Positions 1-64,000 of a stretch of 64,000 nt of DNA are shown here, in pieces. A model generated the notes under the pieces. It did not search any database. It had not been told where the DNA came from and saw only the letters and a program-made list of their open reading frames with translations. The stretch comes from Candidatus Rifleibacteriota bacterium (GTDB taxonomy: Bacteria > Muiribacteriota > Ozemobacteria > Ozemobacterales > Ozemobacteraceae), in NCBI GenBank assembly GCA_015233565.1, contig JADFXM010000027.1:1-64000 (forward strand), read 5' to 3'. Numbering within the stretch: position 1 is the stretch's first letter; every line of letters starts with the position of its first letter. Made by a program: the position numbers and the translations under genes.

Positions 1-250
1 ATAAACGCCTTACTTTTACTAACTTGTCAGCAAGACATTTGTCCATTTCACTTTCATCGATAAAAGTTTCAAATTCCTTATCCAGAAACTCGTAGGGGAC
101 AGCCCAATCGATGTCTTTGAAGACTTCTGGAAAAAAATAGCTCATGAAATCTTTAAAATAGAGACCTATAATGTACTTCCAAGGCGAATCGTATTTTCCC
201 TGGAAGGTTTCATTGGTGGAATCTGAAGATTGAATTTCGTTATTTTCCAT
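1..250 (-). CDS. Rpn-family (PD-(D/E)XK) nuclease/transposase-like protein, N-terminal part, truncated by the window edge
   Basis: My own translation from ATG at 250 (not in ORF track because it has no stop in the window): MENNEIQSSDSTNETFQGKYDSPWKYIIGLYFKDFMSYFFPEVFKDIDWAVPYEFLDKEFETFIDESEMDKCLADKLVKVRRL. The DSPWK...FFPE..DIDW..YEFLDKE...DKLVKV pattern is typical of Rpn/YhgA-like proteins. Confidence 0.75.
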   Translation of the reverse strand, partial: MENNEIQSSDSTNETFQGKYDSPWKYIIGLYFKDFMSYFFPEVFKDIDWAVPYEFLDKEFETFIDESEMDKCLADKLVKVRRL

Positions 251-579
251 CAAAAAATTCTCACCTGCTTTCGAAGAAATATTTTTTCAAAAAAATTCTT
301 GATAATACTGAATTTATAGCACTTAAAGGATGTTTTTGCAAATAGCTAGTAATACGGATTAATCTAAATTCAAGATTTAACTACATTTCCGAACCGGTCT
401 ATCCTTATTTTCCATCGAAATCGCCACCTGCTTTCAAAAACCATTTTTCCAAGGAAAGAAGTTTCAGAAAATTGAATTCTGTAGCATTGCAAAGGAATTG
501 CTGTAAACACTTTTTTAACATCGTAGACGCTCACTCATTGTACAATTTCTCGAATTACGAGTCCAAAAACGAGATTTCA

Positions 580-863
580 TCACGTGAGGAAAATTGAGTG
601 TATCACAAAGCTTTTCCACTCTGTCTTGTCCCATTCATATCGCAGTTTATCGATAAATTGGGTAGTGTCAAATCTTTCCAGATCTCTTTTCCCAAGCAAT
701 GTAAATCCATTATATTGGCCTTCGAAACGCTGGATTTATCAGTTGTGTAAAAAATGTCATGAACTATTTTTTCAACCAATCTCAAACGGTCCACCGTTTT
801 CAAAGGTTTTACATGGTTCAAGTAGATCTGTTCAACAGTTTCAGTAAGCATATTTCTCTTCAC
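580..863 (-). pseudogene. Antitoxin-like small protein, frameshifted near its 3' end
   Basis: MLTETVEQIYLNHVKPLKTVDRLRLVEKIVHD...IMDLHCLGKEIWKD resembles small antitoxin-like proteins. After ~673 the expected continuation (FDTTQFIDKLRYEWDKTEWKSFVIHSIFLT*) lies in another frame ending at 580. Confidence 0.5.
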
Positions 864-998
864 AAACTGTACATTTCTGGTTCAATGCATTGATTCAGGT
901 AATCATTAAAAATATTATCTTGGAACCATGTTAGCAAATCTGGAATTTAGAAGCAATATTGAGAAGTTCAAAAGATTTTAATAGTTTGGAGTCAATCG

Positions 999-1718
999 TC
1001 AGAAGCAGCGTTGGCCTCGCCATTGCCAAACAACTTGTCCAATAATAGAGATTTTTTCAGGCTCCTGCCCAAGATTTAATGTATAGGCTCGGTAGTTTTT
1101 ATTGTCACTGATTACTTCAATGACATTCGAAGGCAGTCTTTGAATTCTTTTCAAAAGTGGAACTTCTCCAATAGCAATGAAATACAACCCATCAAAAATG
1201 ATTTCATTAGTACGACTGTCTATTAAAACAATATCCCCACATTTCAGTGTTGGATCCATGCCTTCATCGCTAACTTGTACAAAGAAAAAATCACCGACTT
1301 TTCCCTTGAATTGACTCATGAGTTCTGACCTTGAAAGGCCTAATTTAGCGATTACCTCTGAAAAAGACAGAAAACAACTCTTTATCCTGCTCAAATGGAA
1401 GAGATGCTTTTTGGTCGAATATTCCTTTTTTTCCTCCTGGACAAGAAAATTATCCATTTGGTTGATCGTGCTTTGACAATCATCCTCGCCGTAGGCTAGC
1501 CAATCCATTGAAACGTTACAAACCCTTGCGATGTTTGCAAGCAGTTCCGCCGGTATCAATCGTTTTCCACTAATGTAACGATAAATATTGGTTAGGGAAG
1601 TCTTTGCCTTTTTGGCTAAGCTAGCTTTCCCACCAACTTTTTCAGCAAGCTTGGAAAGCCGGGAACCTAATCCTAGCGCAAATTGAGATGGCTTTTTTGA
1701 ATCAGTAAGTTTAGTCAT
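999..1718 (-). CDS. HTH (XRE-like) transcriptional regulator with C-terminal S24/LexA-like domain
   Basis: N-terminal HTH (GGKASLAKKAKTSLTNIYRYISGKRLIPAELLANIARV) and C-terminal VQVSDEGMDPTLKCGDIVLID...PLLKRIQRLPSNVIEVISDNKNY. Confidence 0.85.
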   Translation of the reverse strand: MTKLTDSKKPSQFALGLGSRLSKLAEKVGGKASLAKKAKTSLTNIYRYISGKRLIPAELLANIARVCNVSMDWLAYGEDDCQSTINQMDNFLVQEEKKEYSTKKHLFHLSRIKSCFLSFSEVIAKLGLSRSELMSQFKGKVGDFFFVQVSDEGMDPTLKCGDIVLIDSRTNEIIFDGLYFIAIGEVPLLKRIQRLPSNVIEVISDNKNYRAYTLNLGQEPEKISIIGQVVWQWRGQRCF

Positions 1719-1762
1719 TTAATCAAATTATTAAAATGCGTAGAAATAAAACTTGCATTCAT

Positions 1763-1780
1763 ATTATCCATATGGTAAAT
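1763..1780. promoter_or_regulatory. Candidate palindromic operator upstream of the S24-type regulator
   Basis: ATTatCCATATGGtaAAT: perfect 8-bp core CCATATGG with extended symmetry, ~45 bp upstream of the regulator start. Confidence 0.3.
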
Positions 1781-2067
1781 TTATCTGCCAATCGGAAAAT
1801 ATTCGTGAAAAATCGAAATTACAAACACCACTATTCCTTATTTTTATATTGCAACTGAATAACACATCTTAAGAATCCTTGTAAATCAATATTTTTAAAG
1901 CGACGTGTAATGATTAAGTGAAGATAAATGAACCGGGAAACCCTCATCAAATCACATTCGATTTTCACTGTTTCCCTCATCTTAGCAAAAATGCATATCA
2001 TTGAAATTTATGTAACACTTTGATTTAAAAGAGTCTTTTGAGAATTTGTCAGTTTAAGGAGCATAAA

Positions 2068-3621
2068 ATGGGATTGTTTATTTCAATGTTCGTGAATCCA
2101 AATGGAATTTCTGCGGAAAAATGGCAAGAGGGTTACTTTAATAGCTTAAATTTATTGAGAAACTTTCCGTTTCCGTTAGTCAGGTTGGCAGGTCATAAAA
2201 AAATTCAGCAGATCTTATTTGTTCTGGGCCTCTGAATTAACCTGTGAGACAAATTCTCCCGAAGAACACTGGAAAATAGAAGGCGACCTAAATAGTCGGA
2301 AATTTGAAGAAACATTTGTATTGTACAGGAATCTAAAGGTGTTATTTCCGTAGAGTTCTGAAAGTGCGCCAACAGAGGATATTTTGGCGCATTATTCCCC
2401 GAGTGATAATATTTTTGAAATTTCCGGAAATGATGGTTTTGGGAACAAAACCCAAGGATTTCCTTATCATTTGGCAATATTGAGTGTGGGAATTTTGTTT
2501 GAAAATCTATTTCCAAAAAAATATAATTGTACAAGGAGATATTAATCGCCGTCAATGTGAGAAAGCTATTGATTGGGCGCAGAAATTTGTGAGTGTCCCA
2601 TTAAAACTCCCTGTGGTGTGCGATTCAAAAGCTCTTTTTGAACGCCTGTGCAAAATCCATAAAAGCAACGACGCTGTCATAAGAATGTTCGAGTCGTTGT
2701 ATTGCGGTTGTGAAAACATGTTTAAATCTTTATTCGAAAATGTAAACCAGGAATTGGTATTGAAGCATCTCCACGATAGTCTTAGCCGTTATGACTCCTT
2801 AAACCAAATTGGGGCAAAAAAAATTGCCTGCAAATGGAGATTTACGAAAACTGATTGAGACAATCGCCGAAATTGGAAGCAAAAAATCTGGTTTTTCACT
2901 TACTAACTTTATTGAAGCAATGGGTGATATTTTTGTAACAATCGACCCGAGGGAAAGAAAAAAAATCAGAATGTTTTCTTCAGGAAAGGCATTCCTGTTA
3001 AACATTTTCGAAAAATTCTCCAGCATTTTAGGCGAAATTTTGGGAACTATGGAAGGAGTTGAAGTGAAGATTTCTTCAGAGGAGTTGCTCTCCATTTCCA
3101 GTTCTTACCAACCTGAAAACAAGCATCTTTTCAAGAAGATCATCAGCGATTCAGAAAAGAATTTCAAAATAATTTTTGAGGAGATAAAAAGCGCTTTTCC
3201 TGAGTATGACTCCCTCCCTGAAGCAGAAGATTGTGATGAAGATTCAGAAAAAGTGACTTCTGCCTCAGGCGTGCAATACATATTGAACCAAGCTGAACAT
3301 CAAAAAGAAAATGTCAAAAATTACCTTGAATTAGTTGAAGAGACCAGAGATGCTGTGATCAGAATATGTGAAGAGAGTCCTAATGTTTTCAAAAAAACCG
3401 AAAAAACCTTTTTCCACGAAAAAATCGTTTATTTCAGTAAGAAGAAAGGGTTTGCACTTCCGGAATTGCCCTGGCAACAAATTTTTGAAGAAAGCAATAT
3501 TCAAATATTACAGGGGTTACTGGTCCTTTCATCCTTGTTGCCAGATGAAATTATACTTCGTAATTGTTTTTTGTATTTTTTGGAAACTAAACATCGCTGG
3601 GAGAAACTATTTTCAACCTGA
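2068..3621 (+). pseudogene. Hypothetical protein gene, interrupted (three frameshifts in A7/A7/A8 runs plus one in-frame TAG)
   Basis: Continuous protein is recovered as MGLFISMFVNPNGISAEKWQEGYFNSLNLLRNFPFPLVRLAGHKK|FSRSYLFWASELTCETNSPEEHWKIEGDLNSRKFEETFVLYRNLKVLFP*SSESAPTEDILAHYSPSDNIFEISGNDGFGNKTQGFPYHLAILSVGILFENLFPK|NIIVQGDINRRQ...SLNQIGAKK|LPANGDLRKLIETIAEIG.... Confidence 0.55.
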
Positions 3622-4173
3622 AAGATAAACCCTTAAAGCTCCGCTTAGCGCAAACTCTTGAAAAGCTTCTCTCATACAATATTTAAAAAAATGGAATTGT
3701 CTGCCATATACTTCCATAAATGTTTTCCCTTCCATTGAAAGCATTATGCAATCACATTGGACGTTTAATCGCGGCTGAAATTCTTTCTCAAACGTAAGAT
3801 TTTCGCTTCTTCCATAAAGGTCTTCCTGAAAATAATAAAAAGACTTTTCTTTTGCTATTTCCATCCAGTCAGATGGTGGGCTGTTTTTCAATTTTTCCAG
3901 GATTCCAATAACAACGGTATTTTCTTTCTTACTTCTATACATTATTTTATAGAATTTTTCGAGAAAAGGGATCAATTCAGCCGAAAAAACATCGCTTTTC
4001 AACTTCAAAACAACCATGTCGTCATTCTCATTTGCAGTATAAAGATTATTTGGAAAATACAGAAACTTTTCCATTTGATCCAATAATTCTTCTTTGGAAA
4101 TCTTACCCTTTTGCATCTCAGCTTTTGAAACGATCAATTCTGTAACTATTCCGATAGACAAATATTGCCCCAT
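3613..4173 (-). CDS. Hypothetical protein
   Basis: 186-aa ORF with ATG and normal composition. Confidence 0.6.
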   Translation of the reverse strand: MGQYLSIGIVTELIVSKAEMQKGKISKEELLDQMEKFLYFPNNLYTANENDDMVVLKLKSDVFSAELIPFLEKFYKIMYRSKKENTVVIGILEKLKNSPPSDWMEIAKEKSFYYFQEDLYGRSENLTFEKEFQPRLNVQCDCIMLSMEGKTFMEVYGRQFHFFKYCMREAFQEFALSGALRVYLSG

Positions 4174-4270
4174 ATCATTAATCCTTCAAATTTCAGAATT
4201 CCAATCTTTTACAGTCCTATGTTTTTCTCACTTAATACTAACCGCTCGAAGAATGAATTAAAGGGTGGGT

Positions 4271-6028
4271 TTAAGATAAAACGTTTTCGACAATACGAAA
4301 CTCCTTACCATCGATGAAGGCAATGACGGCTGTTTTGAGTGTTACCCCGGCTGGCTGAAGCATTTTTCGCCAACGTGGATCTTCGGTGTAATGCTTGAGT
4401 TCATTTTGTCCTTCTGTTATTTGTTGTTCTATCTCTGGTTCTGAGGAATTGGCTTTCAGGTATTTCAATTCGATGATCCAATTGTACAATATATCCGGGA
4501 AGCGGGCGTCGCGTTTCAGAATCAGATCGGCATATCCGCAGCTCATTTCCGGCTCTGAAAAAATCAGATATAGTTTGCTAAGATGCAAAAGTCCAACCAT
4601 TAGGCCTTTAACTGCTTTTTCGTTCATTTTAATAAAATCGCGATTTGAGAAAATACCAATTATTCGGTCAAAGAAATACTGAATAAACGGTTCGATTTTT
4701 CCGGAATAGGCTAATTCCTGTATTGTTTTACTGAGCTCGGATGTGTCGAGATTGGTGGCTGACAGTTTTTCCAATTTTGATATGAGGTGCTCCCAGTGTA
4801 GTTTCTCAATAACCAGGTTTGGAATTCGCAAAACAATATCGCCTCTTGCAATTGAATCGAAGGTCAGAAGCCCAAAATAAGTTAGAAGAGAGAAAAAATG
4901 TTTTTCGAGATAAAGCTCTTCTATTCTAAGGCGTTCTGACACTTCAGCGGTAACCTTGCCGTCAAAAGCTGTTTGCAACAATTTGGGAAAAAGAGCTTCA
5001 ACGCGCTCCGCGCCAAGTAGAAAGTCTATTTTCCCGAAGTCGCTTCGGACATTCATGTCAAGAATTTCCCTCGGATATTTCCCCAGAAGAAAAATTTCTT
5101 TGGCAAAATAGAGAACCATGTCTGGATTATAGAGCTTAATTGAACCTTCAGGATCAAACTTGTATCCATTGTAATACTTTCGTGCATCTTCCATTACTTC
5201 GTCAATTTTGAAGGGAAGACTTTTTTCGGCTATGACTCTTTGCAGCAAATCCTTTGTTTCATCTTCAGTAAAACCAAGCATCCCCGCAAACATCGGGTGA
5301 AAAGACAGGCTGGTGAAAGTGTTTGCGCCGCTGGTCAGATCATCCAGTACCAGCGGGGATACACCGGTTACATAAATTCGGTCGAAAACACGAGTTTCCG
5401 ATTCAGCAAGTTCCTTAAGTTGTTTAAAGAAGGTCTTATAAAATCCTGTTCCTTTGGTTAAATCGAGATATTCCGAACTTTTTTTTGCTGATAGCAACTC
5501 ATTGGCAAAATTGTCATATTCATCTATTAACAGAAATATTTTTCGATCAAGAAAGCCAACTGAATTTTCAAGTAACTCCATAGCGGTTTTGACATCCGGA
5601 GCTTTCAAAACCATATCGGACAATTCAGTCCCATTTGGAATCAAGGATTGATAGTTTCGAAAAAAACCGGAAATCTTAAATCGAAGTTTCGTAAAAAAAT
5701 CCTTCTGAATGCGCTCGATTCCCTGGCCAGTTTCCAATCCGGCAAATGAAAGTTTCAGGACAAAATATGAATTTTTCAATGGAGTAGGGTGTGAATGTAT
5801 GTACAAATCGTGAAAATAGAGGTCAAAATTAGGGGCTTCAGAAACATCGTAGTAACGCGCCATCATATCAAGAAAGAGACTCTTTCCAAATCGTCTTGGA
5901 CGTGCCAGGATGTGAAATGAGGTAGACAATCCTTCCAGAACCTAAATAAACTTGGTGCGATCAACGTAGAAAAAATCATCGTTTCTTAATTTTTCATAGG
6001 AACCAATACCATACGGAATTTTGATCAT
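4271..6028 (-). pseudogene. AAA-ATPase-like / PD-(D/E)XK nuclease (DUF1703-type) protein with in-frame TAG at codon 29
   Basis: ORF 4271..5929 begins at a TTG; upstream in the same frame MIKIPYGIGSYEKLRNDDFFYVDRTKFI*VLEGLSTSFHILARPRRFGKS. Walker-A-like RPRRFGKSL; nuclease-like GYADLILKRD...NWIIELKYLK. Confidence 0.65.
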
Positions 6029-6206
6029 GAAAAAACCTCTATATCCAAAGTAAGTTACAAAAAAATTATACCACGAAATAAATCCATCCAAATGAGCTTC
6101 TTGCAATATTTTATAAGAGTTGCGAATCTTCCCGCAAGGAAATCAATGGTGGCCGGAAATGTGAAATCTTTCCCCAAAAAAAGGATCTGCTAATTTTGCA
6201 AGAAGC

Positions 6207-6358
6207 GTCACTGTAGCAAATTTGCTGAAAGAAGAACTTGGCAAGCCGGTCTTGGAGCTGAGTTGAAACCACCAAAGAAAAAAATATATTATGTGTAGTT
6301 GCGTCCATCTTAATTTAGAGAGGATACAGGGCAGGCTGGAAAAAAATGCTACAGTGTC
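6207..6358. repeat. MITE-like repeat copy 1 (TIR family GACACTGTAGCA)
   Basis: GTCACTGTAGCA at 6207-6218 and TGCTACAGTGTC at 6347-6358; interior aligns to 13815-13992 (TAGCAAATTT...AACTTG...GGTC..TTGAGC..AGT.GAAAC.ACCAAAG). Confidence 0.55.
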
Positions 6359-6773
6359 CAAGAAGCTTAAATTAGCGCCCTTCGGGCTGACTTTTAGAAA
6401 CATTACGAACCGGTAATGAATAGCCACAAACCAAAAGTATTCTTCCGGGAGCTCATGCGATAAAATCGGTCGCGACCGATAATAAATCGGCAACTGGAGC
6501 TTCTTCTATCGTTAATTTAACAGTGCTAGGTGACCCCCAATCACTTCAATCCATTTATTGCCTCGCAAATAAGGCTTGTGATATTTTTGAATCTTAAAAG
6601 CAAAATAAGGAATATCAAAAAACGTGATTTAGCAGCTGCTTTGACCTGGGGGCACATTAGGACAGTTGTATTTTTGGTGAAATTGTGGGTGCATAGAAAA
6701 TTAGAGGCAACCGAATTAATAAAAGGGAATATGCCAGGGAATTTGACATTCCCGTTGAAACAAAGTGGCATTG

Positions 6774-7511
6774 ATGCAATTCGTTTCAAAATTATTTGGT
6801 TTATTGTTATTGGCTCTATCAATAAATCTTCCAAGCTACTGTAGCGATCCTTTGCTAGATGCGCTAAATGAACCCGCAAACAGCGAGCATTTTGAGCACA
6901 AGCCTTCGCCCGAGGCTGAGAAATTATTGAAACGAATTCTAGCCTTAGGGGTGCATGACCCTAAAAAGGATTTGCCGTTTCTGAGGCGCTATGCAGCTCT
7001 ATATCCCTGGGATGTCCAGCAGCGAGAAAGTTACGCCAAGATTGAATTTGACATGGGTAATTATAAATCTGCATTGCAGGAATATTTCGCGTTGCTTAAA
7101 TACGTTCAAACTAATTATGTACCAGTATGTGATTTTAATATTCTTGATCAAATTTTCATTTGGAATGGAATAGGGCATTGTTATCTGAAATTTCATAAAC
7201 CAAGTAAAGCAATGGAGTATTACTGGAAGGTCAGCGAATATCAGGAGAATTTTTATACTCATCTTAATTTTGCCCGTACTTACATTCAATTAAAAGATTA
7301 TTGCAGCGCATCTTGTCATCTTGACTCGATGAAGGCCTGGCTTCCAGCACATCAAGATGATATCAGTGAAATTGAAGCCCAAATACCCAAAGATCTCCAC
7401 CGGCCTCAGTTTCGGGCTATAATACTTCCTCAAGAGCGACGCACTTGTCAACGCAGAAGACTACCGCCCATTTGCGCATGTTCGTATTGGTTGTCAGTTC
7501 TTTTGATCTGA
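6774..7511 (+). CDS. Secreted TPR-like protein, 3' end running into the adjacent convergent gene
   Basis: MQFVSKLFGLLLLALSINLPSYCS signal peptide; helical repeats GNYKSALQEYFALLKY, KFHKPSKAMEYYWKVSEY. The C-terminus after ~7400 is antisense to the downstream gene. Confidence 0.55.
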   Translation: MQFVSKLFGLLLLALSINLPSYCSDPLLDALNEPANSEHFEHKPSPEAEKLLKRILALGVHDPKKDLPFLRRYAALYPWDVQQRESYAKIEFDMGNYKSALQEYFALLKYVQTNYVPVCDFNILDQIFIWNGIGHCYLKFHKPSKAMEYYWKVSEYQENFYTHLNFARTYIQLKDYCSASCHLDSMKAWLPAHQDDISEIEAQIPKDLHRPQFRAIILPQERRTCQRRRLPPICACSYWLSVLLI

Positions 7512-9147
7512 GATACTTAAGAATCTGGCTTTTCGCTTCTTCAAGTTTCTTACCACGAAGGGTGTCTGTGTAATCGGCCTTTGAGATGTATTTTAACTCA
7601 ATCATGGCAAAAAACTTTGGCTTTCCAGCGGAACCCTTCAAAAGTACAATGTCTATATACCCGTCTTCAACCGGGTACTCGCTCTTGGCATAGTAAATTC
7701 GAGTTTCAAAAAGAAAAGTCAGCATGATTGCCTGTACAACTTTTTCGTTGAATTTAATAAAATCACGATCTGAAAGTCTGTGCAAGGTCTCTTCGGTGAG
7801 TTTTACCAGTTTTCCGATGCTCCCTTCAACAGAAATTTCTCGAATTGAATCCCGTATTCCATCGGCCGATACTCGATACGAACTTTCATCCTCAATTTTT
7901 CTTCTAAAATATTTGAAAAATAGTTCTTTTATAACGTAGTTTGGCACACCTAAGAAAACAACATCGTTGCTCTCGTCATATCTCTTTATTGTTAAGAAAC
8001 CCATGTAAAACAAAAGAGATTTGAATTCATTCAGGGACATTTCAAGCTCAAGACTGAATTGATCAGCAATCTCCACAGCCTGTTCTTTTCCTTCAATAAT
8101 CTCATCAAGTACTGTCACTCGCTCAGCATTGAACCCACCTATATCAAATAATCTGCTTATCTTTCCATAGTCGCTCACAACGTTACGATCAACCAGATCA
8201 TCCGGTTCTTCACCAAATTGCTGAAGTGAACTCATGAAGTAAAGAATCATATCACTGTTATAAAGCTTTTCTGCGCCTTTTGGATGAAAAAGATATCCGT
8301 TGTAATACTGACGAAGTTTTGGTAATTTTTCCTCAATTCCCTCTGTGATGGTCTCACGGAACAAAGAAATTACCTCATCTTCCGTAAAGCCCATCATTTC
8401 ATTGAACAGCTTCGCTCTAGTGAAATTTCGAGTAATATTAAAACCGCTGGTCATGCTATCAAGCGTAATCGGGCTAACTCCGGTTATAAAAATTCGATCG
8501 AGGATTCCAGTTCTGGTAGCCTCTTTCAGCATTTCATAAAATTTACGGACGAATCCGTTTTTGCTGACCGAATCCTTAAAGAATTCGGGATTAAAACCGA
8601 GTAACTCATTGGCAAAATGGTCATATTCGTCGATTAGCAAGTAGACCTTTTTGTCGATGAGTTTTGAAGCCTCTGAAAAAAAGGCATCAATCATCTCTGA
8701 AGCTTCTCTATCACCCTGGATGTTTATGTCAAATGAGTATTTTATACAGAAATTTCTGATACCTGTGAAAATGTTATGTGAAAAGCCCCTGCGAGTATTT
8801 TCAGGGGTATCAGTATTAATACCCGAAAAACTCAGGGTTAAAACATAATAGTTGTTCACAAGGGGAGTTGGGTTGCGGCCAATATTGAAATTTCCGAAAA
8901 GGGTCTGGAAAGAATCTTTATGCTTAATGTCGTAATAATGCTCCAATAGAGAAATAAACAAGCTTTTCCCAAACCTACGCGGCCGCAAAAAAACGATAAA
9001 ATCTTCATTAAGATTTTCAAGCATTCGTATGTACTCAGTCTTATCAACATAAATCTTTCCACTCTCAATCAGACTTTTAAAGTTACTAATTCCGTAAGGA
9101 ATCCGCTTCATAATTTTCTCCGCTGACACTAAAGTTAATTCATTCAA
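7417..9147 (-). CDS. AAA-ATPase-like / PD-(D/E)XK nuclease (DUF1703-type) protein
   Basis: KRIPYGISNFKSLIESGKIYVDKTEYI...LRPRRFGKSLFISLLEHYYD; C-terminal GYIDIVLLKGSAGKPKFFAMIELKYI. Confidence 0.88.
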   Translation of the reverse strand: MNELTLVSAEKIMKRIPYGISNFKSLIESGKIYVDKTEYIRMLENLNEDFIVFLRPRRFGKSLFISLLEHYYDIKHKDSFQTLFGNFNIGRNPTPLVNNYYVLTLSFSGINTDTPENTRRGFSHNIFTGIRNFCIKYSFDINIQGDREASEMIDAFFSEASKLIDKKVYLLIDEYDHFANELLGFNPEFFKDSVSKNGFVRKFYEMLKEATRTGILDRIFITGVSPITLDSMTSGFNITRNFTRAKLFNEMMGFTEDEVISLFRETITEGIEEKLPKLRQYYNGYLFHPKGAEKLYNSDMILYFMSSLQQFGEEPDDLVDRNVVSDYGKISRLFDIGGFNAERVTVLDEIIEGKEQAVEIADQFSLELEMSLNEFKSLLFYMGFLTIKRYDESNDVVFLGVPNYVIKELFFKYFRRKIEDESSYRVSADGIRDSIREISVEGSIGKLVKLTEETLHRLSDRDFIKFNEKVVQAIMLTFLFETRIYYAKSEYPVEDGYIDIVLLKGSAGKPKFFAMIELKYISKADYTDTLRGKKLEEAKSQILKYLRSKELTTNTNMRKWAVVFCVDKCVALEEVL

Positions 9148-9273
9148 TTATAATTGAAGCCAGAAAACTTTCCAATTGTTTCTTTCGGTCCACAAATCCC
9201 TGATGGAAGACGTTTTCGAAATTGCCAGACTTAAAGCCCTCCAAGGAAATGGTTTTCCGAAATAGAGTTTACT

Positions 9274-11997
9274 TCATAAAGGATTTCGTGCGATAATCTC
9301 TACTTTTGTGTTGGCAATCACTTGAAGAACCAAACGTCCAGCCTTATCGAGATACTGATGTGGTCCTGAAATCGACAACTCCTTATCATTGATATAGACA
9401 CAAGGTTTTCCTTTAAACCCGCTGATCAAAAGTTCATAAGGTTGATTCAGCCAGCTTTTGCTTTCAAATGAAAGTCTGCCTGCTTTTTCCTCAATGTTTA
9501 CAATTTCCCCAGGTGCATGTACAAGCCAACCATTCGGAAGTGAAGCGTGGAAATCATATAAAGTCGAACGGTGATAGAAGTTTATGGCGTTCGTTTGAAC
9601 CGTCCCGGGATTTATTGCCGGCCCGGACCGGCATTGTTCCCTCAATTGGAAACTATCAGGCAACAATCCTTGTCGCGTTTGATCCATTTTGGGCCAACTC
9701 ATCTGGATTCCGCAAGCAGTAATGCCGTTGGCGACCTTTTTCCAAACTGGTATTGATGAATAGCGGGCAAGCCGATAAAGAGCATCGGCGTAAACCAGAC
9801 CGCACCATTGGACAGGTTGTCCGATCCAGACCGGAGCCTTCCAATTGGAGGCACCCAGAACAGGAATCGTTGAATATACACCAATGGAATTAGGTATCGG
9901 TTGACGAAGATAAACAAATGGAATACCTGTCCAGGCCCAATAAATAGCTCGTTCCAGGAACTCCCGTTCTCCGGTTAATTCATAAGCTCGTAAAAACACT
10001 TTTATCAAATAGGCTGAAGCCAGAATGTCAGGAGTATGCAAAGGGATTTCCCACGTTTGGGCTCCCCGTGGTACAGTGTTGTCGAATTTTTGAAGGGCCC
10101 GCACCAAACGCAGAGATTCTTGAATCAATTCGGCATTTCCGGCTACGCAGGATTGCTCAAGCATGGTCCATACCATAGTGGCCGTCAAACCATTGGTTTC
10201 GCTGGCCCAATGGGTTTTTCCGAAATCAGGACCACCCGGGCTTTTTCTGTAGAGATACGACCCATCGGTTTCAAACGAACTTTTAAGGTTTCTTGCTCCA
10301 GTTTCGGCGAATTGGGAGTTTTCATCGACATACCCGAAAACAAGGCTGCCAAGTGGATAATGAACATGTGATATGCAACTAACGTTGTATTCCGCAGGGT
10401 TTACTTTTTCCAGCGCAGCCGAACTCATTTTTCTTAATGAGTCTGTCAAATCTTCAGATTCTTTCTGGTTGGCGAGCCAATTCAGCAAAATAGCTGCATC
10501 GGCAGCTGGTTGTGGATTAAACCCCTTCCAAAGTGCATGGCGGAAAAGACAGTTTTCCCGAAGTTTGGAATCCAACCATCCTTCTGCTGCCAAGTGAACA
10601 TAAGATGCGATTGGCATTGTATCGGGTACGTCGGGCAAGCCATTTTGGGAAACATAGTGTTGAACAGCTGGAATTACAGTTTCTCCCATCCCTCCAATTA
10701 TGCTTGCTTTGAGCACCAATGGCTCACTTGCTCTAATCGAGGAGACCCAGCGAGGAAAGAGGTTTCCCTCCTGTCGATTTTGACCATCAGAACCCGGAAA
10801 AAACAAACACATAATATGGCCACCTGAGTGGAACACTCGATCCGGTGAATCGAATAAGGCCGAGAATTGATCTTTAGAAGAAACTTCCCAGGAAAGGCCG
10901 ATATAGCGTCCCTCTGCTTGAAGGGCCATTAAAGGAAACGTGATCTTGAGATTATCGGGTACCCGACGGTTAGCGGCCGGACCTATAATATCAGCATCGG
11001 AGCTGCTTGGTTCATCTTCCAGATATTCCAAACCGGGAAAAATTGCTTGTCCTTTTTTTTCACCGAATGACCCTAGTCCTGGTATGATAGTCAACAAAGG
11101 AAGATAAATGACTTTCCGATCGACCGATGTGGTAACCTTGGTTTCTACGTCAATGGCGCTCTCTCCAATCCTTGGGGAAAAATTCTGTTCTATTTTCCAC
11201 TTTCCTCCGTCTGGATCGGAAATTGAATCGGAAACTCTTAATATTCCCTCGCGGACTTCAGTTGACATTGAAGCGTTTTTCCAAGTTTCAATCCACCTGA
11301 CTTCATTGCTTTGCATGTACCCAAAAAGCTGTTTACCATGCCCGAAAGCTACGGTTTTCCCTGCAACTGATAGCGAAAAAGCACCCAAATTATCTTTGGA
11401 ATGAACCAACCTCAGTTTCTCAGATTCGATAATCTGGCATTGATTTTCCGGCTGAGTAAACGCTTCCGGTTTTGGCCAGGCGGGTTCACTGATTTCGGAG
11501 ACTACATCAGCATAAGAAAAAGAAATTCTATTGATTACCGCTTTCCCGGTGACTCCCGGCGGGTCGATTCGTAAGCGCTTAAATAGGCCCAGCGGCGGGA
11601 GTATTCCTTCCAGTTCTTCCCATTCTCCCCCGCCTTTTGCACATAAACGAATGGAACATTCCTCCGTAGGTTTCAAGGAATAGTAAAATATTTGAAGCAT
11701 CCCCGGTTGATCAGATTTCAAACGAATCTTGATGAAAAGAGGCTTTCCCGGAGGATAACTGAAGAAGGGACCGACTGCATATGGGTCGTCACCGCTGATT
11801 TCAAGCAACATCCCTTCGGCTGTGCCACAGAGTCGAGAAATGTCGTGCCTGGCATACCAACCCGCGACAGTTGATTGATTTGTAAAATCAAAACATGGCA
11901 AAGGTCTCGTGAATATCAACCAATACAAGGTGATTCCTGTAAATATCCCTGCCAGAAGAATCCATAAACCACGATTATTTTTCTCTGTTTTGTTCAA
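9274..11997 (-). CDS. Large membrane-anchored/secreted protein, possibly (alpha/alpha) toroid carbohydrate-active
   Basis: N-terminal TM segment RGLWILLAGIFTGITLYWLIF; beta-rich N half; helical C half with WASETNGLTATMVWTMLEQ, RAYELTGEREFLERAIYWAWTGIPFVY. Confidence 0.65.
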   Translation of the reverse strand: MNKTEKNNRGLWILLAGIFTGITLYWLIFTRPLPCFDFTNQSTVAGWYARHDISRLCGTAEGMLLEISGDDPYAVGPFFSYPPGKPLFIKIRLKSDQPGMLQIFYYSLKPTEECSIRLCAKGGGEWEELEGILPPLGLFKRLRIDPPGVTGKAVINRISFSYADVVSEISEPAWPKPEAFTQPENQCQIIESEKLRLVHSKDNLGAFSLSVAGKTVAFGHGKQLFGYMQSNEVRWIETWKNASMSTEVREGILRVSDSISDPDGGKWKIEQNFSPRIGESAIDVETKVTTSVDRKVIYLPLLTIIPGLGSFGEKKGQAIFPGLEYLEDEPSSSDADIIGPAANRRVPDNLKITFPLMALQAEGRYIGLSWEVSSKDQFSALFDSPDRVFHSGGHIMCLFFPGSDGQNRQEGNLFPRWVSSIRASEPLVLKASIIGGMGETVIPAVQHYVSQNGLPDVPDTMPIASYVHLAAEGWLDSKLRENCLFRHALWKGFNPQPAADAAILLNWLANQKESEDLTDSLRKMSSAALEKVNPAEYNVSCISHVHYPLGSLVFGYVDENSQFAETGARNLKSSFETDGSYLYRKSPGGPDFGKTHWASETNGLTATMVWTMLEQSCVAGNAELIQESLRLVRALQKFDNTVPRGAQTWEIPLHTPDILASAYLIKVFLRAYELTGEREFLERAIYWAWTGIPFVYLRQPIPNSIGVYSTIPVLGASNWKAPVWIGQPVQWCGLVYADALYRLARYSSIPVWKKVANGITACGIQMSWPKMDQTRQGLLPDSFQLREQCRSGPAINPGTVQTNAINFYHRSTLYDFHASLPNGWLVHAPGEIVNIEEKAGRLSFESKSWLNQPYELLISGFKGKPCVYINDKELSISGPHQYLDKAGRLVLQVIANTKVEIIARNPL

Positions 11998-12366
11998 AAA
12001 AGTTCCTTGGGAAGGTTATATAATTTGTTTTGCCGACCAGGTGATGTCAGTCGTCAGAATTATAAAAGTCTTGTTAACTTGATTTTACATGTAAACTTTG
12101 AGAGAATCAATTACCAACAGGAGTGACTGGTCTTTCTTCCCAATATTCCAGAAAGAGACGATTACTGCTGCATTCGGAGTAGTTTTTCTTACAGGCGAGC
12201 TCTTAAATATTATTCCATATAGGAGATTAACGTGCCTATAAACGTCATTTTCAAGAAATTGTATAATTTTTTTTAATTTTCCCTATTCAGAGCGATGCCT
12301 TTACCAGACCTTTTGAAAGATTTCATAATCCTAATATTCTGGCAACTTAAAATTTGGAGATAAAAA

Positions 12367-12765
12367 TTGAAAAAACAACACGGCTTTGTACTATTTTTAA
12401 CAATTCTATTTTTCCTCACTATTGCTTTCAGTTTTGGTCAAGTCAAGCAAGTTCCGATTCACACACCGGATTTTGAACTTTTCCAGCTTCAAAGCAGGTT
12501 TACCCAACTCGATAAACTTTTTAAGTTCAATGTTTCAATGGTAGACATCCAGGAATGCCTTGATGGTCTTGAAGATCTTCGAGGAGCTCTGAAATGCTAT
12601 CTTCCGCTTTTCAAAGGGGATGACCAAAACGCAATGCAACAGGTACATCGAAGAATTAATGACGCCTTGTTTGACTTGTCCGCGATGGATTATTATGGCG
12701 CACAAGATCTATTTAAGAAAGCAAAACAGATTTTTCAGGATGTCTATCGTAAATACAGATCATAG
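12367..12765 (+). CDS. Small secreted hypothetical protein
   Basis: Signal peptide KKQHGFVLFLTILFFLTIAFSFG. Confidence 0.6.
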   Translation: MKKQHGFVLFLTILFFLTIAFSFGQVKQVPIHTPDFELFQLQSRFTQLDKLFKFNVSMVDIQECLDGLEDLRGALKCYLPLFKGDDQNAMQQVHRRINDALFDLSAMDYYGAQDLFKKAKQIFQDVYRKYRS

Positions 12766-13201
12766 AAGTCGCAGAATTGATCAGAGATACCCAATAGTGC
12801 TGACATTGGGAACCATTAAGGAAGTACCCGCCGCAACATCATAGCCAACGAGGTTCGGCTCGAGGGCACCTTAACTTTATTTTCGCATGACGCCAAAGGA
12901 AATTTGTTTACACCAGCAGAGAATTGGCTACTGGCTCTTTTTGTGCAGTGTAAAAATAAAAAAAAATTTGTAACGAACGAATAGTTTCAAACGTAAGATA
13001 GCCAAGAAAAAAATTCCATGGAAAAAGGAGAAAAGAATCCAATTATGATGATAGTATTGATCACAATTCCGATTTCACTCCCCATAGGGTTGAACAGAGT
13101 ATCCTGACTGCAACGAAGAATTGACGATTTGTGCCTTTCCCAGTATAGTTTTAGATATAGTACCTCGTAACCATGAAATTCAGTTATGGAGAAGAATAAT
13201 T

Positions 13202-13789
13202 ATGAAATATCTATTAAGTGTTATTCTAGCTGGGGTTTTCATCTTTGGCGGCTACTCAAGTGCTTTGGCTTCCCCCTTCGGAGACAACGATGTCACTCCC
13301 GCTGGTTTTGATGAAAAATTGCGAGAGTTCCAAATTAAAGAAGAAATTGAAAGAAATTCACCTGAACACCTGGAACTTGACCGTAAAGTCAAACAGGATA
13401 TGGAGGAAAGAAACGCATTGTACCAAAAAATGGGAGAAATTGGTGGCTCTGGTGAGCCTGCAACATTATCCCAATCTATAAAAGATGTTATCGCTGAAGC
13501 GAAAAATACCGGGGGTGAACGCAAACCCACACTTCTAGCAGGAGTTTCTAAAGCTCAAAGTGTTGAAGATGTGGTTGAACTTGCCAACAACTGCATTTAC
13601 AGATCAGATGGTTCAGGAATATACAATGCTCAAGAGCAGAAAGACCACGATGAAGTTTTAGTATCGGGCAGCAAACTGCAAACACTTAAAGGAAGTGACT
13701 ACGTAAAACTAATGGAAAAAGCCTTAACTGTTGATGCATATTTAGCCATCAAGAACAATTTTAATAAACGATTCAAGACAAAATTGTAA
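13202..13789 (+). CDS. Secreted hypothetical protein
   Basis: MKYLLSVILAGVFIFGGYSSALASP signal peptide; GGAG upstream of ATG 13202. Confidence 0.65.
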   Translation: MKYLLSVILAGVFIFGGYSSALASPFGDNDVTPAGFDEKLREFQIKEEIERNSPEHLELDRKVKQDMEERNALYQKMGEIGGSGEPATLSQSIKDVIAEAKNTGGERKPTLLAGVSKAQSVEDVVELANNCIYRSDGSGIYNAQEQKDHDEVLVSGSKLQTLKGSDYVKLMEKALTVDAYLAIKNNFNKRFKTKL

Positions 13790-13814
13790 TTTCCTTAAAT
13801 TTTTGCCAAATTAA

Positions 13815-13992
13815 GACAGTGTAGCAAATTTACCGAAAAAGAAACTTGACGAGGCGGTCGTTGAGCGGAGTCGAAACGACCAAAGTTATAAAATAAATTG
13901 TGTGTAGGTGAGTCCATCATAACGAATGAAGGAATTAACACAATTGTAGCAAATGGCTGGAAAATAATTATCGGCTGAAATGCTACAGTGTC
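13815..13992. repeat. MITE-like repeat copy 2 (TIR family GACACTGTAGCA)
   Basis: GACAGTGTAGCA at 13815-13826 and TGCTACAGTGTC at 13981-13992; contains hairpin GGTCGTTgagcggagtcgAAACGACC. Confidence 0.55.
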
Positions 13993-14143
13993 CAAATTAA
14001 CCAATTTTCGTTTGGGAAAAATTGTGCAGGCTTATTTAATACCAAAACAGCTGTTTTCTAATCGCAGCGGTGGAGCGGAATCTTCCCACCGCCGCGTTTT
14101 ATTTGCAAATTTGCACCTGCTATAACGATATTCCAAACAACTC

Positions 14144-14384
14144 ATACCAGTCCCACGAAATAATAATACCAATTTCAATTAGTTCGTTCATCCGACCTAC
14201 TTTGTGCTTCAGGTCTGCGGAAATTGGAGTTGGGTTTGCCAGAAATGAATGCTCCAACCACCCAGTAAGGGCCCTTATTTTCACGAAAATTACGTGTTTT
14301 CTTGGAAAATATACCGATCCCACTTCACTTTGTTCAAATCATGTTCTTGGGATGATGCAAATATTTTTTGGGATTGGTATAACC
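14144..14384. repeat. Inverted-repeat-bounded intergenic element (TTATACCAATCCCA family)
   Basis: Left ATACCAGTCCCACGAAATAATA; right AAATATTTTTTGGGATTGGTATAAC is its imperfect reverse complement. A related end is at 35950-35975. Confidence 0.4.
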
Positions 14385-14546
14385 TAACTTTTTCAACGGT
14401 TTACAACGCCAGAGGCTTGATCGAACCTATCAATTTGCTTGATTACTTTTAAGAATTGGTATCATTCCTGCCAAAAATTTGGGGTTGATTGAAAGATTTT
14501 CCATGTTGTGTTAAGATTCCCTCCACAAAAACTAAAGAGGGAAAAA

Positions 14547-14984
14547 ATGAAGGCTGAACAACTTAAACTTTTGTATGAAGCCATGGTTGAGGGGAATTTT
14601 AACCAGCTCAAAATTGAAAGAGGGCCAGTTAAAGTAAAAATGTCTCGAACACCTGGTATTTTTCTCGCTGATCAAGCTGAAGAGTCTTCCCAAGCCCAAC
14701 CGGAGAATACTGAACCTGAACAAAGTAAAAGCAAAAAAGTTCTCTCAGAACACATAGGAGTATTTTCCTTTGGGAAAAAGAAAAAATCGGTTGGAATGCC
14801 TATTAAACAAGGCGAAATCCTGGGAAGCATAAAGGGAATCAGTCACCAGGACAACGTCGTGGCTCCCTTATCAGGAAAGATTACATCAGTCGGAATCAAT
14901 GAAGGGACTATCGCAGAATTCGGAATGACATTGTTCGAGATTCTTCCCGAAGAAATGATTGAGGAACAGTCTTCCGAAATTTGA
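14547..14984 (+). CDS. AccB-like biotin/lipoyl-domain protein lacking the biotinylation lysine motif (BADC-like)
   Basis: AccB-like N-terminus MKAEQLKLLYEAMVEGNFNQLKIERGPVKVKMSR; C-terminal domain IKQGEILGSIKGISHQDNVVAPLSGKITSVGINEGTIAEFGMTLFEILPE; directly upstream of accC. Confidence 0.8.
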   Translation: MKAEQLKLLYEAMVEGNFNQLKIERGPVKVKMSRTPGIFLADQAEESSQAQPENTEPEQSKSKKVLSEHIGVFSFGKKKKSVGMPIKQGEILGSIKGISHQDNVVAPLSGKITSVGINEGTIAEFGMTLFEILPEEMIEEQSSEI

Positions 14985-15011
14985 TTTTCACCGAATGGAG
15001 CATTTTAAAGC

Positions 15012-16418
15012 ATGTTCAATAAATTGTTAATTGCAAATAGGGGGGAGATCGCTGTCCGAATAATCAGGACCTGCCGAAGACTTGGAATAAGAACAGTTGC
15101 TGTTTTTTCCGAGGCCGACAGAGACGGAATGCATGTTTCAATGGCAGATGAGGCATACTGTATTGGGCCGGCAAGACCAGATCTTTCCTATTTAAATATT
15201 TCCAATCTGCTTTCAGTCGCGCATATCACCAAATGCGACGCTATTCATCCCGGTTATGGGTTTCTTTCTGAAAACCCGACTTTCTCAGAAATTACTCAAA
15301 AATGTGGATTCGCATTTGTAGGCCCTTCCCATCGAGCTATTGAAAGGATGGGACAAAAATCCGTAGCCCGCGATTTGATGCATCGCTCAGGAGTTCCAAT
15401 TCTTCCGGGCTCCCCCAATAGCCTCGAAAACCCCGATGAAGCGCAGGAAATAGCAAATTCTATCGGATACCCTGTTCTCATTAAGGCTTCCGCCGGCGGT
15501 GGTGGACGGGGAATGCGTCTTTGCGAAAATAAGGACCAATTCAAGAATCTCTTTCTGAACGCTACCGGGGAAGCCAAATCAGCGTTTGGAGACGGAAGAG
15601 TCTACCTTGAAAAATATCTTGCCGAACCGCGCCACATTGAAATCCAGGTTTTCGGTGACACCTTTGGCAATGTACTGGTTCTGGGGGAACGGGAATGTTC
15701 CATTCAACGCCGTCATCAAAAGCTTATCGAAGAGGCTCCTTCGCCTGCCATCAGCGATGAAATACGGAAAAAAATGTATGAAACCGCAATTAAAGCTGTT
15801 AAAGCCATTGAATACGTTAACGCTGGAACAATAGAATTCCTACTGGATAAAAACGGGAATTTTTATTTCATGGAAATGAACACGCGCCTCCAGGTTGAAC
15901 ATCCTGTCACAGAAATGATTTGGGGAATTGACATGGTTGAACTTCAACTCAGAATAGCTTCAGGCGAAAAAATTCCCTATGCCCAGGAGGAGCTGCACCC
16001 AAGAGGATGGGCTATCGAATGCCGGATAAACGCAGAAGATGTCACAAATAACTTTACTCCGAGTCCAGGCAGGATCACCCAATTTATTGTCCCGGGAGGC
16101 CCCTGGGTAAGAGTTGATTCCGCCGCGTATCCTAATTATTTTGTCAGTCCTTCCTATGATTCAATGATTGCAAAATTAATTGTTTGGGCACCAACTCGAA
16201 GTGAGGCAATTAATCGCATGGCAACAGCCCTAAGAGAATTTCGGATAGATGGAATTAAAACCACTATCCCTTTCCAACTATTCGTGATGAAGAACCATGA
16301 TTTCGCTGACGGACTTTTCTCAACAAAATTTGTCGAGACTAATTCTCCGGCATTCCTTGCACAATATAATCCGGAAACTCCCCAAAATTCGCTTTTCATG
16401 GTATCTGAAGGAAAATAA
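15012..16418 (+). CDS. accC: Biotin carboxylase subunit of acetyl-CoA carboxylase
   Basis: FNKLLIANRGEIAVRIIRTCRRLGI, KASAGGGGRGMR, FMEMNTRLQVEHPVTEMIWG. Confidence 0.95.
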   Translation: MFNKLLIANRGEIAVRIIRTCRRLGIRTVAVFSEADRDGMHVSMADEAYCIGPARPDLSYLNISNLLSVAHITKCDAIHPGYGFLSENPTFSEITQKCGFAFVGPSHRAIERMGQKSVARDLMHRSGVPILPGSPNSLENPDEAQEIANSIGYPVLIKASAGGGGRGMRLCENKDQFKNLFLNATGEAKSAFGDGRVYLEKYLAEPRHIEIQVFGDTFGNVLVLGERECSIQRRHQKLIEEAPSPAISDEIRKKMYETAIKAVKAIEYVNAGTIEFLLDKNGNFYFMEMNTRLQVEHPVTEMIWGIDMVELQLRIASGEKIPYAQEELHPRGWAIECRINAEDVTNNFTPSPGRITQFIVPGGPWVRVDSAAYPNYFVSPSYDSMIAKLIVWAPTRSEAINRMATALREFRIDGIKTTIPFQLFVMKNHDFADGLFSTKFVETNSPAFLAQYNPETPQNSLFMVSEGK

Positions 16419-16508
16419 ATTTTGTGATTTCAGCAGTTGTACCTGTCCTTGGAAATAGAAAAGTGATTTCTCATTAATACCGGGCAGAAAAGGGATAGTT
16501 AAAAAATT

Positions 16509-18212
16509 GTGAAAACACCTACAACACCTTCTTTTTCACCCACCAGCTTACTGGATTTCCTGGAAAACCTTCCTCCCGAAAATTCAAACGGATCGGAATC
16601 TCCAGGAACCAAGCCTAAATCCAGTGACACCAAGCTTAAATCAGGGCCTGCCAGGTCTGGTCGTTCGGCTTCCAAAGCACCACCTTCCCGCACTAAATCT
16701 GAAACACCAGATTCCAAGCCTGAGGCAGTTAACTACACGCTGCTATCAGTAGGAACCAACCCTGCACAAACCGGCAACACAACTGCAACTGCAGAAACCG
16801 CCTGTGAAACTCCGGAAAAGGATTCCTCCACCACAGGAACCGCAGCAAAGCCTTCCGATGCAGCTGTTAATTCAGTCAGTGGCAGCATTGAAGCGACTTC
16901 CCCCACCACTGAAATAACCAGCCCAAAAACTGAACGCTCAGTATCTCAAAATGGTCTTTCAGATACCAAACCAGGGCCCTCTGAAGCAAAGCTCGGATTT
17001 TCCGATTCCAAACCAATGTCTGTTGGAGAACTTTCCATTTACATTAAAAAGCTGCTTGAAAGTAATTATCTTTTGAGCGGGGTGTGGGTGCAAGGTGAAA
17101 TTTCCAACCTGGTACAAGCCGCTTCCGGGCATGCCTACTTCACTCTGAAAGATTCGAAAGGAGTGATTAAAGCAGTTTTATGGGCAGGGAATCGACGAAA
17201 AGTCCGGGTTAATTTCTCGAATGGATCACAGGTTGTTGTTCTCGGCAGTATTTCAGTTTACGAACCGAGAGGTGAGTACCAGTTAGTTGTTTCAGAAATG
17301 AAACTTGCAGGACTGGGAGCTTTGTATGAAGCGTTTGAAAAGCTCAAAGCAAAGCTTATGGCTGAAGGATTATTTGATGAGTCCAGGAAAATTCAGATTC
17401 CCTTTCTTCCAAAAGGAATCGGGGTGGTCACCTCTTCAACAGGAGCTGTGATAAAAGATATTTTCCGCGTTACCAGAAGAAGATTTCCGAATATCCCTAT
17501 TTTTCTTGCTCCCGTCAAAGTACAAGGCGACGGATCTGCGAAAGAAATAGCTGCTGCAATCAAATTTCTGGATTCTGACCCGAGAGTTGATGTAATCATC
17601 GTTGCAAGAGGCGGTGGAAGCCTTGAGGACCTTTGGGCTTTCAACGAGGAAATTACCGTCCGGGCAATCGCAGCATGCGTTAAACCAATAGTTTCCGCAG
17701 TGGGACACGAAACAGATTTTACAATTGCTGATTTTGTTGCGGATAAACGAGCTCCAACACCTTCTGCAGCAGCCGAAATGGTTGTTCCCGTTAAGGAAGA
17801 ACTCCTTAAAGGCATCTTGCTAAACAAAACACGACTCCAACGGGCTTTAAGAAACAAAATTATGTTTGCCTGGGAACGCCTGAAAAAGGCTGTGTCATGC
17901 CGCTTTTTACGGAATCCTTCCCTATTTTTCTCTGAACGGAAGTTAAAACTTGCAAACATTACGAGGGATCTTGAGGTCGCTTTCACTCAACGATTGAGAA
18001 CTGAAAGACATCGGATCGATCTACTTTCCGCGCGCCTGGTTTCACTGAATCCTACCACAATTCTGGAACGCGGGTACATTATGGTGCGTGATGAGAACAA
18101 CTCTGTTATCTCTTCGGTGAATCAACTTCATGAGGGAAGTACAGTTCGATTAAACCTCATGGATGGCACAGCTGAAGCAAGCATAACGAAAGTCCAAGCC
18201 ACGAAAAATTGA
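16509..18212 (+). CDS. xseA: Exodeoxyribonuclease VII large subunit with ~170-aa low-complexity N-terminal extension
   Basis: MSVGELSIYIKKLLESNYLLSGVWVQGEISNLVQAASGHAYFTLKD...IVARGGGSLEDLWAFNEE...SAVGHETDFTIADFVADKRAPTPSAAAE. Confidence 0.93.
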   Translation: MKTPTTPSFSPTSLLDFLENLPPENSNGSESPGTKPKSSDTKLKSGPARSGRSASKAPPSRTKSETPDSKPEAVNYTLLSVGTNPAQTGNTTATAETACETPEKDSSTTGTAAKPSDAAVNSVSGSIEATSPTTEITSPKTERSVSQNGLSDTKPGPSEAKLGFSDSKPMSVGELSIYIKKLLESNYLLSGVWVQGEISNLVQAASGHAYFTLKDSKGVIKAVLWAGNRRKVRVNFSNGSQVVVLGSISVYEPRGEYQLVVSEMKLAGLGALYEAFEKLKAKLMAEGLFDESRKIQIPFLPKGIGVVTSSTGAVIKDIFRVTRRRFPNIPIFLAPVKVQGDGSAKEIAAAIKFLDSDPRVDVIIVARGGGSLEDLWAFNEEITVRAIAACVKPIVSAVGHETDFTIADFVADKRAPTPSAAAEMVVPVKEELLKGILLNKTRLQRALRNKIMFAWERLKKAVSCRFLRNPSLFFSERKLKLANITRDLEVAFTQRLRTERHRIDLLSARLVSLNPTTILERGYIMVRDENNSVISSVNQLHEGSTVRLNLMDGTAEASITKVQATKN

Positions 18213-18222
18213 AAGGGCGAAA

Positions 18223-18519
18223 ATGAAAAAAATGAATCTTGATCCACAGGAAATTGAGAAACTGGCCTCTCTGACAGGCGAAGAATTGGACAAACTTTCA
18301 TATGAAGAAGCAATGATAAAGCTGGAGCAAGTCGTAAACGCTCTGGAAATGGAAGGAACCCCGCTAGCACTTGGATTGAAACTCTACGAAGCCGGAACGG
18401 CTCTAAGTCGTAAGTGTGGCAGTGACCTGGACAAAACCGAAGGAAGAATGGTCCAATTACTCCAGGACGCCAGTGGTGTGAGAGAAGAGCCTTTTGATCC
18501 GGAAAAGGATGGCCGATGA
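18223..18519 (+). CDS. xseB: Exodeoxyribonuclease VII small subunit
   Basis: LSYEEAMIKLEQVVNALEMEGTPLALGLKLYEAGTALSRKCGSDLDKTEGRM; follows xseA. Confidence 0.9.
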   Translation: MKKMNLDPQEIEKLASLTGEELDKLSYEEAMIKLEQVVNALEMEGTPLALGLKLYEAGTALSRKCGSDLDKTEGRMVQLLQDASGVREEPFDPEKDGR

Positions 18520-19430
18520 TTCTTACTGAAAGACCTTTTAACCCTTATTTTGGAGCAATTCTTGAGGAAAGACGGAATTTTGTTGATGGTGCCTTGAAAT
18601 CGTATATTTCCACTTTTAAGAGTCCCTCTGAAAAATTAACGGAAGCCGTGAACTACACTCTTTTTGCAGGTGGAAAGAGAATCCGTCCCGCACTTCTTAT
18701 TTCTGTCTGTGAGAGCCTTGGAATCCGCAATGAAGGTTGTTTGAAAGCCGGATGCGCTTTTGAGGCGCTCCACACATATTCCTTGATTCACGACGACTTG
18801 CCCTCAATGGATAACGACGATTTCCGAAGAGGGAAACCGACTTGCCATAAGGTTTACGGTGAAGCTTTGGCTATTCTTGCGGGAGACGCATTGCAAGCCC
18901 TTGCATTTGAATGGATGTCCGATATAGCGAAGCTTGGAATTTCTGAGAAGAAAACCATAATGGCAATTTCCATTTTTTCCAAAGCAGCCGGACGCATTGG
19001 AATGGTTGGCGGCCAGGCATTAGATCTTCACTATGAGGGAAAACCGGTCACTCTTGAAACATTGAAAGCTATTCACCTCTTGAAGACGGGGGCAATTTTG
19101 AAGGCATGCGTAGAAGTTGGCGCAATCATCGCCGGCTACCCGGAAGAACAAATTAATTTGTTTTCCGCTTTCGGAGAAAAAATTGGATTATTGTTTCAAA
19201 TAGTAGATGACATCCTTGACCAGGAAGGAACCCTGTCACAACTGGGTAAAACTCCCGGAAAAGATTTGAAGACCGGGAAAGCTACATTCCCCTCCCTCAT
19301 TGGTTTAGAAGAGTCCAAAAAATATGCGACTCAAATTGAAAATGAGGCATTGGAAGCTTTGTCCAAAATAAAGCTGATTGAACCTCTTTTACTTGATTTT
19401 ACGCGCTTTATAAGAAGCAGAATTTCCTGA
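18516..19430 (+). CDS. ispA: Polyprenyl (farnesyl/geranylgeranyl) diphosphate synthase
   Basis: GGKRIRPALLISVCE, LIHDDLPSMDNDDFRRGKPTCHKVYGEALAILAGDAL, FQIVDDILD. Confidence 0.9.
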   Translation: MILTERPFNPYFGAILEERRNFVDGALKSYISTFKSPSEKLTEAVNYTLFAGGKRIRPALLISVCESLGIRNEGCLKAGCAFEALHTYSLIHDDLPSMDNDDFRRGKPTCHKVYGEALAILAGDALQALAFEWMSDIAKLGISEKKTIMAISIFSKAAGRIGMVGGQALDLHYEGKPVTLETLKAIHLLKTGAILKACVEVGAIIAGYPEEQINLFSAFGEKIGLLFQIVDDILDQEGTLSQLGKTPGKDLKTGKATFPSLIGLEESKKYATQIENEALEALSKIKLIEPLLLDFTRFIRSRIS

Positions 19431-19439
19431 CTTCATTTA

Positions 19440-20135
19440 ATGATGGAAAACAGTTTCACAGCAATAATTGTAGCCGGAGGAAGTGGATCTCGTATGAAAA
19501 ACCCGCTTCCAAAACAATTCTGGCAATTGGGCAACAAAATGGTCATTGAATGGAGCCTTTTGAAATTTTGCGAGAGTACTAGTTGCACAAATATCGTTCT
19601 TGTACTTCCGGAAATCTGGATGGAAGAAGGAAAAAGAAGACTTTCGCAAACCCAACTTTCGGGAAGAGTAAATTTTGCAATCGGAGGTCTGAAACGCGAA
19701 GATTCGGTTCTATCAGCGTTAAATTGCGTTTCAGAGAACGAAATGGTGGCAATCCATGATGGAGCACGTCCTTTTGTGAGTTCTAAACTGATTTCAAAAC
19801 TTTTTGCCCGAGCCCACAACAAGGGAAATGCCGTTCCAATCTTACAAGCTAGCGATACTATTATCTATAAAAAACCTAAAGAGGTGTCCTACCTGAATCG
19901 TGAAAAAGTTTTCATGATTCAGACCCCCCAATTTTTTCGGGCGGGAACATTGCGAAAGGCGATTGAATTTTTCAAGGAAAATGACTTTTCCGGCACAGAT
20001 GATTCAGGGATGGTAAAAAGAATGGGAGATCGTATCTTTTATGTCAAAGGCTCTCGATGGAATCAGAAGCTAACCGTTCCAGAGGACATGATTTTTTTCC
20101 GAAGCTCTGCTAAAATGGTGAAACATGTAATATGA
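19440..20135 (+). CDS. ispD: 2-C-methyl-D-erythritol 4-phosphate cytidylyltransferase
   Basis: IIVAGGSGSRMKNPLPKQFWQLG, VAIHDGARPFVS, IQTPQFFR. Confidence 0.92.
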   Translation: MMENSFTAIIVAGGSGSRMKNPLPKQFWQLGNKMVIEWSLLKFCESTSCTNIVLVLPEIWMEEGKRRLSQTQLSGRVNFAIGGLKREDSVLSALNCVSENEMVAIHDGARPFVSSKLISKLFARAHNKGNAVPILQASDTIIYKKPKEVSYLNREKVFMIQTPQFFRAGTLRKAIEFFKENDFSGTDDSGMVKRMGDRIFYVKGSRWNQKLTVPEDMIFFRSSAKMVKHVI

Positions 20136-21013
20136 AAAGAACTTTAATTTTACAAGCCCCTGCTAAAATAAATATCGTACTCTGGGTCAAGGAAAAACGT
20201 CCAGACGGCTATCATGAGCTGAGCAGTATAATGCAATCACTTTCCCTTGTGGATACAATCACACTCCAGGAAACACGCGAAGAAGGAATCCAGATCGAAT
20301 GTGACAATCCGGATGTCCCCCGGGATCAAAAAAACCTGGTTTATAAAGCCGCACAACTATTTTTTGAGCATTTCGGAATTTCACCGGGGATAATAATAAG
20401 AATTCAAAAGCGAATTCCCATTGCCGCAGGACTCGCCGGAGGTAGTACTGATGCTGGCGCCGTGTTCAACGGACTTGCAAGACTTTATGACAAGGGGATG
20501 ACTATGGCTGACAGAATGAAACTCTCCATGGCCGTAGGCTCTGATGTTCCCTTTGTAATCAGAGGGGGACTTGCAGTTGCTCAGGGACGTGGTGAACTAC
20601 TGAACTTTTTTGAAACTCCACGGCCACCTTTATTTGTTTTGATAGCCGTTCCCAAGAATATTGAAGTCTCAACAAAATGGTGTTACGAAAACTATAAGCC
20701 TGGACAATCCAAAAGAAGTGAGGAAAATTTCAGAGACATCCTTTCAGCTTATCGAAAACGGGATCTTGAATTCCTCAAGCACAATGTCTTCAACGATCTT
20801 GAATCGGTGACATTCAAGCGTCATCTCGCTGTTGCAGATATCAAAGAAGCGCTAAACTCTGAGGGGAGTGGCGCAGTTTTAATGTCAGGAAGCGGACCAT
20901 CGGTTTTCGGGCTTTACACCGACAGGAAAGCTGCAATAAAAGCTGCTTCCAGATTAGACATTACCAAGGTTAACCTCTTCCTCGAACAAACTTCGCGTGG
21001 ATCGAACTTTTAA
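20132..21013 (+). CDS. ispE: 4-diphosphocytidyl-2-C-methyl-D-erythritol kinase
   Basis: LQAPAKINIVLWVKEKRPDGYHELSSIMQSL, IPIAAGLAGGSTDAGAVF, VLMSGSGPSVFGLY; 4-bp overlap with ispD. Confidence 0.94.
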   Translation: MKRTLILQAPAKINIVLWVKEKRPDGYHELSSIMQSLSLVDTITLQETREEGIQIECDNPDVPRDQKNLVYKAAQLFFEHFGISPGIIIRIQKRIPIAAGLAGGSTDAGAVFNGLARLYDKGMTMADRMKLSMAVGSDVPFVIRGGLAVAQGRGELLNFFETPRPPLFVLIAVPKNIEVSTKWCYENYKPGQSKRSEENFRDILSAYRKRDLEFLKHNVFNDLESVTFKRHLAVADIKEALNSEGSGAVLMSGSGPSVFGLYTDRKAAIKAASRLDITKVNLFLEQTSRGSNF

Positions 21014-21270
21014 GGGGGTTCACATTTAAGAAATGTATTTCCAGTTGCTGAAGAAGGGAAAATTCAATGACAAAAAAAATCAAGGATAAGTACCATTATC
21101 GGAAGCCAATATTTTCAAAAAAATTTAATCCGCATAAAATCAGAGTTTTCCCTTCGTGAATCTAACGAATTTGAGAATGAAGCGTACCATCGAAAAAATG
21201 CAAATTAGTGAACAATTACAATGTGTCATACTTTTTTGGGGGACCTTATCTTAAGGGTTAAATTAATTTA

Positions 21271-22425
21271 ATGGACAAAAAAAACGTTACTCTGCTTGGC
21301 TCCACAGGCTCCATAGGCCTTAACACTCTGGAAGTAATCCGGCGGCATTCTGATAGAATTTCTGTTAAAACTCTCGCTGCAAGAAAAAATTGGAAGAAGC
21401 TGGAAGAACAAGTCAGAGAGTTTAACCCTAAGTTAGTATGTCTATACGATGAAGCGGAAGCCGATTGTCTGCGAAAGGCTCTGAAGAACACTTCGACAGG
21501 TGTTGTTTCAGGAAAAAATGGACTTTTCGAAACGGCAACATTTTCGGAGTCAGATACGGTGGTTTCGGCGCTGGTCGGTTCGGTAGGTCTGGAGCCAATA
21601 ATAGCTGCAATTGATGCCGGAAAAAATATCTGCCTGGCTAATAAGGAGACTTTGGTTGTAGGCGGAAAATTAGTCATGGAATCAGCCCGGAAAAAAGGAA
21701 TCGAGATAATTCCCATTGATTCTGAGCATTCAGCGATATTTCAATGCCTCAGGGAAAATGACCGAAGGCTCGTCAAAAGACTCATTCTAACCGCCTCCGG
21801 AGGACCATTCAGAAAACTTCCCCTAAACGAATTTTCAAACATTACCCCGGCAGATGCTCTAAAACACCCCAACTGGGAAATGGGCGGAAAAACTACAATC
21901 GATTCCGCTACACTAATGAACAAGGGACTGGAAGTAATAGAAGCAAGATGGCTTTTTAACATTAATTTCGAGAGAATTGAAGTAGTAGTACATCCCCAAT
22001 CCATAATTCACTCAATGGTCGAGTTTGTTGATGGATCCATGCTTGCGCAACTTGGAGCTGCTGACATGCGTGTTCCGATTCAGTATGCGCTCAGTTATCC
22101 AGATCGATGGGCAGCTACAGGGCATCGAATAGACCTGTTAACAATCGGAGCTCTCACTTTCGAGGAACCCCGGCAAAATGATTTCCCCTGCCTTCTATAC
22201 GCCTACGAAGCCGGAAATCGCGGTGGCACAATGCCTTGCACAATGAATGCCGCCAACGAAGTAGCAGTTGAAGCCTTTTTAAAGGAAAAAATCACTTTCC
22301 TGGAAATTCCCCGAATCATCAGGAATTGCATGGATAAAATCCCGGTAATAGATGATCCAACCTTGGCACAACTTCTTGAAAACGACTTCCAAGCTCGCTC
22401 ATTAGCGGCTAAATTAATTCCATAA
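21271..22425 (+). CDS. dxr: 1-deoxy-D-xylulose 5-phosphate reductoisomerase
   Basis: KNVTLLGSTGSIGLNTLEVI, ANKETLVVGGKLVM, IPIDSEHSAIFQCL, ILTASGGPFR, NWEMGGKTTIDSATLMNKGLEVIEA. Confidence 0.96.
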   Translation: MDKKNVTLLGSTGSIGLNTLEVIRRHSDRISVKTLAARKNWKKLEEQVREFNPKLVCLYDEAEADCLRKALKNTSTGVVSGKNGLFETATFSESDTVVSALVGSVGLEPIIAAIDAGKNICLANKETLVVGGKLVMESARKKGIEIIPIDSEHSAIFQCLRENDRRLVKRLILTASGGPFRKLPLNEFSNITPADALKHPNWEMGGKTTIDSATLMNKGLEVIEARWLFNINFERIEVVVHPQSIIHSMVEFVDGSMLAQLGAADMRVPIQYALSYPDRWAATGHRIDLLTIGALTFEEPRQNDFPCLLYAYEAGNRGGTMPCTMNAANEVAVEAFLKEKITFLEIPRIIRNCMDKIPVIDDPTLAQLLENDFQARSLAAKLIP

Positions 22426-22599
22426 ACGATCACTTAGTCACAATTGAGTTTATTGAATTAATGGAAAGTGAATTCCAAGTAATCGATGCTGGAAAAATAA
22501 ACAAAATGACTGATAAAAAATATCTACTCCGCAAATCACAAAGTGAGACAGTGACTTCCCCCCTCTACCCCAAACACCTCTCTCACCGGTCGTGTAGGC

Positions 22600-22830
22600 T
22601 GGTCAAAACGCGGTCGTGGAGCGAAGTCGAAAGGCGGTCGTTGAGAAGGTGTGAAATATTAAAAAAACTGGAAGTGAAAAATGTCACAAATGTTTTCCGC
22701 TGGTTTTCTAAAGTGTTGCACTTTTATGAGTCAGTAAATTATTCACAGTTTGTGATCGGAGTCGAAACGCCGTCGTTAAGCGGAGTCGAAAAGCGATCGT
22801 TGAGCGGAGTCGAAATGCGGTCTTCGTAAG
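22600..22830 (+). repeat. Intergenic cluster of ~24-bp GGTCGTTGAGCGGAGTCGAAA units
   Basis: Units at ~22612-22640 and ~22755-22825, e.g. gtcgaaacgccgtcgttaagcgga / gtcgaaaagcgatcgttgagcgga / gtcgaaatgcggtc. Confidence 0.7.
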
Positions 22831-22864
22831 CAACTTCAAAAATCGTTTATAACAATGGACAAAT

Positions 22865-23371
22865 ATGATCAATGATAAACACTCACTAAAGAATCAACCA
22901 TTTAGAATCGGATTCGGCGAAGATATCCACAGATTGGTACCATCTCGAGAACTGTGGTTGGGAGGAGTACATATTCCCTTCGACTTAGGTCTCGATGGTC
23001 ATTCTGATGCTGATGTTCTGATTCACGCCATAATGGATGCCATGTTGGGAGCTCTTGCATTCGATGATATCGGAGCTCTTTTTCCTAATACTGACCCACA
23101 GTATAAAGGAATTTCCTCGTTGAAACTGTTGAGGGTGGTACAATATAAAGTAGAAGAATCCGGATACCGAATCGGGAATATTGATTCACTGATCATCTGT
23201 GAAAAACCAAAAATCAGCCCATTTCGAATCCAGATTAAAAACACTCTCGCAGAAGCATTAGGACTGGAGATAAATCAGATCTCCGTGAAAGCGGGAACAA
23301 ACGAAGAGCTTGACTCCATTGGTCGTGGTGAAGCTATCGCTGCAAGGGCTGTAGTAATGCTGATTCAATAG
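22865..23371 (+). CDS. ispF: 2-C-methyl-D-erythritol 2,4-cyclodiphosphate synthase
   Basis: RIGFGEDIHRLV...LGGVHIPFDLGLDGHSDADVLIHAIMDAMLGALAFDDIGALFPNTD. Confidence 0.95.
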   Translation: MINDKHSLKNQPFRIGFGEDIHRLVPSRELWLGGVHIPFDLGLDGHSDADVLIHAIMDAMLGALAFDDIGALFPNTDPQYKGISSLKLLRVVQYKVEESGYRIGNIDSLIICEKPKISPFRIQIKNTLAEALGLEINQISVKAGTNEELDSIGRGEAIAARAVVMLIQ

Positions 23372-23716
23372 AGATGGACAATGCAATTTTCACAAAATTC
23401 ATTTAGCGAGCTGCAACCGGGGCGCTTAACATGATGGAAGAAGCTGTCGGAAAATCTTTGCATATTTTGTCCGGTACAAAGTGGCTCCCTAGTATTACGG
23501 AAAAGCGGGGCGAAAAAAAACGGATTGGTACATGAAAAGATTAAAAAGGATATTTTTCGACAGTCTCGGGTCTAGCCAATCCACTTGCAATCGTGTTATA
23601 GAAAGTTAATATTACTCGTCAAAAAAATAATGTACCTGTGAAAAGTGAGATAGATTTCGTTTTTGTCAAAGAGAGAAGAATTTCAAATTGGAAAAAGTCA
23701 GAAAGGAATTGAAAAT

Positions 23717-25804
23717 ATGTTAAGGCAAAACCGATTAAAAAAACTACTATGGCTTGTACTTGTTCCTTCATTCGTATACTGCAATAGTAATAGTTTTATC
23801 CTGGCCCAGAATTCCCCCAAGATTTCTTCAGAGCCAATCGCCAGTGCACAAAATATTGAAGCAGAAGTTTCAAGCAAAGCGATACCAACCCAACTCGAGG
23901 AAAATATAAAAGCTTCTGTCACTGATTTATACGGCAAAGACAAAGCGGAAATAATTTATGCGAATATTCTGAATATTGTGAAAGATGCAAAAACTCAACG
24001 CAGTTTAGCCCTTAAACAAAGTGATTCAGACAGGTCTTCCGACTGGTACAAAGATGAAATCGTTTATATGTTTTATGCAGACCAGTTTGGCGTAAAAGAT
24101 AAAAATACTCCGAATACTTTTAAAAATTTAATAGGAATGCTTGATTATCTGCATGATTTAGGTGTTACTACCATATATATTCTTCCTTTTCTGGATTCCC
24201 CCATGGGAGACGCGGGATTTGACGTAAGAGATCCAAGAAATGTCAGAAAAGATTTAGGCGGAATGGAAGAATTTCAACAATTTGCTGATGCCGCAAGAGC
24301 TAAAGGATTTAAAATTAAAGCAGATCTAATTCTGAACCATTTTTCAGACCAACACCAATGGTTCCAGGATGCTCTAAAAGGCGATTTGCAAAAGCTAAAT
24401 TATTTTATCGCAACAGATAAGCCACCTGTATTCAAAAAATACCATGATGAAAAAATGGGTGTTGTCGTTGATTATACGGAAGATAACGGTTCAGTGTCGA
24501 AAAGGAGATTAATCTTTCCTGATATATGCGAAAATAACTATAGAAAAGTCAGCATCAAGGGCAAAGATTACTATGTTTACCACACATTTTATCCTTTCCA
24601 ACTTGATGTTAATTGGGAAAATCCTGAAGTTCTTTACTATATGCTAAATACAATTGCTTATTGGGCAAATAACGGAATAGATATTTTCAGACTGGATGCG
24701 ATTCCTTTCTTCATCAAGGAAAAAGGAACTAATGGTGAAAACCGCCCAAAAACCCACGCGGTAATTCGGCTTCTTAGCTCATTCCTTCAATCTATAGCTC
24801 CGAGGTCAGTTTTTCAAGCGGAAGCCTGCCAGTGGCCCAAAGACATTCTTCCTTATTTTGGGCAGGAAAACACATACAGTATCGATAATAGTAAAAAATT
24901 AACAAGAACTGACGAAGTGCAGATTGCTTATAATTTCCCTTTCATGCCAGCCATCTGGGCATCGTTGGTAACAGCTGACAAAGAACATTTCTGGAAAGCT
25001 TTTAAAGAGACTCCGGAAATTCCAAAACCTGATACTTGGGCAATATTTTTGAGAGTTCATGATGAGCTGACACTTGAAATGGTCGACTCAGAGACCAGAA
25101 AAATGGTTTATGACAAGCTTATTTCCAAGGGTGCTGAATTCAGGGAAGGTTTTGGCGTAAGTGGGAGAATCGCCAATTTTCTGGATAATAACCCCGTAAA
25201 GATCGGGTTGGCCTTTTCTGTCCTTCTTTCGTTACCTGGTATTCCCATAATTTATTATGGCGACGAAATTGGAGCTCAAAATAACTTGGATTATGCTAAA
25301 GATTCTGCGAAACAGCGTGAAGAGATGCAAAAAGCCAAAGGAACAAATCTGGAAGTAAAGAGCTATTTTGACAGTAGGGATATTAATCGGGGCCCTGTGA
25401 CAAAAGATATGTTTTATAGCGCTATGCATGATAACAGTGATAATGGGAATTTGAATAGTAAAGTGTACAGAACGGTTAAGAATCTCATAAAAAAAAGAAA
25501 AGAAAATTCTGTATTAACCAAAGGATCTCTATCAGAAGTAAAATCTGACAAAGAAAACATATTTTCTTATTTAAGGAAAAATGATAACCAATGTATTCTG
25601 GTTGTGAATAATCTGTCTGATAAAACACTTAAATCCAATCTTGATTTATCGAAGGATATTGTCAGCAGATTAAATAAAAAACCATTGCTTGATTCAATTT
25701 CCGATAAACCCATAGATGCTGAAATTACAGCAAGCGGATTAAAAATAACTCTTGAACCATACCAGTCATTTTGGATTAAATTATACGACTCGAATAAAGA
25801 ATGA
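23717..25804 (+). CDS. Secreted alpha-amylase family (GH13-like) protein
   Basis: Signal segment LKKLLWLVLVPSFVYCNS; GVTTIYILPFLDSPMGDAGFDV, KADLILNHFSDQH, DIFRLDAIPFF, VFQAEACQWP, PGIPIIYYGDEIG. Confidence 0.88.
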   Translation: MLRQNRLKKLLWLVLVPSFVYCNSNSFILAQNSPKISSEPIASAQNIEAEVSSKAIPTQLEENIKASVTDLYGKDKAEIIYANILNIVKDAKTQRSLALKQSDSDRSSDWYKDEIVYMFYADQFGVKDKNTPNTFKNLIGMLDYLHDLGVTTIYILPFLDSPMGDAGFDVRDPRNVRKDLGGMEEFQQFADAARAKGFKIKADLILNHFSDQHQWFQDALKGDLQKLNYFIATDKPPVFKKYHDEKMGVVVDYTEDNGSVSKRRLIFPDICENNYRKVSIKGKDYYVYHTFYPFQLDVNWENPEVLYYMLNTIAYWANNGIDIFRLDAIPFFIKEKGTNGENRPKTHAVIRLLSSFLQSIAPRSVFQAEACQWPKDILPYFGQENTYSIDNSKKLTRTDEVQIAYNFPFMPAIWASLVTADKEHFWKAFKETPEIPKPDTWAIFLRVHDELTLEMVDSETRKMVYDKLISKGAEFREGFGVSGRIANFLDNNPVKIGLAFSVLLSLPGIPIIYYGDEIGAQNNLDYAKDSAKQREEMQKAKGTNLEVKSYFDSRDINRGPVTKDMFYSAMHDNSDNGNLNSKVYRTVKNLIKKRKENSVLTKGSLSEVKSDKENIFSYLRKNDNQCILVVNNLSDKTLKSNLDLSKDIVSRLNKKPLLDSISDKPIDAEITASGLKITLEPYQSFWIKLYDSNKE

Positions 25805-25859
25805 ACCGAAATACAAACAACGACTTTAAAGGCGCCTGATCTTCATGAGGGATTAACTA

Positions 25860-26264
25860 ATGCCAGAGTGTAATGAACTTGAGACCATTTCCAAACAATG
25901 GATTTCGCTGTGGTGCCCTCCTGTCGACTGGAAGCTGTTCGATCAACTTCATTCCGATCATTTTGAAGATTGTTCTTCCGGAGGGCGCCCTCCGACCAAG
26001 GAGGGTTTTGCACAAGGGCTTAAAGAGTTTGTCACTGCATTTCCCGACCTTCATACAACAATTGAAGATCTGGTAATAGACGAAAAAAAGTCCCAAGTTG
26101 CCGTTCGCTGGTCAGCACACGGCACGAATCGATTGCCATTTCTTGGAAACGGCCCTACAAATCGGATTACACAAATTTCCGGTATCGAAATCATAGAGAT
26201 CAGTAATGGGAAAATTGTTCGCCGTTGGGGAGAATGGGATATTTCAGCCCATTTCGAAAAATAA
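25860..26264 (+). CDS. SnoaL-like / ester cyclase-like protein
   Basis: NTF2-like fold pattern: FVTAFPDLHTTIEDLVIDEKKSQVAVRWSAHGTN...ISGIEIIEISNGKIVRRWGEWD. Confidence 0.7.
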   Translation: MPECNELETISKQWISLWCPPVDWKLFDQLHSDHFEDCSSGGRPPTKEGFAQGLKEFVTAFPDLHTTIEDLVIDEKKSQVAVRWSAHGTNRLPFLGNGPTNRITQISGIEIIEISNGKIVRRWGEWDISAHFEK

Positions 26265-26360
26265 TGGTTTCCGTTATCCTGGAAAATGAAAACTTGCCGA
26301 AACCAAATTTTCAATGTAATAATATTTTACAAAACTACCGTGTGAAGGAGTGGAAAATTT

Positions 26361-26927
26361 ATGGAGAAAATTAAAATTGGTAAAAATGCGTTTGTTTACC
26401 CTATGCCAATGGCTCTTGTCGGCTCAGTTGTGAATGGGAAAGAAAATTTCATGGCCGTGGGATGGATTTCCAGAGTCAATTTCAGCCCCGCAATGATAGG
26501 AATTTCCCTGGGACCCCACTTTACCAATAAAGGAATTGAAGAAGGAAAAGAATTCAGCGTAAATATTCCTGGTATTTCCATGATGGAAAAAACCGATCAT
26601 TGCGGCCTAGTGTCAGGAGCAAACACTGATAAATCCAAATTTTTCGAAGTTTTTTATGGCGATTTGAAAAATGCCCCACTCATTAAGGAATGCCCGATTT
26701 GTATTGCGTGCAAGCTATTTTCCGCTGTCAAGCTCCCCTCTAATACCTTGTACATTGGCGAAATTGTTGAAGCTTACTCCGAAGAACGTTATCTTACTGA
26801 CGGAAAACCCGATGTCAAAAAGATCAATCCATTTTCTTTGACAATGCCCGACAACAACTATTGGGAAGTCGGAAACAACGTCGGTAAAGCCTGGAACGTC
26901 GGGAAAACACCAACAACTTCAAAATAA
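26361..26927 (+). CDS. Flavin reductase family (FMN-binding) protein
   Basis: PMPMALVGSVVNGKENFMAVGWISRVNFSPAMIGISLGPHFTNKGIEEGKEFSVNIPG. Confidence 0.85.
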   Translation: MEKIKIGKNAFVYPMPMALVGSVVNGKENFMAVGWISRVNFSPAMIGISLGPHFTNKGIEEGKEFSVNIPGISMMEKTDHCGLVSGANTDKSKFFEVFYGDLKNAPLIKECPICIACKLFSAVKLPSNTLYIGEIVEAYSEERYLTDGKPDVKKINPFSLTMPDNNYWEVGNNVGKAWNVGKTPTTSK

Positions 26928-26930
26928 CTC

Positions 26931-27069
26931 TTCTGTTCCATTTGAGCTTCTCTTCAAGTCGCTCAAAGCTTGGTTTGATAATGATTTGCTTCCGCTCAAA
27001 GTGATTTTCTTTGAGCGGTCTTGTGATTAGCATCATTTGCACTTTTAAAGAGGTTAAGTGGAACTGTAA
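26931..27069 (-). repeat. MITE-like ~138-bp repeat copy A (TIR family TTACAGTTCCACTT)
   Basis: Reverse complement aligns along its length with 37129-37265; termini TTCTGTTCCATTTGA / TTAAGTGGAACTGTAA are imperfect inverted repeats. Confidence 0.7.
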
Positions 27070-27423
27070 AAATAATACAAACTTCAAAAACAAGAACATA
27101 ATTTTTCAATTGATTCCAGCATCAAAGCTGATTTCTCGACCTGAAGTCTTGAAAATATTATTAATCTTCAATCTGTTTGCTGAAGGGAATGAACAAACCA
27201 CCGGTGGGTTCTATTTTGACCTGATCTCCCGGAAAAATTATTACTACGCAGAATTTTTTTGATTTCATGAGCATTTGGCAAAAAAATATCAGTGTTGCAA
27301 TTGTAGCTATGCATTTTGGGGCAATATATTTACAAATATAGTGATAATGTTCTTTAAGAAGCGTCTAGTTATAGAATCTGCGGAAATTCAGGTTTTGCCA
27401 AATTAGGTGCTTAGTTTCCCGAT

Positions 27424-28755
27424 CTACTTCTCAGATGCTGAAATGTTTTCGAATGAATCCGCTGCAGCCGCAAGATCTGCCGCTTTTATTTCTTCATCTA
27501 TCGCTTCATCTTCAGGGCCAATCTCTTCCGAGGAGGCAGTCAGCTTTGCAATAAAATCGTTGTCGAGCTTTTTGTTGAGCTGCTGAAAAGCCAGTGCTGT
27601 TAAAGCTTTTGGCAAAACTACTGACATTACATCTGAAGTTTCGATTTTCTTTTTTTCGGAATATGCTAAAAGAAGAGGAATTGCCGGATTAAGCGTCGAT
27701 CCCCAATTTTGAAGCGCAAAAATCGCTGTCTTGCGAAGCGGGCTCTGTTTTTCAGTCAAAAGCTTTTTGAAGCCGTCGATACTCTTATCGCCCTTGCTGA
27801 AAAAATCAACAAGCGCTTCTGCAGCCACTCCGCGGAGGCCTGTATTCGAATCACCTAATACATTGAAAAGGGCTGGAAGGGAGTCATGCCCATATTTTCC
27901 CCAACTTCCAAGTAATTGTGCCGCTTTCAACCGCAAATTTCCAAACTTTTTGCTCAGAAGAACTTTGATAATATCTTGTGCCAAAGCTTCGGATGGCTCT
28001 TTGAGAGTGCTTGAAAGATCAAGTCCGGCACGTATCAAACGCAGATTCTTGCCATTCAGCATTTCCGTAATTGCCGGAAGTTTTTCACGTCCCATGGCTG
28101 CAAGTTTATCAAAAGTCTGTTTGGCTTTTCCGGCGTTCAAAAGGTCCTTAACCGATTTAAGGGCGGAACTCGCTTTCCCTTGAACCGCTCCAAGTTTTTC
28201 TTGTACAAACGAAGCTTTATCGCTTATTCCATCTGGCACGACTTTTTCTGCTGTTTCTGCTGTTTTTGCTGCCCCAGCTTCCTTCTTTCCAATCGAAGCT
28301 GATCGAGCAGGATTCTTACCCCCACTGCTTTCTTTCTCTTTCTCTTTCTCTTTCTCTTTCTCTTTCTCTTTCTCTTTATCCTTATACTTATCAGCTTTAT
28401 CTATTTCTTTATCTTTTTCTTTATCTTTTTCTTTATCTTTTTCTTTATCTTTTTCTTTATCTTTTTCTTCATCGGCCATAGCATCCGCAAGCCCTTTATC
28501 TTCTACGTTTTCAGGCTTTTCAAGTTCATCAGCCTTCCCAGCATTATCTGCTTTTCCCAACTTATCGGCATCTCCAGCTTGTACAGACTTTTCAGAAGTA
28601 CCAGTTCCTATTTCTTGCGAGTTTCCAGTTTTTTCAGCCTCTTTCGCGCTTCCAGCTTTCTCGGCCTTATCCAATTTCTCAATCGAATCAGTCTTCGCCG
28701 TTAAAAGTACTCCCGTAAACAAAAATACCAATATCAGAATTATTTTTCTATTCAA
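27424..28755 (-). CDS. Secreted HEAT-repeat protein with Lys/Glu/Asp low-complexity region
   Basis: Signal peptide NRKIILILVFLFTGVLLTAKT; HEAT units LRLKAAQLLGSWGKYGHDSLPALFNVL, LRGVAAEALVDFFS, LRKTAIFALQNWG. Confidence 0.75.
   Translation of the reverse strand: MNRKIILILVFLFTGVLLTAKTDSIEKLDKAEKAGSAKEAEKTGNSQEIGTGTSEKSVQAGDADKLGKADNAGKADELEKPENVEDKGLADAMADEEKDKEKDKEKDKEKDKEKDKEIDKADKYKDKEKEKEKEKEKEKEKESSGGKNPARSASIGKKEAGAAKTAETAEKVVPDGISDKASFVQEKLGAVQGKASSALKSVKDLLNAGKAKQTFDKLAAMGREKLPAITEMLNGKNLRLIRAGLDLSSTLKEPSEALAQDIIKVLLSKKFGNLRLKAAQLLGSWGKYGHDSLPALFNVLGDSNTGLRGVAAEALVDFFSKGDKSIDGFKKLLTEKQSPLRKTAIFALQNWGSTLNPAIPLLLAYSEKKKIETSDVMSVVLPKALTALAFQQLNKKLDNDFIAKLTASSEEIGPEDEAIDEEIKAADLAAAADSFENISASEK
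28328..28470. repeat. Short tandem repeats (CTTTCT)n and (CTTTATCTTTTT)n inside the HEAT-protein gene
   Basis: Visible hexamer run ~28330-28376 and 12-mer run ~28405-28470, encoding (KE)n and (KDKE)n on the minus strand. Confidence 0.9.
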
Positions 28756-31700
28756 GATTGATCACCACTTTTGTCATAATTCCCTCTGGAGTGAAATCCA
28801 ACGTGGAAGTTACCCCCAGTATTTTCGAAATAAAATCATTTATCGGAACTTTTGGATCAGAAATCAATGGCTGGAGTCTATTTTCAGCACTTCCATGCTT
28901 TGTACAGGAGATTGTGTTCCCATCTGAAAGCAATTGATATGTTCCCTGTTCGGGGCATAACGGCACAAACCCATTGATTTTAAGAGACTCTTCAGCCCAC
29001 TTTTCGGGAGGAATCTTGCGAAATTCGTTCAGAACATTCAGTACCCCAAGATTGCTGTTGCAAACTTCTCTCAGACGTTCCTGCCAAAGAATATTCAATT
29101 TTTCTGCAATTTGGGATCTGTTTTTGCAATTAAGCCTGATCTGAAAATTGGCTTGAGTTTTTGTGACGTTAGTTGGATTAGAAAGTATTTCGGAAAGGAT
29201 GTTTCTCTGATTCGAAATGAACAATTGTCCGGAATAAACCATGAAATGCAGATGAAATTTTATAATAAATATCGTGATATCAAGAGTATGAATTGTCGGA
29301 CCACCTTTTACACCTGATTCCACACAGTATCCAATAATTTTATCCATAGGTGGAGCCCCACTTTGATTGTGCCGGGCGCTTTCCTTGGTTAAAGCTTCTA
29401 TCAATTCCGAAATAAATTTCTCGCCACGATTTTCGTCTTTCAGAGAAATCGTTCCATAGGTTGGAACTTGAAGGCAAGACAAGAGTATCGTGCCCCCAAT
29501 AACCGACAGGAAATTCCCCTGACGCAAAAGTTGCATAGGTGCATAAAAAGTGCCTGAATTGGCAGAGTCGAAAGTAAACTGAATCGGAGAATCTACAAGG
29601 TTCACGGAAAAAGACTCTCCAAAAGTCTGTTCAACATCGGTGGTGGAAAAAGAAGTTCTACCCAATAACTCACTTAGAGTAACCGCATTGAAGGTATCAT
29701 TCCTCAACATTGGAGGAAAATTGATTTTCCCAAGAAACTGAAAAAAAGTCTTTTCATGTGTGGGAAAATTAAACTCAGCAGGCTTTTCACCACCAACACT
29801 TGCCAACTCCTTGTAAATGGAATTCTCAACAAGTGGAAGAATACAAGTCTCAGCACCTATTTCCTTGTCACGTAGTGTAAATCTGATGCCGATTGGATCG
29901 AAAAACTTTGACCAGTAGGAATTATAATCTTCGACAAATTGTCTATAGGCCTTGGCTTCGACGGGAGATGCAAATTTCGGAACTCCATCAATAATCGCAC
30001 TCAAAAAGCGGTTTTTTCCATGTACAGAGCAACAGGGTTCGCCACTTGCATCAAAGGAATATCTGCCCTTGTCCGGGCAGGCCAGATAATTTTTTCCTAA
30101 AAATTTAGCATTCTGGAGTAAATTGATATCGTTTCCGGGAGTTCCTTTAAAGTAGCTCCACATGGTACTTGCGTTTGAAAGCATCTTGAGATTGGTTGAA
30201 CAAATCAGCCTTCTCAAACGCCCTATTTTGCTTTTGGAACTTACCAATCGTCGAATATGGGCATCTGACAGATACAAAAAGGCGTCTTCCCTTTCATTGT
30301 AAAGCGGAAAAATGGTTCGCATATATCTAAAATCCGGCGTTTTCGCCAGTGACTCAATTTTCGTCTGAAATGAGTCAATTATCCATTTTATGGCCGTTCC
30401 CGAATTCGAGTAAATCTTGTAGTTGTCTAAAGTACAAGAATACGAATCTACTATATGATCGCTTGTGAATAAGTGATAAATAGGAACATCGCCATATTTC
30501 CCGTTTTCTTCTTTCGCTTCAGGGAATTTTGCACGAGTATTTGAAAACAATCTTTGAGAATTCATTTCGAAAATCCCAGGTTGTTTAAGGCTGAAGATGA
30601 CTGAAACATCAGATCCCTCGTTGATAAACGGGTCAGAACCGGTTATTGCCAGATCTGCAATGACTTTATCTCCGAACAGTTTCGTCAAATCTGATAGTTC
30701 CAGTGACAGTTGAGTCAAAAGCTTATCCCTGATTTTGGAATCCCTTGAGGAGGCTTGAAGTGTTTGAAGGATCGCGGTTCCCCAATGGTCAGAAAAATCG
30801 GAAAACCTTATTTCACTGTTGATATCTGAAAATCGCAAATAGTAAAAACAATACGGCACAAGATTCGAAATTGGCTCAATTTCGGGGGTCTGACTTCCAA
30901 TCATTTTAATAAATGGATGGGACTTGACCTGTGGGCCAGCTAAATTCCTAATTGGGATCTTTGAAATTGTTTCGCTTGCCAAAAGATGTGTGTTTGTCAT
31001 TCTATCAAGTTGAAGTGACTCCTGGACAGCTAATGCTCCGGTTGTCAAAGAAAATAAATCAACTGAACGCTGTGAATTGAAGAATATCCTGGAATTTTCA
31101 TTATTGAAATTTCCGGACAAATTGGCTGAAAGAATCTTTGGGACTTGATTTCGGAAATAGGAAAAAAAACTTTCTTCGGGAGAAAGCAGACCGTTTAAGG
31201 AAAAACTCTCATCCTGGGCAAGAAACCAACCTTGGGTTAAATCCTGTGAATCTTGCCAACGTGATGTTTTTTTGGGGAAGTAAATCTCAGCCTCTAAAAT
31301 TCTTTCCCCTGAAACTCTGTTGGTTAGGGAAAAAACTTTTCGCCCTGGGTCTCGATATCTTCCGTAAATGGATAGACCGAAATCTTTGGAAAAACCTGCT
31401 AACATTCTTTCCCGAAGCAGTTTTTCTAATTCCATTTGTCTATTTTGGAGGCTCTCCCGCCTTTTTCCAAGTTCTTCCCTTTTTATCTTTATGTCAGAAA
31501 GCTCTTTCTTGAATTGATCGAGCTCTTCGGAGGGAATTTTTAGTTTGCCTGCTTCAACCTCGGAAATAAGATTTTCACAAAAAGTCATCCTCTCTCTTTT
31601 CGAAGATTCGGTAGTCCAGTAATCCTGTAATTCAATTTTAATAGCTTTTGCCTCTTCGGCGAATTCCCAGGAAAAACTTGCCGGATCAACCCAGCCACTG

Positions 31701-31936
31701 TATCTATTTTCCAAATCGCCGGGAACCATTTTCCTCACTGAAAATATATCTTCAGGAGAAAATTTATAAAACATCCCGGAGGGAATATTTCCCTGCAGCT
31801 CATTTTTAGACAATGAGATTCGGAAAGTAGGAGAAAGCGAATCTTTTCCAAATATTGTTTGAAAGGCTATAACCTGCATAGGAAGTGTGAAAAGAAGAAA
31901 CAGACAACAAATTCGACAGATTTTCAGGACTTTCAT
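28748..31936 (-). CDS. Large secreted hypothetical protein with two CPxxGxY..CxxHG motifs
   Basis: Signal peptide KVLKICRICCLFLLFTLPMQVIAFQ; CPDKGRYSFDASGEPCCSVHG and CPEQGTYQLLSDGNTISCTKHG. Confidence 0.75.
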   Translation of the reverse strand: MKVLKICRICCLFLLFTLPMQVIAFQTIFGKDSLSPTFRISLSKNELQGNIPSGMFYKFSPEDIFSVRKMVPGDLENRYSGWVDPASFSWEFAEEAKAIKIELQDYWTTESSKRERMTFCENLISEVEAGKLKIPSEELDQFKKELSDIKIKREELGKRRESLQNRQMELEKLLRERMLAGFSKDFGLSIYGRYRDPGRKVFSLTNRVSGERILEAEIYFPKKTSRWQDSQDLTQGWFLAQDESFSLNGLLSPEESFFSYFRNQVPKILSANLSGNFNNENSRIFFNSQRSVDLFSLTTGALAVQESLQLDRMTNTHLLASETISKIPIRNLAGPQVKSHPFIKMIGSQTPEIEPISNLVPYCFYYLRFSDINSEIRFSDFSDHWGTAILQTLQASSRDSKIRDKLLTQLSLELSDLTKLFGDKVIADLAITGSDPFINEGSDVSVIFSLKQPGIFEMNSQRLFSNTRAKFPEAKEENGKYGDVPIYHLFTSDHIVDSYSCTLDNYKIYSNSGTAIKWIIDSFQTKIESLAKTPDFRYMRTIFPLYNEREDAFLYLSDAHIRRLVSSKSKIGRLRRLICSTNLKMLSNASTMWSYFKGTPGNDINLLQNAKFLGKNYLACPDKGRYSFDASGEPCCSVHGKNRFLSAIIDGVPKFASPVEAKAYRQFVEDYNSYWSKFFDPIGIRFTLRDKEIGAETCILPLVENSIYKELASVGGEKPAEFNFPTHEKTFFQFLGKINFPPMLRNDTFNAVTLSELLGRTSFSTTDVEQTFGESFSVNLVDSPIQFTFDSANSGTFYAPMQLLRQGNFLSVIGGTILLSCLQVPTYGTISLKDENRGEKFISELIEALTKESARHNQSGAPPMDKIIGYCVESGVKGGPTIHTLDITIFIIKFHLHFMVYSGQLFISNQRNILSEILSNPTNVTKTQANFQIRLNCKNRSQIAEKLNILWQERLREVCNSNLGVLNVLNEFRKIPPEKWAEESLKINGFVPLCPEQGTYQLLSDGNTISCTKHGSAENRLQPLISDPKVPINDFISKILGVTSTLDFTPEGIMTKVVINLE

Positions 31937-33111
31937 TTTTTCAGCTCACCTTTCTCCGCAAGCCTCCAGAAATACCAGGCAGCGATTGTTCTGTAGGGTT
32001 TCCACTTCATTCCGAATTCAGCCGTTTCTGCAGGTGTCGGAAGCTCCTTTAGACGAAGGTATATGGATAACCCTTTTCTTACCCCCAGGTCGTTAACAGG
32101 CCACACATCAAGATGGCCCAATCGGAAAATCAAAAGCATTTCTACTGTCCAGGGGCCAATTCCTTTTACTTTGGTAAGAATCTCAATGATTTTTTCATTT
32201 TCCATGTTGGACAATTCTTGGAAATCCGGTATTTGCTTCATCAAAGTTTTCTCTGAAAGGTCTCTGAGAGCAGCGGTTTTAGCTCTTGAAAGGCCGCATT
32301 CGCGGAGTTTTTCATCTGTAGCTTTTAAAATATGTTCAGGAAGAATTCTTTTGCCTTTCTGGACGGCGGTTCTTACCCGTGCAGATATTGTTGAAGCAGC
32401 TTTTCCACTGAGTTGTTGTGAGATAATCGAATCGAAAAGAGCGTCAAAAATGCTCTGCTCGTGATCTATCTCAACCTTAAAGGGTCCAAAAGATTCAACA
32501 AGCCGTGAGAATTTTTTGTCCCGGGAACATAAATACTCGACCCCAGTCTCAATCTCACCCTTCTTCCTGTTTTTGTAAAGGTTGGGAAATGCACCCTCGA
32601 TGCTTAGAAGATATGCTTTCAATTTGGCTCCTCCGTGTGCTGAAAAGCCTCCAAGCATATTTCCAGCCGAAAGAACGCGATGACATGGGATAAGAAATCC
32701 TACGGGATTTTTACCCATAGCAGTTCCAACAGCTCTTGCCGCCCCAGGTTTCCCGCTTTTTTCAGCCAACTCAGCGTAAGTGACAGTCTTTCCTGGCAAA
32801 ACCTTTCTGAGATTGTTATAGATCTCTTTATAAAAGTCGGAATAACCTTCAAGGTCAATCTCGAGATCCAAAAAATCATCGAATTTTCCATCCAGATGTT
32901 TATGGATACGATCGATAATTCCCTTTATGAACGCCGGAGGCTTTTTCGTTTCCTCAGTTTGAGAGCATTTCCGAATTTTTTCTGACAACTCAGTCACACT
33001 TTTTTCCGGAAAACCGAAATAATTGATTCCCTTTTCATTCCAAGCGATTCCACAGGTTCCAATGGTGGTTTCAAAAAGAAAAAAGCCCGATTTCATATTA
33101 TTTATCTCCAT
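31933..33111 (-). CDS. Fusion of methylated-DNA-protein cysteine methyltransferase (Ogt-like) and AlkA-like HhH-GPD DNA glycosylase
   Basis: N-half: GKTVTYAELAEKSGKPGAARAVGTAMGKNPVGFLIPCHRVL; C-half: SIISQQLSGKAASTI...KVKGIGPWTVEMLLIFRLGHLDVWPVNDLGVRKG. Confidence 0.92.
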   Translation of the reverse strand: MEINNMKSGFFLFETTIGTCGIAWNEKGINYFGFPEKSVTELSEKIRKCSQTEETKKPPAFIKGIIDRIHKHLDGKFDDFLDLEIDLEGYSDFYKEIYNNLRKVLPGKTVTYAELAEKSGKPGAARAVGTAMGKNPVGFLIPCHRVLSAGNMLGGFSAHGGAKLKAYLLSIEGAFPNLYKNRKKGEIETGVEYLCSRDKKFSRLVESFGPFKVEIDHEQSIFDALFDSIISQQLSGKAASTISARVRTAVQKGKRILPEHILKATDEKLRECGLSRAKTAALRDLSEKTLMKQIPDFQELSNMENEKIIEILTKVKGIGPWTVEMLLIFRLGHLDVWPVNDLGVRKGLSIYLRLKELPTPAETAEFGMKWKPYRTIAAWYFWRLAEKGELKK

Positions 33112-33931
33112 GACAACGTGAACATACTTCCTTGTCCTGATGGCAGGCCTGGCATTTCAATGGATCCGCCTCAGCGCTGAGACCATGTCGTCTAGCAACC
33201 CATGCGGGAGTATGATCTCTTGGACGGCGAGAATGGCAAGCTAAACAGCTCGAATCTTCATGACAGGGTTGGCAGCTTTTTGGATCCAGGCGGTAATCCA
33301 GGCCGTGTTTTTTTTCGTAAAACCGTCCGTGGTCAGCTGGCCGCGGTGTTTTCGAGTGACACAAAACGCAGGTCATTTTGGCCTTTAAGCCTATATGGCA
33401 TTTCAAACAACCTTTCATGCCGAAATCAACCTGCTTCCCATCCAATGATTCCCAGGCTTCAACTTTGGAATGGCATTCAGTACAATCTGTTTTGGAGTGT
33501 TTCTGGTGGGAAAATCCTGGTTTCAACTTGTTTCTTTCACGATCCCGTTCCGTTTTTCCAGGTTTTCCGAGATGGCAAAGTCCACAATCACTCTTTTTCT
33601 TATTTTGAAAATGACAGGCTAAACAAACTTTTTCAGGAGGTCTGCCAAATGTAACTGGTGGAGCAGGAGGAGCTGAAGCAGTTGTTGGTTCATTCAATAT
33701 GCGCGGAAGGCTGGCAATTCGTGAAAGCCTCAAGGGCGCCCAACCTTCAGGCAATGTTGGCATCCCTGAGGGATTGGGCTTCTCTTTATGACACGCTTCG
33801 CATTTTATCCTGGCGTCAGCATGTGTTTTGTGGGAAAATCTAAGATTGCTTGTTTGGCTTAAACCATAAATTGTGGATAAAATAGCCAGAAAGCAGAAAA
33901 AAAGAGAGGAAATTTCAATATATTTCTTCAT
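33098..33931 (-). CDS. Secreted multiheme c-type cytochrome (10 CxxCH motifs)
   Basis: CEACH, CLACH, CGLCH, CTECH, CLKCH, CVLCH, CQPCH, CLACH, CQACH, CSRCH in 277 aa; signal segment EISSLFFCFLAILSTIYGLS. Confidence 0.9.
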   Translation of the reverse strand: MKKYIEISSLFFCFLAILSTIYGLSQTSNLRFSHKTHADARIKCEACHKEKPNPSGMPTLPEGWAPLRLSRIASLPRILNEPTTASAPPAPPVTFGRPPEKVCLACHFQNKKKSDCGLCHLGKPGKTERDRERNKLKPGFSHQKHSKTDCTECHSKVEAWESLDGKQVDFGMKGCLKCHIGLKAKMTCVLCHSKTPRPADHGRFYEKKHGLDYRLDPKSCQPCHEDSSCLACHSRRPRDHTPAWVARRHGLSAEADPLKCQACHQDKEVCSRCHGDK

Positions 33932-34464
33932 GGGTTTCCCCTCGAATATTAACACATTCCGACATTTTTAAAAATACGGTATTATACCAATCAGGAATTA
34001 TCCATTTGAGTGCTGGAGCGAAATTCAGAACCGTTAAGTTCTAGTGTTGCAACAAATCGCGAAACATAAAGAGTCCGGCCTTACAAAAATTGGTTTAATT
34101 AACATTTAATTTTTTCCAATTTCAGATTTCCAAACCTCGGGGATTTAAATATGATACCATTTTTTCGATTAATGAATCACCAAGTTGCTTTGGAAGGCAT
34201 CTTCTGATTTATTTTTATGAATGTTGGTCTCAGGGTAAAATCCAACCGAAAAGTATTCCAAAATCAGGAAAATACCTTTTGAAGCTATTTTCCGAGAAAA
34301 TGCAAACTATCGATAACAGGAATTCTGAATTTGCATTAGTTTTTTCTAACAAATGTCTTTTCATCGTGTTATAAATTTTCCACAAATAGAACGTAACTTC
34401 TTGCGAAGTTGTGTCTGAACCTAAATGAATAATTGCTATACAACAATTCTACGAAATTAAAACC

Positions 34465-35796
34465 TTATTTCTGCGATTTAAACTTAACCTTGACTTCGCC
34501 TTTCCAGATCGGTTTCTGATTGAAGGTTGTCGATTCAAGATTCGTTATCCAATATTCAGCGGATTTTTTTGATGTTGCTCTCAAAAAGTCGTTTACCTTG
34601 GGAAAATCAGCTGCCATAAGTTGGTAAGTTCCAACGAAAAGGCCCTGAGGGTCAGTGTTTCCTTCGGTAGAATCGTTGATTTTCACATCGCAGTCTTTGC
34701 GAATTTCCTCAATAAAACTGGATGATTCAGATATTACTGCCATCGAAGGATTTTGCCTGGGAACCCCTGCGACAGCTATCTCTAGGTGGATTTCCTTCCC
34801 ACCACTGGCATTTTCGCTGGAACTTATAGAAAACTTGTCGTTTCCTTTAAAAATTTTCTCGATGCTCGCTTTGTCTAAATCGCTTTGAGACTGAAGCGAA
34901 ATTTTGAAAGCGATTTTCCCACCGGACTCTTTGGGTTCATCCCCTTTGATGCGAATGATTTTTGGACCGAGGCTTTTATCCGAAAATAACTTCTCAAAAG
35001 TGTCATAAAACATTGCTGAAGCAAATTGGGCTTGTTGACGTTCTTTAACTTCATCCGGAATAACACTGGGTTTTGGGGAGACCTTCTCAAGTTTGTCTAT
35101 AAATGCTTTTATTTTAGGATTATTTGGTGCTTCACGTTGCGCAATATTGATGGAACGCCATGCACCGATGAAATCTTTTGTCTTGGCACATATTACTGCC
35201 TTCATAAATCGAGCTGGCGCAAAATTTGGTAATCGCTCAAAAACAATGTCCAATTCATCCTTGGCACCAGTCAAGCTTCCCTCTTTGAATCGCCGTTTTG
35301 CAAGCTTCATATGTCCCTCGCAAAACCTTATTGAAACCGGATCTATTGGCGCTTTAGTATCATCAGGCCCTGCGGCCGAATCTGAAGAATTTGGTTTATC
35401 AGGAGAATCTGACTTGTTTGAAGTTGCTGTAGAAGTTGATTTAGAAGTAGAGGTTGAAGGGGAATGGCTTACCGGGTCGTCAGTTGAAATAGTTATCGGG
35501 GTCGACGAAATTGTCGGATTTGCATTACTCTCATCAGTATTTGTCGAAGTTCCGCTTTCTCCGCTTCCAGTGTTGGCTCCGGTATTAATTCCAGTGTTAG
35601 CTACACTATTTGTCGATGATTCTTTTAAAATGTTCTTTAATTCTTTTTCAGTTTTTTCAAGATCTTCTTGAGAAATCTGTGCTATCTGAAACGGCGCCCC
35701 TGAACTTTCACAGGAAGCAAAAAGCAAAATAGACGGCTCAAACAGTAAAATCAAAAAAAAACCCAAAAATAAAGAATCTAAACGTCGAATATTCAT
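34465..35796 (-). CDS. Secreted hypothetical protein with Ser/Thr/Asn-rich linker
   Basis: Signal segment LFLGFFLILLFEPSILLFASC; linker TNSVANTGINTGANTGSGESGTSTNTDESN...; helical FKEGSLTGAKDELDIVFERLPNFAPARFMKAVI. Confidence 0.65.
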   Translation of the reverse strand: MNIRRLDSLFLGFFLILLFEPSILLFASCESSGAPFQIAQISQEDLEKTEKELKNILKESSTNSVANTGINTGANTGSGESGTSTNTDESNANPTISSTPITISTDDPVSHSPSTSTSKSTSTATSNKSDSPDKPNSSDSAAGPDDTKAPIDPVSIRFCEGHMKLAKRRFKEGSLTGAKDELDIVFERLPNFAPARFMKAVICAKTKDFIGAWRSINIAQREAPNNPKIKAFIDKLEKVSPKPSVIPDEVKERQQAQFASAMFYDTFEKLFSDKSLGPKIIRIKGDEPKESGGKIAFKISLQSQSDLDKASIEKIFKGNDKFSISSSENASGGKEIHLEIAVAGVPRQNPSMAVISESSSFIEEIRKDCDVKINDSTEGNTDPQGLFVGTYQLMAADFPKVNDFLRATSKKSAEYWITNLESTTFNQKPIWKGEVKVKFKSQK

Positions 35797-35999
35797 CTTT
35801 CAACCTCTGACCGTTTTCTTTCAACCTTTTTCTTCATTTTCAATCTACTACGTTGAATTAAAAAATGCAATTTTTGAAAATTAGCAGGAGCAAAGGCAAA
35901 CTGGATTTCAGCATCCCTTTTAGTGCGTTCATTGAGAACGAATTGGTTGATTATACCAATCCCACAAAATAATAACGCAACTTGTTCGACGGTTTACAG

Positions 36000-36105
36000 A
36001 AGCTGTGAAAAAATTAAGTGTTTAAAAATGTACCAACTCCAATAGCCCAGCCAAGGAATAATTGTGGTATTTTTCACCTGTAAAGTTACAAATTTTTCAC
36101 AGCTT
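36000..36105. repeat. Inverted-repeat pair AAGCTGTGAAAAAATT ... AAATTTTTCACAGCTT
   Basis: Arms at 36000-36015 and 36090-36105, near-perfect reverse complements. Confidence 0.6.
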
Positions 36106-36213
36106 GCCTGTCTACCAGCAGATTTTTTGATTTTACTCTTTATTGCTGTCAGCAGGGTTGTTTTTTGATCTCTCTTCGGATATCATTTGGAAAACCGATA
36201 GGGGGAAGAACTG

Positions 36214-37122
36214 ATGAAGAATAATCATTCGTTTCGCGGAATGAATAATTTCCTGGGGCTGCCGGAAGAATCCTGCACGTATAAAACTTCGCGAGCTGTT
36301 ATCCTTCCAGTCCCTTACGATAGCACCACTTCTTATAAAGCCGGAACTCGTGAAGGGCCTTCCGCAATAATTGCAGCTTCCAGAAATGTAGAGCTTTATG
36401 ACCTGGACTTGAAATGCGAACCACTTAATTCGGGAGTCCACACTCTTCCGGAACTTGAACCGGATATGAGCGGTCCTGAAGGAACAATTACAAGAGTTGA
36501 AGGAGTAATTCGCGACATATTGGAAGATGGGAAGCTGCCTGTTATGCTTGGCGGAGAGCACAGTCTTACTCTTGGCCCCATAAAAGCAATGATTTCAAAG
36601 TATGGCAATGATTTTTCAGTCCTTCAACTCGACGCACATGCCGATCTCCGGGATGAGTTCGAAAATACTATTTTCAATCATGCTTCAGTAATGAGACGCG
36701 TTATTGAACACGTGCCGCTTACCCAAGTCGGAATCAGAAACATCTCCGCAGCAGAAATGAAATTCATAAAAAGGAAATCGCATAAGAATGTTTTTTGGGC
36801 GCATGAAATTCATGATTCGCAAAATTGGGTTGAAGAAGCCTGCTACACTTTGAAACAAAAAGTTTACATTACGATCGATCTGGATGTTTTTGACCCCTCT
36901 ATCATGCCCGCTGTAGGCACTCCCGAACCAGGCGGTTTAGATTGGTACAGATGTCTTGCTCTATTGGAAAAAGTAATAAAAGAACACGAATTAATCGGAT
37001 TGGATATTGTAGAACTATGTCCTATTCCGGGCCTTATTTATCCTGATTTTCTAGCTGCCAAGCTCCTGTTTAAACTTCTCGGGCGTTATTTTGTTGAGAA
37101 GAAAGTTCATTGTGAAGACTGA
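36214..37122 (+). CDS. speB: Agmatinase/ureohydrolase family protein
   Basis: VPYDSTTSYKAGTREGPSAII, MLGGEHSLTLGPI, LDAHADLRDEF, ITIDLDVFDPSIMPAVGTPEPGG. Confidence 0.9.
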   Translation: MKNNHSFRGMNNFLGLPEESCTYKTSRAVILPVPYDSTTSYKAGTREGPSAIIAASRNVELYDLDLKCEPLNSGVHTLPELEPDMSGPEGTITRVEGVIRDILEDGKLPVMLGGEHSLTLGPIKAMISKYGNDFSVLQLDAHADLRDEFENTIFNHASVMRRVIEHVPLTQVGIRNISAAEMKFIKRKSHKNVFWAHEIHDSQNWVEEACYTLKQKVYITIDLDVFDPSIMPAVGTPEPGGLDWYRCLALLEKVIKEHELIGLDIVELCPIPGLIYPDFLAAKLLFKLLGRYFVEKKVHCED

Positions 37123-37128
37123 ATAGTA

Positions 37129-37265
37129 TTACAGTCTCACTTAATCTCTTTAAAACTGCACATGATGCTAATTACAACACGATTCAAATAAAATCACTTT
37201 GAGAGGAAGCGAATCACTCTTAAATCTAGCTTTGAGCGGCTTCAGAAAAGTTTAAATGGAACAGT
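37129..37265 (+). repeat. MITE-like ~138-bp repeat copy B (TIR family TTACAGTTCCACTT)
   Basis: TTACAGTCTCACTTAATCTCTTTAAAACTGCACATGATGCTAATTACAA...CTTTGAGCGGCTTCAGAAAAGTTTAAATGGAACAGT aligns with the reverse complement of 26931-27069. Confidence 0.7.
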
Positions 37266-37280
37266 AGAGATATTTTGGAA

Positions 37281-38090
37281 ATGGTAAGATTAATTTACTT
37301 TGTTATCCTTGCTCTTGTCGGATGGTTAATGGGACCATTCATTGGCTGGGCAATTCGCTCGTGGCCAGGTCATGAAACTCTTGAAGAAGAATACCTCGAT
37401 TGCCGGAATTGCCAGGGAGGCGCAAAAAGAGGCTGTTTTCAAGCGGGTTACCACCAGGATCGCGTGTATTCCATTTTTTCCTGTATCATAGCCATCCTTT
37501 CTTTTTTCTTGTTTGGCTTTTCAATCAAAGGTCTCCTCTCCTGGGTTTTCACCGTTAGTTGCCTAATCATTGGTATTGTTGACATCCGATATTTGATTAT
37601 TCCTGACAGGTTATCTGTTTATGGGGGTTTTATTGGATTTGCCTACTCAATAATCGTCTATTTTCTCCTCCGCTTCGGTTTCGCTCCCCCCACTTTTTTC
37701 GTGCACCCACTCGATAGCTTCTACGGAATCCTCCTCGGGGGTGGCTCTCTCTGGCTACTTGGATGGCTGGCCTGGCTCATTTTCCATAAAGAAGGGATGG
37801 GCGGCGGAGATGTTAAACTTTTGGCGACAATAGGTGCATGGCTTGGTTGGAAATCTGTCTTAGGGGTAGTGGTAATCGCCAGCTTCCTTGGGTCCATTGG
37901 AGGGATTTCAGGAATAATTTACGCCCGAATTCGCTATCACAAGGAATATCGGCCTTTGACTCACTTGATCCCCTTCGGACCTTATTTGTGCATCGGATTT
38001 TTAATCGTGTTCTTCTTCGGACTTGAGCCATTATTCAAAATTATGGACTCTTATCAATTCCTTTTTGAAAAATATTTCCTGGATAGGTAG
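37281..38090 (+). CDS. Prepilin peptidase (A24 family)
   Basis: Polytopic; IVDIRYLIIPDRLS and KEGMGGGDVKLLATIGAWLGW; CRNCQGGAKRGC cysteine cluster. Confidence 0.9.
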   Translation: MVRLIYFVILALVGWLMGPFIGWAIRSWPGHETLEEEYLDCRNCQGGAKRGCFQAGYHQDRVYSIFSCIIAILSFFLFGFSIKGLLSWVFTVSCLIIGIVDIRYLIIPDRLSVYGGFIGFAYSIIVYFLLRFGFAPPTFFVHPLDSFYGILLGGGSLWLLGWLAWLIFHKEGMGGGDVKLLATIGAWLGWKSVLGVVVIASFLGSIGGISGIIYARIRYHKEYRPLTHLIPFGPYLCIGFLIVFFFGLEPLFKIMDSYQFLFEKYFLDR

Positions 38091-38214
38091 TGTCTGGTTG
38101 AGCTAATTTTAGTTGGGTTTGGTCAAAATATTGCAAAAACCAACTTCCCTGGATTTTTATTTATTTTTTTCGTAATATACTAGATAATGAAAATAATTTG
38201 CCTGGAGGGTTGAA

Positions 38215-40494
38215 ATGCCTGCTGTCGGTAGTTCAGTTCCAAGAAAAGATGCCTGGGATAAAGTAACCGGGAAAGCCCGCTTCGTGGATGATTATTCCTT
38301 CCCTGGAATAGTCCATGTTGCAACTGTTCGATCTCCAGTTGCATTTGGAAGAATCGATGAAATCGATTTTTGCGAATCCAGAATGCTCCCTGGTGTACTG
38401 GATTGTTTTACCTGGCGTGACATCCCCGGAAAGAATATTAATCCCTTGGTCTACCCAGATCAACCTTTTCTGGCAGAACAATACGCGAGATTTTACGGCG
38501 AAGCGATTGCGTTGATTGCTGCTGAAACGCGTGAAATTGCTGAAGAAGCTGTTCGACGTGTGAAATTGAAAATCACCAAAATGACGCCCGTCCTATCCAT
38601 CCGCGAGTCTCTCAAACCTGATTCAATTAAAATTTATGGGAATGACAATATTTTTACCCGCTATACAATAAAGAAGGGTAACGCTGAAGAAGCTATAAAG
38701 AGCGCAAAATATTTCTTTGAACAAGAGTACGAAACACCCTACCAGGAGCACGCCTACCTTGAAACTCAGGGAATGATAGCTATCCCCGGAATTGAAGACA
38801 CAATCACTGTTAATGGTTCAATGCAGTGCCCATTCTATGTCCATGACGCTGTATCTCAAATCCTTGGATTATCAAAAAACAAGGTGCGAATTGTCCAATC
38901 AACTACCGGCGGTGGCTTTGGCGGAAAAGAGGATTTTCCCTCGTTAGTGGCTGGACATGCGGCGCTTGTTGCCAAAAAGCTTGGACGCCCAACAAAACTT
39001 ATCTATCGCAGGGAAGAAGATATCATCAGTTCCTCCAAAAGACACCCAAGTCTGGTGAAATTCAAAGCAGGAGTTAACGAAAACGGCAAATTGGTGGCCG
39101 CAATTGTTGATTACTTCGTTGATGCCGGAGCATTCGCAACTTTAAGTCCCATCGTACTCTGGCGAGGAACAGTTCACGCAGTCGGTCCCTATGTTTGCGA
39201 TAATGTTTTGATCAGAACAGCCGCAGTTGCCACCAATAAAGTGCCATGCGGTGCTTATCGAGGATTCGGCTCTCCGCAGGTTATTTTTGCGGGAGAATCG
39301 ATGATCGATGAAATTGCATACGAATTGAACCTTGATCCAATAGAAATTCGTCGCCGCAATATTCTCCGAATAGGCGATTCGACAGTAACCAATCAAAAAA
39401 TTGACAAATCCTGCGGACTGGAAGAAACACTGGATAAAGCATATGAGAAATCAAATTGGAAGGAAAAATGGAAACCTTATTCTTCTAATTCCGGAATTGA
39501 CAAAATTAAAAAAGGGATTGGAGTTTCCACAATATATTATGGTGTTGGCCTGGGGGCAGGCGGAAAACATCTTGACCGCGCCGGCGCAAGCATGACTTTG
39601 TTGCACGATGGCTCAGTCCACTGCGCTGTCGGCAACACAGAAATGGGGCAGGGTGCACGAACAGTTTTAGCACAAATAGCTGCTGACGCATTGGGAGTTC
39701 CGTATCCGATAGTCCATGTTATTGAGACAGACACATCGTTTGTTCCAGATTCAGGCCCGACTGTAGCCAGCAGGACAACCTTTATGTCCGGAAATGCTCT
39801 GATTTCAGCTGCGAAAGATTTACGCACAAGACTTCTCCCGTTGATTTCAGAACTTTTGAAATGCCCAATAGAAGATGCAGATCTTGTCGATGGCCTGGGC
39901 TTCTCCCGAAAAGCTCTCCCTGAAAATGGTGGAAAAAGCATTCAAATCCAGGAACTGACAAAGGAATTTTACTCCCGAAGGCTTATGCCAAGTTCGTTTG
40001 GTTGGTATGTCGCTCCAAACACTGATTTCGACAAGGAAAGCGGACAAGGCAATGCCTATTTTACTTATAGTTACTGCACAAATATCGCCGAAGTAGAAGT
40101 CGATAGCGAAACGGGAGTAGTAAAAGTTACCAAGATCACTTCCGCGCATGACATGGGAAAAGCAATTAATCCCCAGCAGGTTGAAGGGCAAATTCAGGGC
40201 GGTGCGCTTCAAGGAGTCGGTTATGCAACCACAGAAGAAATTCGACACGACAAAAATGGCCGAATGCTGAATGATGCTTTCGCCACCTACATCCTTCCCA
40301 CCTTCGAAGATGGGCCGGAAATTGTGCCCATAATTGTTGAACATGCATACGACCAGGGACCCTTCGGCGCCAAAGGCTTCGGAGAAGTCCCTTTAATGGG
40401 TATTGCACCTGCTATAGCCAATGCAGTTTTTAATGCCACTGGAAAAAGAGTTAGGATAATTCCTATCAAACCTGAAATTCTTTTGGAGAATTAA
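38215..40494 (+). CDS. Xanthine dehydrogenase family molybdopterin-binding subunit
   Basis: RKDAWDKVTGKARFVDDYSFPG, TGGGFGGKEDFPS, GAYRGFGSPQ, GNTEMGQGARTVLAQIAADALG, AKGFGEVPLMGIAPAIANA. Confidence 0.93.
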   Translation: MPAVGSSVPRKDAWDKVTGKARFVDDYSFPGIVHVATVRSPVAFGRIDEIDFCESRMLPGVLDCFTWRDIPGKNINPLVYPDQPFLAEQYARFYGEAIALIAAETREIAEEAVRRVKLKITKMTPVLSIRESLKPDSIKIYGNDNIFTRYTIKKGNAEEAIKSAKYFFEQEYETPYQEHAYLETQGMIAIPGIEDTITVNGSMQCPFYVHDAVSQILGLSKNKVRIVQSTTGGGFGGKEDFPSLVAGHAALVAKKLGRPTKLIYRREEDIISSSKRHPSLVKFKAGVNENGKLVAAIVDYFVDAGAFATLSPIVLWRGTVHAVGPYVCDNVLIRTAAVATNKVPCGAYRGFGSPQVIFAGESMIDEIAYELNLDPIEIRRRNILRIGDSTVTNQKIDKSCGLEETLDKAYEKSNWKEKWKPYSSNSGIDKIKKGIGVSTIYYGVGLGAGGKHLDRAGASMTLLHDGSVHCAVGNTEMGQGARTVLAQIAADALGVPYPIVHVIETDTSFVPDSGPTVASRTTFMSGNALISAAKDLRTRLLPLISELLKCPIEDADLVDGLGFSRKALPENGGKSIQIQELTKEFYSRRLMPSSFGWYVAPNTDFDKESGQGNAYFTYSYCTNIAEVEVDSETGVVKVTKITSAHDMGKAINPQQVEGQIQGGALQGVGYATTEEIRHDKNGRMLNDAFATYILPTFEDGPEIVPIIVEHAYDQGPFGAKGFGEVPLMGIAPAIANAVFNATGKRVRIIPIKPEILLEN

Positions 40495-40495
40495 G

Positions 40496-41686
40496 ATGGA
40501 TTCAAGATTAGATATTCCAAATGGAGCCGAAAAAAAAGCCATTGATATCGAACGTTTTCTTATTTTGATAATTAGTGTTCTTCTGGTATTCTTTTTTACC
40601 AGATCTTGTCCGTTTCCGGCCGGCACCTTCTGGGATCTCTCCTCAGCCCGCGATTTTGATCTGAACCTTGGCTGGGTTATTCTACCGGAAACTCTTGCCT
40701 TGACCATAGCTCAATCGAGTGCTTCTTTACTCGGCCTGAAACTGATCTGTCATATAATTTTTTTCCTGATTTGTTGCCTCCTAATAATTTGCATTTTTAA
40801 AGGCCGCGAAGTTCTTCCGGGAATTTTAATTTTGGCAATTTTTGTTGCCGGAATTCAGCCTCTACTAAGCTTCAGATGGCTTATTCAACTTCTTTTCCTG
40901 GGTGGTGTAATGGTGATTCTCCAGGGAAAATTTTTGAATAATTCCTTTGGAATTGTTTTTATCCCAATTACGGCCGCAGCAGCAGGCTTGGGCTTAGTAA
41001 CCTGGCCAATTATTCTTCTCACCGTTTTTCATGGTTTTTTTCGCCCTAAATTCCGCCCAACTATTATTCTGTGTTCGCTAATCGGGTTGTTATTCTTCCC
41101 TGAAGGAGTAGCGGCTTATTCAAATGGTTTTACAGACCTTTCCGGGCGTTTTTCTTTCCCAAATGACACTCAAACTCTGTCTATCCTTTCGGGAATTTTC
41201 CTTATTCCCAATCTTTTAGCCATGCCTCTTCTCAAACAAGAAGACGTTCCAAATCTAATGTTTTACTCAATAATGGGGCTTACCTCACTGATTTATCCGG
41301 CTTTTATGCCGGCATTCATTTTGGTTGGAGTCTTTATACTGATTTCTTCTTTGCGCGATATTGATCCCCTTTCACTAAATGTCAGAATTACCGGGCTTGT
41401 TATCATGGCTTTAATCATTCATGTAATGATTTTTTTGAATCCGCTAGGAGTCAATCTGAACCCAACAATAAGGGAAGATTCCGGCGCCAAGTTAGAATCA
41501 GTGCTTTCCTACGAAATAAAGAAATTAGAAGTTCCAGCTTACGCTTTGGGTGAATACATCTGGAAAGGAGTTTTAACTGTTTCACCTGAAGAACTGGCTA
41601 TTTTGAAAGCCAACCATATGGTACCCCTTTCCCTGGGCCGCAATTCTTATTTTATTGATTCTAACCCTGCTCCCAGAACAAGTTAA
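40496..41686 (+). CDS. Polytopic membrane protein, unknown function
   Basis: Multiple hydrophobic segments; start 1 bp after the preceding stop. Confidence 0.65.
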   Translation: MDSRLDIPNGAEKKAIDIERFLILIISVLLVFFFTRSCPFPAGTFWDLSSARDFDLNLGWVILPETLALTIAQSSASLLGLKLICHIIFFLICCLLIICIFKGREVLPGILILAIFVAGIQPLLSFRWLIQLLFLGGVMVILQGKFLNNSFGIVFIPITAAAAGLGLVTWPIILLTVFHGFFRPKFRPTIILCSLIGLLFFPEGVAAYSNGFTDLSGRFSFPNDTQTLSILSGIFLIPNLLAMPLLKQEDVPNLMFYSIMGLTSLIYPAFMPAFILVGVFILISSLRDIDPLSLNVRITGLVIMALIIHVMIFLNPLGVNLNPTIREDSGAKLESVLSYEIKKLEVPAYALGEYIWKGVLTVSPEELAILKANHMVPLSLGRNSYFIDSNPAPRTS

Positions 41687-41753
41687 TTTGATCTTAAATT
41701 ACTTGTAGACAAAAGAATCACTATGATATATATTTATGGTAGGGAGGTAATAT

Positions 41754-42548
41754 ATGAATATACAAAGTACGGGAAGTTTACCCATCGCTAGCAGGCTAAA
41801 TGATGTTACAGCCGCGCGCGATAGAACTTTGATCCAATTAGCCTCCGGCAAACAAACTAATTCTGCCTCAGACAATCCGGCAGACATGTTGGCTTCTTCG
41901 GCGTTAGATTCCTTTGTTCGAAGTTTGACAGGCCAAATCTCCAATAAACAAGATGAGATTTCACTGACTCAAACTGCGTTTGGTGGCATGTCAGCAACTA
42001 ACGACGCACTTACAAGAATTAATGAACTTTCGATTCAAGCCTCCAATGGAACACTAACCACCAGTGATCGACAGGCAATTCAAGTAGAAATCGACCAGCT
42101 AAAACAACAAATTGATCAAACCGCAAATAATACTCAATACAATGGCCAGAATTTGCTTGACGGGACTTACAATGCGACGCTCTCAAACGGAAATACCTTA
42201 AAACTTGGGGCGATGAATTCAGATACCTTAGGTTTGAAAAACCTCGATGTTACAACAACTGGCGGGGCTCAAGCAGCTATTGGTTCTACCGCTTCCGCCC
42301 TTGAAAATGTAAATTCCCAAAGAGCAACCCTTTCTGGAGTAACAGGCGGAATTGCTTCTGAAATATCAGGTTTGACGGATCAACTAATTGACTCCACGGC
42401 CTCTCTATCGCGAATAACAGACACAGATATGGCGAAAGCAGCCACAGATCTAGCTAACGCCCAAATTCAAGCACAAGCGACAATACAAGTGTTTAGGATT
42501 GATAATGCATCTCGCGGGCAAATGCTACAATTACTCGGGTCTTCATAA
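41754..42548 (+). CDS. Flagellin
   Basis: D0/D1 pattern: ASGKQTNSASDNPADMLASSALDSFVRSLTGQ...SLTQTAFGGMSATNDALTRINELSIQASNGTLTTSDRQAIQVEIDQLKQQIDQTANNTQYNGQNLLDG...ATIQVFRIDNASRGQMLQLL; GGGAGGT RBS. Confidence 0.93.
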   Translation: MNIQSTGSLPIASRLNDVTAARDRTLIQLASGKQTNSASDNPADMLASSALDSFVRSLTGQISNKQDEISLTQTAFGGMSATNDALTRINELSIQASNGTLTTSDRQAIQVEIDQLKQQIDQTANNTQYNGQNLLDGTYNATLSNGNTLKLGAMNSDTLGLKNLDVTTTGGAQAAIGSTASALENVNSQRATLSGVTGGIASEISGLTDQLIDSTASLSRITDTDMAKAATDLANAQIQAQATIQVFRIDNASRGQMLQLLGSS

Positions 42549-42570
42549 GATAAAAATACATTTTTTTCTT

Positions 42571-42595
42571 CCTTCTTGATGTTTTCATCAAGGAG
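42571..42595 (+). terminator. Stem-loop downstream of flagellin gene
   Basis: ccttCTTGATGttttCATCAAGgagg shortly after the flagellin stop; no clean U-tract. Confidence 0.45.
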
Positions 42596-42651
42596 GAATT
42601 GTTTGATTTTAGGAAATTGATTAGATCTTTTTTATTCCGTGAGAGGCACTA

Positions 42652-45117
42652 ATGGCAAACGTTGATATAAATTCCAGCCTGACCGAAGCATTTATCCAGC
42701 TAAAATCGAAAGACGAAAAGGTAAAAACTTCTGCTATTCAAGCGTTCTATTCAGCGATGTCTGATGAAATTGTGAGCTATTTGTGTGAAAAATACGTAGA
42801 TGAAGATTCTTTAACCAGACAAAGAATTCTTGAAGTCTTTGCTTTCTTCCGAAAAAAGACTAAACTGACTAATGATATTATAATAAAAATTCTCAAACTT
42901 CTTTCAGTTCCAGAGATTATTTTCCCCGAATTTAAAGATATTTTTCACGGCCTTGATGAAATTGGAATTAAACCACTTCAAGAATTTCAGTGCGTTACCA
43001 AAGACCCTCAAGTTCACGTCCTTCTCAAAGAATGCATAGACGCAACTGGGTTGGTGGACGCAATAATAAAAAAATGGCAAGCCGCTACCCCCTCCCAAAA
43101 AATAGTAATGCTTGATGATTTTACCAAATTCCAACACCCCAAGATTTATCCCCACATCATTGAGCAACTCAGAGACACTCCTTCAAAATCTGATGAAAAA
43201 AAATTGATGTATTTAAGACTGATTTCCGTTCTCGAAAGGTTTCACGATCCCCAATTTATGGATTTTGTACTTCCAGAGCTTCCTAATGTAGAACCGGGAT
43301 TGTGGCCCCCGCTATTTAGGGCACTTCAGGTCCACGGAAAGGTATTTTTCGAAAGATTGTTCGATAATTTTACAGCAAAACCTGAGACCTTTAAATGGCG
43401 GACTGCCTTCGTTCTTGATGAAATCGTCAATTTGGATGCTTATTCCTTCATTTTCCCCTTGCTATCCGAAAAATCAAAGAGAATCCCACCGCTTGCAAAG
43501 AGTATTATTGAAAAAACAATCAAGCGCTTCTCTTTAGATTTTGAAAAGAGGAGAGCAGCCACGGGAAAAACCGAATCTGAAGTTTTCCAGGAAATAGCTT
43601 TCTTTACAAACCCCATACGTGATTTTTTCTCTTATAATGATCCAAAACTTTTCCCATTTTTGGGAGAAGGGCTTTTGCGGCTCGGAACACTTAATGAAGA
43701 AATCCTTTTAGAAAATCTTTTCTTTATTGTCAGCAACTCTCTCGATCACCTGACCAATTTTCTGAAAATCAAAGATTCTGATAAAAGAAGAAGTATATTA
43801 ATTAAAGCATGGTGTCATAAACTCCCCATGACCCGGGAAGGTGCCACCATCATTTTGAAAAATTGTAAGGAAGATTATGCCGGGGAAGTATTTGATTTAT
43901 TGATAACTGAATTCGCGCATCTTTTACCTTTAGATTATCGTGAAGAAGCTTTTAAGCTCGCAAATATGCTTCGCCCCAAAGAGGTTCTCGGTCGCGCATT
44001 GCAAAACAAAGATCCAAAGATCAGGGCCGAGATTGTAAAGATTCTTGGAAAAAATTGCGGCAGTGAAATTTTACCACTTCTGTTGTCCAGAAAAAATGAT
44101 ACTGACCCTCAGGTAAAAGCAGTACTGATTGAAATTCTTCAAGCCCCGATGTTTTCCTCACCTGAGGCAACAGAAGCCCTTACCGATTTTTTACTGGACA
44201 CTGACCCAGGGATTGTCCTAAAAGCTATCGGAATTGCACGAAACATTGATCATCCAAGTGCTCTGGTAAAACTTAATCTGTTGTTGGCCAAAGCGGTACT
44301 TCCTGCCATTAAAAGCTCCGCATTAAATGCCATTACAGGTTTAACAAGAAAAAAATTGTTTAACAATTTTGAACAGATGTCAAATGAAAGCCGCTATTCC
44401 ATAGTTTCTTCATTAGTAAAACTTGATGTTAATTTTTTGAACGACATGGGAAGAGACTTTGCTTCAGACAATTCCGAAAAACGCAGAATGGCTGCCAAAA
44501 TTCTTGCCCTCTTATGTGATACAATCCCAACTGAGAAAGTGGTCGATCTCGAAACCGGAGTTAACAATCCAGATCCTTTTCTGCGATCTATTTTTGCAAA
44601 AATTTTGGCCAGAATTGGAAAAGTAAATGAGATTGAGCTCCTTTTCAAGTTAATGAAGGACGAAGATTTGCGAGTCAAGGCCAACGCAATCGAAGCTATC
44701 GGAATTGCAAAAAACAATGTTCAGATAGAATACGTTCAGCAACTAATGCCAATGTTAACTGATACCAACCATAGAGTAAAAGCCAACACACTAATCACTC
44801 TTTTCCGCTTTGCAATGCTTCAACCCGATGGCTACCTCTCGGAGATGTTGAGACAACCCAACAAAAACATGCATCTCGCCGCACTTTTTGCCATAGGTGA
44901 AATGCCTGAAGTAAGATTTCTTCCAGTGCTCCTTAATTATCTGAAAAATTCCGACCCGGATTACAGGAGAAATGCGGTAAGAAGCTTGGGAAAATTTACA
45001 AATAATTACCTTGCCATCGAAAACATTCGTAAACTTAGGTTTGATCCTAACGAAATGGTGCGAAGGATTGTCACCGAAGTCCTCGGGAAATTGGAAAAAC
45101 TCCCGGGGCAAATTTAA
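42652..45117 (+). CDS. HEAT-repeat protein (paralog 1)
   Basis: Many helical repeats, e.g. DLRVKANAIEAIGIAKNN, HRVKANTLITLFRFAM, DYRRNAVRSLGKFTNN. Confidence 0.85.
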   Translation: MANVDINSSLTEAFIQLKSKDEKVKTSAIQAFYSAMSDEIVSYLCEKYVDEDSLTRQRILEVFAFFRKKTKLTNDIIIKILKLLSVPEIIFPEFKDIFHGLDEIGIKPLQEFQCVTKDPQVHVLLKECIDATGLVDAIIKKWQAATPSQKIVMLDDFTKFQHPKIYPHIIEQLRDTPSKSDEKKLMYLRLISVLERFHDPQFMDFVLPELPNVEPGLWPPLFRALQVHGKVFFERLFDNFTAKPETFKWRTAFVLDEIVNLDAYSFIFPLLSEKSKRIPPLAKSIIEKTIKRFSLDFEKRRAATGKTESEVFQEIAFFTNPIRDFFSYNDPKLFPFLGEGLLRLGTLNEEILLENLFFIVSNSLDHLTNFLKIKDSDKRRSILIKAWCHKLPMTREGATIILKNCKEDYAGEVFDLLITEFAHLLPLDYREEAFKLANMLRPKEVLGRALQNKDPKIRAEIVKILGKNCGSEILPLLLSRKNDTDPQVKAVLIEILQAPMFSSPEATEALTDFLLDTDPGIVLKAIGIARNIDHPSALVKLNLLLAKAVLPAIKSSALNAITGLTRKKLFNNFEQMSNESRYSIVSSLVKLDVNFLNDMGRDFASDNSEKRRMAAKILALLCDTIPTEKVVDLETGVNNPDPFLRSIFAKILARIGKVNEIELLFKLMKDEDLRVKANAIEAIGIAKNNVQIEYVQQLMPMLTDTNHRVKANTLITLFRFAMLQPDGYLSEMLRQPNKNMHLAALFAIGEMPEVRFLPVLLNYLKNSDPDYRRNAVRSLGKFTNNYLAIENIRKLRFDPNEMVRRIVTEVLGKLEKLPGQI

Positions 45118-45185
45118 TATTCATTGGCGCTCATTATATTTTTGTAACGTGTTGTATTGGATAGATGTGACGAGGTTATTGAATT

Positions 45186-47705
45186 TTGATAGCAACTGTG
45201 CAAGAAGAATTTTTTCAAAAATATTTTAAAACCTCTAGCCTGCAACTTTTCCCAGGAAAAGATGAAATTGCACAATATTACCACGATTCCAAACTGGTAT
45301 CTTTTCTGTGCGAAAAATTCTCTCGAGAAACTTCTCCCGTAATTAGACTCAAAATTTTAAAAATTTTTCTGGCAGCCAAAGAGCATCTCCAGGAAGACGA
45401 TTTTGAACTGATTTTTGGTTTAATTTCGATTCCTGGCCCTCGATTCAGGGAATTAATCCGGGAGATCTTCGCAACCCGTGATGAAAAACGCTTGCTATTC
45501 TATGCCGGATTATTGGCTCAAACTGGGGATTATGAATCATACAACATTTTAGAGCCTCTTTTTTCTAACACTGGAATTATCGACTCTCTCCAAAAGGAGA
45601 TTCGAAAATGTTCAAAAGAAAAATTTTCTGAGGTAGTCCAAAAAGCTTCGAAATTTCAGAATCCTTCTCTTTTTCGGGAAATATTCAAAAGGCTATCTAA
45701 CTCTGATCTCACAAATTCCGATTTACTTCAAAATACTTTTGAAACTCTTGGTTCAGTTGCTACAATTAATTACACTGAATTTCTATTCTCTCATGCCCCC
45801 GAAATTAACAAAGACTTTTGGCAAGGAATTTTCTATGGAATAAAGAAAGGGAATCGAATTTCCTTTGAAAACCTCCTTTTTGATTTTTATGAAAAGCAAG
45901 AAGAAGTAAGAATTGCATTATCTGAAGTAACTGTTGAATCTGATTCAGAGAAATTGTTCAATTGTTTTTTTGTTTTTTTCAATGATGCCCATGAATCTGT
46001 TCGCTTCTACGGAAAAAAGGGAATTGAAAAATGGGTAAAAAAACTTAGCAATGAAAAATTTTTCAATCACTCCGATTTCGAAAAAGCAAATGAAATCGCC
46101 CAAGTTTTCCAGGATTTCTTATCGAAAAACCATACTCATGTTCTTTTTTCTTTTCTCTCCGAACAATTTTTTACAGTCGCAATTTTTAATGAAAAGGTCT
46201 TCTTAGACAAGCTAAAGGCGGTTGTTGAGTATTCCGGCGGGTTTTTCCTGAATTATTTAAAGAAGTTATCTGATGAAGAGCGAAAAAACTTTATTTTAAA
46301 AGCGTGTTCCTCCTCCAAAATTGAAACTAATCATGCCATTTTAGGAATTCTAAGTAATAGAACTTTTGATTATATCGTTAGAGTATTCGATGAAATATTG
46401 TTGAACAATCTCAATAAGGTTCCAATTACAATTTTCAATGATTTAATAGGTCTTGCTTTTCGCAATCGTCCAAAAGATATTATTATAACAGTATTGAATA
46501 ATCCTGAAAGAGAAATTCGGGAAAGAGTGATCGACGCACTTTCAGCTCTTTCCCTCAAAGAAGCTATTTCCCCAATCCTAACACTTGCAAATGATCCTGA
46601 TGTTGTTATTAGAAAAAAAGTTCTTGAAGTTATTTTAGCTAAAAACCTCAACCATAACGAAAAACTCCGGGATTTTCTATTCGATCCGGATGTTGAAATT
46701 GTAGTAAAAGTTTTGAAACACATTTCAACTTACGGCGACTTCAACGACCTTGCAAAACTTAATCGACTTTTGAATTCTTCGCGAGAACCTCGCATCATAG
46801 ATGAAACAACTCAAGCACTTTCAATGATTACCAAAAGAAATTTGATTAGTTCTTTTGAAGAATTGGGACAAAATGCCAGGTATTCGGTGGTTTCTTCCCT
46901 ATTGAAACTTGACCCTGAGTTTATTTTGCAAACCCAGCGTGATTTTTCCTCTCCTGACCAAAAAACTCGGCGCCTTGCAAACAGGATAATATCACTATTA
47001 TGGGATGAAATCCCTCTGGCAAGAAGAATGCCAATTAGCGAAGGAGTAACTCATTCTGATCCATTCGTTAGATCAACGTTTGCCAAACTTTTAGCTCATG
47101 TTTCAGAAGAAAAAAACCGGGAGTTAATCAAAAAGCTTCTTGAAGATAATGAATCCAGGGTTCGAGCAAACGCAATTGAAGCGATTGGATTACTGGCAAA
47201 ATCTTCAAAAGAATTAGATGAAACAAACAAGCTTCAATATATTGATCTTCTTCGGCGCTTTTTGAACGATGAAAACTGCAGAATTCGTGCTAATGCAATT
47301 GTGGCATTATTCTTTCTGGGCTTTGCCGGTTGTGAAACACTGATTTATCAAATGCTCCACCTTCCAGGCAAACGCATGCAATTATCAGCTGTTTTTGCTT
47401 TGGGTGAATTAAAAGAATCAAAATATTTCTCCTGGGTATCTGGATTTTTGAAAAGCTCAGAACCAGACCTGAGAAGAAATGCCATCAAATCTCTGGCGAA
47501 ATTTGATATTAAATTGAAACCCGAAGAACAGATAAAAAAGTGCCTATTTGACTCAGATGAGTCAGTCCGCAAAATAGCCCAGGAATCCATAGATGCCCTG
47601 GAGACGCGGCTTAATCATGAAGATCCTGAAGACTCTGAAAGCTCTGAAGTCTATGAAGACAGTTTTTCAAAAGATAGCTCTAAAGATAGCTCCCAATTGA
47701 ATTGA
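45186..47705 (+). CDS. HEAT-repeat protein (paralog 2)
   Basis: TTG start; ESRVRANAIEAIGLLAKSS, CRIRANAIVALFFLGF, DLRRNAIKSLAKF; colinear with the upstream paralog. Confidence 0.83.
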   Translation: MIATVQEEFFQKYFKTSSLQLFPGKDEIAQYYHDSKLVSFLCEKFSRETSPVIRLKILKIFLAAKEHLQEDDFELIFGLISIPGPRFRELIREIFATRDEKRLLFYAGLLAQTGDYESYNILEPLFSNTGIIDSLQKEIRKCSKEKFSEVVQKASKFQNPSLFREIFKRLSNSDLTNSDLLQNTFETLGSVATINYTEFLFSHAPEINKDFWQGIFYGIKKGNRISFENLLFDFYEKQEEVRIALSEVTVESDSEKLFNCFFVFFNDAHESVRFYGKKGIEKWVKKLSNEKFFNHSDFEKANEIAQVFQDFLSKNHTHVLFSFLSEQFFTVAIFNEKVFLDKLKAVVEYSGGFFLNYLKKLSDEERKNFILKACSSSKIETNHAILGILSNRTFDYIVRVFDEILLNNLNKVPITIFNDLIGLAFRNRPKDIIITVLNNPEREIRERVIDALSALSLKEAISPILTLANDPDVVIRKKVLEVILAKNLNHNEKLRDFLFDPDVEIVVKVLKHISTYGDFNDLAKLNRLLNSSREPRIIDETTQALSMITKRNLISSFEELGQNARYSVVSSLLKLDPEFILQTQRDFSSPDQKTRRLANRIISLLWDEIPLARRMPISEGVTHSDPFVRSTFAKLLAHVSEEKNRELIKKLLEDNESRVRANAIEAIGLLAKSSKELDETNKLQYIDLLRRFLNDENCRIRANAIVALFFLGFAGCETLIYQMLHLPGKRMQLSAVFALGELKESKYFSWVSGFLKSSEPDLRRNAIKSLAKFDIKLKPEEQIKKCLFDSDESVRKIAQESIDALETRLNHEDPEDSESSEVYEDSFSKDSSKDSSQLN

Positions 47706-47766
47706 ATTTTCTTTGAAGTCCTTTTGAAGTACTTGGAAAACCGACTTTCTGGAAAACCCTCAGAGA

Positions 47767-48627
47767 TCAGGGTAAGGAGTCTGATTTTGCAGGTTCTTTC
47801 TCAATTTTCTCTTTTTCCTGATTAAGTCTGGGAACATAGAACACTATAATCACTGAAGCAATCATAAGTCCGATTGACAACCATTGGTCAGAGGTAAGTC
47901 CAAGCCACCATTTTGGATTCAGCCGGATAAATTCAACAAAAAAACGGGAAATCCCAAACCATCCCAGGAAGAAAGCAAACCTTCTACCTGTCCCTACGTT
48001 CCAATCTCCTTTTAACAAAAGAAATAGAAGAAGAAAATGCGAAAGAGATTCATAAAGAGGGGTAGGATGCACCGGGATATCTGATGGTATGGGAGTGTTA
48101 GGGAATAATTCTTTAAAAAGCTGAACCAGTTGTGTATTTTTTGCGCTCAAAGTGGGAACCAATCCATTCGGAAAAGTCATTGCCCAAGGCAACACTGATG
48201 GAATTCCATAACATCCATCTCCTGCGGTAATACAACCCAACCTTCCGATGGCATAACCGATCGCCAGCCCCGGTGTACAAATGTCCGCCATGCGCCAAAA
48301 TTTTTCGCCGGCTTTCTTAACTCTATAATAGCAAAGAAATATTGCAAGTAAATATCCACCTATCACGGAAAAACCTGCCCCTGAGAAAAAAGTCTCATAT
48401 GGGTTTTTCATGAAACTAGGCCAGACTTCGATTAAAAACAAAGCTCTTGAACCGATCAACCCCCCAAGAATAGCCAGCAGGTAGATATCCCAGGCAAGAT
48501 TTATATCCGCTTGAAATTTTCTGAATTGACGATTTGTTATGAAAATTGCACCCAAAAAAGCGCAGGCTAACAACAAGCCATAAGAGCCGATCCTTAGCGA
48601 TCCCCATTTAAATAGGATTGGACACAT
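47767..48627 (-). CDS. lgt: Prolipoprotein diacylglyceryl transferase
   Basis: FKWGSLRIGSYGLLLACAFLGAI, AIGRLGCITAGDGCYG...PWAMTFPNG, VHPTPLYESL, GWFGISRFFVEFIR. Confidence 0.9.
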   Translation of the reverse strand: MCPILFKWGSLRIGSYGLLLACAFLGAIFITNRQFRKFQADINLAWDIYLLAILGGLIGSRALFLIEVWPSFMKNPYETFFSGAGFSVIGGYLLAIFLCYYRVKKAGEKFWRMADICTPGLAIGYAIGRLGCITAGDGCYGIPSVLPWAMTFPNGLVPTLSAKNTQLVQLFKELFPNTPIPSDIPVHPTPLYESLSHFLLLFLLLKGDWNVGTGRRFAFFLGWFGISRFFVEFIRLNPKWWLGLTSDQWLSIGLMIASVIIVFYVPRLNQEKEKIEKEPAKSDSLP

Positions 48628-48632
48628 TTGGA

Positions 48633-49577
48633 CTATTTCCTGTTCGCCAGGACACCATTTACTAAAGTGTCTTCTGTAACAGAAATGATTAGTTCCGTTC
48701 CTTCAGGGAGAGTAACATCTTTTCCTTTAACGAAAATTCCACCAACAAGGCCGACGGGCCCCATCACAAGATATCCAACAGTTGAAGCTCCGAAAGCCAT
48801 TCCAACTTTCTGTTTATCTAAATCGCTCATGGCAACTTCCTTCAGTGCAGCAGGAAGAGAAGTTCCATCAATGGCATTGGCTTTCCTTACAACGAATTTC
48901 AGTCTTCCCGGCCGGGCGAACCGTCCCGCTTTTCGCACTTGATCGAGATCACCGATTGCCATACATCCCTTTGCAACAGCCAGAACTCCGTCAACAAAAT
49001 AATCATCCAAAACGATCAAAGGCACTTCATCTCCCTCTTTCGCACTTCCACTGGAAACGGTTTTACCGACTTTCACTCTTAAAGCAGTTCCCGATGATAC
49101 TTTCACACGGCGAAGCGGAAGGACCCCTTTTTCAATAGTCATTTGGATCAGCTGTTCGATTCTGAAAGCATAAGGCTCATTGGACGATTGCCCAGTTGCA
49201 AACTCGTCAAGTTTCCTTAACCTGTCTGACAAAGGGCCCTCCTTGGTCTCCCGAAAAGATTTCCATTCCAGGAATTTCAACTTCATGTCAAGGGAGGGAC
49301 TCTTTGAGGTTCCAATGAAAATAAAGTTGAACAGGTTCTGGATACGCGTTACCAGCTCTCCTTCTGATTTTTGCCCCAAAAGTTCCTTTTCGAGGCGTTG
49401 AACTCTTTCAAGGGCTGAACCCTCAAATTTTTTCCCAAATACAAAGTTTTCACTTCTTTCAATTTTTGTTACAAGACTTTCATCAATTTGGGAAAAAAGA
49501 ATTCCCGGGAGGAATAACAAAAAAATTCCGAACACTCCTTGTAAAATTATTTTCGTTTTTGATTTTTTCCTTCTCAT
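48633..49577 (-). CDS. Secreted hypothetical protein
   Basis: MRRKKSKTKIILQGVFGIFLLFLPGILFSQ signal peptide; GGAGGAAAT before ATG 49577. Confidence 0.65.
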   Translation of the reverse strand: MRRKKSKTKIILQGVFGIFLLFLPGILFSQIDESLVTKIERSENFVFGKKFEGSALERVQRLEKELLGQKSEGELVTRIQNLFNFIFIGTSKSPSLDMKLKFLEWKSFRETKEGPLSDRLRKLDEFATGQSSNEPYAFRIEQLIQMTIEKGVLPLRRVKVSSGTALRVKVGKTVSSGSAKEGDEVPLIVLDDYFVDGVLAVAKGCMAIGDLDQVRKAGRFARPGRLKFVVRKANAIDGTSLPAALKEVAMSDLDKQKVGMAFGASTVGYLVMGPVGLVGGIFVKGKDVTLPEGTELIISVTEDTLVNGVLANRK

Positions 49578-49641
49578 ATTTCCTCCTTCGAAGTGGATTT
49601 TCAGCCAAATTTGAAAAAAAAAGGGAGCCCAGCCGAATGTT

Positions 49642-50595
49642 TTATGGCTTGGCTTCTTTACTCCCTGGTGTTCTCTTTTTCCCCTCTTGTTCCTTTTCCT
49701 TTGTTTTTGGAAGAGAACCGTACGTTTCATTTTTTTCCGAATAAATAATCAATATTTCAAGCTTTTCAAGAGGCTTTGCTTCAACTGTTTTGGTAAATTG
49801 CCTGAATGGAATTTCATCTGGTGGAAGAATTGTCAGATCACACATATGATTGGAAACAATTTTGCAGGAAGCATAGAAAATTTCCTTTTCAGAAAGACCC
49901 TGGGAAGCGCTGGCAATTTTTTGAGAGAACAAAACCACTGGCCTGGAAAAACGCTCAGGACCAGGGATTACTCCTTCCTGAAAAATAAGGTTTCCATTGA
50001 CATCAAAAAATCTTGGGAAAAGCGAGGGTTGAAAATTGAAATCACGAACATCAAGAACAATTCGGGAATACGGAGTCCCTGAAGCAGCATTTATTTCACG
50101 AGTCTCAGTGGAAATTGGAACAATAAATGCTTTTGGTTCAATTTTTGCCGGGAAAAGTGCCGCAAGAAATAGACTAGCTCTGATTCCATTTTTGCCTGAG
50201 AAGGGGATTTCAACCCGACAGCGTATTAATCCCGAAAGATCTTTTTCGAAAATGGTTTTCGTTGCACCTAAAAGAGTTCTTCTTAAGCTATCTTTTAAGG
50301 AAGGGTATCTATATAACAATTGCCTGATGGCTAACCCGTCCATAAATTGAAGTGAAAGGATTTCGTCATACGCATGGTGAAGCGCGTCAGTCCAGGCTCG
50401 AGCTCGTTCTTCTTCCAGGGAAGAAACTTCTTCCCATGGGCTTCCGCCATAGCCCCAAATCGTCAGTTTTTGATTTATAAAATCAATCTTGTTTGGCGTT
50501 ACATCTGCACTTACCGATTGAATTCCGCAAAACAAGGAAAAGAATAAAACAACTGCCACAATGAATCCGTAAAATCTGAACATAATTTCTGACAA
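49642..50595 (-). CDS. Secreted hypothetical protein
   Basis: Signal segment MFRFYGFIVAVVLFFSLFCGIQSVSA. Confidence 0.62.
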   Translation of the reverse strand: MSEIMFRFYGFIVAVVLFFSLFCGIQSVSADVTPNKIDFINQKLTIWGYGGSPWEEVSSLEEERARAWTDALHHAYDEILSLQFMDGLAIRQLLYRYPSLKDSLRRTLLGATKTIFEKDLSGLIRCRVEIPFSGKNGIRASLFLAALFPAKIEPKAFIVPISTETREINAASGTPYSRIVLDVRDFNFQPSLFPRFFDVNGNLIFQEGVIPGPERFSRPVVLFSQKIASASQGLSEKEIFYASCKIVSNHMCDLTILPPDEIPFRQFTKTVEAKPLEKLEILIIYSEKNETYGSLPKTKEKEQEGKKRTPGSKEAKP

Positions 50596-50795
50596 AATTT
50601 TCCTTTTTCTATTTCCATTCAGCTCATTATTCTGAAGAGAACCAATTCAATCTCTTTCCCGATCGGATTACCTCGACAGGGCACCAATTTCCCTTTCGAG
50701 GTTCAATCATTAAAATTTTTCCATCCGAAGGAAAAAAACATGCCCTCGTCCAAAATAATGAAGTCTGTTAGAAATACCACAAAAAATGAATTTTG

Positions 50796-51020
50796 TCAGT
50801 CCGAGAAAGGAAAAAGAAGTGCCTGCTCGTTAAAAAATCTTCTAATAAAAGTTATTTCTGAGTGTGGCTCAATAAATTGGGAATTTTTTTCCGCTGAGAC
50901 CATATCGTTCTGAAGAGCATTACAGAGATTCTCATGGGAAATTACTTTTCTTCTTCTATTTTTTCTGGTTCCACGTAAGTTTTGCATTTTTTCACCGGTA
51001 AATTTTAAATTAAATAGCAT
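50796..51020 (-). CDS. Small hypothetical protein
   Basis: 74-aa ORF abutting the upstream gene, same strand. Confidence 0.35.
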   Translation of the reverse strand: MLFNLKFTGEKMQNLRGTRKNRRRKVISHENLCNALQNDMVSAEKNSQFIEPHSEITFIRRFFNEQALLFPFSD

Positions 51021-52006
51021 TAGTCAAAGGTGAAATGTCCACCAATATAATGTTCCTTGACCACATCACCATTGTAATATGCATAATCAAGTCTCATAGT
51101 CGGTAGCAAGTGCATCCCAAAACCAAGGGTGAGCGTTCCATTCCAGCTACCAACTCTTAAGGTAAAGTCATTCTCAATGAATTTTTTCTCGATCCCAATT
51201 CGGTATTGTTGCTGAGTCGCTTTGTCAGAATTTCCAAGATTCACAGCGTCCCCAGAAATAATTGTTCCTTTGGTTAACTTTAGTGATGCCCCGAAATTGA
51301 CTGAAACCCCATCTCTCAAAGCTCCTTCGCCATGAACTGCCTCTATAAGATTATCCACTGTCAACCCTCCGGTGATTCGGTCATTGTAATGGTACAAAAG
51401 GCCGATTCCCATTGCTTGTGCATCTCTTTTGGCTTTACTGTTAAGAGAGTTTATTTCCCGATCAGTTTGAGTAAATTGGAATTTCAGACCGCCGTAGAGA
51501 GTTTCCCGAGCAAGCATTCTTCTCGCAATTGGAAAGCGAGTTGCAAAAGCTAGATTGAGGTCTTTGACGTCTCTTTGAACACCTAAAAAGTCCCCTCCAA
51601 CCATTTTTCCAAAATCCGGAGTACGAAAGTCTTCAGAATAACTGACTCCATAACTGTATTTAGGACGCCTTGGAACCGGCTCCTCAAGAACATTATGCTC
51701 CAGATAATCAGTGACGGAAAAGTTTTCCTTGGGGCTATCCTCATAAATGTGACCAGTAAAAGCACCTGAATCCAACCTAAACGAGTCACGTTCATTCATT
51801 TTCGTTAGAAAAGACGCTTCGCGCCCCTGAATTTGTGACAATCCTGCTGGGTTGAAATAAACGGCTGATTCATCATCTGAAACTCCAAGAAAAGCGCCAC
51901 CCATACCTCGGGCGCGTGCCGATTGCGCAAAGCTTCCGGTTGTCAGCAAGAGCATAGCGAAAACAACCGTTAAAATTATTCTACAGCGTAGTTTTTCAAA
52001 ATTCAT
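51020..52006 (-). CDS. Outer-membrane beta-barrel protein (PorV/UPF0164-like)
   Basis: Signal peptide; SARARGMGGAFLGVSDDESAVYFNPAGLSQIQGREASF; C-terminal Phe-containing beta strand HYIGGHFTFD. Confidence 0.75.
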   Translation of the reverse strand: MNFEKLRCRIILTVVFAMLLLTTGSFAQSARARGMGGAFLGVSDDESAVYFNPAGLSQIQGREASFLTKMNERDSFRLDSGAFTGHIYEDSPKENFSVTDYLEHNVLEEPVPRRPKYSYGVSYSEDFRTPDFGKMVGGDFLGVQRDVKDLNLAFATRFPIARRMLARETLYGGLKFQFTQTDREINSLNSKAKRDAQAMGIGLLYHYNDRITGGLTVDNLIEAVHGEGALRDGVSVNFGASLKLTKGTIISGDAVNLGNSDKATQQQYRIGIEKKFIENDFTLRVGSWNGTLTLGFGMHLLPTMRLDYAYYNGDVVKEHYIGGHFTFD

Positions 52007-52153
52007 GGAGAAGTCCTCCCAATGTTTCTGAATTCGGCAACAAGTTCAGAAATCTTTACGTTAAAAGTGTAAATTCGTTCTTTGAATCGCGGAAAATAAA
52101 ATTACTCTGGTTGCTAAATATCAATTTAATGGTGCATAAAGTTGTACAAGTTT

Positions 52154-53593
52154 TTAATTTGTTAACTCACTTACTGTTGTTTTTGGTATCGGAAGAAATC
52201 CATCGTTTATGATTGTTTTATTTGCGCCTTTTATTAGTGGTTGAAATCCATTTGATGTATCAACTAATGGATTCTTTTTTAGAGTGATCGGTTTGGCAGG
52301 CAAAACTTTCCTTTTGACAACGGGTTTCTGCGAAGGAGGATTGAACGTTATTGCCGGAAGTGGCAAGGGGTTCGTTGGCTCCATAAAAATATCAGGTGAA
52401 ACACTCTTGGATATTGCAGGAAGTCTGATAGGTTGAAATCCAAGTTGCGGTGAAGGTGCTTTTCCAGCTGGAGATTGTGAAACAGTTTGGATATTTATTG
52501 AAGGCCCCCGAACAGCCGTAGCAGTTGTTGTAGAACGAGTTACAGGCATTGCAAAAGAACTGGCAGGCGCAGCAGAAAGATTAACAGAAGGCGCCAAGGG
52601 ATTTGCCGATGCAGCCGAAGAATTTGGAGACGGGGAAAAATCCGGACCGCGTTTCAATGTTTTATCAGTAGCTTTTTTCCCATAAACAAATGGCACCTGA
52701 GCAACCCTTATTTTGTTTAAAAACGGTTCCGACCGAAAGTCTTTCAGCACTTCATATTGATCATAACCTTCGGGCATAATCAAATCCATAACGCTCGGAT
52801 CGCCATAAGTGTCCCAGCCTCCTCCAAAATCCATTTGTGTTGGAAACGCTTTTACATCTCTGTTCCAAAGCTGAGTCGTTGAAACAACTGGCGAAAATCC
52901 CATTATGAAACACTGAAATCCCCATTGGGGATTAGGTTTGGCACCAAGAAGTTCCTTGTTAATTCGAATGATCAGTTTGTCTCGCTGAACCTCTATATAA
53001 TCAGGAATGATAATATCAGGAATCATTTCTGTAAGCTGTGGATCATCAGTTTTTCCCTTTAATCCATCCCAGACACGAAATGCTGAAAGCGGACTGACAA
53101 GGATCATTTTTTCCCAACCCATGTTCTCGGAAAAATCCAAAAAACGTCCAGGAAGGGCATGAGTATGTCCTGAACCAGGTTTACCATCCATATCGATGTA
53201 GATATCTGATAGAAGGCCAACAAACCCCAACTCTTCACCTAATCCTTTGCCATCCGGCCAATTGGTCATAATGTAATCCCGCATTTGGATTACAAACACA
53301 ACCAGATTGCCGTCTTCGTAGGCATAAAAGCGCCGTAAATCATAGGCTCCTCTTCTGATTCTTTGATCGAGAGGATATTGATAATATCCCGGACCTTTGT
53401 CGTCCATTAGCGGGTCCTGGACATCGACTAATAAATCTCTTCCATCAGGAACGATAGGGTCAGATGAAAAGTCGTCGGCAAAGAGTCGTGACTCCAGAAG
53501 AAAAAGTAACAACAAGATCGAAAGTAATATGGTGGAAAGTTGTCCACTCGGAATCGAAGGCTTGAGGTAACTCGATTTAGCATTATTTTTCAT
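52154..53593 (-). CDS. Secreted protein with glucodextranase C-terminal-like domain
   Basis: DPLMDDKGPGYYQYPLDQRIRRGAYDLRRFYAYEDGNLVVFVIQM, DIYIDMDGKPGSGHTHALPGR, WGFQCFIMGFSP; Ala/Ser/Pro-rich linker after ~residue 305. Confidence 0.7.
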   Translation of the reverse strand: MKNNAKSSYLKPSIPSGQLSTILLSILLLLFLLESRLFADDFSSDPIVPDGRDLLVDVQDPLMDDKGPGYYQYPLDQRIRRGAYDLRRFYAYEDGNLVVFVIQMRDYIMTNWPDGKGLGEELGFVGLLSDIYIDMDGKPGSGHTHALPGRFLDFSENMGWEKMILVSPLSAFRVWDGLKGKTDDPQLTEMIPDIIIPDYIEVQRDKLIIRINKELLGAKPNPQWGFQCFIMGFSPVVSTTQLWNRDVKAFPTQMDFGGGWDTYGDPSVMDLIMPEGYDQYEVLKDFRSEPFLNKIRVAQVPFVYGKKATDKTLKRGPDFSPSPNSSAASANPLAPSVNLSAAPASSFAMPVTRSTTTATAVRGPSINIQTVSQSPAGKAPSPQLGFQPIRLPAISKSVSPDIFMEPTNPLPLPAITFNPPSQKPVVKRKVLPAKPITLKKNPLVDTSNGFQPLIKGANKTIINDGFLPIPKTTVSELTN

Positions 53594-53603
53594 GATGAAT
53601 TCC

Positions 53604-54821
53604 TTATTTCACCGAGATGATCGAATACTGGGAGTCACCCGATTCTTCGTAGGGATCTTTTACCTGACTGGTGTCTGTCAGATTAAACGCATATTTGTGG
53701 TATCCGGGAGCTACATTTGTCATGGTAACCGTGTAAACACCATCTCCAGCAACCTCGTCGCCGTGTGTGCCGTCATCATAGAGTGCCTGAGGCTGCCAGT
53801 TAGTAAAGTCAGCAACTACAGCAGGGTTCTTCATATCCTGGAAGTCAGATCTGATAAGGACAAATTTGACCTCACCGGCAGCTTTTGCAGCAAGAACTGT
53901 GTCAGGAACATCGTATAGAGGCATGGTTGTCAGGTCAACCGGAATGGCTCGAATGTGGAAATTGGGGCTTCTGAAAACCAGATATTCGCGGCCATTTCCT
54001 TCCATTGCCATGGAATAAGTTCCATCGCTGTTAACAAAGATTTTTCGCGCCCCAGCTTTGGTTGAAAGCACCACTTCTGAATAGTTCACTCCGGTTAACG
54101 TTGAAGTGACCTTTCCGCGTGCGACATCCATACTTGGTGCTTTTATTATCAATTCAGATTTTCCGATTCTTGTCGATTCAGCATTGGGGTCAGCTACTAC
54201 TGTAGGAGTTGCAGTGTTTGTCGATGGGCCATTCCAGAGCAATGAGTATAATTGTGACCCGGTTGGAAGATTAGCAAGTCTGTTCGTGTAAATCCCATCA
54301 TGAGCGTATTTGTCGCCATGACTTCCATCGTCATATAAGGGGATAGTTCCCGTAGCCCAGACCTGGCCATACAAAGGGGCCGTTGACGTACCCCAGACAG
54401 GATCCAAACTCTTTACTGCAAAGGTTGTAGCATCCGGGAAATCAACTAGCGTACCAAGCCAGACACCTTCCCCGACAATTTTTTGGGAAAGAGCAATGTC
54501 CGGAGCGGCAACCGATTGTTCAAGAACAGCATCAACCCAAACAAAATCAGCGTCATAAGAGCTTCCACGGGCAATCAGAAGGAATCGCCCTGTTTTCGGC
54601 AATTGAAGTTGATATTGCGCGTTTTCGTTAACATAAGTTGAAAGACCCGAATTTCCGGCAACAATGATTTTCACCCCAAGTGGGCTTTGCCCTGGAGGAG
54701 GGATAATTTTACCAGTAACAGTTGCAACTGGTATTACAAGTGCTTCCTGGATGCATCCTGTTGAAGAAAAAATCATTAAAAAACCGATCAGGAAAAATAT
54801 TAAATTCCTTCTTTTTTTCAT
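53604..54821 (-). CDS. Lipoprotein with two DDGxHGDxxxxDGxYT motifs
   Basis: Lipobox FSSTGC; YDDGSHGDKYAHDGIYT and YDDGTHGDEVAGDGVYT; C-terminal PGYHKYAFNLTD. Confidence 0.7.
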   Translation of the reverse strand: MKKRRNLIFFLIGFLMIFSSTGCIQEALVIPVATVTGKIIPPPGQSPLGVKIIVAGNSGLSTYVNENAQYQLQLPKTGRFLLIARGSSYDADFVWVDAVLEQSVAAPDIALSQKIVGEGVWLGTLVDFPDATTFAVKSLDPVWGTSTAPLYGQVWATGTIPLYDDGSHGDKYAHDGIYTNRLANLPTGSQLYSLLWNGPSTNTATPTVVADPNAESTRIGKSELIIKAPSMDVARGKVTSTLTGVNYSEVVLSTKAGARKIFVNSDGTYSMAMEGNGREYLVFRSPNFHIRAIPVDLTTMPLYDVPDTVLAAKAAGEVKFVLIRSDFQDMKNPAVVADFTNWQPQALYDDGTHGDEVAGDGVYTVTMTNVAPGYHKYAFNLTDTSQVKDPYEESGDSQYSIISVK

Positions 54822-54842
54822 CTTTGTTTCCCAACCTTATGT

Positions 54843-54863
54843 TTGTACAATATGTTTGTACAA
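54843..54863. promoter_or_regulatory. Tandem TTGTACAA palindromes upstream of the lipoprotein gene
   Basis: TTGTACAA at 54843-54850 and 54856-54863, inside a perfect 13-bp direct repeat ATGTTTGTACAAT x2, ~22 bp upstream of the start at 54821. Confidence 0.4.
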
Positions 54864-55043
54864 TTTTCTTGTATCAGCTCAGTAAATCATTACCTGATCA
54901 ACGATGAGTTCGACAAATTCAGCACAATTCTTACGTCAGCTAAACCTGCCTTCAAATACATTAGCCACTGTTTCTCGCCTTATGCGTTAGTAATCTTTTG
55001 GGAATCACCATTCAACGCTATTTTCCAAACTTCCCACCAGCTA

Positions 55044-57374
55044 TTAAAAACTGGCTTTTGCTTCAAATAAGAAATTTTTCTGAGTTTTAATGTCTTTTTT
55101 ATCTATTCCATTATCATAGGAAGTGATATCCCATCTTCCAAAATCGGGGTAATCATAACCATATTTCAAACGAATGCTCGCATCCTTACTTATTTCATAG
55201 ACCAGCTCGCCATACATGTTTTCACGGTCAACTGAATCGGTCTTTCCATCTTTGTAATCGATTACCCCACGAGTGTAAAAAGCCCGTCCCCTGAATTTCT
55301 TCGTGAAATTCTCTTTCAATTCTGCAATGATTGCATTCGCAAGACTCGATTTCGTCCCATCGTTTGTCTTTTCATAATCAATATGTTCAACACCGCCCGT
55401 AAGGCTTATCGATGGAGTGAGGTTGTAAGTTGTTTCTCCGATGTAGTCTATGCGTATTCCTTCCTGAGGTGCATTTACCCATTTTACTGAATGTTCAACG
55501 CTTCCTTTTGCGAAAACACGCGGATTTATATTCGAGTTAACTTCGAAATACCCAGTTCTTTCATTGTATTCGTAGGTAGAGCTTCCTACCTTGTCAATTG
55601 TGTCATGGGCGGCTACAACATGGACCTTCCCTTTTGTGGAGATTGATTCGTTTAATTTCAGATCCAGTTCGAGTGTATTGGTTTCTGTGCCCAATACATT
55701 TGGAAGGGCATCCCACTTCTGTTCGTAATCATATTTTAACGTTGTGTTGTCTGTGAAGTCTGAAATCAATTGATAAGTAAATTTTCGACCGGTATACCCA
55801 TCCGTAATCTGAGGCGCGAAAGGATCGACTTCCCATGTTTTGCTCAACCAGGTTGCTTCCATTGAGAGGTTTTTCGCAATTGTGAATAACTTGTTTCCAA
55901 ATTCATATCCCGCTGAAAACCTGGTTAACTTTTCCCCATAAAACCCATTGTGTCCGTAATTGAATTTGTAAACGGGCGTATATGGATAAGCACTACTATC
56001 GTCAGCAGGACCAATATCAAAAGCCCAAATCGGGGCCATATAAGCCCGAAAGTCTTTTCCGAAATCGTAATGCTTCACTGTCCCGGTGAATCCACCGTTT
56101 TGAACACTCATATCAAATTTTGTTCCCGGAGCTCCAAGACTTCGCATATGGTTGTCCCTGGTATCCGTATGATAATCAGTACTGGATAAAAACTCACCAG
56201 TGGCTTGAACTTTTCCAACACGCTGCGTGCTGTAGTTAACATCTACTCCACGAACCGTGTTTGAATTTCCACGAATTTGATAATCATTGATTTTTTCAAC
56301 GTAGCTCGTTCCAATCGAAAGTGCGTCTGGACTGAACTTTGCTGGAAGTTTCCAGACAAGTCTTCCGTTCACCATATCTTTTGGATCATTAGTGGCAATT
56401 TTAATATCACTTTTCAGCAATGATCCTTGGTAATTGACTCCACCTGCCGCTCCGCTGACTTCGATTCCTTCGTAGGGTTGAACAACGTCAACATCTTCAG
56501 TCAACATGTTCAATGGGTCATTAACACCGGTTACAGATTCATTCGCAAAAACACGGACCTTCATCGAAGGAGCATTTGACACAAAGTGAATTTTATTAAC
56601 TTCAACGTTTCTGTCGCTCTGAATGGACGTCGGGTAATCGTCGATCCCGTCAAACGCATTTGGTCCACCAGTTTTGCCAACGTCATTATAGATTAGTTTG
56701 TTATAAGTTTTTCCGGAAATATAACCCTGCAGTTCCAGAAATGCCTCGATTTTCTCTCCCAGCGGTTTTCCAGTAAACTGAATGTAATATTTTTGCCGCA
56801 ACAGATTGATCCCGGGAGTGCTATAGGGAGACACTTTGTCGCCATATTCGTTTCGAGTAACAGTTGTGGGATCGACCATATATAAAGCATGTCCTCGGTA
56901 ATACCCTGAAACTCGCACCTTGGGCAAGGTATCTTCAAGACTCTTTAATTTGTTTTCGGTATCACCCATCCGTCTTTCGAGGCTGTCAACCCTAACTCCC
57001 AGAAGTCCAAGTTCATCTTTAAATTCCTTGGTCAACCTGGCTAGAGAGGCCCTTTCGCTTTCAGTTGTTTCATTAACAGTTTTGCTTTTTTCTTCCATTC
57101 TTCTAAGCATTCGGGCAAGTATCAAAGCAACGTCATACCTTGTAATAACCTTTCGCCCTTTAAATTCACCATCCGGAAAACCTTCCATATAACCTTGCTT
57201 AATGAGAAAATCAACATCCTTGAATGCCCAATGGTCTTTGGGAAGATCCTGAAATGCTGTGGAGGAGTTGTTCGCCTGCCCCAATAAGGGAAGAGATCCC
57301 AAAACAATCAAAAAAGCGATCGCCTGGATCAATAAGCGAAAACATTTACAATTTTTATTAATTGTTTGCCTCAT
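55044..57374 (-). CDS. S-layer homology domain outer-membrane beta-barrel protein (SlpA/OmpM-like)
   Basis: FQDLPKDHWAFKDVDFLIKQGYMEGFPDGEFKGRKVITRYDVALILARML, then coiled-coil (TTESERASLARLTKEFKDELGLLGVRVDSLERRMGDTENKLKSLE), then beta-barrel ending LFEAKASF. Confidence 0.88.
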   Translation of the reverse strand: MRQTINKNCKCFRLLIQAIAFLIVLGSLPLLGQANNSSTAFQDLPKDHWAFKDVDFLIKQGYMEGFPDGEFKGRKVITRYDVALILARMLRRMEEKSKTVNETTESERASLARLTKEFKDELGLLGVRVDSLERRMGDTENKLKSLEDTLPKVRVSGYYRGHALYMVDPTTVTRNEYGDKVSPYSTPGINLLRQKYYIQFTGKPLGEKIEAFLELQGYISGKTYNKLIYNDVGKTGGPNAFDGIDDYPTSIQSDRNVEVNKIHFVSNAPSMKVRVFANESVTGVNDPLNMLTEDVDVVQPYEGIEVSGAAGGVNYQGSLLKSDIKIATNDPKDMVNGRLVWKLPAKFSPDALSIGTSYVEKINDYQIRGNSNTVRGVDVNYSTQRVGKVQATGEFLSSTDYHTDTRDNHMRSLGAPGTKFDMSVQNGGFTGTVKHYDFGKDFRAYMAPIWAFDIGPADDSSAYPYTPVYKFNYGHNGFYGEKLTRFSAGYEFGNKLFTIAKNLSMEATWLSKTWEVDPFAPQITDGYTGRKFTYQLISDFTDNTTLKYDYEQKWDALPNVLGTETNTLELDLKLNESISTKGKVHVVAAHDTIDKVGSSTYEYNERTGYFEVNSNINPRVFAKGSVEHSVKWVNAPQEGIRIDYIGETTYNLTPSISLTGGVEHIDYEKTNDGTKSSLANAIIAELKENFTKKFRGRAFYTRGVIDYKDGKTDSVDRENMYGELVYEISKDASIRLKYGYDYPDFGRWDITSYDNGIDKKDIKTQKNFLFEAKASF

Positions 57375-57518
57375 GAAGCTGTTAAAAAAAAGATTTCTAT
57401 TAATTGCTATATTTTTATCGGCAATTATTTTGAGGATTAGAAGAAAAAAATTATCCCGCTTGTTGACGAAAGTATGTCTAACTTGTTAAAGTTAATTAAA
57501 GGACTTAAGGGGGATTTT

Positions 57519-58070
57519 ATGAAAAGAAACAACATTGCCGCTGCCATGATAGTGATTTCCACGTTTTCATTGTACACACCAGTATTTTCTGGTCCCCTGG
57601 AAGACTATCTTTCCATAGTTAGAGAATATGATAAGGGAAGAATGCTCCCTGACGAACAAGCAGTAAAAATTGAAACGACTTTAATAAGGCGCGAGAATGT
57701 TCTTACAGACCAGATTTTGAATTCTCCCCCACAGGTTTTACTACTTTCCAAGAAGGTTTCCACACTTGATCCAGACATGGTTGCCAGATTAGGAACAAAA
57801 ACCAAATATAAAATAGTCAATGAACAAAGAACTGACTTAAAATTCTTAATGGACAGAATTGACAACGAAGAAAGAATCAAATCTCCGAAAACCCAAAAAT
57901 GGCAATTAAAACCCGTTGAATGTAAAGGACATATTCTCGACCTTAACCTTGGCCACTGGGAAGACACCCCCGACAAAAAGAAACAATGGCATAGCGATCA
58001 ATTCAGCGATGTGATTTTACCCCAAGCGGAATTTGAAGACCTCTGGAAAAAAGCCTACGTAGCCAACTAA
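57519..58070 (+). CDS. Secreted hypothetical protein
   Basis: MKRNNIAAAMIVISTFSLYTPVFSG signal peptide. Confidence 0.6.
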   Translation: MKRNNIAAAMIVISTFSLYTPVFSGPLEDYLSIVREYDKGRMLPDEQAVKIETTLIRRENVLTDQILNSPPQVLLLSKKVSTLDPDMVARLGTKTKYKIVNEQRTDLKFLMDRIDNEERIKSPKTQKWQLKPVECKGHILDLNLGHWEDTPDKKKQWHSDQFSDVILPQAEFEDLWKKAYVAN

Positions 58071-58091
58071 GCCTCCCTAGGCAAACACGAT

Positions 58092-59384
58092 TTAAAGTTG
58101 AGCTTTTTCAGATGAAACTTTTTTCCCAACCAGAAAAAAGGTGTTCATTGCGCCCTTCCCTTTAACTTCTATTTTTCCCCGCTCGCGAAAAATGAAATTA
58201 TCCCGAAGTTTATTCTGTGTCTCTTCAGTTACCTGGATTTGATCCTCAATTCCGGTTGATTCCATTCGGCTGGCAACATTAACGGCATCTCCCCACAAAT
58301 CATAAATAAATTTTTTGATTCCGATAATTCCAGCTACGACCGGTCCGGTATTAATTCCTATCCTGATTTTTAAAGGTTCACCTGTTTCAATAGCCAATTT
58401 CTGAATAACGCAGATCATTTCAAGAGCCATTTCTGCAACGGTTTTCGCATGGTCCAATCGTTTATCCGGAAGGCCTCCAACCACCATATAAGCATCTCCA
58501 ATCGTCTTGATTTTTTCAAGTTGATGCTTTTCACACAACCGATCAAATGCAGAAAAGACTTTATTTAATAACGATACAATTTTTTCCGGATTCTTTTTCC
58601 CGGAAAGAGTTGTAAATCCAGCTAAGTCAGCAAAGAGAATGGTTGCCTCTGAATACTCATCAGCGATAGTTTCGCTGTTTCGTTTCAATCTTTCAGCAAT
58701 CGACCGGGGAAGTATATTGAGAAGCAGAGCTTCCGATTTTTCCTGCTCAATTTGAAGGCGGATTAAAAAATACTGCACGAGAATGAAAATAATCGTTGAA
58801 ATTCCAGCGATGTGAGCGGCAAAAAACCAATTTTTTGAGACAATACCCCTTGCATGGGCTTCTGAAGCAAAAAAAGGATCAAATAACGTAGATAATACTA
58901 GGAGAATAAAATAGGCCAAAAACCAGCGAATAGCTTTTCTCGGACCATGTAGCATAACTGCACAAATTGGCGCCCCTAAAGCCCAGATACAGGATGATCC
59001 GGCAATGACAAAACCACCGTGAAGAGATTGTACAACAAATGGAAAAAATAGAACTATGGATAACATCAAAAAACGGAAAAATCTGAAGTTTTTGGTTTTT
59101 GCAAAATAGATGAACCCAAGAAGTGTAATGCCTGCAAACCCGAAAGTCGGAATTCCCTTGGTATAAAATCCTGAAAATTGATCATGGATTGCAAGAATAA
59201 TTCCCGCTAGAATCCCAAAAATCGCCATAAGACTTATAAGTGCTTTTCGGTTATGCTCTTCGTCGGTATCGGTTTTCGAAAAACCAACTTGCAAAAGAAA
59301 CCCCAAACTGTTTCCCAATATTGGAATCTTTTCGAGCAAATTTGTGTTAAAAATTGAAATTGACGGCTTTTCTGAATTTGTCAT
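58092..59384 (-). CDS. Class III adenylate/guanylate cyclase with polytopic N-terminal region
   Basis: EATILFADLAGFTTLSGKKNPEKIVSLLNKVFSAFDRLCEKHQLEKIKTIGDAYMVVGGLP...RIGINTGPVVAGIIGIKKFIYDLWGDAVNVASRMES. Confidence 0.92.
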   Translation of the reverse strand: MTNSEKPSISIFNTNLLEKIPILGNSLGFLLQVGFSKTDTDEEHNRKALISLMAIFGILAGIILAIHDQFSGFYTKGIPTFGFAGITLLGFIYFAKTKNFRFFRFLMLSIVLFFPFVVQSLHGGFVIAGSSCIWALGAPICAVMLHGPRKAIRWFLAYFILLVLSTLFDPFFASEAHARGIVSKNWFFAAHIAGISTIIFILVQYFLIRLQIEQEKSEALLLNILPRSIAERLKRNSETIADEYSEATILFADLAGFTTLSGKKNPEKIVSLLNKVFSAFDRLCEKHQLEKIKTIGDAYMVVGGLPDKRLDHAKTVAEMALEMICVIQKLAIETGEPLKIRIGINTGPVVAGIIGIKKFIYDLWGDAVNVASRMESTGIEDQIQVTEETQNKLRDNFIFRERGKIEVKGKGAMNTFFLVGKKVSSEKAQL

Positions 59385-60100
59385 CTGTTATGCTTTTCCA
59401 ATAATTTCTATTTTTTTTTAACCTATTTTACATTTTGGAACTACCATTGAGGCGCAATTTGAAGAACCTCTGAACCTTTTTTAACAATTCCTTAAACTTT
59501 TTTTCGATTTTCCGACAGATATTTTCATCCCATTTACCTTTACTACTTGGCGCTTTCAAATGTAATTTTTTACCGATATGAAAATAATTCCAGAAAGTAT
59601 TTCAAAAAAAAATACTTTTTGAATTAGAACTTGGTATTCCCTATCGTGTTAATTTAAAATTTATTGTACAGAAAAAAATAAAAATTTTGTTAAAGGAAAA
59701 AGAGAACTTAAGTGGGAAACAATCGAGCCGACTATCTCGCAAGCATTTTTTCAGAAGGGTTGTTTAGAAAAACACCCTCGATAGCCCGAGGTAAGTTTTG
59801 TGACATGCTCAGAGAGAGAGAGAGATTCTCGCAGCGAAAAAGAGTGAAAATGCTAGGCTTCAAAAACGGCATCAACACAAGCGCAGAAAATTTGGAAAAA
59901 AATTGTTTCGCGGAATTTTTTTGAATTACTGGTTAATTGCCAATGTCTATATGAATTTACTCTTTGTAGCTGATATTCTCGGCAGTCCAAAGATTGGGTC
60001 TATCATTCAAAAAGGAAAAATGCCCCGAATAAGCCGTCCCTTTGAACGTTAACTTAATCTAGTACAACCTTCAATAAGAGGAGTAGCTTACTCTGGGCAT

Positions 60101-60124
60101 TGGTCGTAGCTAATGCTACGACCA
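60101..60124 (-). terminator. Perfect 10-bp stem-loop downstream of the cytochrome c peroxidase-like gene
   Basis: TGGTCGTAGC-taat-GCTACGACCA just past the stop at ~60141; no U-tract, so it could be a REP-type hairpin instead. Confidence 0.4.
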
Positions 60125-60140
60125 CCAATAACTTTCACAG

Positions 60141-61523
60141 TCAGAGACAACGCAAGAAAGTCACCAAATCTTGCTTTTCCCCTGAACTCAACTGAAGCTG
60201 TTGAATGAGGTTAAAGTATTCCACGATATCCTCAAGTGTGAAACATCGACCATCGTGCAGATAGGGAGGTGAGTCTTTGATTCCTCTCAACGGAAATGTC
60301 TTTATTGAACCGTCATGCGCCATCATCATTCCATTAACAATTTCCTGCTTGTAGAAACGTTCAGCTTTGAGGTCGTGCATGGTGTTGTCGCTGTAATAAG
60401 GAGCTGGATGACATGCGGCGCAGCGAGCTTTTCCGTTAAAAAGCTTTTCACCATTCAATTCGCTGGGGGTAGCTTTACCTTGATCAAGCTCACCATAGAT
60501 ATTCAACTTGGGAGCCGGTGGAAAATCCAAAAGAGCAAGAAATTCAGCCATACAGTGAACTTGGGAGGCTCTTTCAAGAACGTTTATTCCTTTTTTGGCA
60601 GCCATGCAAATGTCTCCATCGAAATAAGCCGCACGTTGCTCGAACTCAGTAAAATCCTCGACCGTTTTAAGCGCTCTTTGGGAACCGAAGAGACGCTGAA
60701 TATTCACCCCACGCAAGCTGGGAGTCTCGATACGATGCCGATATTCCTGGGGTCGAATGTCGCCGACGAGATGGTTTGCCCCGTTGGAATGTCCATTGGC
60801 ATGACAATCGAAGCAAGTTACACCCAGACTTGGTTTATCACTCCGTCGGTCTTCGGTTGCATTAAACTGTTGTTGCGGAAATTGGGTCAGCAGGAGGCGA
60901 AGTCCTTCAAGTTGTTTGGGATTCAGGATTCCGTTAAATATTTCGTAATAATTCTCGATTGTTATGAGTTGCCCCTTTGCGATATCACCAAGGTCAGGCC
61001 GTGTTGTCAAATATACCGCCGGGGCTGGATCCGGCAAAAAGTGCTCGGGAAGATCGAAATCCAAGTCAAATCGAACAAGACGTGGAAGTACTTTTGTAAT
61101 CATTTCTGGAAAAAGCATACCACCCTCAGAGTGATCAGCAAATGGCAAGGGTTTATAAGGAAAAACATCTTTCTCTTTGATTTGTTCTGGTGACAATTTA
61201 TTCAATTGCTCCCATGTTAAATCCCTGAGTTTAGCGGTTGGCCCAACCGGAATGGGTTTTCCCCCTGACATGGTGACATCCGGGGAGATCTTTTTTGAAA
61301 GATCGTATCTTGAGTTCAGAAGCTCCATGTGCTCTTTGGCCCGTTCGGTCTTCACGGCCATTCGGGAGGTTTTAATCTGGTCAAAGGTAACGTCCTGATT
61401 TGTGGGTCCATAACTGGAAATGACCTTTTCCTGTCGAGCAAAAACACCTGGGATAACAACACCGGTCATGAGAAAAATGCAGATTCCAAGAAAGGGGAAA
61501 CAGAGATTTCTTTTTGTGAACAT
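60141..61523 (-). CDS. Diheme cytochrome c peroxidase-like protein
   Basis: CFDCH and CAACH motifs; ELDQGKATPSELNGEKLFNGKARCAACHPAPYYSDNTMHDLKAER...LRGIKDSPPYLHDGRCFTLEDIVEYFN; signal peptide. Confidence 0.85.
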   Translation of the reverse strand: MFTKRNLCFPFLGICIFLMTGVVIPGVFARQEKVISSYGPTNQDVTFDQIKTSRMAVKTERAKEHMELLNSRYDLSKKISPDVTMSGGKPIPVGPTAKLRDLTWEQLNKLSPEQIKEKDVFPYKPLPFADHSEGGMLFPEMITKVLPRLVRFDLDFDLPEHFLPDPAPAVYLTTRPDLGDIAKGQLITIENYYEIFNGILNPKQLEGLRLLLTQFPQQQFNATEDRRSDKPSLGVTCFDCHANGHSNGANHLVGDIRPQEYRHRIETPSLRGVNIQRLFGSQRALKTVEDFTEFEQRAAYFDGDICMAAKKGINVLERASQVHCMAEFLALLDFPPAPKLNIYGELDQGKATPSELNGEKLFNGKARCAACHPAPYYSDNTMHDLKAERFYKQEIVNGMMMAHDGSIKTFPLRGIKDSPPYLHDGRCFTLEDIVEYFNLIQQLQLSSGEKQDLVTFLRCL

Positions 61524-61917
61524 TTGCCAATCCTCCAATTTTTCTGATCGGACAATATTTTTTACCGATTGTCTCATTCGTAGCCGCAAATTTACGGGAA
61601 GGAAATCCTTAGTTTTCATCTAAAAACCAGTGAAAACTGACCAGTTTATGGGTTTACACTATTTGGAAATTTTGCAAAACCCTGGAACCTATTCGTTTCA
61701 CGGGAAAAAAATGTATCACTGAAAACTTTTGAAAATTAACCACTTACTAATGCCCCAATCCAATGAAGAATTCAGACCAAAAAGGGATGTCTGACAAACT
61801 TCAGGAAATTGTCGAACCCTATCGACCAAACTACAGAAAAATCCGCAATTGAACTTGCTCGAGCTAAAAGCCCAGAGGATCTTCCCCTGGGCTATTTTCT
61901 ATCGTAATTTTTCCGAC

Positions 61918-62742
61918 TCAACCGATGAATTTCATCAGTTCCTTGTTGAACTTCTCTTTCTCTTCGAAGAAAAGTCCATGTCCACTGTTTTCGAATGGAA
62001 TCAATTTTGCGCCCTTAATTCCATCAGTCAATGCCTCTCCCAAGTGAAATGGACAAATTTTGTCATATTTGCCGTGAAAAATCACTGTCGGAATCTTAAC
62101 TTTCGCCATATCTTCCCGTAAATCGGAGTTTCGCAAAGCCAACAGACAGGCTGCGGTAGCCTGAGGAGATGCTTCCATTCCCATATTGGAAAACCAATCG
62201 GCAAGCTTGTGGCTTACCTCATTCTCGCTACGGAAAAAGATCTTGCCGAAGCTTTCCATTAGCTTTGTTCGATCGGTGGAACATTCCGCGATAAAGCCAT
62301 CAACCGATGATGCCTCAAGACCATATGGAAATCCAGGTCTTTTAGTGAAACATGGTGCCGCCGCACCGAAAAGAGCTAACTTTGCGACTCGTTCACTATT
62401 GTGACGAGCCATGAAATGAAGAGCAATTGCACCACCCATTGAATGCCCCGCCAATGTGACCTCGCTCAGATTAAGCACTTCAAGGACTTTTTTAATATCA
62501 TCAGCAAAGACATCATAGTTGTAATCCCCCCAGGGTTCGGATGATTGCCCGAAACCCCGCTGTGTAATTCCGATACACCTATATCCTTCCTCCGCAAGAC
62601 GAATGAATTGATACTCAAACATCTCATGAGTTAATGGCCATCCGGGAATGAACACGATAGTTTTGCCTATTCCCCAATCTCGGATGTGGAGATGAACAGT
62701 GGGTTCAATTTCGATAAACTCGGGTTTCCTACATTTTTCCAT
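61918..62742 (-). CDS. Alpha/beta hydrolase
   Basis: VFIPGWPLTHEMFEYQ, LAGHSMGGAIALHFMARH nucleophile elbow, IFHGKYDKICPF, FENSGHGLFFEE. Confidence 0.9.
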   Translation of the reverse strand: MEKCRKPEFIEIEPTVHLHIRDWGIGKTIVFIPGWPLTHEMFEYQFIRLAEEGYRCIGITQRGFGQSSEPWGDYNYDVFADDIKKVLEVLNLSEVTLAGHSMGGAIALHFMARHNSERVAKLALFGAAAPCFTKRPGFPYGLEASSVDGFIAECSTDRTKLMESFGKIFFRSENEVSHKLADWFSNMGMEASPQATAACLLALRNSDLREDMAKVKIPTVIFHGKYDKICPFHLGEALTDGIKGAKLIPFENSGHGLFFEEKEKFNKELMKFIG

Positions 62743-62836
62743 ACAAACCTCCTTCATTTTTTGGTATTTTCTTATTCTAATTCTTTTCAAACGCTTCTCT
62801 TAGCAGAAGAGCATCAGAGTTGGCCCGCCACAAGAT

Positions 62837-63862
62837 TTACGGCAGACACTTTGAGGCTCTCTTTGCCTGACTGGCCAAATAGACAGCTTGGCGCATACGA
62901 TTGATTCCCCCTATCGGCCTGTGTTCAGCCAAGGCATTCCATGGAGAAAAAGCCATCCCCTCGCATTCCTCGAACAGTGCGTTCCCCTCGGGCGAATAAA
63001 TGTCTTGCACACCAATCGTAAGCGTGGCCACAGGGATTGGCTTCGAGGCTTCTTCATCCCAATCCACCGAGACATCCTCAACAGGCATCGTCACAGGATC
63101 AGTCTGTAGTTGCACTCTGAAATCGAAAATCGCTTCCCGCATTCTCAAGTGCTGCCCCAGGGTCTGGGTCAGATAGTTATCAGCCATTCCCTTTGGATTG
63201 CCAGAAAGCTCCATCCCTTCTAAACGTGGCACAATCGAGTATTTCACGGCATGGCCTACCGTTGTTCCTGCTTGGCCGAGCCAATAGGGAGAACAGCTCC
63301 AATACTTCAGATCCAGGGGGTCAGCGATGATTTTGCCAAGGATCTCCTTACCTATTTTCAGGTGCCGGTAGTGAAAAAGACCAAGCCAGGCAACCGCCAA
63401 GGAATCACCTACCAATGGTGTTTTGCGGATGTCGAAAAATTTCAAATATTCAGCCGGTGTCGCGAACGGGAAGGTCGGATGATTAACAGCCAAAAAATCC
63501 TGACATCGATTGTTAGTGCCAGGAGTCGCCTGAGGTCCGTTCACATCCAGCAACTTGATAGCCATTCCTCGCGCGTCCCCCTTTCCATCCTGCTCGATGG
63601 TCTCCGAGGAATTAGAAAAGCGGACGATCGCCTGAAACGAATGATTTGGCTGGCTGAAAACGCCGTGCCGCAAGTCGCCCTTCACATCGTCTCGTATTCT
63701 GAATACTCCCCGCACACAGCCAGTCGCCTTGGCATGCACCCCGCGACGGATGCGTCCTTGCTGAGGCTTCATTCGGTCGACGGTTAGCTGAACCATCTCC
63801 TCGATCAACTTGGCCTCGCCGGGGTCGGGATACTCGCGGTTCAATTCTGGATTCATCAACAA
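62837..63862 (-). CDS. Catalase-family heme protein
   Basis: RRGVHAKATGCVRGVFRI, FQAIVRFSNSSETIEQDGKGDARGMAIKLLDV, QDFLAVNHPTFPFATPAEYLKF. Confidence 0.8.
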   Translation of the reverse strand: MLMNPELNREYPDPGEAKLIEEMVQLTVDRMKPQQGRIRRGVHAKATGCVRGVFRIRDDVKGDLRHGVFSQPNHSFQAIVRFSNSSETIEQDGKGDARGMAIKLLDVNGPQATPGTNNRCQDFLAVNHPTFPFATPAEYLKFFDIRKTPLVGDSLAVAWLGLFHYRHLKIGKEILGKIIADPLDLKYWSCSPYWLGQAGTTVGHAVKYSIVPRLEGMELSGNPKGMADNYLTQTLGQHLRMREAIFDFRVQLQTDPVTMPVEDVSVDWDEEASKPIPVATLTIGVQDIYSPEGNALFEECEGMAFSPWNALAEHRPIGGINRMRQAVYLASQAKRASKCLP

Positions 63863-64000
63863 ATCCTCCTTGCTCTTAGAAAATCAGAATTCCAAGTCTC
63901 GAAGGCCAGAATTCCTATTCCCGAAAGGAAATTCTTTCGAAAAAACGTAGCTCGTTGAGACACATTCGAGACATCCTCAGACTTTTTGGGCCTGAAAAGA

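Follow-up and report, generated by a model that had tools for sequence, protein, structure and literature searches.

The gene next to accC in a draft genome of Candidatus Rifleibacteriota raises the question of what an AccB homologue could be doing in the accB position once it has lost the lysine that carries biotin. Carbon is committed to fatty acids by acetyl-CoA carboxylase (ACC), a target for both drugs and biofuel production. The locus lies in a stretch of 64,000 nucleotides (the window) within contig C105 of an 8.3-Mb draft assembly that is 94.75% complete with 8.49% contamination. The gene occupies positions 14547..14984 of the + strand as an open reading frame of 145 aa, with a Shine-Dalgarno-like AAAGAGG at 14535-14541 directly 5' of its ATG, and its product, a lysine-less paralogue of AccB, is given the working name AccB'. 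The biotin carboxylase gene accC (15012..16418, + strand) starts 27 bp 3' of the accB' gene, is a genuine member of its family (TIGR00514, 685 bits) and is the sole Biotin_carb_C gene in the genome, so that the placement of a lysine-less copy in the accB position, as proposed in the first-pass annotation, is borne out. The open reading frames 3' of accC were read by eye as xseA, xseB, ispA, ispD, ispE and dxr.

AccB' has the layout of a full-length AccB homologue, with an N-terminal alpha-beta-beta part, a linker and a barrel-sandwich domain. Curated models recognise it weakly, the biotin carboxyl carrier protein (BCCP) model TIGR00531 giving 23.6 bits (cut-off 115.2) and the Pfam Biotin_lipoyl model 18.6 bits (cut-off 22.1), and no DNA-binding domain was found with the curated family models. 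When the single AccB' sequence was used as a query no related loci were found, while a family alignment used as the query found eight named related loci, which place the family in Candidatus Riflebacteria. A profile of the AccB' family matches E. coli AccB (4hr7_B) end to end (E=2.7e-23), with the N-terminal part aligning to 4hr7_B from residue 21 onward and a thumb region that is shorter than in canonical AccB. The acceptor hairpin is aligned gap-free, as ILGSIKGISHQDNV against TLCIVEAMKMMNQI, and the acceptor residue of this and every other AccB copy was read from the aligned column. In AccB' it is a serine in place of the lysine, at residue 99 (codon AGT, 14841..14843, + strand), and the (E)AMK(M/L) motif is absent. 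The serine substitution and the missing EAMKM-like motif described from the sequence at the outset are therefore both confirmed by an ungapped alignment.

The predicted structure is in agreement with this layout. An AlphaFold2 model, computed from nine sequences (the window protein and the eight named loci), contains a helix at residues 3-15 and strands at 20-24 and 29-33, which make up the N-terminal part (residues 1-33; 14547..14645, + strand) with block means of pLDDT of about 69-78 up to residue 30. A disordered linker follows, and then the biotinyl-like barrel-sandwich domain (residues 63-134; 14733..14948, + strand), which is delimited by the model, by Foldseek and by the alignment, and has a pLDDT of about 90. 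The top Foldseek match of the model is the biotinyl domain of E. coli BCCP (1bdo, TMt 0.79); further biotinyl domains come next, and Arabidopsis BCCP1 (9a87) ranks lower. Together with the full-length match to 4hr7_B, this substantiates the earlier description of an AccB-like N-terminus joined to a C-terminal biotinyl domain. The strands of the predicted hairpin span residues 91-96 and 101-105, and its tip (G97-H100), where a lysine was looked for, holds Ser99 instead. A model resembling 1bdo with Ser99 at the tip therefore suggests that the fold has been retained and that the modified residue alone has been lost.

A protein of this fold could still act as a carrier if biotin or another modification were placed on a different residue, for which K96 would be the obvious candidate, being the lysine closest to the tip position (three residues earlier) and common in family f1 of the alignment. 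Nonetheless, the lysine-less AccB domain has no conserved lysine column. The K96 column is occupied by lysine in 35% of the lysine-less rows, by arginine in one Riflebacteria genome (G009) and mostly by other residues in the remaining lineages, including the genera and phyla whose acceptor position is N, G, Q or H, and lysine-bearing AccB proteins are encoded in the same genomes. The family alignment indicates that lysines near the hairpin tip do not substitute for the missing acceptor, and such a carrier appears very improbable.

The remaining components of the enzyme are encoded elsewhere in the source genome. A genome-wide search found one canonical AccB (190 aa, EAMKLMNEI) on contig C152, one BirA-type ligase on contig C119, and one pair of adjacent AccD and AccA genes on contig C127. 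Of the two alternatives offered at the outset, a genuine AccB encoded elsewhere or an unusual enzyme, the first is the one that was found, and the search for BirA was likewise successful. Since the genome contains a single AccC and a single lysine-bearing AccB, AccC must work with the AccB encoded on C152 while the dead AccB is made alongside. Contamination of the draft genome was considered as a cause of the split between AccB' and AccB and was rejected, because relatives have the same arrangement. As a separate observation, the lysine-bearing accB of Riflebacteria directly adjoins a dihydrolipoamide dehydrogenase (lpd) gene at L001:112-2058 (the source genome, G000, contig C152) and at 16 further loci, a pairing retained in three families of the phylum with identities of 40-71% between the lpd products.

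A search of 57 genomes, of which 40 belong to the Riflebacteria phylum, has revealed how regular this arrangement is. An ACC-type AccC was found in 35 of the 40 Riflebacteria genomes, and in all 35 the gene directly upstream is lysine-less, with S, N, G, Q or E at the acceptor position; a pattern that is fixed in 35/35 related genomes is not due to chance. The five Riflebacteria genomes without a lysine-less gene are also without an ACC-type AccC: three (G007, G013 and G021) are 64-75% complete, and two (G026 and G030) contain only a lower-scoring AccC that resembles those of acyl-CoA carboxylases. Thirty of the 35 genomes also encode a lysine-bearing AccB at another locus, each acceptor having been read residue by residue, and the five in which none was found (G002, G009, G020, G022 and G038) are assemblies that are 67-83% complete. 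In genus g11 the lysine-bearing AccB has SSCKN rather than EAMKM, identically in three species (L222, L223 and L226, from G014, G019 and G018), so that even the genuine carrier there has an unusual biotinylation motif. Two further loci, L206 and L209, come from records titled Erysipelotrichia bacterium and Candidatus Methylomirabilis sp.; they group with Riflebacteria by sequence, have the same gene arrangement and are 61% and 53% identical to the query, respectively, and the record titles are probably wrong.

Eight pairs of lysine-less genes gave dN/dS ratios of 0.10-0.23, which indicates that purifying selection conserves the lysine-less protein. The low scores against the family models might have been those of a decaying, functionless accB remnant or of an assembly error, but the gene is intact in the 96 genomes in which such copies were read, and these ratios and the good predicted fold also stand against that explanation, which deserves next to no credence. 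A pseudogene, an assembly error and a shifted lysine were all rejected for AccB', on the grounds of selection and of there being no conserved alternative lysine.

Lysine-less copies have also been detected in other phyla, through a profile search of 382 genomes in which the best-scoring loci were inspected, followed by sampling of two phyla. Outside Riflebacteria, the 382-genome search added 11 genomes, in which the acceptor position holds G, D, H or N. Of 60 genomes in the phylum of genome G208, which looks like Fusobacteriota, 51 match the family profile, and glycine at the tip with accC beside the gene was observed in all 41 genomes inspected (G061, G208 and G346 among them); this phylum is represented by two main families with genomes of 1.2-4.5 Mb. 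A third phylum, that of G056, contributed 12 more genomes with G, H, N or Q, others having a normal AccB. In total, lysine-less copies were read in 96 genomes from at least three phyla, 61 of them outside Riflebacteria and many of them drafts, a number that reflects targeted searches by similarity to the AccB' family and does not measure how common such copies are among all bacteria. Over all these copies, the residues read at the acceptor position are S, N, G, Q, D, E and H. The single oddity of the first-pass annotation has in this way become a widespread bacterial family.

The partner of the lysine-less copy may not be the same enzyme throughout. In G181 and G318, two genomes outside Riflebacteria, the copy is located away from accC, beside genes read by eye as lysS-like and gpmI-like, and in these two genomes and G107 (L218, L220 and L221) a lysine-bearing AccB-like domain, including its N-terminal part, is fused at the C-terminus of a protein resembling pyruvate/oxaloacetate carboxyltransferases, in frames of 605-629 aa; all three genomes encode a lysine-less AccB as well. 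Because of this fusion and of the copies away from accC, the partner enzyme in these three genomes may differ from ACC. The fusion also favours an explanation in which AccB' and AccC would in general be part of another biotin carboxylase, such as pyruvate carboxylase, with the carrier supplied by another subunit. In the source genome, however, the canonical AccB is the only lysine-bearing Biotin_lipoyl protein of such a kind that was found, and the carboxyltransferases found are AccA and AccD, which makes this explanation distinctly unlikely. In a further genome, G274 (L122 and L224; 98% complete), the gene for a lysine-less AccB follows an efp-like gene and adjoins accC; a canonical AccB was not found there, the only biotin-domain frame being one of 75 aa.

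The evolutionary history of the family was approached through AccB trees built without the hairpin columns, which leaves about 131-134 columns and long branches. In a tree of 97 rows, 36 of the 37 lysine-less rows form one group that also includes a single lysine-bearing row. When the 37 lysine-less rows were held as one clade, the log-likelihood exceeded that of the free search by 4.0 (p-AU 0.55), and with 47 lysine-less rows it exceeded that of a quick free search by 47.0 (p-AU 0.91). A single origin of the lysine-less copies is compatible with these data and somewhat favoured by the aligned sequences, with long-branch attraction possible on so short an alignment. The AccC tree is not congruent with the state of the neighbouring gene, the AccCs with lysine-less partners not forming one clade and seven changes of neighbour state being required; the gene has therefore either moved between lineages, been old and often lost, or arisen several times. 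Sequence divergence is high among the lysine-less copies, and residues that bind partners may therefore not be conserved. One AccB adjacent to accC (L165, from G185) has a lysine (EAMKHKNEI) and is without a thumb, lies inside the lysine-less cluster of the tree, and is possibly an intermediate or a reversal. A broader proposition, for which the odds appear to be about even, is that lysine-less AccB constitutes an ancient bacterial family of single origin that is a fixed noncatalytic ACC subunit in several phyla; the plant proteins known as BADC (biotin attachment domain-containing) would then be either a convergent second invention or a descendant of it, and what has been seen as a plant-specific feature would be a general one.

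Taking these observations together, AccB' is best explained as a noncatalytic subunit of the AccC sub-complex of heteromeric ACC, a reading to which we assign a probability of roughly 0.68. The protein would derive from AccB, has lost the biotin-acceptor lysine, and would be made in an operon with AccC. The N-terminal part of E. coli AccB is needed for association with AccC, and AccB' would bind AccC, and probably AccB too, through its retained N-terminal part and barrel-sandwich domain. The AccC sub-complex would then contain biotinylated AccB together with the dead copy. In E. coli this sub-complex reportedly consists of two AccC and four AccB, and by analogy the dead AccB could occupy some of the four AccB places. 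Its likely effect would be to set the assembly of the enzyme or the occupancy by the carrier, as BADC does in plant plastids, an analogy that allows for both a glue and a brake. Where the first-pass annotation envisaged a dedicated regulatory or scaffold subunit, a noncatalytic subunit is indeed the best explanation, considering that the protein is conserved and always next to accC within the phylum, while down-regulation has found no support here.

A role mainly in expression is the other way of reading the position of the gene, AccB' then being a regulator that controls transcription of accB'-accC, or a sensor of the apo-carrier, through its N-terminal part or its dead domain, and not a fixed subunit. 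E. coli AccB is said to autoregulate the accBC operon, and both the fixed position at the start of the accC operon and the preserved AccB-like N-terminal part would suit such a role. This reading is nonetheless rather unlikely: the curated models found no DNA-binding domain, and a barrel-sandwich domain under purifying selection is not obviously something that an expression regulator needs.

If the noncatalytic-subunit reading is right, several consequences follow. Should a dead AccB be maintained beside accC in many bacteria, ACC reconstitutions from such phyla have lacked a component, and annotations that name the gene adjacent to accC a biotin carrier are wrong in these phyla. The question of whether such subunits act as inhibitors or as assembly factors would also become addressable in simpler bacterial systems.

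AccB' can be compared with three known systems. With canonical AccB/BCCP (TIGR00531; E. coli AccB, 4hr7 and 1bdo) it shares the domain order, the N-terminal part, the barrel-sandwich fold and the place upstream of accC, and it differs in having no acceptor lysine, in the loss of EAMKM, in a thumb that is shortened in the source lineage and in a score far below the TIGR00531 cut-off. The small AccE-type 'glue' subunits of some bacterial acyl-CoA carboxylases are likewise noncatalytic and aid the assembly of a biotin-dependent carboxylase, belong to a different enzyme class and, to our knowledge, are not AccB homologues. These subunits are referred to in PMC11926652 and PMC3199775. Plant BADC, here taken from its published descriptions and compared by features, has a low identity to BCCP (25-30%), interacts with both BC and BCCP, and has been reported to inhibit in vivo and to act in vitro as an assembly 'glue' (PMC11926652); it has also been described as a competitor of BCCP for BC (PMC7712654). 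A paper from 2025 considers BADC subunits to be unique to the plant enzyme (PMC11926652), searches of the open literature yielded no description of a lysine-less AccB from bacteria, and no BADC appears among the PDB matches listed for the AccB' family profile. AccB' differs from BADC in being bacterial, in forming an operon with accC, in occurring throughout whole phyla and in having no transit peptide. Like Arabidopsis BADC1-3, noncatalytic subunits of the plastid heteromeric ACC, AccB' is a BCCP homologue without the lysine of AMKL/AMKM, and it coexists with a genuine BCCP in the same organism, whose genome also encodes BirA. The presence of this kind of gene in the 96 genomes suggests that a look-alike of the carrier without catalytic function is incorporated into acetyl-CoA carboxylase in many bacteria, as it is in plants.
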